Shown here piece after piece: positions 1-33,934 of a DNA stretch of 33,934 nucleotides. Numbering within the stretch: position 1 is the first letter of the stretch; each line of letters starts with the position of its first letter. The stretch spans positions 1 through 33,934 of the forward strand of contig JASLLM010000017.1 of NCBI GenBank assembly GCA_030747035.1. Reading direction: 5' to 3'. The notes under the pieces are model-generated. The model worked only from the letters and a program-made list of their open reading frames with translations, was not told where the DNA came from and did not search any database. Position numbers and translations under genes: made by a program. This DNA comes from Alphaproteobacteria bacterium (lineage in GTDB: Bacteria; Pseudomonadota; Alphaproteobacteria; GCA-2731375).

Positions 1-59
1 TCTTCAAACCAGAGGAATGCTGGAACTTCTTCGCCGAGGATGGCTATGCCCCAAAATAA
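1..59 (+). pseudogene. C-terminal end of an IS630-like transposase (cut by window edge)
   Basis: The frame starting at base 3 reads FKPEECWNFFAEDGYAPK and stops at 57-59. This pattern (PxECxNFFAxxGY) is the usual extreme C-terminus of DDE transposases of the IS630 family. Only about 18 codons are inside the window, so it cannot be told whether the element is intact. The right end of the element should lie a few tens of bases downstream, around the sequence near 60-80, but no terminal repeat can be verified because the left end is outside the window. Family assignment rests on a short motif and is moderate. Confidence 0.5.
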
Positions 60-71
60 TCCGGAAACGCT

Positions 72-167
72 CTAAATACCTCCATTGAGTGAGTACTTCA
101 GGATCTTGGTCGGACAGGCGTCGGTAAACGCGGTCAGAGATCTCATCTCGCTACCGGCCATTTTCAT
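72..167 (-). CDS. Possible small or interrupted ORF next to the IS end
   Basis: A 31-codon reading frame (MKMAGSEMRSLTAF...) has a good Shine-Dalgarno (AGGAG, 6 nt before ATG). It ends in a TAG stop next to the presumed right end of the IS630-like element. I do not recognise the protein. It may be the 5' end of a gene cut by the insertion, with a stop codon supplied by the element, or a chance ORF. The longer ORF-track version starting at 344 has no better start signal. Low confidence. Confidence 0.22.
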   Translation of the reverse strand: MKMAGSEMRSLTAFTDACPTKILKYSLNGGI

Positions 168-686
168 CGTTTGCTCCTGTCCTTGGCTTGGCGTGGTGTC
201 GTCGACACGGTGCCTCAAGAGCATCGGCCTCTGCCGCCACGGCAAATTCAATCGGGCTGTCAGCTTGCTGTTTGTCGTTGGGCGCTGCCAATTTCCGCTG
301 TCCAGCCCGCGAGCAGCGGTGCTTGGCATGGCCCTAGCCGTCACTTGCTGAACGGCTCATGAGGCATTGGTTACTCCCTTCGAAAATTAGAAAACTTGAT
401 TTTAGTCAACTCTAATTTTGGTATCGAAATGCGGGTTTCAATAATTGCCTTTGACGAGCCTGAAATTCAGTCCAAAATCGATTTCGTTTCCAGATGGGGT
501 GTGAAATATATAGCTATTTCAATTGGTTACGAGATGGCAAGAATTGCGTCGGGCGTTGCGGGAAACTGTTGCCTCACCAAAGCGGCGGATTGTCGCAGGG
601 AGACAGATTCCCTTGCCGCTGATGCCGTCATCAGCAAAATCGCGGTAGAAATACGCATGAAAACTTGACCGAAAGGCAACCCGCGC
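168..686. other. Intergenic stretch without a convincing gene
   Basis: No ORF here looks like a real protein; the 396-668 frame (+) has atypical composition and no recognisable motif. The segment from about 360 to 530 is visibly AT-rich compared with the rest of the window. It contains nested palindromes (see 383-419). It probably holds the control region for the gene at 687 and the flank of an IS insertion. Confidence 0.5.
383..419. promoter_or_regulatory. FNR/NNR-type box nested in a 9-bp inverted repeat
   Basis: Bases 396-409 read TTGAT-TTTA-GTCAA, matching the FNR/CRP-superfamily consensus TTGAT-N4-ATCAA at 9 of 10 positions. It sits between perfect 9-bp arms AAAATTAGA (383-391) and TCTAATTTT (411-419). 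The next gene to the right encodes a cytochrome d1-like protein, a family often controlled by anaerobic or nitric-oxide sensing FNR/NNR/DNR regulators. The start codon is about 280 bp away, so the leader would be long. The site could also serve the minus strand or be fortuitous. Confidence 0.4.
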
Positions 687-1952
687 ATGCCATTCATTTT
701 CGTCGCTACCCTTGTTACGGCTGTCGCGGTATTCATCTGGCCGGCGCTGGCGGATTGGAACGCTAGTAGCATTGTCGCCAGTCGCGTCGGACTGATCTCG
801 CCGGCTGCACTGCCCGACCGTCCAAGCCATTCGGCCGCGCCGGGCCGGTTGGTCGTCGTCTATGAAGCCGATGGCTGGGTCAGGGTGATTGATGGTGATG
901 ATTTTCAAACAAGGTGGCGTTTCAGGCCTGCCTTCACGCCCCGTGGCGGCGCGGTTTATTCACCTGATGGCCGTTCCTTCTTTCTCCGCTCCGGAAATGG
1001 CTGGGTCGGCAAGTATGATTTTTTTGCCCTGAAGCCGGTGGCGCGGATCCGCGCCGGGCACACACTACATGATCTGGCGGTGTCCTCCGACGGCAAATGG
1101 TTGCTGGCGGCAAATGCCCGGCCCAGCACCATCGCGGTGCTGAACGCGGATGATTTAAGCCTTTTCAAGGTTATCCCGGCGGAAACCGACAGGGGTGCGC
1201 CGTTGCGCGTGGCGGCGCTTCATGACGCCGGCCCGCGCCGGAGTTTCATTGTTGCATTGTGGAACACGGCGGAGATTTGGGAGCTTTCCTACGACCCGGA
1301 TGCGGCGCCCGTATACGGCAACTTCGTGCATTCGTACCGGGCCGGGCAGGTCGAAGGCGTCGTCGTCGAGGAACAACCGTTCGCCCGGCGGCGTTTGAAA
1401 ATGGCGGAACCGCTGTCCGGCTTTTTCTTTGACCCTGCGTATGCGGAAGTCATTGCCACGGGCCGGACGGGCGGCGTTGTCCATAACCTGGATGCCCGGC
1501 GCAAGGTGGCGGGGTTGGCGCTGACGGGCGCACCGCGGTTTTCGGCGGGCGTCTCATGGCCGAAAGTGGACCGGCAGTTCATGGCGGTGCCCGACAATGA
1601 GCAAGCCATTATCGATATTGTTGATATGGAGACTTGGCAGACCGTGCGGCGGATCAAGACGGGTGGTCTGGTGCAAAGCCTTATCAGCCATCCTAAGTCG
1701 CCATACATCTGGGCCAATGTTGTGCCCAGGCCTCATGAGCCCGGAATTCAGGTGATCGACAAGCAGACATTGACGATCGTCAAATCCATCGCGCCGGCGC
1801 GGCAAAGTATCGGCTTGCATGCCGCATTCACCCGCGATGGTCGCCATGTCCTTGTGGCGGACCTGTTAGGCGGGGAGATGCTGAAGATTTATGATGCCCT
1901 TGCCTTGCGCGAGGTGAAACGCCTGCCCATGGTGAGACCGCGCCTCAGGTAG
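687..1952 (+). CDS. Cytochrome d1/NirF-like beta-propeller protein
   Basis: The 421-residue protein has an N-terminal hydrophobic export signal (MPFIFVATLVTAVAVFIWPALA), followed by repeated blades such as YSPDGRSFFLRSGNGW, VSSDGKWLLAAN and FTRDGRHVLVADLLGG. The stretch SHPKSPYIWANV resembles the HPKSRHLWVD segment of the NirS d1-haem domain. NirF, its paralogue in haem d1 synthesis, has a comparable length. This indicates a periplasmic eight-bladed d1-type propeller. Whether it binds haem d1 cannot be decided, since no nirS, nirE or other nir gene is in the window. The C-terminus (RLPMVRPRLR) seems to stop slightly early relative to NirF relatives. A GAAAGG ribosome site lies 10 nt before ATG. 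It converges, with a 3-bp gap, on a cupredoxin gene that may be its electron partner. Confidence 0.72.
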   Translation: MPFIFVATLVTAVAVFIWPALADWNASSIVASRVGLISPAALPDRPSHSAAPGRLVVVYEADGWVRVIDGDDFQTRWRFRPAFTPRGGAVYSPDGRSFFLRSGNGWVGKYDFFALKPVARIRAGHTLHDLAVSSDGKWLLAANARPSTIAVLNADDLSLFKVIPAETDRGAPLRVAALHDAGPRRSFIVALWNTAEIWELSYDPDAAPVYGNFVHSYRAGQVEGVVVEEQPFARRRLKMAEPLSGFFFDPAYAEVIATGRTGGVVHNLDARRKVAGLALTGAPRFSAGVSWPKVDRQFMAVPDNEQAIIDIVDMETWQTVRRIKTGGLVQSLISHPKSPYIWANVVPRPHEPGIQVIDKQTLTIVKSIAPARQSIGLHAAFTRDGRHVLVADLLGGEMLKIYDALALREVKRLPMVRPRLR

Positions 1953-1955
1953 GCG

Positions 1956-2408
1956 TCATTCGACAACCTTCACATAGCCGCGCATGCCTTCCTGCTCCCA
2001 GTGGGGGCCGCATAGATAGGGATATTCGCCGGCTGCCATGAATGGGAATTCCCATTGTTCCTCGGGGAAGAAGCGCTCCGATTCCGCCTTTCCCGCGTCC
2101 TTCAGCCAGACGCTATGGCTGGTCCGCTTATCCACGTTGACCCAACGAACCGTGGTGCCGGCCTTGACCGTAATGTTGGGCGGACAGAAGGTATATTTGT
2201 ACAGCTTGACCACGACGACGCCGTCATCTTTGGCGTCCGGGTAAAGCTCCTTGTAGCGCTTGTCGGCCCTGGCGCAATATTCCTGCTGCTTCGCCGTTAC
2301 TTCCAACGCGCCCGCAATAGCGGCGGGCGCGGTCGCAAGGATCGGAAACACCGTTACCAGCGCGGCCGCGACGATTTCAATAATGCGCCTGCGTGGCATC
2401 CTATGCAT
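1956..2408 (-). CDS. Secreted cupredoxin (blue-copper-like protein)
   Basis: The 150-residue protein starts with an RR-containing signal peptide (MPRRRIIEIVAAALVTVFPILATAPAAIA). It ends in a cupredoxin fold with all four candidate type-1 copper ligands visible: H98 (TSHSVW), C133 and H136 (YLCGPH) and M142. Such small periplasmic blue-copper proteins carry single electrons between dehydrogenases, cytochromes and reductases. Two further cysteines (C45, C75) could form a disulfide. The start at 2408 has a GAAAGGT site 7 nt upstream and overlaps the stop of the hydrolase gene by 8 nt (ATGCATAG), indicating translational coupling. It converges with the d1-propeller gene. Its partner is inferred from neighbourhood only. 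Confidence 0.8.
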   Translation of the reverse strand: MHRMPRRRIIEIVAAALVTVFPILATAPAAIAGALEVTAKQQEYCARADKRYKELYPDAKDDGVVVVKLYKYTFCPPNITVKAGTTVRWVNVDKRTSHSVWLKDAGKAESERFFPEEQWEFPFMAAGEYPYLCGPHWEQEGMRGYVKVVE

Positions 2409-3321
2409 ACAACTGACCTTTCAAGAAGTCGCAAATCGCCTGGAATTCCGCTGCCGCGCCAGCGCCCTTGAAGCGCGCCCGCATGAAGCCGTGGATCATG
2501 CCCTTGGCTTCCCGATAGGTCACCAGATTGCCCGCCAGGGCCAGCTTCGAGGCATAGACCCGGCCATCGTCCCGGATCGGATCGAGTTCCGCCGAATGCA
2601 CGTGTGCCGGTGGCAGATTGGAAATATCCGCCGCCATGACGGGGCGGGCGTAGGGATCGTCGGTATTCGTGTCATGGGGCAGATACCAATCGCGGTATTG
2701 TTTCGTGCCCGCCGTGGTCAGGCCGATGCCCTCCGCATGTTCGATGTAGGAGCCTTGGTCCTGATCCAGGCCGGTGCCGGGATAGACCAGGGCCTGGGCC
2801 GCGATTTTCGGGCCATCCCGGTCGCGGGCGGCCAGACACAGAGCCGCCGCCAGATTGCCGCCGGCGCTGTCGCCGGCGACGGCGAGGCAGCCGCCATCGA
2901 CGTCAATATCGCCGCCCTGCTCTTTCAGCCAAGTCAAAACGCCATAACAATCGTTGAAGGCGGCGGGGTAGGGATTTTCCGGCGCCAGCGCATAGTCGAT
3001 GCTGACGACCGAGGCCCCGGTCTTTTCGGCGAAACCCCAGGCGATACTGTCGGAGCTGTCCAAATCCCCCTTCATGAAACCGCCGCCGTGCATGTACAGG
3101 ATGCAGGGGCGCGGCGCCTGGCCAGCCGCCGGATGATAGACGCGCACCGGCACATCCCGCGCCTCGGTGGGTATTTTCCGGTCGAACGTGGTCATATCAT
3201 CGGGCACCGGCTGCGATAGTTTCTGGCTGTATTCGGTCCAGGCCGCGCGGTTTTCCTCAATGGTTTGGCCAGGCGGCGGTGGCGTGCGGGCCTCTATAAG
3301 AATATTCATATCGGGGTGCAT
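2401..3321 (-). CDS. Alpha/beta-hydrolase, hormone-sensitive-lipase type esterase
   Basis: The ORF track begins at 3393, but the start at 3321 (MHPDMNIL) is preferred because GGAGGT lies 7 nt upstream; this gives 306 residues. Hallmarks of the HSL (bacterial GDXG) esterase family are present. They are the oxyanion motif HGGG (78-81), the nucleophile elbow GDSAGG with S152, the catalytic acid in ELDPIRDDG (about D247) and the histidine in MIHGF (H277). It probably hydrolyses carboxylic esters in the cytoplasm, as no signal peptide is seen. It is the first gene of a two-gene leftward unit with the cupredoxin and is divergent from the beta-oxidation gene at 3521. The natural substrate is unknown. 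Confidence 0.88.
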   Translation of the reverse strand: MHPDMNILIEARTPPPPGQTIEENRAAWTEYSQKLSQPVPDDMTTFDRKIPTEARDVPVRVYHPAAGQAPRPCILYMHGGGFMKGDLDSSDSIAWGFAEKTGASVVSIDYALAPENPYPAAFNDCYGVLTWLKEQGGDIDVDGGCLAVAGDSAGGNLAAALCLAARDRDGPKIAAQALVYPGTGLDQDQGSYIEHAEGIGLTTAGTKQYRDWYLPHDTNTDDPYARPVMAADISNLPPAHVHSAELDPIRDDGRVYASKLALAGNLVTYREAKGMIHGFMRARFKGAGAAAEFQAICDFLKGQLYA

Positions 3322-3520
3322 GCTGTTACCTCCTCTTCCTCTGGACCTAGCAAACAGGGGTGTTGGGAAAAGACTAACGCCTGCGGTTTCCAAAATCCAT
3401 TCGTGGCGCGGTTTCCCGGCTTCCCAGCGCGATGATTCGTGCTATGAAACGGGCCAATCGGAAATTCAAACGGCAGGCCGCCCAGCCCCTGGGCCGGTCG
3501 AAATACGGGAGATCTTGAGT

Positions 3521-5611
<2,091 letters not shown>

Positions 5612-5631
5612 GTTGACCACTGAACCGACAT

Positions 5632-5670
5632 AAAGGCCTCTCCGCCATGTGGTGGAGGGGCCTTTTGTTT
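5632..5670 (+). terminator. Rho-independent terminator of the hydratase/dehydrogenase gene
   Basis: A 15-bp stem (5632-5646 with 5651-5665, two G-T pairs) closes a 4-nt loop (ATGT) and runs into TTTTGTTT. It starts about 20 nt after the stop codon at 5611. The ATG of the next gene lies in the loop. Confidence 0.8.
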
Positions 5671-6369
5671 GTCCTGGCTCTCGGTTCTTCGGCCAATGCG
5701 GCGGCCGGGAGCGCGCAACACTATTTCGATCCGGCCGGCAATGCGCTTGTGCAATACGAACCAGTTTGGCGGGCCTTGCATGATGCTTTTGGCGAACACG
5801 CGCCACCCAGGATCATTGTTCAAGTTAGCGGCGGTCAGTTTTCGCAGTTCGATACGCGCCATGACCGTATCTACATTACTGCGGAATATTCAGAATCACG
5901 GGCCGTTGCTATAGTCGCCCACGAGTCAGCGCACTTGGCGGCGCATAATGTGACGACCGGCTACAGCACCCAAAATCAGTTCAGATTTATCGATGAAGGC
6001 TATGCCTCGGTTTTCGCAAACCGGGTTTCCGGGAACGAAGTAGCGTTCAAGGCGTGGGCGCTGGAAATCGCCGCCCGCCAGCAGCGGAAAGATAACGTCC
6101 GCCTGCATCTTGTTCAGGATTGGCGAACCTATTGGGGCAGTAGCCGTAACGGCAGGGGCCAGCAGACTGAATACGCCTATCCCGTGGGCGCCAGTTTCAT
6201 CTACTATCTAACGGATATTCATGGCGCGGAAGCCCCCATGCGTTTCATGAAGGCCATTGCAGACACTGGCGATCTCCATGCCGCGGCGCGCTTGTCGTTA
6301 GAAATGGATGGAAACGAACTTGAGGCCGGTTGGATTACTTATCTCGCGAAAGTCGCGTTGCAGGATTAA
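5647..6369 (+). CDS. Secreted HExxH zinc-metallopeptidase-like protein
   Basis: The 240-residue product begins with a short signal peptide (MWWRGLLFVLALGSSANAAAG). It carries HESAH at 92-96, the HExxH zinc/catalytic motif, followed about 20 residues later by FIDEGYA, where E117 would be the third ligand. That is the gluzincin layout seen in Peptidase_MA-type proteins. It is probably periplasmic. The ATG sits in the loop of the upstream terminator, with only AAAGG about 10 nt before it. A TTG six codons in (5665) has a nearer GGAGGGG but would shorten the signal peptide, so ATG is kept with caution. Substrate unknown; the function is inferred from the motif alone. Confidence 0.7.
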   Translation: MWWRGLLFVLALGSSANAAAGSAQHYFDPAGNALVQYEPVWRALHDAFGEHAPPRIIVQVSGGQFSQFDTRHDRIYITAEYSESRAVAIVAHESAHLAAHNVTTGYSTQNQFRFIDEGYASVFANRVSGNEVAFKAWALEIAARQQRKDNVRLHLVQDWRTYWGSSRNGRGQQTEYAYPVGASFIYYLTDIHGAEAPMRFMKAIADTGDLHAAARLSLEMDGNELEAGWITYLAKVALQD

Positions 6370-6535
6370 TAGGCGTGGCAGTTATCGCCACCTTTTTTCG
6401 GCCTTCAGATTGCATCATCGCTTCGACCTGATCCGCTAACATTTCCTTGATTGCCTGTTCTTCAGAGCCTTCGAGCAGCCCGTCCTCGGCAAGGAAATCA
6501 TCAAACGAAGATCCGATATGCTCCTTCCTAATCAT
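6335..6535 (-). pseudogene. Truncated HigA/XRE-type antitoxin fragment
   Basis: The 66-codon ORF begins MIRKEHIGSSFDDFLAEDGLLEG..AIKEMLADQVEAMMQSEG. This matches the N-terminus of XRE-family antitoxin-like regulators (typically HIGSSFDDFLxEEG). In family members a helix-turn-helix (SKxxMARRMxTSRxxLDRLLDP) follows. Here the frame instead runs into KKVAITATPINPATRLSRDK, which is antisense to the terminator and 3' end of the metallopeptidase gene, so the DNA-binding part is missing. It overlaps the upstream small ORF by 8 nt (ATGATTAG), suggesting former or present co-translation. AAAGGA lies about 10 nt before the start. It may be a remnant or a shortened protein. Confidence 0.55.
6375..6398 (+). 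terminator. Weak intrinsic terminator after the metallopeptidase gene
   Basis: GTGGC-N7-GCCAC, a short 5-bp stem, followed by C and a run of six T (6393-6398), just after the stop codon at 6369. It lies inside the antisense ORF 6335-6535 and seems to supply that ORF's odd C-terminus. Confidence 0.45.
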
Positions 6536-6695
6536 TCTTGCGTTGTTCCTTTGAGCCTTCCGGATAATGGACCCTGGCAGATTTCCAGAAATCCGCCCCT
6601 AGGTTTTCACCCTCGGGCGCATTGTCGCGGCTCCGATCCTCCATTTCGGAGGCGTCAGCCAAAGATATGGCCACGATGTTCCTTTCGCTCATCAT
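6528..6695 (-). pseudogene. Truncated BrnA/DUF4415-type antitoxin fragment (not in ORF track)
   Basis: Reverse-strand translation gives 55 residues: MMSERNIVAISLADASEMED...GADFWKSARVHYPEGSKEQRKND. The start (SERNIV followed by a helix) and DFWKSARVxxPEGKEQ are typical of BrnA/DUF4415 antitoxins, which normally continue into a ribbon-helix-helix (VTLRLDxDVLxWFR). The frame stops just before that domain. The start has GAAGG 7-8 nt upstream, so it may still be translated. It overlaps the next truncated antitoxin ORF. No BrnT or RelE-like toxin is seen upstream; the next gene upstream on this strand is the RraA-family gene. Confidence 0.5.
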
Positions 6696-6731
6696 AATTT
6701 TGCCTTCTAGACCGAACCAGCCTGAGCTCTG

Positions 6732-7442
6732 TCAATGGATCTCGTTCGAATCCGCCATGGCGCGACCCAGGGCTTCGACATCGAAGTCAGGTTGCCGGCA
6801 GGCTTCCAGGATCACCGCCTCCCGGCGCTCCAGCAGCTCGCAGGCGGCCGGCACCTCCCGGGCCACGTCGTGGGGGATCACCACGGAGCCGTGGCGGTCG
6901 GCATGGACCAGATCGCCGGAGCTGACCAGCATGCCGGCGACATTGACGTCCAGGTCGAAATCTTCCAGATGCACATGGGCGTGCGAGGGCCCGATACGAT
7001 CGGCGATGAATTGAAAGCCCGGTGCGACGGCATCGATGTCGCGCACCGAGCCGTCGGTGACCACGCCCTGGCAGCCCAGGTTGTAGTGGATGGTGGACTG
7101 AACCTCGCCCCAGAAGGCGCCATAACCCCGCCTTGGTCCATCCAGGTCCTGAATGACCGTCACCGTGGGACCGTAGCCCGCGGCTACATAGCGGTAATAG
7201 TTCAGGCGCTGGTCGCGCGCCTCGGCCGCCGGCAAGGTGCCCGGCTGTGCCGCGCGGATGGTGGCGGTGCGGGCGTAACCTACGATGGGCGGCAGCTCGG
7301 GAAAGGCGCAAACCAGGGGCTCTACCGTGAAGCCGATGGCCCGCCGTTCGGACGAGGTGAGTTCCAGGGCGTTGCAGATGGTCGGTGTATCCCAGGCGCG
7401 CAGGGCGGCCAGTTCAGCTTCGTTTAGCGGTTGGTCGGTCAT
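6732..7442 (-). CDS. RraA-family protein (HMG/CHA aldolase-like)
   Basis: The 236-residue protein shows the RraA/demethylmenaquinone-methyltransferase-like fold signatures. These are the GVVTDGSVRD segment, with the G-x-R-D metal/substrate site, and GDLVHADRHGSVVIP near the C-terminal half. Enzymes of this family include 4-hydroxy-4-methyl-2-oxoglutarate / 4-carboxy-4-hydroxy-2-oxoadipate aldolases and oxaloacetate decarboxylases, all acting on branched oxo-dicarboxylates. Other members are the RNase E regulator RraA, which is shorter. It starts 9 nt after the livF-type ATPase gene and is the last gene of that import operon. This suggests that the imported compound, or a product of it, is its substrate. 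The specific reaction is not determined. Confidence 0.78.
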   Translation of the reverse strand: MTDQPLNEAELAALRAWDTPTICNALELTSSERRAIGFTVEPLVCAFPELPPIVGYARTATIRAAQPGTLPAAEARDQRLNYYRYVAAGYGPTVTVIQDLDGPRRGYGAFWGEVQSTIHYNLGCQGVVTDGSVRDIDAVAPGFQFIADRIGPSHAHVHLEDFDLDVNVAGMLVSSGDLVHADRHGSVVIPHDVAREVPAACELLERREAVILEACRQPDFDVEALGRAMADSNEIH

Positions 7443-7451
7443 GAGACTAGA

Positions 7452-8153
7452 TTAAACTCCCAGGTATTGGTGCTGGACCTCCGGATTGGCGCGCAATTCA
7501 GTGGAATTGCCACTCCACACCAGATGTCCCTTTTCCACTATAAAGTGGTGGTCACAGATATCAGTCAAGGCCTCGACATTTTTGTCGACCACCAGGATGG
7601 CCTGACCCGCGTCCTTCAGGCCCGCCAGACAAGACCAGATTTCGGCCCGGATCAAGGGGGCAAGGCCTTCTGTCGCTTCATCCAGCAGCAACAGTTTCGG
7701 GTTGGTCATCAAGGCGCGGCCGATGGCCAGCATTTGCTGTTCGCCGCCCGATAACTGATCGCCCATGCTGCCCTGACGCTCTTCCAGCCGGGGAAACAGG
7801 GTATAGACCCTGGCCAATGTCCAGGCCTCGCGCTGGCCGTCGCCCGGGCGCGCGGTGGCGATCAGGTTTTCCCGTACCGTCAGGTTTGGGAAAATCTGCC
7901 GCCCTTCGGGTACCAGGCCCAGGCCCAGTTGGGCGATGCGATAGGGTGCCAGAGAGGTTAGGTCCCGGCCCATGAAGCGCAGGCTTCCATTCCGCGGCGG
8001 CAGCAAGCCCATGATGGCGCGCACGGTGCTGGTCTTGCCCATGCCGTTGCGGCCCATCAGGCTGACCACCTGGCCCGTGCCGACTTCCAGGCTCATCCCG
8101 AACAAGGCCTGGCTTTGGCCATAGAAGGCGTCGATGCCGGCTACCTCAAGCAT
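7452..8153 (-). CDS. livF: HAAT-type ABC transporter ATPase (LivF-like)
   Basis: The start is placed at 8153 (MLEVAGIDAFYGQSQ), not 8285. It fits the family N-terminus and overlaps the preceding gene by 8 nt (ATGCTTGA). The 233-residue ATPase shows Walker A GRNGMGKT, signature LSGGEQQML and Walker B LLLLDEA. LivF-type ATPases pair with LivG to drive uptake through LivH/LivM. Order and overlaps show it belongs to the leftward livK-H-M-G-F cluster. The liv symbol denotes family; the real substrate may not be an amino acid. Confidence 0.9.
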   Translation of the reverse strand: MLEVAGIDAFYGQSQALFGMSLEVGTGQVVSLMGRNGMGKTSTVRAIMGLLPPRNGSLRFMGRDLTSLAPYRIAQLGLGLVPEGRQIFPNLTVRENLIATARPGDGQREAWTLARVYTLFPRLEERQGSMGDQLSGGEQQMLAIGRALMTNPKLLLLDEATEGLAPLIRAEIWSCLAGLKDAGQAILVVDKNVEALTDICDHHFIVEKGHLVWSGNSTELRANPEVQHQYLGV

Positions 8154-8898
8154 CGCCGGTTCCCAGATAGGCGGCGCGTACCGCTTCATTGGCGCGGATG
8201 TCCTCCGGCCGGCCCGTGGCGATGGCCCGGCCATAAACCAAAACGGTGATGCGGTCGGCCAGGGCAAATACCGCGTCCATGTCATGTTCGATCAGAACAA
8301 TGGTCAACTGCCCTTTCAGGCCGCACAGTATATCCACCATATTTGCCGATTCGTCGCGGCCCATGCCGGCCATGGGTTCGTCCAGCAGCATCACGGAGGG
8401 ATCCGTTGCCAGGGCCATGGCGATTTCAAGCTGCCGCTGCTCGCCATGGCTCAGGTTGGCGGCTGTTTCTTCGGCCCGCTCGCCCAGGCCGATGCGTTCG
8501 AGAACATGCCGGGCAGGGTCGTAAAGCGCGTTGTCCTCGCTGGCCGGACGCCAGAAACGAAAGGAATGCCCGGCATGGGCCTGGACCGCCAGGGCGACGT
8601 TGTCCAAGGCGGAGAAATCACCAAAAATCGAGGTGATCTGGAAGGAACGCGCCAGGCCCAGGCCGGCCCGGGCCGGCATGGACAAGGCAGTGATGTCCTG
8701 GCCGGCAAAGCTGACCCGGCCCCGGTCGGGCCGCAACTCACCTGACAATTGCGCGATCAGCGTGGTCTTGCCGGCGCCATTGGGGCCGATGATGGCGTGG
8801 ATCTCTCCTTCCGCGATATCAAGATGCAAATCGTCCGTCGCAATCAGGCTGCCGAAACTTTTGCACAGACCTTTAATTTGCAGGGCCGGTTCAACCAT
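8146..8898 (-). CDS. livG: HAAT-type ABC transporter ATPase (LivG-like)
   Basis: The start at 8898 (MVEPALQIKGLCKSFG) is chosen because GAGGGGG lies about 9 nt upstream and it overlaps the livM-like stop by 8 nt (ATGGTTGA). The track start at 8943 would add 15 residues unusual for the family. The 250-residue product has Walker A GPNGAGKTT, signature LSHGEQRQLEIAMAL, Walker B VMLLDEP and a switch histidine in IEHDMD. It is the second ATPase subunit of the importer, at the cytoplasmic face of the membrane. Confidence 0.9.
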   Translation of the reverse strand: MVEPALQIKGLCKSFGSLIATDDLHLDIAEGEIHAIIGPNGAGKTTLIAQLSGELRPDRGRVSFAGQDITALSMPARAGLGLARSFQITSIFGDFSALDNVALAVQAHAGHSFRFWRPASEDNALYDPARHVLERIGLGERAEETAANLSHGEQRQLEIAMALATDPSVMLLDEPMAGMGRDESANMVDILCGLKGQLTIVLIEHDMDAVFALADRITVLVYGRAIATGRPEDIRANEAVRAAYLGTGDA

Positions 8899-9859
8899 GA
8901 CTGCCGCCCCCTCTTCGGGCAAACAGCGCATGAATACCGCCACGGCCGAACAACACGATGGCGATCAGGATCGGCCCCATGACGATGGCCCAATGCTCGC
9001 CGGCATTGGTCATGATCAGCTCCATCCATTCGGGCAGATTTTCCTCCAGCAGCAAGAACGCCGCGGCGCCGAGCACGGGGCCGATCAGCGTCCCCATGCC
9101 GCCCATGATCACCATGATCATGATTTCACCCGAATGGGTCCATTGCATCGCGTCCGGCGAGACGAATTCATTCAGGTTGGCAAACAGGGCGCCGGACAGG
9201 CCGCACAGGGTGGCGGCGATGGTGAAGGCCGCCAGCTTGTAGCGGTAGGTGGGAAAGCCCAGGGCCTGCATGCGCCGCTCGTTACCGCGGGAGGCGCGGA
9301 TCACCATGCCGAAGCGGGACAGCACCAGGCGGTGCAGGAACAGCAGGATCAGGGCCAGGCAGACAAAAATCAGATAGTAGAATTGCAACGGGTCGTTCAG
9401 GTCCAACAGGCCGGCGAACTCGCTCCGCATCGCGGACATGCCGTCGTCGCCGCCGAACTCCTCCAGGCTCACCGCCAGAAAATAGAGCATCTGGGCGAAT
9501 GCCAGGGTGATCATGATGAAATAAACACCGGAGGTGCGCAGGCTCATGGCGCCGAAAATCAGCCCGATCAGGGCCGAGGCGCCCATGGCCAAGGGGATCT
9601 GCAGGAAGCCGTTATCGATGCCGTAGTAGCTGAGGATCCCAACCGCATAGGCGCCGACGCCCATATAGGCGGCGTGGCCAAAGCTGACCATGCCGCCATA
9701 GCCGAGGATCAGATCCAGGCTGACCGCGGCGATGGCCAGGATCATGATGCGCGCGACCACGTCCATGTAGAACGGCTGGTCGAACACCACCGTCAGCGGC
9801 GGTACCGCCGCGAACAGAGCCAGGGTGGCTAGGGTCAGCCATATTTGCCGCTGGTTCAT
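8891..9859 (-). CDS. livM: HAAT-type ABC transporter permease (LivM-like)
   Basis: The 322-residue, strongly hydrophobic protein carries the LivM signature SLDLILGYGGMVSFGHAAYMGVGAYAVG near residues 45-75. Further membrane helices follow, ending in the GGMGTLIGPVLGAAAFLLLEE region typical of the family's cytoplasmic-loop/EAA equivalent. It forms the inner-membrane channel with the LivH-like subunit. It begins 18 nt after that gene's stop, with a weak ribosome site (CGGGG). Confidence 0.9.
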   Translation of the reverse strand: MNQRQIWLTLATLALFAAVPPLTVVFDQPFYMDVVARIMILAIAAVSLDLILGYGGMVSFGHAAYMGVGAYAVGILSYYGIDNGFLQIPLAMGASALIGLIFGAMSLRTSGVYFIMITLAFAQMLYFLAVSLEEFGGDDGMSAMRSEFAGLLDLNDPLQFYYLIFVCLALILLFLHRLVLSRFGMVIRASRGNERRMQALGFPTYRYKLAAFTIAATLCGLSGALFANLNEFVSPDAMQWTHSGEIMIMVIMGGMGTLIGPVLGAAAFLLLEENLPEWMELIMTNAGEHWAIVMGPILIAIVLFGRGGIHALFARRGGGSHG

Positions 9860-9877
9860 GCGTTGCCCCGGTTTATC

Positions 9878-10801
9878 CTAGCCGGTCCGGGCCGGGAACA
9901 GGCCCCGGGGGCGGACCACCAAGATGGCTGCCATCAGAATATAGATCAGCATCGAGGCCAGGGCCGGGCCCGCCGTGTCCGCGGCGGCATCGGAGACAAA
10001 GGCGCGCAGCAGCACCGGCAGCAGAACCCGGCCCATGGTATCCGACATGCCGACGATAATGGCGGCGATGAAGGCGCCCCGGATGGAGCCGATGCCGCCG
10101 ATGATGATGACCACGAAGGCCAGGATCAGAAGCGGCTCGCCCATGCCCGGCTCGACCGAGGTCAGGGGCCCCAGCATCATGCCGGCCAATCCGGCAAAGA
10201 CCGCGCCCAGGGCAAAGACAAAGGTGAACAGGGTTTTGATATTCACGCCCAGGGCGCCCACCATCTCGTTGTTGGAGGCGCCGGCACGGATCAACATGCC
10301 CAGGCGGGTGTGCGCCACGATGAAGTAGATCACGGCGGCAACAGCCAGCCCGACGGCGATGATCAGCAGGCGGAATACCGGATAGGGCGCGCCGGGGATA
10401 ATCTCCACATGGCCGGAAAGATAGTCCGGCAGACCGGAATAAAGCGAAATGGGTCCCCAGATGATGCGGACCACCTCGTTGAAAAACAGGATCAGGCCGA
10501 AGGTCGCCAGAACCTGATCCAGATGATCGCGGCGGTACAGGGTGCGCAGGGCGACGATCTCCACCAGGGCACCCACGGCGAAGGTCGCCGGCAATGCCAG
10601 GATCATGCCCAGGATAAAACTATCGGTCCAGGCAACCAGGGTGGTCGCCAGATAGGCCCCAATCATGACCAGGGCGCCATGGGCCAGATTGACCAGATCC
10701 ATGATGCCGAAGACCAGGGTCAACCCGGCGGCGATGAGGAACAGCATCACCCCGAACTGCAGCCCGTTGAAGGCCTGTTCCAACAGCAACAGCGGATCCA
10801 T
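9878..10801 (-). CDS. livH: HAAT-type ABC transporter permease (LivH-like)
   Basis: The 307-residue membrane protein shows the LivH hallmarks GLQFGVMLFLIAAGLTLVFGIMDLVNLAHGALVMIGAYLA near the N-terminus and GGIGSIRGAFIAAIIVGM near residue 240. An AGGA site lies 8 nt before the ATG at 10801. It follows the binding-protein gene after a 74-nt gap that contains a GC-rich hairpin, a usual arrangement for making more binding protein than permease. Confidence 0.9.
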   Translation of the reverse strand: MDPLLLLEQAFNGLQFGVMLFLIAAGLTLVFGIMDLVNLAHGALVMIGAYLATTLVAWTDSFILGMILALPATFAVGALVEIVALRTLYRRDHLDQVLATFGLILFFNEVVRIIWGPISLYSGLPDYLSGHVEIIPGAPYPVFRLLIIAVGLAVAAVIYFIVAHTRLGMLIRAGASNNEMVGALGVNIKTLFTFVFALGAVFAGLAGMMLGPLTSVEPGMGEPLLILAFVVIIIGGIGSIRGAFIAAIIVGMSDTMGRVLLPVLLRAFVSDAAADTAGPALASMLIYILMAAILVVRPRGLFPARTG

Positions 10802-10829
10802 GTTGGGGTCCTAACAGGCCGGACGCAAA

Positions 10830-10853
10830 CGGGGGCACCCGAAGGCGCCCCCG
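10830..10853 (-). promoter_or_regulatory. Intercistronic GC hairpin between livK-like and livH-like genes
   Basis: CGGGGGC (10830-10836) pairs with GCCCCCG (10847-10853) around a 10-nt loop; flanking CCGG elements could extend it. There is no T-run on the minus strand, so it is more likely an mRNA-stabilising or partial attenuating element than a full terminator. Confidence 0.5.
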
Positions 10854-10875
10854 CCGGTTAAGCCAGCCGCTTCAA

Positions 10876-12063
10876 TTACCACTTCATGCCGCAGGATTTG
10901 GCATAGGCATCGCCGTGGGCGGACAGGATCACGCCACGGGTCTTGGTAACATAACTGCCGTCCGCCTCCTTCACCGCCTCGCGCAGGTAGATGTTCTGCA
11001 CGGGGAAATGATTGTTATTGAACTTGAAGGTGCCCCGGGTGGTCGGGAAATCTCCGGCCCGCATGGCGGCCCGCAATTTAGCCCGGTCCGAGATGCCGCC
11101 GGCGTTGCGGATCGCGGTGTCCAGGAACATCACGGTGTCATAGGCCTGGGCAGCATAGAAAGGCGGCGTCTTGCCGTATTTCTTGCGGTAGTCGGCCACG
11201 AAGCGGCGGTTGACGCTGTTGCCCAGGTCCGGGCTCCAATGCTGCACGCCGAAGGTGCCCACCGCGGCGTCCTTCAGCGCCGGCAATGAAATCGCATCCA
11301 CCGTGTAGGCCGAATACAGCGGGATCTGGCTGGACAGGCCCGCCTGGGCATATTGCTTGACGAAATTTATGCCCATGCCGCCGGGCAGGAAGATGAAGAC
11401 CGCCGTGGGCTTGGCCGCGCGCAAGGCGGAAATTTCCGCCTGATAATCCTTCTGCCCCAGTTTGGTATAGACCTCGCCGACGATCTTGCCGTTGAACATC
11501 CGTTTGAAGCCCTTGAGCATGTCCTTACCGGCCTGATAGTTCGGGGCCATGATATAGACATTGTCGATCTTCTTCTCGGTCATGTATTTGCCCATGCCTT
11601 CGGGCATCATGTCGTTCTGGAAGGCGACATTGAAGAAGTCCTTGGAGCATTTCTTGCCCGCAACTGGTGACGGCCCGGCGTTGGAGCTGATCAGGAACGT
11701 ATTGGACCGGGTCACGGTGCCGTGCACCGCCATCAATAGGTTCGACCAGATGATGCCCGAGACAAAATGCACCCGGTCCCGTTTGATCATCTTGTTGACC
11801 AACTGCTTGGCCACGTCCGGCTTACGCTTGTCATCGCCGTAGATGATTTCCGTATCCATGCCGCCCAGCCGGCCGCCGATATGATCCAGCCCCAGCTCGA
11901 AAGCATTCTTCATGGGTTTGCCGATGATGCCGGCGGGCCCGGACAAGGTGGTGATGAAACCGACCTTGACGGTTTCCGCCATCGAAGCCGTCGCCGCAAA
12001 TGTGAGGCCGGCCGCCAGGCCTGCCGCAAGTCCGATCGTTTGAGCCAGTTTGTGTTTAGACAT
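10876..12063 (-). CDS. HAAT-type periplasmic substrate-binding protein (LivK-like)
   Basis: The start at 12063 (MSKHKLAQTIGLAAGLAAGLTFAATASMAETVKVGF) gives a normal signal peptide with an AMA-E cleavage site. GGGAGG lies upstream; the track start at 12123 is too early. The mature protein (395 residues with signal) begins VKVGFITTLSGPAGIIGKPMKNAFELGLDHIGG, the periplasmic binding-protein type I opening of the branched-chain amino acid family. It is first in the leftward importer operon. Relatives of this family also bind aromatic acids, amides and short-chain acids, and the RraA gene at the operon's end argues for an oxo- or carboxylic acid ligand. Ligand unproven. Confidence 0.88.
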   Translation of the reverse strand: MSKHKLAQTIGLAAGLAAGLTFAATASMAETVKVGFITTLSGPAGIIGKPMKNAFELGLDHIGGRLGGMDTEIIYGDDKRKPDVAKQLVNKMIKRDRVHFVSGIIWSNLLMAVHGTVTRSNTFLISSNAGPSPVAGKKCSKDFFNVAFQNDMMPEGMGKYMTEKKIDNVYIMAPNYQAGKDMLKGFKRMFNGKIVGEVYTKLGQKDYQAEISALRAAKPTAVFIFLPGGMGINFVKQYAQAGLSSQIPLYSAYTVDAISLPALKDAAVGTFGVQHWSPDLGNSVNRRFVADYRKKYGKTPPFYAAQAYDTVMFLDTAIRNAGGISDRAKLRAAMRAGDFPTTRGTFKFNNNHFPVQNIYLREAVKEADGSYVTKTRGVILSAHGDAYAKSCGMKW

Positions 12064-12381
12064 TCCCCAATCCTCCCGAGATAAGGTGTGTGCGCCAATC
12101 CTGTTCGTCGTCTCGCCCGGCATTTCTGTTTATCGTCAGCCAGGATCTTGCCCGGATTGTATCGAAAAGCGTCGGAAGTCTAAAGCATCTAAAAGGATCG
12201 CTGATTTTTTTTGAAATTGGTCATTTGGTAACACAGTTGCGCGGGCGCGGTGTGCGCATTAAGCTTTATCGCAACGTGGGTTGGTGCCGGGGTGGCAATG
12301 CGCCCTGTCATTGGGCCGCGGGGGGATTGGCAAGGGGCCACGCCCCAAAAAATCTTAATGGGATTAGGGAGGCAAGTTCTC
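12064..12381. other. Divergent intergenic region between the ABC and TRAP importers
   Basis: This 318-bp stretch separates the livK-like gene (-) from the TRAP binding-protein gene (+) and must hold the promoters of both operons. Frames crossing it (12090-12569 and 12250-) are upstream extensions without family similarity. A short GGGGC-CAC-GCCCC hairpin at 12336-12348 is followed by A-residues on the plus strand, so it is not a terminator for either operon. No clear operator was recognised. Confidence 0.6.
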
Positions 12382-13485
12382 ATGAAACGGCGTGCATTTA
12401 TCAAAGGCGCGACAGCGGCGGGTGTTGCCACGGCCGCTGTCGCGGCATCAAGTTTTCCCAAGCCCGCCATTGCGGCGGGGATGAAGGAATGGAAAATGGT
12501 CATGTCCTGGCCATTGAACCTTCCGGGCCTTGGCACCTCGGGGCAGCGCGTGGCGCGGCGCATCGGTAAACTTTCCGATGGCAAGATCAAGATCAAGGTC
12601 TATGGCGGCGGTGAATTGGTTCCGGCGTTGCAGGCGTTTGATGCCGTTTCCAAGGGCGATGCCGAAATGTACATGTCGGCGGAGTACTACTATCAGGGCA
12701 AGCACAAGGCGTTCAATTTCTTTACCGCCGTGCCCTACGGCCTGACCGGTGCGGAAACCTATTCCTGGATGCGCTATGGCGGCGGCCAGGAATTGTGGGA
12801 CGAGCTGTCCGGGCAATTCAATCTGAAGGGTCTCCTTGGCGCGCCGACCGGTGTGCAGATGGGTGGTTGGTACCGCAAGGAGATCAATTCGCTGGATGAC
12901 TTCAAGGGCCTGAAGTTCCGCATGCCCGGTATTGGCGGCGAAGTGCTTCGCGAGCTAGGCGTGGCTGTCATCAACCTGCCCGGCGCGGAAGTGTTCCCGG
13001 CGTTGCAGGCCGGCACCATCGACGGCACGGAATGGGTTGGTCCCTGGTTCGATATGATGCTGGGCTTCTACAAGGTCGCCAAATACTACTACCATCCCGG
13101 CTTCCACGAGCCCGGTACCTCCGGTAGCTTCGCCATCAACAAGGGTCTTTGGGACAGCCTGACCAAGGACGAGCAACTGATTATCGAAGTTGCAATCCAG
13201 GCCGAGGCGCAGATCCAGGGTGCTGAGTTCAACGCTCGGAACCTGGCATCTCTCGATGTCCTGATGAAAAAGCATGGCGTCCAACTGCGTCAGTATTCGA
13301 ACGAAATGCTTACCAAGATCGGCACCATCGCCGGTCAGGTCGTGGCTGACATCGGCAATACCGATGCGACCTCGAAAAAAGTCTATGACAGCTATATCGC
13401 CTATCGGAAACAGGCACTTAGCTGGGCGAAATTGAGCGAGCAGGGCTATATGAATGCCCGGATGCTGCCCTTCAAGTATGCCTGA
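12382..13485 (+). CDS. TRAP transporter substrate-binding protein (TakP/DctP family)
   Basis: Translation starts at 12382 (MKRRAFIKGATAAGVATAAVAASSFPKPAIAAG), with GGGAGG 9 nt upstream; the track start at 12250 is too early. The leader has the twin-arginine motif RRAFIK, so the 367-residue protein is probably exported folded by Tat. The rest is DctP-like, with KFRMPGIGGEVLRELG and GTIDGTEWVGPWFDM. The latter resembles the Glu-Trp ligand region of the 2-oxoacid-binding protein TakP. A monocarboxylate or 2-oxo acid is therefore a reasonable ligand guess. It is followed by a hairpin and then by the two membrane subunits. Confidence 0.88.
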   Translation: MKRRAFIKGATAAGVATAAVAASSFPKPAIAAGMKEWKMVMSWPLNLPGLGTSGQRVARRIGKLSDGKIKIKVYGGGELVPALQAFDAVSKGDAEMYMSAEYYYQGKHKAFNFFTAVPYGLTGAETYSWMRYGGGQELWDELSGQFNLKGLLGAPTGVQMGGWYRKEINSLDDFKGLKFRMPGIGGEVLRELGVAVINLPGAEVFPALQAGTIDGTEWVGPWFDMMLGFYKVAKYYYHPGFHEPGTSGSFAINKGLWDSLTKDEQLIIEVAIQAEAQIQGAEFNARNLASLDVLMKKHGVQLRQYSNEMLTKIGTIAGQVVADIGNTDATSKKVYDSYIAYRKQALSWAKLSEQGYMNARMLPFKYA

Positions 13486-13526
13486 GGGATAAGCCGGCAC
13501 TTCGCTTACCGGCATAACGTGATGGG

Positions 13527-13551
13527 GCCCGCGCCGGACAACGGCGCGGGC
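13527..13551 (+). promoter_or_regulatory. Perfect 10-bp hairpin between TRAP binding protein and DctQ genes
   Basis: GCCCGCGCCG (13527-13536) and CGGCGCGGGC (13542-13551) are exact reverse complements around a 5-nt loop, followed by TTCCCTTT. The weak T-tract suggests a partial terminator or an mRNA 3'-end stabiliser. It would allow the binding protein to be made in excess of the permease. Confidence 0.6.
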
Positions 13552-13637
13552 TTCCCTTTGTCAGGTGTCGCGGCCATAATGATCAGCAATGGCCGTGACG
13601 GTGAACGAACCGGTCGTATAAGCCTGGGGAGGCGCCG

Positions 13638-14210
13638 GTGAATCGACTGTTAGCCATTGCGCGTTTCATTGATCTGATGAACGAGAAGATTGGGCGGAGC
13701 ATTTCGTGGCTCGCCCTGATCATGATTCTGGTGCAATTCGTCGTCGTGGTGATGCGCTATATTTTCGGCATGGGTTCCATTTTCATGCAGGAATCCATCG
13801 TCTATATGCACGCGCTGATCTTTCTGGTCGCGGCGGGCTATACCCTGTTGCACGACGGCCATGTGCGGGTGGATATCTTTTATGGCTCCGCCACGCCCCA
13901 GCGCAAGGCGCTGGTCAATTTCCTCGGCGTGCTGGTGTTCCTTTGGCCCATGTGCATGTTGATACTGATCGTTTCGACCAAGTTCATCACCGCCGCCTGG
14001 GCCGTCAGGGAAGGCTCGCCCGAAGGCAGCGGTATCCAGGCCATCTATCTGTTGAAGACCGTGATCTGGATATTTGCCGGCCTGCTGATTCTGCAAGGCT
14101 ATTCCCTGCTCGTGAACTCGTGGCTGGTGATGCGCGGTATCAAGGCGGACTATGACCATGCGGCCGCTGTCGGCGGCGGCGGTGCCGATACGGAAGGGGG
14201 CGGGTTATGA
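13638..14210 (+). CDS. TRAP transporter small permease (DctQ family)
   Basis: The 190-residue protein has four hydrophobic segments, at about 22-42, 56-72, 91-112 and 132-152. It contains the DctQ-like patterns VVVMRYIFG and HGHVRVDIFYG-type (here HDGHVRVDIFYG). It starts at a GTG codon with GGGAGG close upstream, as the frame has no nearer ATG. The gene overlaps the large permease gene by 4 nt (ATGA at 14207-14210), so the two are coupled. The C-terminal tail is Gly/Ala-rich. It forms the membrane complex with the DctM subunit. Confidence 0.88.
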   Translation: MNRLLAIARFIDLMNEKIGRSISWLALIMILVQFVVVVMRYIFGMGSIFMQESIVYMHALIFLVAAGYTLLHDGHVRVDIFYGSATPQRKALVNFLGVLVFLWPMCMLILIVSTKFITAAWAVREGSPEGSGIQAIYLLKTVIWIFAGLLILQGYSLLVNSWLVMRGIKADYDHAAAVGGGGADTEGGGL

Positions 14211-15787
14211 GCCCCAATGAAATTTTCGTTGTTCTGATGTTCGTCGGGGTCTGCCTGTTTCTGATGATCGGTTTTCCCGTCGCCTTTTCCCTGGGCGGGA
14301 TCGCCTTGATATTTGCCGGTCTGGGGTCCTTGGTCGGCGCCTTCGATATCTCGTTCCTGGGTTTCTTTCCGAACCGGATTTTTGGCTTCATGACCAATGA
14401 AGTCCTGATCGCGGTGCCATTGTTCGTCTTCATGGGCGTGATGCTGGAACGTTCCAAGGTGGCCGAGGAACTGCTGGATACCTTGGGCATGGCGTTCGGC
14501 TCGCTGCCGGGCGGCCTAGGCATTTCCGTCTGTGTCGTTGGCGCCCTGCTGGCGGCCTCCACCGGCATTGTCGGCGCCACGGTTGTGACCATGGGCCTCT
14601 TGTCACTGCCCACCATGCTGCGGCGCGGCTATGATCCGTCGCTGGCTTGCGGTTCGATTTCGGCCTCGGGTACCTTGGGGCAGATCATCCCGCCGTCCAT
14701 CGTGCTGGTCGTGCTGGGTGATCAGATCTCCAACGCCTATCAGGAGGCGCAGCGGATCTTGGGCAATTTCGCGCCAGATCCGGTTTCGGTGGGCGATCTG
14801 TTCGCGGGTGCGCTGATCCCGGGCCTTTGCCTGGTCGGCATGTATATCCTTTATCAGGTCACGATCGCCATCATTCGGCCCAGCTCGTCGCCGCCGATCC
14901 CACGGGAGGAATTGACCAAAGGGCTGACGCCGGGCGAACTGAGAATGAAAATCGCCCATGCCCTGGTGGCACCGGTCATTTTGATCATTGCGGTGCTGGG
15001 CTCCATTCTCGCCGGCATAGCCACGCCGACGGAGGCAGCGGCGATGGGCGCCATCGGCGCCACCTTGTTGGGCGGTTTGAGGATGGGCGAAGGTTCCGGA
15101 GCCCCAATCTACGCCGCCACCATCGGTCTGCTGCTGCTCTTGATATTGAATGCCTTCTTTGACCTGCGGCAGGGCCGTGAGAACGTCACCACCGGCGACA
15201 CGGTGGCCATGGTCCTCGGCGCGATCAGCTGCATTTTCGTGGCCTGGGGGATCGCGGTCAGCCTGTGGCGGGTCTACGGCGGCGGCGCGCTGCATGAAGT
15301 GGTGCAAGGAACGACGAAGATCTCGGCCATGGTTTTTGGCATCGTCATCGGGGCGCAGTTGTTCTCGTTGGTGTTCCGCGGCTTTGGCGGTGACGATCTG
15401 GTGCATGAATTCCTTGTTTCGCTGCCTGGCGGCGTTGTTGGCGCCATGCTGGTAGTCATGGCGATCATGTTCATCATGGGTTTCTTCCTGGACTTTATCG
15501 AGATCACCTTCGTGGTGGTGCCCATCGTGGCACCGATCCTGCTGCAGATGGACATGAACCCGGTCTGGCTGGGTATCATGATCGCGATCAATCTGCAGAC
15601 CTCGTTCCTGACGCCGCCCTTCGGCTTCGCCCTGTTCTACCTGCGCGGCGTGGCGCCGGAGTCGGTGACGACCATGCAGATCTACAAGGGCGTCATTCCC
15701 TTCGTGACGATCCAGATCCTGGCCCTGGTGATGCTGTCGTTCTTCCCCGGCCTGGCGACCTGGCTGCCGAAAGTGATTTACGGTTAG
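14207..15787 (+). CDS. TRAP transporter large permease (DctM family, extended form)
   Basis: The 526-residue, highly hydrophobic protein carries DctM motifs. These include GFPVAFSLGG, EVLIAVPLFVFMGVMLERS, GALLAASTGIVGATVVTMG and the C-terminal FLTPPFGFALFYLRGVAPE. It is the sodium-coupled channel subunit. Most DctM proteins are about 425 residues. The extra length sits in the middle (about 285-385: MGEGSGAPIYAATIGLLLLLILNAFFDLRQGREN..., then another helix pair), a form seen with TakP-type binding proteins. Its TAG stop shares bases with the TAA stop of the opposing VOC gene (TTAG, 15784-15787). Confidence 0.9.
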   Translation: MSPNEIFVVLMFVGVCLFLMIGFPVAFSLGGIALIFAGLGSLVGAFDISFLGFFPNRIFGFMTNEVLIAVPLFVFMGVMLERSKVAEELLDTLGMAFGSLPGGLGISVCVVGALLAASTGIVGATVVTMGLLSLPTMLRRGYDPSLACGSISASGTLGQIIPPSIVLVVLGDQISNAYQEAQRILGNFAPDPVSVGDLFAGALIPGLCLVGMYILYQVTIAIIRPSSSPPIPREELTKGLTPGELRMKIAHALVAPVILIIAVLGSILAGIATPTEAAAMGAIGATLLGGLRMGEGSGAPIYAATIGLLLLLILNAFFDLRQGRENVTTGDTVAMVLGAISCIFVAWGIAVSLWRVYGGGALHEVVQGTTKISAMVFGIVIGAQLFSLVFRGFGGDDLVHEFLVSLPGGVVGAMLVVMAIMFIMGFFLDFIEITFVVVPIVAPILLQMDMNPVWLGIMIAINLQTSFLTPPFGFALFYLRGVAPESVTTMQIYKGVIPFVTIQILALVMLSFFPGLATWLPKVIYG

Positions 15788-16236
15788 GTTGGTTTCTGGA
15801 TGTACTCGATGGTGACGCCGTCGGGATCGCGCAGGTAGACAACCTTGCCGCCGGCGTTCGGACCCTTGTCGATCACCGTGATCGGCCCCAGCGGCAGGAC
15901 ATGATGCGGGGCCGAGGCTTTGACGGCGGCTTCCACGTTATCCACATCGTAGGCCACGTGGGCGAAGCCGGCATCGCAGGGCCGGCATTCCACCCGGCCG
16001 CGTTCGGCGGGGCCGTGATATTGGATCAATTCAATGCGGTGGCCGGGGCCCTGCACGAAAGCCACTTCGATGTCGGCGCCGGGCACGCCGGAGATTACTT
16101 CCACGGCCTTGGGATCGCGGGGCGCGCGGCTCAGCAGCTCGAAGCCAAGCGCACCGGTAAAAAACGCGATACTGCGGTCCAGATCCGAGACGGTGAAGGA
16201 AGTGTGATTGGTGGCAAGTATTTGGAAATCGCTCAT
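15784..16236 (-). CDS. VOC-superfamily (glyoxalase/dioxygenase-fold) protein
   Basis: The preferred start is 16236 (MSDFQILATNHTSFTVSDLDRSIAFF), behind GGGA, giving 150 residues. Paired beta-alpha-beta-beta-beta units hold the four expected metal ligands: H in NHTSF, E in HRIELIQYH, H in GFAHVAYDV and E in GVTIEYIQ. The family includes glyoxalase I, methylmalonyl-CoA epimerase and extradiol dioxygenases, so the reaction cannot be fixed. It lies tail-to-tail with the TRAP permease gene and divergent from a DMT permease gene. Confidence 0.85.
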   Translation of the reverse strand: MSDFQILATNHTSFTVSDLDRSIAFFTGALGFELLSRAPRDPKAVEVISGVPGADIEVAFVQGPGHRIELIQYHGPAERGRVECRPCDAGFAHVAYDVDNVEAAVKASAPHHVLPLGPITVIDKGPNAGGKVVYLRDPDGVTIEYIQKPT

Positions 16237-16328
16237 GGTTGGTCCCATCCAATATAACCTTGGCACATAGGTGCCATGCGCCATGACCGCTTGTCCAGAG
16301 GCCGGACAGGCGTTAGGTTGGCGCCATC

Positions 16329-17255
16329 ATGACATCCTTGAGCGCCGCCATCGACGGCACGTTGGGGCGGCTGCCACCGCATATCCGTGCTGTCGTGCTG
16401 ATACTGTTTTCCACCCTGTGTTTCACCTCGATGCATACGGTGATCCGCTATGCCTCGACCGAGGGGCAGATCCATCCGTTCGAAGTGGCCTTTTTCCGCA
16501 ATGTTTTTGGCTTGCTGGCGGTATTGCCCTTTGCCCTGCGCCATCGGGCCGCGGCGTTTCGCACCCGCCGGCTGAAGCTGCACGCGGTGCGCGGCACCAT
16601 GCAGGTCTTCGCCATGTTGATGTTCTTCTATGCCCTGTCGATCACGCCATTGGCCAAGATTTCCGCCGTCAGTTTCACCGCACCCTTGTTCGCCACCCTG
16701 GGCGCGATCATTTTTCTCGGCGAGCGGGTCCGCCTACGCCGCATGGTCGCCCTGGCCCTGGGTTTTCTCGGCGCCATGATCATCATCCGGCCCGGCGTCA
16801 TCGCGTTGGATCTGGGTGCCGTGCTGGTCATGACGTCATCGTCCATCTGGGCCTGTGCCATCCTGATTATCAAGTCGCTGGCGCGGACCGAATCCAGCCT
16901 GACCATCACCACCTATCAGAACATCTTTCTGATCCCCTTCACGTTGATTGCCGCCGCGTTTTTTTGGACCTGGCCAAGCTGGTACATGCTGGGCCTGTTT
17001 GCGGTGATGGGCATTTTCGGCTCCATCGCCCACGTAGCCATGGCGGAAGCCTTGAAGCTGGCGGATACCACCGCCGTGCTGCCCTATGATTTCGTCCGCC
17101 TGATCTGGGCCAGCGGTATCGGTTTCGTGGTGTTCGGCGAGATACCGGAGCTTTGGACCTGGGTCGGCGGCTGCATCATTTTCGGCTCCACCACCTATAT
17201 CGCCTTCCGCGAGGCCCACCTAAAACGGGTGCGTTCCAGAGCGGAGGGGTCCTAG
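16329..17255 (+). CDS. DMT-superfamily (EamA-like) permease
   Basis: The 308-residue membrane protein has about ten predicted helices in two EamA repeats. The first repeat contains LILFSTLCFTSMHTVIRYAS and MLMFFYALSITPLAKISAVSFTAPLFATLGAIIFLGERV. The second contains GSIAHVAMAEALKLADTTAVLPYDFVRLIWASGIGFVVFGEIPE. Such carriers export or exchange metabolites such as amino acids; the substrate is unknown. The stop shares CTAG with the stop of the opposing tetR gene (17252-17255). Confidence 0.87.
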   Translation: MTSLSAAIDGTLGRLPPHIRAVVLILFSTLCFTSMHTVIRYASTEGQIHPFEVAFFRNVFGLLAVLPFALRHRAAAFRTRRLKLHAVRGTMQVFAMLMFFYALSITPLAKISAVSFTAPLFATLGAIIFLGERVRLRRMVALALGFLGAMIIIRPGVIALDLGAVLVMTSSSIWACAILIIKSLARTESSLTITTYQNIFLIPFTLIAAAFFWTWPSWYMLGLFAVMGIFGSIAHVAMAEALKLADTTAVLPYDFVRLIWASGIGFVVFGEIPELWTWVGGCIIFGSTTYIAFREAHLKRVRSRAEGS

Positions 17256-17911
17256 GGACGGGACCACATGCCGTTGAACAGGGTCAGGATGGTAGCGATC
17301 AGGTCATCCAGATTGCCCCGGCTGGGATCAAACCAGACCACGGTCCGGTTCAGGGAGCCCAGGATCAACGGGCGCAGCATGGGTACTGACAGGTTCGGCT
17401 GCAGCGCCCCGGCGGCCAGGGCGTCATGCAATAGCTGGTTCCAGTAATCTTCGTACTGGGCCCGGTCAGGCTGGACGTTTTGCTCCACTTCCTCCGGCAC
17501 CTGGCCCAGGAATTTCACATTTGTAGAGGTGTAATGGATGTTGCCGTGCAGCGCCTGTAGATGGCTGCGCAGGGCGGCCACGATCTTGTCCCTGGGCGTG
17601 GCCTGGGGGGGCAGTTTTTCCGCGCTGTCCCGCACCGCCATATAGGTGGAGCGCACGGCGATGGAGAGGATTTCCGAAAGAATCTGTTCCTTGGATTCGA
17701 AATGGTAATAGACACTGCCCGCCTGCATGCCCACCTTGGCGGCGATCTGGCGCATGGTTGTTTCCGTGAAGCCCTGTTCGGAAAACAGCCCCGCGGCGAC
17801 ATCCAGGATCAGCCGGCGGGAGACCGAGCCGCTTTGCGCTTTTTTGCGCCCGGATCGTGCCGCTTGTTGGGCGCTGTCCTGGCCGCCATTCTTGATATCC
17901 AGATCGCTCAT
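17252..17911 (-). CDS. TetR-family transcriptional regulator
   Basis: The 219-residue protein has a basic, Gln/Ser-rich leader. A TetR helix-turn-helix follows at about 33-80 (ILDVAAGLFSEQGFTETTMRQIAAKVGMQAGSVYYHFESKEQILSEIL), then an all-helical ligand-binding region. TetR proteins of catabolic clusters usually repress until a CoA-ester intermediate binds. It starts 5 nt after the stop of the second acyl-CoA dehydrogenase gene, so it is the last gene of the leftward catabolic operon. The 19-bp sequences found at both divergent promoters (23963-23981 and 24122-24140) are the obvious candidate operators, implying autoregulation. That link is inference. Confidence 0.9.
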   Translation of the reverse strand: MSDLDIKNGGQDSAQQAARSGRKKAQSGSVSRRLILDVAAGLFSEQGFTETTMRQIAAKVGMQAGSVYYHFESKEQILSEILSIAVRSTYMAVRDSAEKLPPQATPRDKIVAALRSHLQALHGNIHYTSTNVKFLGQVPEEVEQNVQPDRAQYEDYWNQLLHDALAAGALQPNLSVPMLRPLILGSLNRTVVWFDPSRGNLDDLIATILTLFNGMWSRP

Positions 17912-17916
17912 ATTGT

Positions 17917-18957
17917 TCAGCCCAGGTCCTCTAACCGTTGCGCCAAAAATGCGGCGTGTTCCTCGGCCCCGCCATGGGCCATCTCATCCATTTGCGCGCG
18001 TTTCAGATACAGGTGCGCATCCACTTCCGCCGTGAAGCCCATGCCGCCATGCACCTGAATATTCTCCACCCCGATACGCAGCGCCGTTTCCGACATGGCA
18101 ACCTTGGCGATCGAGGCGGCGGTCACCGCGCCGCTTGCATCTTCGTCACCATGGTCCAGGGCCCACAGGGCGGCCTGGACGGCGGAGCGCGCGCCTTCCA
18201 GGGCCACGGCCTGATCCGCCAGCAGGTGTTTGATGGCCTGGAAGGAGCCAATGGGCGCACCAAACTGATGCCGTTCCTTGGCGTAGTCGGAGGCCATCTG
18301 GTGCGCCCGCGTGGCCCCGCCCAACATCTCCGCCGCCGTTGCCGCCGCGGCGACGGCGCGCAGCCGCTCGGCATCGGCCGTGGCAAACGGCTTGGCCAAG
18401 GCTTCGCCTTCCAATTCGATATCGACGACAGCGAAACGGCGCGTGGGGTCAAGCGCATCGAAGGGCGTTATCGCGGCGTCGGTCAGATTTGGGTCAACCG
18501 CGACAAGGCTGCCGTGGCTCTGGATCAGAAACAGGTCGGCCGAGGCGCCATAGGCCAGCGGCGCGCCCTTGTCAGCCGCCAACAAGGGACACAGGACCAA
18601 TTCACCCTTGGCGATGCCAGGCAGCCAGCGCCGCTGTTGCTCGCTGCTGCCCGAAAGGCGCAGGGCCTCCACCCCAATGACGGCCGACGAAATGTACGGG
18701 CCGGAAGCCAGGGCGCCGCCCAAGGCTTCCAGAACGCAGCCCATTTCCACCATGCCCAGGCCGGTACCACCCAGATCCTCGGGGATCAGGGTGCCGAGAA
18801 ATCCCGCCTGGGCCAGGCCCCGCCATAGCTCGGGGCAATAATCCGGCGCGCCCGGCTCGAACAACGCGCGCACCCGGTCCATGGGCGAAAGGCGGCGCAC
18901 CAGTTCCTCGGCCGACTGGCGGATCAGGCGCTGGTCATCGGAGAATGCGAAATCCAT
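17917..18957 (-). CDS. Acyl-CoA dehydrogenase, probable non-catalytic-base subunit
   Basis: The start is set at 18957 (MDFAFSDDQRLIRQSAEELV), the standard opening of the family; the track start at 19074 is an extension. The 346-residue protein has the three-domain ACAD layout, including GFLGTLIPEDLGGTGLG, the FAD-contacting DYAKERHQFGAPIGSFQAIKHLLAD and IQVHGGMGFTAE. By hand alignment the helix-G position that holds the catalytic glutamate in IVD/LCAD-type enzymes is alanine (RAVAAAATAAEMLGG), and no C-terminal YEGT-type Glu is seen. It follows a second, dissimilar ACAD gene by 11 nt. Such tandem pairs form alpha2beta2 dehydrogenases in actinobacterial steroid degradation. Confidence 0.85.
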   Translation of the reverse strand: MDFAFSDDQRLIRQSAEELVRRLSPMDRVRALFEPGAPDYCPELWRGLAQAGFLGTLIPEDLGGTGLGMVEMGCVLEALGGALASGPYISSAVIGVEALRLSGSSEQQRRWLPGIAKGELVLCPLLAADKGAPLAYGASADLFLIQSHGSLVAVDPNLTDAAITPFDALDPTRRFAVVDIELEGEALAKPFATADAERLRAVAAAATAAEMLGGATRAHQMASDYAKERHQFGAPIGSFQAIKHLLADQAVALEGARSAVQAALWALDHGDEDASGAVTAASIAKVAMSETALRIGVENIQVHGGMGFTAEVDAHLYLKRAQMDEMAHGGAEEHAAFLAQRLEDLG

Positions 18958-18968
18958 CGTTCCCCTCC

Positions 18969-20150
18969 CTAGCGCGGCAGGCCAAGGGCGCGTTCGCCGA
19001 TGATCGTGCGTTGGATTTGCGCCGTACCGCCGGCAATGGTCATGCCGATGGTGGTGATATATTCCTCGCCCCAATAGTCGAACAGATCACGGCTCGATTG
19101 TTCGGACAGATCGGCGGCTTTCATGATTTCAAAGGCGAAGTCATGCATCTTTTTGTTCAGTTCGGTGGAATGCAGCTTCTGCATGGGCGCTTCCGGGCCG
19201 GGCGTGCCGCCCCTGGGTACCATGGCCGCGAAGCGATAGTTGTTCAGGACGGCAATACGGGCCTGGATGCCCAGTGCCACCAGCTTCGCCCGCAGCCCGG
19301 GATGTTCGATGGCGGGCGCCCCGGTTTGCCGCAGGCGCACTGTCTCGGCCAAATCCAGCAAGCGGGCGTAGTGCTGGCGGCAGGCAAAGCCAAGGACGGC
19401 GACGCCGCGCCTTTCGAACCCCAGCATGGTCATGGCGACGCCCCAGCCGCCGTTGAGCTCCCCCACCAGGGCAGAGGCGTCCAGCTTCACATCGTCGAAA
19501 AAGATCTCGTTGAAATCGCGCCGGCCGTTGATCTGGCGCAAGGGATTTATGCGGATGCCGGGGCTGTCCAGCTTCACGGCGAAGGCGCTCAACCCCTTAT
19601 GCGGCTTGGCCTCCGGGTCCGTGCGCGCCAACAGCAGGCAATAATCGGCGTGCTGGCCCAGGGTGTTCCATACCTTCTGCCCGTTCACCACATAGCCGTC
19701 ATCGACCGCCACGGCCCGGGTCCGCAGGCTGACGAGGTCGCTGCCGGCGCCCGGCTCCGAAAATCCCTGGGACCAAAGAAAGGTACCATCCGCCATGCGG
19801 GGGAGGAAAAAGTCCTTCTGCTCCGGCCGCGCCAGGGCCATCAACATAGGTGCGATAATGCGCACACCGATTCGGAATACATCCGGCGGCGCGTCGGCCT
19901 TGGCCAGTTCCTCGAAGATGATCAGTTGTTCGTTCAGGCTGCCGTCCTGGCCGCCGTATTCCTTCGGCCAGGCCCTGGCCACGAAGCCTGCTTCATGCAT
20001 GGCCTTCTGCCACTGCCGCAGCAGATCAATCTGGCCGGCCCCATCCAGGGCCTGATATTGGGCCCGCCATTCAGGCGTCAGATTTTGCCCGAGCCAGGAT
20101 TGCAGATCGTGGCGCAGCCTTGCCTCTGATTTGCTGTCGGAAAGATCCAT
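18969..20150 (-). CDS. Acyl-CoA dehydrogenase, probable catalytic subunit
   Basis: The start is placed at 20150 (MDLSDSKSEARLRHDLQSWLGQNL), giving 393 residues. Family motifs include ARAWPKEYGGQDGSLNEQLIIFEEL, the FAD/substrate loop QGFSEPGAGSDLVSLRTRA and VNGQKVWNTLGQHADYCLLLART. LGFERRGVA contains the Glu-Arg of the helix-G catalytic base, and IAGGTAQIQRTIIGERALGLPR closes the protein. It would introduce an alpha-beta double bond in an acyl-CoA, passing electrons to ETF. The WP.EYGG.DGS type with a separate smaller partner gene (17917-18957) matches heteromeric dehydrogenases acting on ring-substituted acyl-CoAs. Preceded by a strong intercistronic hairpin. Confidence 0.9.
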   Translation of the reverse strand: MDLSDSKSEARLRHDLQSWLGQNLTPEWRAQYQALDGAGQIDLLRQWQKAMHEAGFVARAWPKEYGGQDGSLNEQLIIFEELAKADAPPDVFRIGVRIIAPMLMALARPEQKDFFLPRMADGTFLWSQGFSEPGAGSDLVSLRTRAVAVDDGYVVNGQKVWNTLGQHADYCLLLARTDPEAKPHKGLSAFAVKLDSPGIRINPLRQINGRRDFNEIFFDDVKLDASALVGELNGGWGVAMTMLGFERRGVAVLGFACRQHYARLLDLAETVRLRQTGAPAIEHPGLRAKLVALGIQARIAVLNNYRFAAMVPRGGTPGPEAPMQKLHSTELNKKMHDFAFEIMKAADLSEQSSRDLFDYWGEEYITTIGMTIAGGTAQIQRTIIGERALGLPR

Positions 20151-20170
20151 CCGCCGCTCCCGGTTCGCCG

Positions 20171-20199
20171 GCCATGCCCGGTACTGCACCGGGCATGGC
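20171..20199 (-). promoter_or_regulatory. Perfect 12-bp intercistronic hairpin
   Basis: GCCATGCCCGGT (20171-20182) and ACCGGGCATGGC (20188-20199) are exact reverse complements around a 5-nt loop. It lies in the 63-nt gap between the BadI/MenB-like gene and the first dehydrogenase gene. On the minus strand it is followed by CGGCGAACC, not T-residues, so it should not terminate. It may stabilise the upstream message segment or set relative expression. Confidence 0.6.
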
Positions 20200-20213
20200 G
20201 ATGGCGGTTAGTA

Positions 20214-21011
20214 CTATTTGCGGAACTGCATGAAATCGGGCTGACGCTTCTCCGTGAACGCATTGGCGCCTTCCTTCGATTCCGGTGTGGTAAAGTAGTC
20301 CGGCGCGATCAGCTTTTGGAAATGGTTCGGCGCCGGATCGCGCAGATAATCGACATCGCTGTCGAAGGATGCCTTGACGATGCGCAGGCAGGTGGGGCTG
20401 AGAGAGAGAATTTCCTTGCACCACTGGGCCACTTCCTCGTCCAGTTTGTCCATGGGCACGACGACGTTGCAAAGACCCATGGCCAGGGCTTCCTCAGCCG
20501 GATAGCGGCGGCACAGCATCCACATCTCGCGCGCCTTCTTGGCACCGACCACGCGGGAGGCGTAGGAGACGATCCAGCCTTCCGCCGGCGACGCCACCCG
20601 GGGGCCATTCTGGCCAAAGATGGCATTGTCGGCGGCGATGGTCAGATCGCAGCAATAGGCCAGATGGTTGCCCATGCCGATGGCATAGCCCTTGACCACC
20701 GAGATCACCGGTTTGCCGGAATGGCGCACGGCTTCATGCACGTTGCGTGGGTTGAAGGACATGTGCCGTTCGGCCAGGCCGCCATCCTTTTCCCATTTCA
20801 CATCGCCGCCGGCGGAAAAGGCCCGCTCGCCGGTGGAGGTCAGCACGATGACGCCGACGCTCTTGTCGAGGCCGGCCATTTCGATGGCTCCGGCCAATTC
20901 GAAAAAGGTCAGGCCGCGCATGGCATTCAGGCGGTCGGGACGGTTGATGGTGACGGTGGCGACGCCGTCCTTGACGTCGTACAGCAGGTCTTGGAATTGT
21001 TCTTCGCTCAT
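20214..21011 (-). CDS. BadI/MenB-like crotonase, probable ring-opening hydrolase
   Basis: The second ATG (21011, MSEEQFQDLLYDVKDG) is favoured because AGGAG lies 8 nt before it, giving 265 residues. It is a crotonase of the MenB/BadI branch: FQDLLYDVKDGVATVTINRPDRLNAMRG, oxyanion loop FSAGGDV, CDLTIAADNAIFGQNGPRV, RVVGAKKAREMWMLCRRY and the C-terminal EGANAFTEKRQPDFMQFRK. BadI hydrolyses 2-ketocyclohexanecarboxyl-CoA to pimelyl-CoA, while MenB makes dihydroxynaphthoyl-CoA. No menaquinone genes are nearby, and an SDR, a ligase and dehydrogenases surround it, so ring cleavage of a cyclic beta-ketoacyl-CoA is the better guess. The usual Asp-Gly-Gly-Tyr-type segment is replaced by PAEGW, so specificity may differ. 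Confidence 0.82.
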   Translation of the reverse strand: MSEEQFQDLLYDVKDGVATVTINRPDRLNAMRGLTFFELAGAIEMAGLDKSVGVIVLTSTGERAFSAGGDVKWEKDGGLAERHMSFNPRNVHEAVRHSGKPVISVVKGYAIGMGNHLAYCCDLTIAADNAIFGQNGPRVASPAEGWIVSYASRVVGAKKAREMWMLCRRYPAEEALAMGLCNVVVPMDKLDEEVAQWCKEILSLSPTCLRIVKASFDSDVDYLRDPAPNHFQKLIAPDYFTTPESKEGANAFTEKRQPDFMQFRK

Positions 21012-21033
21012 GATCATGTTCTCCTATGTTTAG

Positions 21034-22686
21034 TCATGAAGTTTGTAGCTGTGTAATCAGGGTTTGCTTGTCGATCTTGCCGCCGGCGTTGCGCGGAAAG
21101 TCATCGACCGCCATGAGACGCTCGGGCTGGCACCATACGGCCAAGCCTTGTTCAATGATGAAGGCGTTCAGATCATCCAGGGCCGGGGTAACGTTTGGCT
21201 GGGCGCGCACGATCACGGCGCAGGCGATTTCGCCCAGGACCGGATCCTCAAATGGTATTACCGCCGCATCGGTGACCAGGTCGTGACGCAACAGGACTTC
21301 TTCAATCTGACGCGGATTGATGTTGCGGCCGCCGCGGATGATCATGTCCTTCTTGCGCCCGACGATGGAAAGATAACCTTCGCCGTCCAACTGGCCCAGA
21401 TCGCCGCTGTGATACCAGCCCGCCTCGTCCCAGACCATGGCGGTCTCTTCCGGAGCATTGAAAAAGCCATAGCTTTGATTGGCGCCGCGCCACAAAACTT
21501 CGCCCGGTTGGCCGGCATCGACCTCCTGGCCATCATCATCGGCCAGGCGAAGCTGTTGCCCGGGCAGGACGCGCCCCACGGTGCGCCGCTTGTCCAAGGC
21601 ATCGTCAACGGAAGTCATGGTCGGCACGCCCGCGTCCGAGGCGCCATAGATGGTTTGCATGACGCAGCCCAGGCGGCGTTCGGCCTGCTCCGCCACGCTG
21701 TCAGGCAGCTTGGCGCCGGCGTTGGTGACGAAGCGCAGGGCGGAAAGATCGTAGGCTTCGATGTCCGGCAGGCTCAACAGCTTGATCAATTGGGTCGGGA
21801 TCATCACCGCATAGGTGCACTGCTCCCGCGCTATCAAAGCCAGGGCATCCTCGGGGCGTTCTCCGTCCCAGCGTTCCAGCAGCACGGCGGTGCCGCCATG
21901 CATCAGGGGCGCGAGAATGGGATAGCTGTAGCCGGTGGCCCCGGTGCCCGCGGGCGCAATGGCGGCGGCGACATCGTCGGGGCCCAGATGCGCCACGTCG
22001 GCGCCATATTGCCCGACCAATTTGCAGACCGTGGCGTCGTCGCAATAAATGGTGCAGCGCGGCATCGCCGTGGTGCCGGAAGAAACCATGATTTGCATGG
22101 GCGCCGTGCTGTCGGGGCGAAACGAGGCCAGATGGTCCTTCCCATGTTTGGCCAGCCAGGCGTCATCCGCGGTCAGAGCATCGAAGGAAATTTCGCCCGG
22201 TTCGGCCGGCTCACGCATGATGATGGTCTGGCGCAGGCTGGGCAGATCGGCGCGCAGTTCCCGCACCAGTTCCCGGTGGTCGAAGCCCCGATAGATGGCG
22301 GGATGGATCAATGCCTTGGCCTCGCTCAGGCGCAGCAGATGCGCCATTTCCGCCTCCCGAAAGCCGTCATGCAGAGGCAGGAAGATGGCGCCGATCCGGT
22401 CAAGTGCCAGATGGCAGAGCGCCAGTTCAATCCAGTTAGGTGCCTGGATGGCGACGACATCGCCGGCGGTAATATTTAGGCTGAGAAGATTGGCGGCCAG
22501 ATTGCGGCTCTGCCATTGCAGGGCGCCATAGCTGACGCGACGGTCGGCGGCGATCAGCGCGGTCTTTTTGGGGTTGGCATCGGCCTGGCGGTCAAAATGG
22601 TCGACCACCAATTCGCCGCGCCAAAAACCCGCCGCGCGATAGGCCTCCGCCGCCGCGTCAAAACCCGATGCCGACCGCCCGTTCAT
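21034..22686 (-). CDS. Acyl-CoA ligase (AMP-forming), AliA-like
   Basis: The 550-residue enzyme of the ANL superfamily activates a carboxylic acid to its CoA thioester. The N-terminal part resembles cyclohexanecarboxylate/benzoate-type ligases (LVVDHFDRQADANPKKTALI, PLHDGFREAEMAHLLRLSEAKALI). Core motifs are YGASDAG, YHSGDLGQLDGEGYLSIVGRKKDMIIRGGRNINPRQIEE and the catalytic lysine in NAGGKIDK. The phosphate-binding loop is unusual: SSGTTAMPRC replaces the common SGTTGxPKG. It lies between the SDR and crotonase genes in the leftward operon, with an 8-nt gap to the SDR gene and only a weak ribosome site, suggesting translational coupling. Confidence 0.88.
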   Translation of the reverse strand: MNGRSASGFDAAAEAYRAAGFWRGELVVDHFDRQADANPKKTALIAADRRVSYGALQWQSRNLAANLLSLNITAGDVVAIQAPNWIELALCHLALDRIGAIFLPLHDGFREAEMAHLLRLSEAKALIHPAIYRGFDHRELVRELRADLPSLRQTIIMREPAEPGEISFDALTADDAWLAKHGKDHLASFRPDSTAPMQIMVSSGTTAMPRCTIYCDDATVCKLVGQYGADVAHLGPDDVAAAIAPAGTGATGYSYPILAPLMHGGTAVLLERWDGERPEDALALIAREQCTYAVMIPTQLIKLLSLPDIEAYDLSALRFVTNAGAKLPDSVAEQAERRLGCVMQTIYGASDAGVPTMTSVDDALDKRRTVGRVLPGQQLRLADDDGQEVDAGQPGEVLWRGANQSYGFFNAPEETAMVWDEAGWYHSGDLGQLDGEGYLSIVGRKKDMIIRGGRNINPRQIEEVLLRHDLVTDAAVIPFEDPVLGEIACAVIVRAQPNVTPALDDLNAFIIEQGLAVWCQPERLMAVDDFPRNAGGKIDKQTLITQLQTS

Positions 22687-22694
22687 GATATTGG

Positions 22695-23480
22695 CTAGCC
22701 GCGGACGTAGCGGCCGCCCGACATGTTCAAAACCTCACCGGTCATGAAACGGCCCTCATCGCTGGCCAGATAGGTGGCCAGCCCGGCCACATCGTCGGCT
22801 TGGCCCATGCGTCCCACCAGGGTTCGCTTGTCCTCGTTCTCGAACCATGCCTTGTCGTAGATGCGCTCCAGAAATTCGTTGTAGATCATGCCGGGTGCGA
22901 TGGAATTGACGGTGATGCCGCGCTGGCCCACTTCCGCCGCCGCGGCCCGGGTCAGGCCCATGACGCCGGCCTTCGCGGCGGAATAGGCGGCCTGACCGGC
23001 ACCTGAGGTATCGACCTGCCAGCCGGCGGTGGAGGAGACATTGATGATGGCGCCGCTGCCCTGTTTGATCATGCTGGGCAGGACGGCCCGCATGGTGCGG
23101 AAGGTGCCGGTCAGACAGATGTCCAGGATCATCTCCCAGTCTTCATCCGCCAGTTCCCAGACCGGACTGATCTTGTTGATGCCGGCATTGTTGTAAAGGA
23201 TATCGATGCGGCCATGCGCCTCCAGGGCCTTTGCGACACAGCCCTTGATATCGTCGCCGTCGCGCACGTCCAGCTTCAGGCCCAGCACGTCCTGGCCCAG
23301 TTCCTCGGACAGTTTTGCCGCCGTTTCGCCGGCCCGGCGCTCATGGGCGTCGGTGACAACGACGGTGGCGCCTTCCTGGCCATAGCGGCGGGCGATGGCC
23401 TGACCCATGCCGGCGCCGGCGGCGGCGGTAACGATCGCCACCTTGCCTTGCAGTCGGTTGCCTTGGGCCCCGCTCATCAT
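22695..23480 (-). CDS. SDR-family dehydrogenase (probable 3-hydroxyacyl-CoA dehydrogenase)
   Basis: The 261-residue classical SDR has a cofactor motif TAAAGAGMG (a variant of TGxxxGxG), NNAG, catalytic Ser in INVSSTAGW and the AYSAAK Tyr-Lys pair. The ending GRFMTGEVLNMSGGRYVRG is standard for the fold. An Asp after the second strand (VVTDAHE) favours NAD(H). In this operon it would oxidise the hydroxyl made by the MaoC-type hydratase to a ketone. Its ATG overlaps the hydratase stop (ATGA, 23477-23480), with GGAGG 5 nt upstream, indicating tight coupling. Substrate inferred from context only. Confidence 0.9.
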   Translation of the reverse strand: MMSGAQGNRLQGKVAIVTAAAGAGMGQAIARRYGQEGATVVVTDAHERRAGETAAKLSEELGQDVLGLKLDVRDGDDIKGCVAKALEAHGRIDILYNNAGINKISPVWELADEDWEMILDICLTGTFRTMRAVLPSMIKQGSGAIINVSSTAGWQVDTSGAGQAAYSAAKAGVMGLTRAAAAEVGQRGITVNSIAPGMIYNEFLERIYDKAWFENEDKRTLVGRMGQADDVAGLATYLASDEGRFMTGEVLNMSGGRYVRG

Positions 23481-23935
23481 GCTGCCTCCTCGTCCTTTGG
23501 CCGCATTTTCATCATCACCACCAGATTGCCCACCTGGACGATTTCGTCGCGCTGATTGAGCACGTCGTAGCGCCGGGTGACGATGCCTCGGTCGCCCTTG
23601 GAGGTGGCCTTCAGGGCGTCGATGGTGAGGCGGATCCTGATGGTGTCATTGATGTAAACGGGCCCTTTGAACTGCCATTGCAGATCCAGCAAAGCCAGGG
23701 CGCTGACCTCGAACAGACCGAGGCGCTGGGTCAGCCCGGTGGTTATGGCAACCACCAGCAGGCCATGGGCGATACGCTGGCCGAACGGCGAATTCTTGGC
23801 GTATTCGTCATTGGTATGCAGCTCGTTGTTGTCACCCGACAGGCCCGCGAAGGTCATCACGTCATGATTGGTGATGGTGCGGCCGGCACTTTCGAAGGTT
23901 TGCCCGACTTCAAGATCGTCAAAATACAACGCCAT
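23477..23935 (-). CDS. MaoC-type enoyl-CoA hydratase (hotdog fold)
   Basis: The 152-residue single-hotdog protein contains the (R)-hydratase signature D-x-N-x-x-H in AGLSGDNNELHTNDEYAKNSPFGQRIAHGLL, giving the catalytic Asp/His pair. It would add water to a 2-enoyl-CoA. It is the first gene of the leftward catabolic operon, next to the dual-operator region. The message start should be a few tens of bases upstream (promoter 23982-24009). It would supply the hydration step that BadK performs in cyclohexanecarboxylate breakdown; that equivalence is inference. Confidence 0.88.
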   Translation of the reverse strand: MALYFDDLEVGQTFESAGRTITNHDVMTFAGLSGDNNELHTNDEYAKNSPFGQRIAHGLLVVAITTGLTQRLGLFEVSALALLDLQWQFKGPVYINDTIRIRLTIDALKATSKGDRGIVTRRYDVLNQRDEIVQVGNLVVMMKMRPKDEEAA

Positions 23936-23962
23936 GGTCTTTGTCCTGTCCTATTCGATTTA

Positions 23963-23981
23963 CTAACCTAACATTTGTTAG
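23963..23981 (-). promoter_or_regulatory. Candidate TetR operator of the leftward operon
   Basis: The minus strand reads CTAACAAATGTTAGGTTAG directly after the -10 box of the leftward promoter. It includes the palindrome CTAACA-TT-TGTTAG (plus-strand 23968-23981). It matches the rightward operator copy at 15 of 19 aligned positions. Confidence 0.65.
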
Positions 23982-24009
23982 TTTACAAATGGCAACAGCC
24001 GTATGTCAA
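23982..24009 (-). promoter_or_regulatory. Sigma70-like promoter of the leftward catabolic operon
   Basis: On the minus strand TTGACA (24009-24004) is followed after 16 nt by TGTAAA (23987-23982), a 4/6 match to the -10 consensus. The candidate operator begins at the next base. Confidence 0.5.
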
Positions 24010-24087
24010 GGGTAGGACTATTTTGCCCAAATAGCAGCAAAAATAGGCCTATATCCCTCAAAATTTGCAATTCTGATTCCTGTGGCG

Positions 24088-24117
24088 TTGACAGACTAAG
24101 CAAAAATGGGTGAAAAT
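24088..24117 (+). promoter_or_regulatory. Sigma70-like promoter of the rightward catabolic operon
   Basis: A perfect TTGACA (24088-24093) is followed after 18 nt by GAAAAT (24112-24117), a 4/6 match to TATAAT. The predicted start point, about 24124, falls inside the operator copy at 24122-24140. Confidence 0.5.
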
Positions 24118-24121
24118 CGAC

Positions 24122-24140
24122 CTAACAAACGTTTGATTAA
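24122..24140 (+). promoter_or_regulatory. Candidate TetR operator of the rightward operon
   Basis: The plus strand reads CTAACAAACGTTTGATTAA, with the perfect palindrome CAAACGTTTG at 24126-24135. It shares CTAACAAA and 15 of 19 positions with the leftward copy and lies over the likely transcription start, a classic repressor position. Confidence 0.65.
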
Positions 24141-24157
24141 TGCCAGGGAGACTATAA

Positions 24158-24946
24158 ATGAGCAATATTCTTGATCTGCAGAACCACGTGGCCATGATTT
24201 CGGGTGCCGGCCAGGGTATTGGCCGCGCCATCGCCCTGGGCTTTGCCCAGAACGGCGCCAAGGGGGTGGTGGTCAACGACTACCATTTGGACCGGGCCGA
24301 GGCGACGGCGGAAATGGTGCGTGCCGCGGGCTGCGAGGCCCTGCCGGTACAATGCGACGTAACCGATCTGGATGCGGTCAAGGATATGGTGAAGCAGGGC
24401 GAGGCCGCCTTTGGTCAGATCGATATCATGATCAACAATGCGGGCAATGCGGGGCCCTCCGTCCCGGACCGCACCGGCCTGCCGTTTTGGGAGACCGAGC
24501 CGGAGGATTGGGCAAAATGGATCGATACCAATCTGTATGGCGTCCTGAACTGCTCCCGCGCCACGGTCGCCGGCATGGTCGAACGTGGCTTTGGCCGGGT
24601 GATCAATATTATTTCCGATGCCGGCCGGGTTGGTGAGCCGCATCTGGTGCCTTATTCCGCCGCCAAGGGCGGGGCGGCTTCGTTCACCCGAGCGCTGGCC
24701 AAGGCGACCGCCAAGAAGGGCGTAACCGTCAACAATGTGGCCATCGGCGCGGTTGAGACCGACGCCCTTGCCGGCATCATGGCGCAACCGGAGCGTTTCG
24801 CCAAAATGGTCCGGGTCTATCCCATCGGCCGCATCGGCCAGCCGGAAGAGGTCGCCAACATGGTGGTGTTCCTGTGCTCGGCCGCGGGCGAATGGATCAC
24901 GGGTCAGACCTATCCCGTGAACGGCGGCTATTCCACCGCGATGTAG
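24158..24946 (+). CDS. SDR-family dehydrogenase, BadH-like
   Basis: The 262-residue SDR has cofactor motif SGAGQGIGRA, NNAG, the catalytic segment INIISDAGRVGEPHLVPYSAAKGG (Ser, Tyr, Lys) and the end EWITGQTYPVNGGYSTAM. The stretch MVERGFGRVINIISDAGRVGE closely resembles the 2-hydroxycyclohexanecarboxyl-CoA dehydrogenase BadH and related FabG-type enzymes. It likely oxidises a hydroxyacyl-CoA with NAD(P). AGGGAG lies about 8 nt before ATG. First gene of the rightward operon, downstream of a promoter/operator pair; the ligase gene follows after 3 nt. Confidence 0.9.
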   Translation: MSNILDLQNHVAMISGAGQGIGRAIALGFAQNGAKGVVVNDYHLDRAEATAEMVRAAGCEALPVQCDVTDLDAVKDMVKQGEAAFGQIDIMINNAGNAGPSVPDRTGLPFWETEPEDWAKWIDTNLYGVLNCSRATVAGMVERGFGRVINIISDAGRVGEPHLVPYSAAKGGAASFTRALAKATAKKGVTVNNVAIGAVETDALAGIMAQPERFAKMVRVYPIGRIGQPEEVANMVVFLCSAAGEWITGQTYPVNGGYSTAM

Positions 24947-24949
24947 GTT

Positions 24950-26488
24950 ATGACCATGAACGGCGGCTCTGTTGTCCTGGGCGAGCGGGTCGTGGCGATG
25001 GCCGATCTGCTGGATCGCGCCGCCCGCGCCGCCACCGGCCTGGCGCGGCAGCACAACGTGGGCGAGGGCGACAGCGTCGCAATCATGATGCGCAACGATA
25101 TTGCCTTTCTCGAAGCCAGCTTCGCGGCCGACTTTCTGGGCGCCTATGCGGTGCCCATCAACTGGCATTTCAAAGCGGACGAAGTTCGCTACATCCTTGA
25201 TGATGCCAGGGCACGGGTGCTGGTCATTCATGCGGATCTGTTGCGCCAATTGGACCCTTCGGCCCTGGGCGAAGTGCAGATCCTGGTGGCGGAAACGCTG
25301 GGGGAAGTGGCGGCGGACTATAATCTGCCGCCGTCGGTGTGTCCGGTGCCGGATGGCCATATGCCATGGGATGTCTGGCTGTCGGAATATGTGCCCTGGT
25401 CGAAACCGCCACCGGCGGAGCGCGCTTCCATGCTCTATACCTCCGGCACCACCGGAAAGCCCAAGGGCGTGCGCCGTGAGCCGCTGCGGGCCGAGCATTT
25501 GGAATGGTCGGTCACGCGGCAGAATTTGGTCGCCTCGGCGCCGCAAAAGATCAACCTGATCACTGGGCCGATGTACCATGCCGCTCCGAACGCCCATGCC
25601 CTGGCTGGCGTGCGGGCCGGTGGCACGGTGGTGATCCAGCCGCGTTTCGATGCGGCCGAAATGCTGGCTCTGGTCGAACGCCACCGCGTCAGCCACATGC
25701 ACTTGGTGCCAACCATGTTCGTGCGTCTGCTGAAACTGCCCGAAGAGGTCAAGATGGGTCATGACTTATCTTCTCTGGAGGCTGTCCTGCATGCCGCCGC
25801 ACCCTGCCCGACGGAGGTAAAGCGCCGAATGCTGGAATGGTGGGGCCCCATCATCCATGAATACTACGGCGCCACCGAAATCGGCATGGTGGTCTATTGC
25901 GATGCCGAAAACTGGCTGGCGCATCCGGGCTCGGTCGGAACGCCATTGCCGGGCATGACCGTGGAAATTCTGGACGAAAACCGCCAACCCCTGCCGCGGG
26001 GGGAAATCGGCGAGATTTTCGCCCATTATGCCGGCTTTTCAGAGTTCACCTATCAGAACCGGGAACAGGACTATCTGGAAAACAAGGAAGGGCAATTATT
26101 CTCGGTCGGAGACATCGGCTATCTGGACGCGGACAATTTTCTCTACATCTGCGACCGCAAGTCCGACATGGTGATCTCCGGCGGTGTCAATATCTATCCG
26201 ACCGAAATCGAGGCCGTCATTCTCAATCATCCTGGCGTGCGCGACTGTGCCGTGTTCGGCATTCCCGACGACGAATTCGGCGAAGCCTTGGCCGCCGTTG
26301 TCGAACCGATGGATACCGGTATCCTTGATGCCGAGGCGGTGCGCGCCCATGTGCGCGGGCACCTGGCGGGCTACAAGGTTCCCAAGGTGGTGCAATTCCA
26401 CGCTAGTCTGCCACGTGAAGATTCGGGCAAAATCCGCAAGCCCGTCTTGCGCGCCGCCTTCTGGGCCGAGGAGGAGCGCCAGATCTAG
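24950..26488 (+). CDS. Acyl-CoA ligase (AMP-forming), FadD-type
   Basis: The 512-residue ANL-superfamily ligase has an intact set of motifs: LYTSGTTGKPKGV phosphate loop, YYGATEIG, SVGDIGYLDADNFLYICDRKSDMVISGGVNIYPTEIE hinge/A8 region and the catalytic lysine in DSGKIRKP. Sequence style (ASMLYTSGTTGKPKG, EYYGATEIGMVVYCDAENWLAHPGSVG) is that of actinobacterial/proteobacterial ligases acting on steroid, bile-acid or other bulky carboxylates, although fatty acids are possible. It starts 3 nt after the SDR stop; ATG at 24950 or 24956 are both possible. It is the second ligase of the regulon, so two different acids or pathway stages may be activated. Confidence 0.9.
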   Translation: MTMNGGSVVLGERVVAMADLLDRAARAATGLARQHNVGEGDSVAIMMRNDIAFLEASFAADFLGAYAVPINWHFKADEVRYILDDARARVLVIHADLLRQLDPSALGEVQILVAETLGEVAADYNLPPSVCPVPDGHMPWDVWLSEYVPWSKPPPAERASMLYTSGTTGKPKGVRREPLRAEHLEWSVTRQNLVASAPQKINLITGPMYHAAPNAHALAGVRAGGTVVIQPRFDAAEMLALVERHRVSHMHLVPTMFVRLLKLPEEVKMGHDLSSLEAVLHAAAPCPTEVKRRMLEWWGPIIHEYYGATEIGMVVYCDAENWLAHPGSVGTPLPGMTVEILDENRQPLPRGEIGEIFAHYAGFSEFTYQNREQDYLENKEGQLFSVGDIGYLDADNFLYICDRKSDMVISGGVNIYPTEIEAVILNHPGVRDCAVFGIPDDEFGEALAAVVEPMDTGILDAEAVRAHVRGHLAGYKVPKVVQFHASLPREDSGKIRKPVLRAAFWAEEERQI

Positions 26489-26504
26489 GACCTGCCCGGT
26501 CCCA

Positions 26505-26693
26505 TCATTCTCGGCGTTTTCGACTTGTGTCGGTTAAACCCCGATCGGTTTCCAAGGCCGCTTCCACATGCACGCAGGAGACTTCCGCATCACGAAATGC
26601 CAGCAGTTTCTCGATCGGAAACTCGACCCTGCCGATATCTCTGCGGTCTTTCAGGCGGTCCTTCGCCTCATGCTTCGTCTTCCCCATGGCCAT
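26505..26693 (-). CDS. Possible small basic protein, hypothetical
   Basis: A 62-codon frame (MAMGKTKHEAKDRLKDRRDIGRVEFPIEKLLAFRDAEVSCVHVEAALETDRGLTDTSRKRRE) fills most of the 292-nt gap between the ligase and crotonase genes, on the opposite strand. GGCAGG lies just before the ATG at 26693; the track start at 26735 has no ribosome site. The N-terminus is highly charged. I do not recognise it. Its existence would split the rightward operon only on the antisense strand. Low confidence. Confidence 0.3.
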   Translation of the reverse strand: MAMGKTKHEAKDRLKDRRDIGRVEFPIEKLLAFRDAEVSCVHVEAALETDRGLTDTSRKRRE

Positions 26694-26780
26694 GTGCCTG
26701 CCTTTCGATTCCCCAACAGCCGCTGACCGGGACATGTTAGACAGGCAACCGGCAATTTCTCAATCTAAAAGGCACATGCA

Positions 26781-27557
26781 ATGATCGAACACGCCAATGG
26801 CAAGGTCCTGGTCGACCAGGACGGTCCCGTCACCATTGTCACCATAAACCGGCCGGAGGTGAAGAATGCCTGTGATGTGGAAACCGTGCAGACCCTGCAC
26901 GATGTTTTTGCCGCATTCGAGGCGAATGAGGCGGCCCGCGCCGCTATTCTGACGGGGGCGGAAGGCGCCTTCTGCGCCGGCGCGGATCTGGCCGAGCTGG
27001 CCTCCGGCGCATCGCTCGGGTTTTGCTGGGCCGGCAAGGAACGGGGTGCCACCCGGCGGCGGCTGGCGAAACCGGTCATTGCCGCGGTCGAGGGCCATGC
27101 GGTGGCGGCCGGGTTGGCTCTGGCGGTGTGGTGCGATATGCGCGTGGCTTCCGAAACGGCCGTGTTCGGTGTTTTCTGCCGCCGTTTCGGCGGTCCCATG
27201 CCCAATGGCTGTACCGTGCGTCTGCCGCGTATTGTCGGCGAAAGCCGGGCCCTGGATATGCTCATGACCGGCCGCCCGGTGGGTGCGGAGGAGGCCAAGC
27301 TGATCGGCCTGGCTGACCGCCTGACACCTGCCGGCGGGGCGTTGGACGGAGCGCGGGAACTGGCGCATCAGTTGGCGGGCTTTCCGCAACTGGCCATGCT
27401 GTCGGACCGCGCCTCCACCATCAGCCAATGGGATTATGTGGAGGAAGAGGCGATTGAGCGGGAAATCGCCGGTGCCCAGGCGGCCTTCAAGGATCAATTC
27501 CAGGCGGGCGCGGGGCGTTTCGTAGATGGCGCCGGCCGCCACGGCGCCTTCGAGTAG
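26781..27557 (+). CDS. Crotonase-family protein with atypical active site
   Basis: The 258-residue crotonase has the normal opening (VTIVTINRPEVKNACD), an oxyanion loop (FCAGADL) and the helix VEGHAVAAGLALAVWCDMRVAS. The usual FGxPExxxGxxPGxGGT segment is instead FGVFCRRFGGPMPNGCTVRLPR. The catalytic Glu of hydratases is replaced by Cys133, and the second acidic position appears as Asn142. A known crotonase subgroup has FCRRWGVPLIDGGT, so this is a further change on that theme. It is probably not a simple enoyl-CoA hydratase; isomerase or hydrolase activity is possible. AAAAGG precedes the ATG by about 8 nt. The isomerase gene follows after 4 nt. Confidence 0.85.
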   Translation: MIEHANGKVLVDQDGPVTIVTINRPEVKNACDVETVQTLHDVFAAFEANEAARAAILTGAEGAFCAGADLAELASGASLGFCWAGKERGATRRRLAKPVIAAVEGHAVAAGLALAVWCDMRVASETAVFGVFCRRFGGPMPNGCTVRLPRIVGESRALDMLMTGRPVGAEEAKLIGLADRLTPAGGALDGARELAHQLAGFPQLAMLSDRASTISQWDYVEEEAIEREIAGAQAAFKDQFQAGAGRFVDGAGRHGAFE

Positions 27558-27561
27558 TGCC

Positions 27562-28164
27562 ATGACGGGAAAACAAATTGATTTCTACTGGGAATTTGGC
27601 TCCACCAATTCCTATTTTGCCTGGCATCTGATCAAGCCCATCGCGGCCCGGCATCAGGCTAGGCTGCTGCTGCATCCGGTCAATCTGGGCTTTGTCTTTC
27701 GCCATCACAATTATGTCCTGATGGAGGAACCGGCGATCAAGATCGCCAACCGCCTGAGCGACCTGGAACGCTGGGCGGAACGTTACGATTTGCCCTTCCG
27801 GGTGCCGGACGAATTTCCCATCAAGACCTCCCGCGCCCTGCGTGCCAGCCTGGCCATGCGGCAATGGGACAAGGAGGCGCCGTTCATCGATGCCCTTATG
27901 GCCGCCTATTGGGAGCGCAACGATGCTTCCATCGTGGACTACACCGGTCTGCGTCGCCTGGCCGCAAGTCTGGGCGTTGATCCTGATGCCATGGAACGGG
28001 CGGCGGAGAGCGATAACGTCCGCCAGGCCCTAATCGATAATACCAACGATGCCCTTGAAAACGGCGTCTTCGGCGTACCCAGTTTCATCATCGATGGCGA
28101 ATTGTACTGGGGCAAGGACCGCATGGAATTCATCGAGGATGCCTTGCGGCTCGATGACCGCTAG
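27562..28164 (+). CDS. DsbA-family 2-hydroxychromene-2-carboxylate isomerase-like protein
   Basis: The start at 27562 (MTGKQIDFYWEFGSTNSYFAWHLIKPIAARH) gives 200 residues. The thioredoxin fold with a long helical insert is that of the kappa-GST/HCCA isomerase family. It has the N-terminal FGSTNSYF, where the CxxC of DsbA is replaced by a Ser-type site, and the C-terminal cis-Pro region FGVPSFIIDGELYWGKDRMEFIE. NahD-type members use glutathione to isomerise hydroxychromene carboxylates in naphthalene degradation; many others have unknown cyclic substrates. Last gene of the rightward operon. Confidence 0.87.
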   Translation: MTGKQIDFYWEFGSTNSYFAWHLIKPIAARHQARLLLHPVNLGFVFRHHNYVLMEEPAIKIANRLSDLERWAERYDLPFRVPDEFPIKTSRALRASLAMRQWDKEAPFIDALMAAYWERNDASIVDYTGLRRLAASLGVDPDAMERAAESDNVRQALIDNTNDALENGVFGVPSFIIDGELYWGKDRMEFIEDALRLDDR

Positions 28165-28214
28165 CAATCTGGGTCGACGTTCCGCCGTCTATTTTCGGGA
28201 TCAAAAATGTTGGC

Positions 28215-29018
28215 TTAGCCGCCGGCCTCGTCCACGGGATTGAGCCGGGCCAGACTGGCGGCCTTCTTCGCCTCGTTTTCGATCCGTAGCTCGGCTATGC
28301 GATCGCCCTCCTTGCGGCGCAGAACGGTCAGTGTTTCGTCCCAGAACATTGGCCGTTTGAACCAGATCTCCAGGTCAAGCCGGTCGGGCTGGCCTTGGTG
28401 TGCGATCGCTTCGAGATAATAGTGCACGCCCATCAGGCCGCCGGCGATTGGCGCGCGGAAGCCGAATTTCTTGGCGATCTCCGGGTCGGAATGGATGCGG
28501 TTGCGGCCGTCACGGCTGTAGTTCGCCACCCGTTCCGGCGTCAATGGCCGCTGCCATAGTTCGGTAAACCCGGCCCGGTCCTCGCTGGGTGGGGCCAGGA
28601 AGTCCGTCGCGCCGCCGCGCGCGGCGGCGTTTGGCAGGGAGCGTAATCCCGCCCGGTCCACTATGACCAGAACGCGCCCGTCGTCGTCCGTCACCTCGAA
28701 CGACCAGCGCACCACCTCGCCCTTGGCCACCGGCTCAATGGCGCTGATGCGCCCGGTCATGTGCAATTGTTGCCCAAGCATCAGCGGCGCTTTCTGGATG
28801 AAACGCTGATAGACATGTACCTGCCCGGTCAGCGGTACGCCGGGCGCCATCATGGCATCGAGGATGGGAAAACCAAGAAATGTCAGATCGACCCTGTCGC
28901 CATGTACGGTCGGATCTATGCCGCAGTCGGCCAGCCTGTTCTCCTGCTGGATGTGTTCGACGGTGAAGCGCTGCGGTTTGTACTCGTAGCCGACGGGCAA
29001 TGGATAGGGGTCATGCAT
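28215..29018 (-). CDS. MaoC-like double-hotdog protein
   Basis: The 267-residue protein appears to contain two hotdog units. The N-terminal one (about 1-130) has lost motifs. The C-terminal one carries NRIHSDPEIAKKFGFRAPIAGGLMGVHYYLEA, close to the MaoC pattern NxxHxDxxxA followed by a GLM helix. Relatives include mesaconyl-CoA and acyl-CoA hydratases. It is convergent with the isomerase gene and lies 67 nt downstream of the leucine-dehydrogenase-type gene on the same strand, so it could be co-transcribed with that gene. Whether it serves the catabolic regulon is unclear. Confidence 0.75.
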   Translation of the reverse strand: MHDPYPLPVGYEYKPQRFTVEHIQQENRLADCGIDPTVHGDRVDLTFLGFPILDAMMAPGVPLTGQVHVYQRFIQKAPLMLGQQLHMTGRISAIEPVAKGEVVRWSFEVTDDDGRVLVIVDRAGLRSLPNAAARGGATDFLAPPSEDRAGFTELWQRPLTPERVANYSRDGRNRIHSDPEIAKKFGFRAPIAGGLMGVHYYLEAIAHQGQPDRLDLEIWFKRPMFWDETLTVLRRKEGDRIAELRIENEAKKAASLARLNPVDEAGG

Positions 29019-29085
29019 GGGCTGATTTCACAAAAGTGCAATTTGTTGAAACTGAATCATCGGTCAAAGCGGCGCTAAAAACAAC

Positions 29086-30126
29086 CTACGGCGACTTTGC
29101 GCCGCAATCTGCAAGGCGCTGGCGAACCTGACTGTCGGTTAGGCTCAGGACGGTTTCGTTGCTGGCCGCCGCACGGGCCAGATAGTCCGCCGTGATGGCG
29201 CCAATACGTGTAACTGCGTTCAAAACCGCGGCGGGACTGTCGTCGATGCTTTCCTGATGAAAATCGATCACTCCGCCGGCGTTGGCCAGATAGTCGGGAA
29301 TATAGGTAATTCCGCGCGCGGCCAGTGCAAGATCGTGGCTGGGCGACAGAAGCTGATTATTGGCTCCGCCACAGACAATCTTGGCGCCCAGGCGCGGTAT
29401 CGTCTTGTCGTTCAGTACGGCACCAAGGGCGCAGGGCGCGAACACATCCACCTCTTGTTCGTAAATAGCATCGGGCGCTACCGCCGTGGCGGCGAAATCT
29501 TTTTCCGCGCCGGCGGTACGCTCCGCATCGATATCGCAGACGGTCAATTCGGCGCCGCGTGCGTGCAGATACTCACAAAGCGGCTGGCCCACGTTACCAA
29601 GACCCTGTACCGCGACCCGAAGTCCTGCCAGATCACCTCGCCCAAGTACGCTGCTGGCCGCGGCCTCCATCGCGGCGAGGACACCAAAGGCGGTGACCGC
29701 CAGGGGTTGCGCGGCGGCGGCTGTCGTTGCGGCGGTATGGCTGGTTTCCGCCCGCATCACGGCAAGGTCGTCAAGCGAGGTGCCGATATCGTCCGCGATA
29801 ATGTAGCGGCCGCCCAGCCCTTCCACCAGGCGGCCCATGGCATGCAACAGCGCCGGCGTCTTATCGCGCCCGGGCTCGCCCATGATCACCGATTTGCCGC
29901 CTCCCAAGGGCAGTTCGCAGATTGCCGCCTTGTAGGTCATGCCCCGCGACAGGCGCAGCACATCGGTCAGTGCGGCGCCTTCGTCCTCATAGGGCCAGAA
30001 GCGGCAGCCGCCGAAGGCCGGCCCCAGAACAGTGCTGTGAACGGCGATGATGGCGGTCAGGCCGCTGGCCGCATCGCGGGAGAATACCACTGTTTCGTGG
30101 CCGTCGAACTCCGGGTGGTCGAACAT
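29086..30126 (-). CDS. Glu/Leu/Phe/Val dehydrogenase family (leucine-dehydrogenase type)
   Basis: The 346-residue enzyme reversibly deaminates a branched-chain or aromatic amino acid to the 2-oxo acid with NAD. Motifs are GGCRFWPY, RGMTYKAAICELPLGGGKSVI with the substrate and catalytic lysines, the catalytic Asp in IIADDIGTS, and the NAD fold VAVQGLGNVGQPLCEYL. The length fits leucine rather than glutamate dehydrogenases (about 420 or more). It is divergent from the GlcNAc kinase gene across about 146 bp. It could feed branched 2-oxo acids into CoA pathways. Specificity cannot be read from sequence. Confidence 0.88.
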   Translation of the reverse strand: MFDHPEFDGHETVVFSRDAASGLTAIIAVHSTVLGPAFGGCRFWPYEDEGAALTDVLRLSRGMTYKAAICELPLGGGKSVIMGEPGRDKTPALLHAMGRLVEGLGGRYIIADDIGTSLDDLAVMRAETSHTAATTAAAAQPLAVTAFGVLAAMEAAASSVLGRGDLAGLRVAVQGLGNVGQPLCEYLHARGAELTVCDIDAERTAGAEKDFAATAVAPDAIYEQEVDVFAPCALGAVLNDKTIPRLGAKIVCGGANNQLLSPSHDLALAARGITYIPDYLANAGGVIDFHQESIDDSPAAVLNAVTRIGAITADYLARAAASNETVLSLTDSQVRQRLADCGAKSP

Positions 30127-30272
30127 GATCCTACATCCCCAGAAGGCTGTGCAGTCCTGGTATCATCATAGCAGAAGCTGTTGTTATCGCGCGGACTGAT
30201 GCACTTCGCTGATCGCCATGCGCCCCCGGGCGAAACCTGTTATTGCTGGTTGGCGGGGAGATTCGCAGGCGA

Positions 30273-31178
30273 ATGAGGCAGGCCGTGGAAAGCGGGCACG
30301 AGACGACAGCATTGTTCCTGGGCATCGATGGCGGTGGCTCCGGCTGCCGGGTGCGTTTGTGCGATGGAGCGGGCAAAGTTCTGGGTCAGGGCGAGGCCGG
30401 GGCCGCCAATACTTTGCTGGGATTGGACAAGGTCTTTGACGCGATCGGGCAGGCTACCCGCCAGGCGCTTGCCCAGGCGGATTTGCCCAACGATATCATG
30501 GGAAAATTGCACGCTGGGGCCGGGTTGGCGGGTTTGTCCCTGGCGCGGGAGCGGGCGGCGCTGGCCGGCTATCCCCATCCCTTTGCCTCCTTCAGGGCCG
30601 AGACGGATGCCCATGCGGCCTGTCTTGGTGCCCATGATGGAGATGACGGCGGCATCGTCATTGCCGGCACGGGCAGTTGCGGGCTGGCCCTGGTGGGGGG
30701 CGAGGTGCATACGGTCAGCGGCTGGGGCTTTGCCCTCTCCGATCAGGGCAGTGGCGCCGCCTTGGGCCGAACTGCCCTGCGCCGGGCCCTGTCCGAGCAT
30801 GATGGCATTCTCCCGGTCAGCCCATTGGGCCGGCGCATCATGGCGCATTTCGATAACCAGCCGGAGGCGATGTTTCTGTGGTCGGAAACCGCCACGCCGG
30901 GAGACTACGCCGCCTTCGCGCCCTGGGTCTTCGAGGGCGCTGAAAACAGCGAGGGCGGCGCCATGGCGCTGTTGGGCCGAACTGCGGCTGAGATCGCGCA
31001 ATTGGTCGAGGCGCTGGCGGCCAAGAGTGCGTCAAGCGTCGCCCTGGTTGGCGGTCTGAGCGGGCCCATCCGGCCCTGGTTGCCAGACCGAGTACGGCCC
31101 CTGTTGTGCGCGGCCAGGCACGACCCATTGCACGGCGCCTGCATGTTGGCGCGATCGACGGTGGAGATCCACCCATGA
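30273..31178 (+). CDS. N-acetylglucosamine kinase-like ATPase (BadF/BadG/BcrA/BcrD ASKHA fold)
   Basis: The ORF track begins at a TTG (30243); the ATG at 30273 (MRQAVESGHETTALFLGIDGGGSGCRV) is preferred, and a GTG at 30285 is also possible. The roughly 301-residue protein has the ASKHA phosphate-1 motif GIDGGGSGCRV, ETDAHAACLGAH, the phosphate-2 motif GIVIAGTGSCGLAL, WGFALSDQGSGAALG and the adenosine loop VALVGGLSGP. The last four nucleotides (ATGA) are the start of a nagA gene. That pairing argues for amino-sugar phosphorylation in cell-wall recycling rather than for benzoyl-CoA reductase activation, which shares the fold. Confidence 0.85.
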   Translation: MRQAVESGHETTALFLGIDGGGSGCRVRLCDGAGKVLGQGEAGAANTLLGLDKVFDAIGQATRQALAQADLPNDIMGKLHAGAGLAGLSLARERAALAGYPHPFASFRAETDAHAACLGAHDGDDGGIVIAGTGSCGLALVGGEVHTVSGWGFALSDQGSGAALGRTALRRALSEHDGILPVSPLGRRIMAHFDNQPEAMFLWSETATPGDYAAFAPWVFEGAENSEGGAMALLGRTAAEIAQLVEALAAKSASSVALVGGLSGPIRPWLPDRVRPLLCAARHDPLHGACMLARSTVEIHP

Positions 31179-32305
31179 AGCAGATTTTGACCAACGGGCG
31201 CATATTTACCGGCGATGAGATATTGCCCGGCTGGAGTCTGAGGCTTGGCGACGGGCTGATCCAGGACCTGCTGCCGCCCGGCACGCTGACTGACGACGCA
31301 CCGGTCATCGATCTGGGTGGGGGGCTGCTGGCGCCGGGCTTTATTGATAGCCAGGTCAATGGCGGCGGCGGCGTGCTGTTCAACGATCATCCGGACCTGG
31401 CGGGAATCAAGGCCATTGCCGGGGCACATCGGGCCTTTGGTGCGACGGGCCTGCTGCCGACGTTGATCAGCGACGATCTGGCCAGCATGACGGCCGCCGT
31501 GGATGCGATCGCGGCGGCACGGCAACAGGAGAACTCTGGCGTACTGGGCCTGCATTTCGAGGGACCATATCTGAACCCGGCCCGCAAGGGTGCCCATGAT
31601 GGCGGGCAAATCAGGCCTTTCGACGATGCGCTGTTCGAGCTGCTCGCGGCACGGGATCTGGGTGCCGTCGTGGTCACCCTGGCACCGGAGATGGTGCAGC
31701 CAGGGACCATCCGCAGAATGACCGACGCGGGCATCTGCGTCTGTGCCGGCCACAGCGCGGCCGATCACGAGCAGACGATGGCCGCCCTGGACGAGGGCCT
31801 GGCCGGTTTCACCCATCTGTTCAATGCCATGCCGGCCATGGCAAGCCGCGACCCCGGCATCGTCGGTGCAGCCCTGGTGGATGAGAACAGCTTTTGCGGC
31901 ATCATTGCCGATGGCCATCATGTGCATCCAACCACGTTGCGGGTTGCCCTGGCCGCCAAGGAGCGGGGGAAAATGATGCTGGTCAGCGATGCCATGCCCA
32001 GCGTGGGCGGATCGGGGGCTTCTTTTCAATTGGCCGGGCAAACGGTTTCCGTGACGGGCGGGCGCTGCACCCTTGACGATGGCACCCTGGCGGGATCGAA
32101 CCTGGACATGGCCTCGGCCGTGCGCAATACGGTGAAACTGTTGCAACAGCCACTGGAGGAGGCCCTGCGCATGGCCTCGCTCTATCCCTCCCGTTTCCTT
32201 GGCCTGGAGAGTGAACGGGGCCGCATTGCCGCCGGATACCGTGCCGACCTGGTTCTGCTGGATGAGGAATTGAATGTGCGCCGTACCTGGATCGGCGGCA
32301 CCTAG
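31175..32305 (+). CDS. nagA: N-acetylglucosamine-6-phosphate deacetylase
   Basis: Start at 31175 (MKQILTNGRIFTGDEIL), overlapping the kinase stop; 376 residues. The amidohydrolase barrel shows NagA features. These are GGGLLAPGFIDSQVNGGGG (the Q-x-N-G form instead of HxH), metal ligand Glu in LHFEGPYLNPARKGAH, His in CAGHSAADHEQT, THLFNAM and the catalytic Asp in VSDAMPSVGG. It removes the acetyl group from GlcNAc-6-P formed by the preceding kinase, yielding GlcN-6-P. No nagB follows; the next gene is convergent. Confidence 0.93.
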   Translation: MKQILTNGRIFTGDEILPGWSLRLGDGLIQDLLPPGTLTDDAPVIDLGGGLLAPGFIDSQVNGGGGVLFNDHPDLAGIKAIAGAHRAFGATGLLPTLISDDLASMTAAVDAIAAARQQENSGVLGLHFEGPYLNPARKGAHDGGQIRPFDDALFELLAARDLGAVVVTLAPEMVQPGTIRRMTDAGICVCAGHSAADHEQTMAALDEGLAGFTHLFNAMPAMASRDPGIVGAALVDENSFCGIIADGHHVHPTTLRVALAAKERGKMMLVSDAMPSVGGSGASFQLAGQTVSVTGGRCTLDDGTLAGSNLDMASAVRNTVKLLQQPLEEALRMASLYPSRFLGLESERGRIAAGYRADLVLLDEELNVRRTWIGGT

Positions 32306-32309
32306 GGCA

Positions 32310-32672
32310 TTAATCCACCGGTTTTTCCGGTTTGTCGTCGTCCACCGATGGGCCCGTCGGCGTCTCGAACGTGGTCGGTTTGATGTAGATGTCTTTCACA
32401 TGCTGAAAATCATAGGCATGGCGCCGCACCTTGTCGGCCCGTTCGTCGGCCCATTGATCATTGGCGGTCAGGCTGCGGACCAGCAGGAAATGCAGCGAGA
32501 AAATGACGTACCAGATCAACAGCGGCCACAACAACGGCACGCTCGGCGCGAAGGTGGCCCGCGCGGTAATCAGCACTATGGCCGCGACCCCAAACAACAA
32601 ACCATGATGCCACAACAACGTCACCGGCGAGCGGTACCGGTAATACGAGATAATGCGCTTGATGCGGTCCAT
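32310..32672 (-). CDS. 2TM-domain membrane protein
   Basis: The 120-residue protein has two hydrophobic helices (about 18-36 and 46-65). A conserved-looking cytoplasmic segment, WADERADKVRRHAYDFQHVKDI, and an acidic tail follow. This is the layout of small 2TM-domain proteins of unknown function. It converges, with only 4 nt between stops, on nagA and lies 14 nt after the SDR gene on the same strand, so it probably belongs to the leftward unit with the oxidoreductase genes. No specific function can be given. Confidence 0.7.
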   Translation of the reverse strand: MDRIKRIISYYRYRSPVTLLWHHGLLFGVAAIVLITARATFAPSVPLLWPLLIWYVIFSLHFLLVRSLTANDQWADERADKVRRHAYDFQHVKDIYIKPTTFETPTGPSVDDDKPEKPVD

Positions 32673-32686
32673 GGCGGTTTCGAGGC

Positions 32687-33382
32687 CTAGAAGTTCTCAA
32701 CCCAGGGCCGCACCTCGATGGAATGGGACCAGGCGCTGCGGTGCTGGGCGTGGGTCTGATAATAGGTTTCGGCAATGGCGTCGGGGCGCAGGCGGGCGTC
32801 TTCGTCATGCTCGCCGATGCCGCCGTCGATATTGAAGTGCGCCACATGCACGCCCTTGGGCTGCAATTCGCGGGCCATGGACTCGGCCAGGCCGCGCAAG
32901 GCGAACTTGCCGGCGGCAAAGGTCGCGGAGTGGGGGAAGCCCTTCATGGATGCCGTGGCGCCGGTGAGCAATATACTGCCGGCGCCCTTGGGTCCAAGAC
33001 GCCGCGCCGCCTCCCGCCCAACCAGGAAGCCGCCTAAACAGCAGCGCTGCCAGGCATCAGTAAATTCCTCCAGCGTGGTATCGGCAATGGGTCCACGGGC
33101 CCGGCCGGAAGCGTTGTAGATCGCCACGTCGATGGCGCCCAAGTCAGCCTCCGCCGCCTCGAACAGGGCTGCGACATCGCTCTCGGATGTGGCGTCGCAG
33201 GCATAGGCCTTGGCCTGGCCGCCTCCGGACGTGATCCCGTCCACCACGGCGGCCAGTTTGCCGTCATTGCGTGCGGCCACCGCCACGCCATGGCCGGCGG
33301 CGGCAAAACGTCGGGCCAGCGCGGCGCCCAAGCCGGGGCCGACGCCGACGATGATGCAGGTTCCGAGTTTTTGATCGGTCAT
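32687..33382 (-). CDS. Atypical SDR-family protein lacking the catalytic tyrosine
   Basis: The 231-residue protein has an SDR Rossmann fold with an altered glycine motif (IVGVGPGLGAAL), DVAIYNASG replacing NNAG and a C-terminal HVAHFNIDGGIG. The YxxxK site reads F155-A-A-G-K159, so the active-site tyrosine is phenylalanine while the lysine remains. A known SDR subgroup (SDR_c10-like) shares these departures. It may bind nucleotide without classical dehydrogenase activity. It starts 3 nt after the stop of the indolepyruvate oxidoreductase gene, implying a shared transcript. Confidence 0.83.
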   Translation of the reverse strand: MTDQKLGTCIIVGVGPGLGAALARRFAAAGHGVAVAARNDGKLAAVVDGITSGGGQAKAYACDATSESDVAALFEAAEADLGAIDVAIYNASGRARGPIADTTLEEFTDAWQRCCLGGFLVGREAARRLGPKGAGSILLTGATASMKGFPHSATFAAGKFALRGLAESMARELQPKGVHVAHFNIDGGIGEHDEDARLRPDAIAETYYQTHAQHRSAWSHSIEVRPWVENF

Positions 33383-33385
33383 GGT

Positions 33386-33934
33386 CTACTCCGCCGCTGT
33401 GGGTTGCGATTGGGGATTGCGCCAAGCTTCCAATAGCTGAATCTGTTCCGCCGCAGCCGCTTTCTGGCTGCGCTCCTTAATATGGCCGAAGCCGCGAATC
33501 TTCGCCGGGAGATTGGCGATTTCCTTGGCCAGGGCGTGGTTGTCCGGGGTCAGGCCGGCCAGCAGTTCCTCCAGCACCCCTCGATAGGCGGGGATGGCGG
33601 CGCGTTCGGCCCGGCGTTCTTCCGTACGGCCGAAAATATCCCAGGTGCCGCCGCGCAGCCCTTTCATTTTGGCCAGCAGCTTGAAGGCCGTCATGACCCA
33701 GGGGCCGTATTCCCGCTTGATCAGATGGCCGCTGTCGGGATCGCGGCGGGCCAATAGGGGCGGGGCAAGATGGAATTTCAGCCGCAGCGCACCATCGAAC
33801 TGCTGCCGCAGGGCGTTCTCAAACGCTTCCCCGCTATACAGCCGCGCCACTTCATATTCGTCCTTGTAGGCCATCAGTTTGAACAGGTTTTGCGCCACCG
33901 CCTCCCCCAGGCCGGTCATGCCCTTGCCTTTGTT
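33386..33934 (-). CDS. Indolepyruvate:ferredoxin oxidoreductase, C-terminal part (5' end outside window)
   Basis: The frame is open to the window edge (NKGKGMTGLGEAVAQNLFKLMAYKDEYEVARLY...), so the M at 33919 is internal. It covers the last roughly 182 residues. Segments such as LMAYKDEYEVARLYSGEAFENALRQQF, LKFHLAPPLLARRDPDSGHLIKREYGPW and KIRGFGHIKERSQKAAAAEQIQLLEAWR are typical of the C-terminal domain of the long fused proteobacterial enzyme (about 1,150 residues). That enzyme oxidatively decarboxylates arylpyruvates from aromatic amino acids to acyl-CoA. Gene order with the SDR and 2TM genes suggests an operon. Confidence 0.88.
   Translation of the reverse strand, partial: NKGKGMTGLGEAVAQNLFKLMAYKDEYEVARLYSGEAFENALRQQFDGALRLKFHLAPPLLARRDPDSGHLIKREYGPWVMTAFKLLAKMKGLRGGTWDIFGRTEERRAERAAIPAYRGVLEELLAGLTPDNHALAKEIANLPAKIRGFGHIKERSQKAAAAEQIQLLEAWRNPQSQPTAAE

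Follow-up and report, generated by a model that had tools for sequence, protein, structure and literature searches.

Based on two palindromic sites, their position at two divergent promoters, their conservation in related genomes and their link to a clade of TetR-family proteins, we infer that the TetR protein whose gene closes the leftward operon acts as a switch. As a dimer, it would bind CTAAC-N4-GTTAG at both promoters and repress seven leftward and two rightward genes until an acyl-CoA of the pathway releases it (probability of about 0.86). Judged from sequence, joint control of both operons and of its own gene by this regulator is very probable. The coordinates of all features in the window, i.e. 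the whole analysed stretch of 33,934 nucleotides, are summarised in Table 1.

Both promoters and both 19-bp boxes were confirmed by direct reading at the positions given in the preliminary description, as was the identity of the boxes at 15 of 19 positions. The TTGACA hexamer is perfect in both promoters, which were recovered in a promoter scan with 10/12 each (0.6 expected). The -10 hexamers are weak. On the minus strand the scan favours an N18 TAAACT as -10, which runs into the left operator, so that the exact left -10 is uncertain; the left -10 is also not kept in the related genome G011. The joint consensus of the two 19-mers (up to three mismatches) has only two matches in the window, compared to 0.01 expected from shuffles. 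A pattern search, used in place of matrix scoring, found exactly two copies of CTAACAAAYGTT in the 4,315,373-base MAG, both in the 222-bp intergenic region, which extends the earlier observation that the window holds no further copy. Two matches per genome is about the chance number, but their occurrence within 160 bp of one divergent intergenic region is not chance. A potential third operator at 16303 in front of an EamA gene (two mismatches) was rejected because several chance matches in the window score equally.

Each box contains an inverted repeat, with perfect arms in the left box (CTAACA-AA-TGTTAG, core 23968-23981) and imperfect ones in the right box (CTAACA-AA-CGTTTG). The natural operator unit is therefore the palindrome CTAAC-N4-GTTAG and not a directional 19-bp word as proposed initially, while the assignment of two sites, one per promoter, holds.

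The gaps between the genes of the leftward operon range from -4 to 24 bp, and the operon ends with the TetR gene, as had been described. Since tetR is the last gene of this operon, the switch would be autoregulated. Eleven genes were originally placed under its control, but nine is the safer prediction. Downstream of ligase 2, a crotonase gene (26781) and a DsbA-like gene (27526) follow only after a gap of 292 bp, which contains a small minus-strand ORF with promoter-like sequence in front of it; this ORF has counterparts of 58-70% identity in two congeneric species. The presence of this conserved opposite-strand gene before the crotonase gene indicates that the rightward operon probably comprises only two genes, and no operator was found in front of the crotonase gene. 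The product of the small gene is charged, and its homologues in G001 and G003 occur without the window's neighbouring genes nearby.

Table 1 Features of the two divergent operons and of their shared intergenic region
Feature	Position	Strand	Remarks
TetR-family repressor	17252..17911	-	PF00440 + TetR_C_24; closes leftward operon, 5 bp downstream of acyl-CoA dehydrogenase D
Acyl-CoA dehydrogenase D	17917..18957	-	IpdE2/PimD-like; start re-set to ATG at 18957 behind GGGAGGGGAACG
Acyl-CoA dehydrogenase C	18969..20189	-	PimC-like; nearest solved sequences 4x28 and Tcur3483
BadI/MenB-like crotonase	20214..21017	-	Predicted ring-cleaving hydrolase
Acyl-CoA ligase 1, AMP-binding	21034..22686	-	Weakly cyclohexanecarboxylate-CoA-ligase-like; missing from G011 operon
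SDR oxidoreductase 1	22695..23480	-	4-bp overlap with MaoC
MaoC-type enoyl-CoA hydratase	23477..23935	-	First gene of leftward operon; 84% identical in G011
Left operator CTAACAAATGTTAGGTTAG	23963..23981	-	Directly 3' of TGTAAA; abuts/overlaps -10 of leftward promoter; kept in G011 and G004
Leftward promoter	23982..24009	-	TTGACA (24009-24004)-N16-TGTAAA (23987-23982), alternative N18 TAAACT; TTGACA 29-30 bp from operator core in three loci
Rightward promoter	24088..24117	+	TTGACA (24088-24093)-N18-GAAAAT (24112-24117); in G011 TTGACA-N18-CAAAAT with identical 36-bp offset to core
Right operator CTAACAAACGTTTGATTAA	24122..24140	+	Begins 4 bp past GAAAAT; over likely transcription start; kept in G011 and G004
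SDR oxidoreductase 2	24158..24946	+	BadH-like; first gene of rightward operon; 82% identical in G011
Acyl-CoA ligase 2	24950..26488	+	3 bp after SDR 2; probably last gene of rightward operon
Small conserved gene	26505..26693	-	About 62 aa; in gap between ligase 2 and crotonase

Comparison of 15 genomes of the order yielded close TetR orthologues in two relatives only, G011 (67% identity) and G004 (63%), and no further ones were found in class-wide (385 genomes) or phylum-wide (399 genomes) searches. In G011, SDR 2 is divergent from MaoC-SDR1-BadI-ACAD-ACAD-TetR, and both ligase genes are missing. The intergenic region of G011 has a length of 349 bp and is mostly unalignable with that of the window, yet both operators are present, the one next to MaoC reading CTAACAAGCGTTTGGT and the one next to SDR 2 CGAACAAGCGTTAGGT. 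When only the two window sites went into the matrix, these two operators ranked first and second in 20 kb, a result that none of 2000 shuffles matched. The locus of G004 is rearranged, with TetR-BadI divergent from an SDR gene, and again features two operators between the divergent genes, one per direction (0/1000 shuffles as good). A matrix from the window and G011 sites recovers the sites of these loci, and none of 1000-2000 shuffles did as well.

The same operator is present at all six divergent promoters of the window genome (G000), G011 and G004. In these loci, TTGACA lies 30, 29 and 30 bp from the operator core on the leftward side and 36, 36 and 31 bp on the rightward side. At the level of sequence, this arrangement is a phylogenetic footprint of a predicted operator at the -10/start region. 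The centre-to-centre spacing of the two operators is 154, 237 and 121 bp. DNA looping was rejected, as the spacing is not conserved and none of the values comes close to an integral number of helical turns (10.5 bp each); the difference between species indicates that the two sites probably act independently.

Further sites were noted in both relatives. G011 has a third, perfect-consensus operator, CGAACAAACGTTAGGTTA (L065 1501-1518; G011:C96:2378), approximately 55 bp before an apparent CaiB/BaiF-like CoA-transferase gene, and this transferase may stand in for the ligase genes missing from the operon. In G004, the ortholog-type site CTAACGCTTGTTTG (L081, G004:C53:17672) is located before an SDR gene followed by a MaoC-like gene and is a possible extra target.

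The regulator itself shows the features of the TetR family, with an N-terminal HTH (PF00440, 62.9 bits, cut-off 24) and an all-helical C-terminal domain (TetR_C_24, 45.4 bits, cut-off 26.4). Its AlphaFold model is all-helical (pLDDT 86) and matches TetR folds in the PDB. Palindromic sites at the -10/start of the predicted target promoters are likewise in line with this family. Foldseek ranks 2-8 are PfmR, KstR2 and FadR (plus PfiT), and AibR follows at ranks 23 and 31; the matches include the FadR stearoyl-CoA and the AibR isovaleryl-CoA complexes. The model is thus similar to acyl-CoA-binding members of the FadR/PfmR/KstR2/AibR type, in a family whose folds are alike in general. This resemblance to acyl-CoA-responsive repressors is suggestive of an acyl-CoA as ligand.

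The acyl-CoA-responsive repressors FadR (Bacillus), PfmR (Thermus) and AibR (Myxococcus) are among the best-ranked fold matches, and FadR and AibR were solved with acyl-CoA complexes; however, they have other targets and share only 19-23% identity with the window TetR. KstR2 of Mycobacterium tuberculosis (4w97, 4w1u) represses steroid ring-degradation genes, among them those for a ligase and a pair of acyl-CoA dehydrogenases, and responds to a CoA thioester. Its operator differs from that of the window, the identity is 23-24%, and no IpdAB was recognised in the window cluster. Among the systems compared, the closest regulatory analogue is EdcR of Caenibius tardaugens, also an alphaproteobacterial TetR repressor, which acts on two divergent catabolic (estrogen) operons via palindromic operators over the -10 boxes (PMC8700777). 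The reported effectors are estrogens, and a weaker autoregulation was proposed (PMC8700777). Its operator TnnCnnTACnAnTnGTAnnGnnA is unlike CTAAC-N4-GTTAG, and edcR has its own promoter (PMC8700777), whereas here tetR closes the leftward operon.

Palindromes of the same type were also observed just upstream of the tetR genes of more distant relatives (33-45% identity to the window TetR), where 0-1 of 1000 shuffles were as good. Bearers of such sites include G000 (C74 and C206), G001, G004, G005, G006, G009, G011 and G015. In other Alphaproteobacteria, the palindrome accompanies related tetR genes on plasmids (Paracoccus, Sagittula and Roseibium). These distant TetR genes adjoin other acyl-CoA dehydrogenase or carboxylase genes. 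The plasmid loci additionally feature a site pair upstream of a lipid-transfer protein gene; in two of the plasmids, this gene and one for a hexapeptide transferase are arranged divergently. The plasmid-encoded TetRs (L086, L087, L088) are located in acyclic-terpene/biotin-carboxylase clusters with BioY. Across the TetRs sharing the operator, the recognition-helix residues (QAGS(V/I)YYHF in most) are strongly conserved. Together with the position of the palindrome before the tetR genes of the clade, this indicates that the site most likely belongs to this TetR clade. No bacterial TetR site was found in a search of the literature for the operator string.

The existence of such relatives in the same cell raises the question of which TetR uses the sites. 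It is conceivable, albeit unlikely, that the operators are real but that C74, C206 or several paralogues act as main regulator, making the locus part of an overlapping network and not a private switch. Near-identical palindromes (CTAACTAACGTTCGAT and CTAACTAATGTTAGAA) are found upstream of the paralogues C74 and C206, and the recognition helix of the C74 paralogue (L054) is almost the same as that of the window TetR. Paralogues with such similar operators and helices could share sites, so that the window TetR may not be their only user. However, the local TetR is found together with the operon and both sites in G011, and G004 combines it with BadI and two sites. In addition, the N4 centres differ, being AAAY/AAGC in the local sites and TAAY in the paralogue sites. 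A near-perfect palindrome of the window's own genome, ATCTAACAACTGTTAGAT (L070, G000:C285:15257), lies between genes for a luciferase-like monooxygenase and an SDR and is a possible target of a paralogous TetR.

The proposed autoregulated bidirectional switch is therefore supported in its core, given two predicted TetR operators on divergent promoters, their recurrence in both close orthologous loci and the palindrome before TetR relatives, but for nine genes instead of eleven and possibly with paralogues sharing the sites. In the repressed state, a TetR dimer would occupy each palindrome, the left one at the -10/start of its promoter and the right one at the start of the opposite promoter, and would sterically block RNA polymerase on both sides. 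MaoC, SDR 1, ligase 1, the BadI-like hydrolase, both acyl-CoA dehydrogenases and the tetR gene on one side, and SDR 2 and ligase 2 on the other, would then be off. Binding of a pathway acyl-CoA would release TetR from the DNA and turn both operons on, with independent action of the two operators being more likely than action via a loop. Repression is the more likely mode, although the sequence would also be compatible with activation by TetR.

The encoded enzymes would activate an alicyclic carboxylic acid with CoA, oxidise, hydrate and re-oxidise it and open the ring by hydrolysis, which is the enzyme set of the bad-ali pathway. When curated cut-offs are applied, none of the genes qualifies as an orthologue of aliA, aliB, badK, badH or badI, with scores of 273.6 of 467.6 bits for BadI, 186 of 431 for BadH and 313 of 792 for the CHC-CoA ligase. 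Since no gene passes these cut-offs, the substrate may be a different one. The bad-ali clusters resemble the window locus in that their operons for alicyclic acids are divergent and encode a BadI-type ring hydrolase, and their regulator BadR has an acyl-CoA as effector; in Aromatoleum, two operators are located at the two divergent promoters (PMC9795900). In Gram-negative bad-ali clusters, this regulator is of the MarR type with the operator CAAN4TTG, and TetR-like genes were noted in Gram-positive ones (PMC9795900). In contrast, the regulator found here is a TetR, and of the two boxes in the window only one matches CAAN4TTG.

That a MarR-type BadR uses the sites is very improbable, even though CAAACGTTTG in the right box and CAAGCGTTTG in the MaoC-side site of G011 match its consensus (PMC9795900). 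CAAN4TTG fixes only six bases and fits two of the six orthologous sites, the left window box not being among them. In addition, the palindrome tracks TetR genes in unrelated clusters, and the window genes searched yielded no MarR gene. It is hardly credible that the 19-mers resemble each other by chance or are a mobile repeat that regulates nothing, although each site alone is short: they are kept in position and sequence in two relatives while the rest of the intergenic region diverged, shuffles did not do as well, and the source genome holds no further copies. As far as sequence comparison allows, this explanation is refuted, with two orthologous loci behind the conservation argument.

Returning to regulation by TetR, a wider reading appears possible, at somewhat less than even odds. 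An acyl-CoA-sensing TetR clade of Alphaproteobacteria would share CTAAC-N4-GTTAG and have spread with many acyl-CoA pathways, such as alicyclic ring cleavage here and the terpene/carboxylase clusters on plasmids. Paralogues in the same cell would make up an overlapping network whose specificity is set by the N4 centre, and the divergon would be its ring-cleavage branch and a Gram-negative TetR counterpart of BadR.

The type of switch is well understood; the ring-compound breakdown pathway that it would serve is unstudied. From sequence alone, an alicyclic-acid pathway of Rhodospirillaceae-type bacteria, so far uncharacterised, can be given a regulator, its likely binding sites and a gene set. 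The operator motif is transferable to a clade of catabolic TetRs for which no operator description was found in the literature searched. Targets in numerous genomes and plasmids can be predicted from it, and it may serve as a part for an acyl-CoA biosensor.
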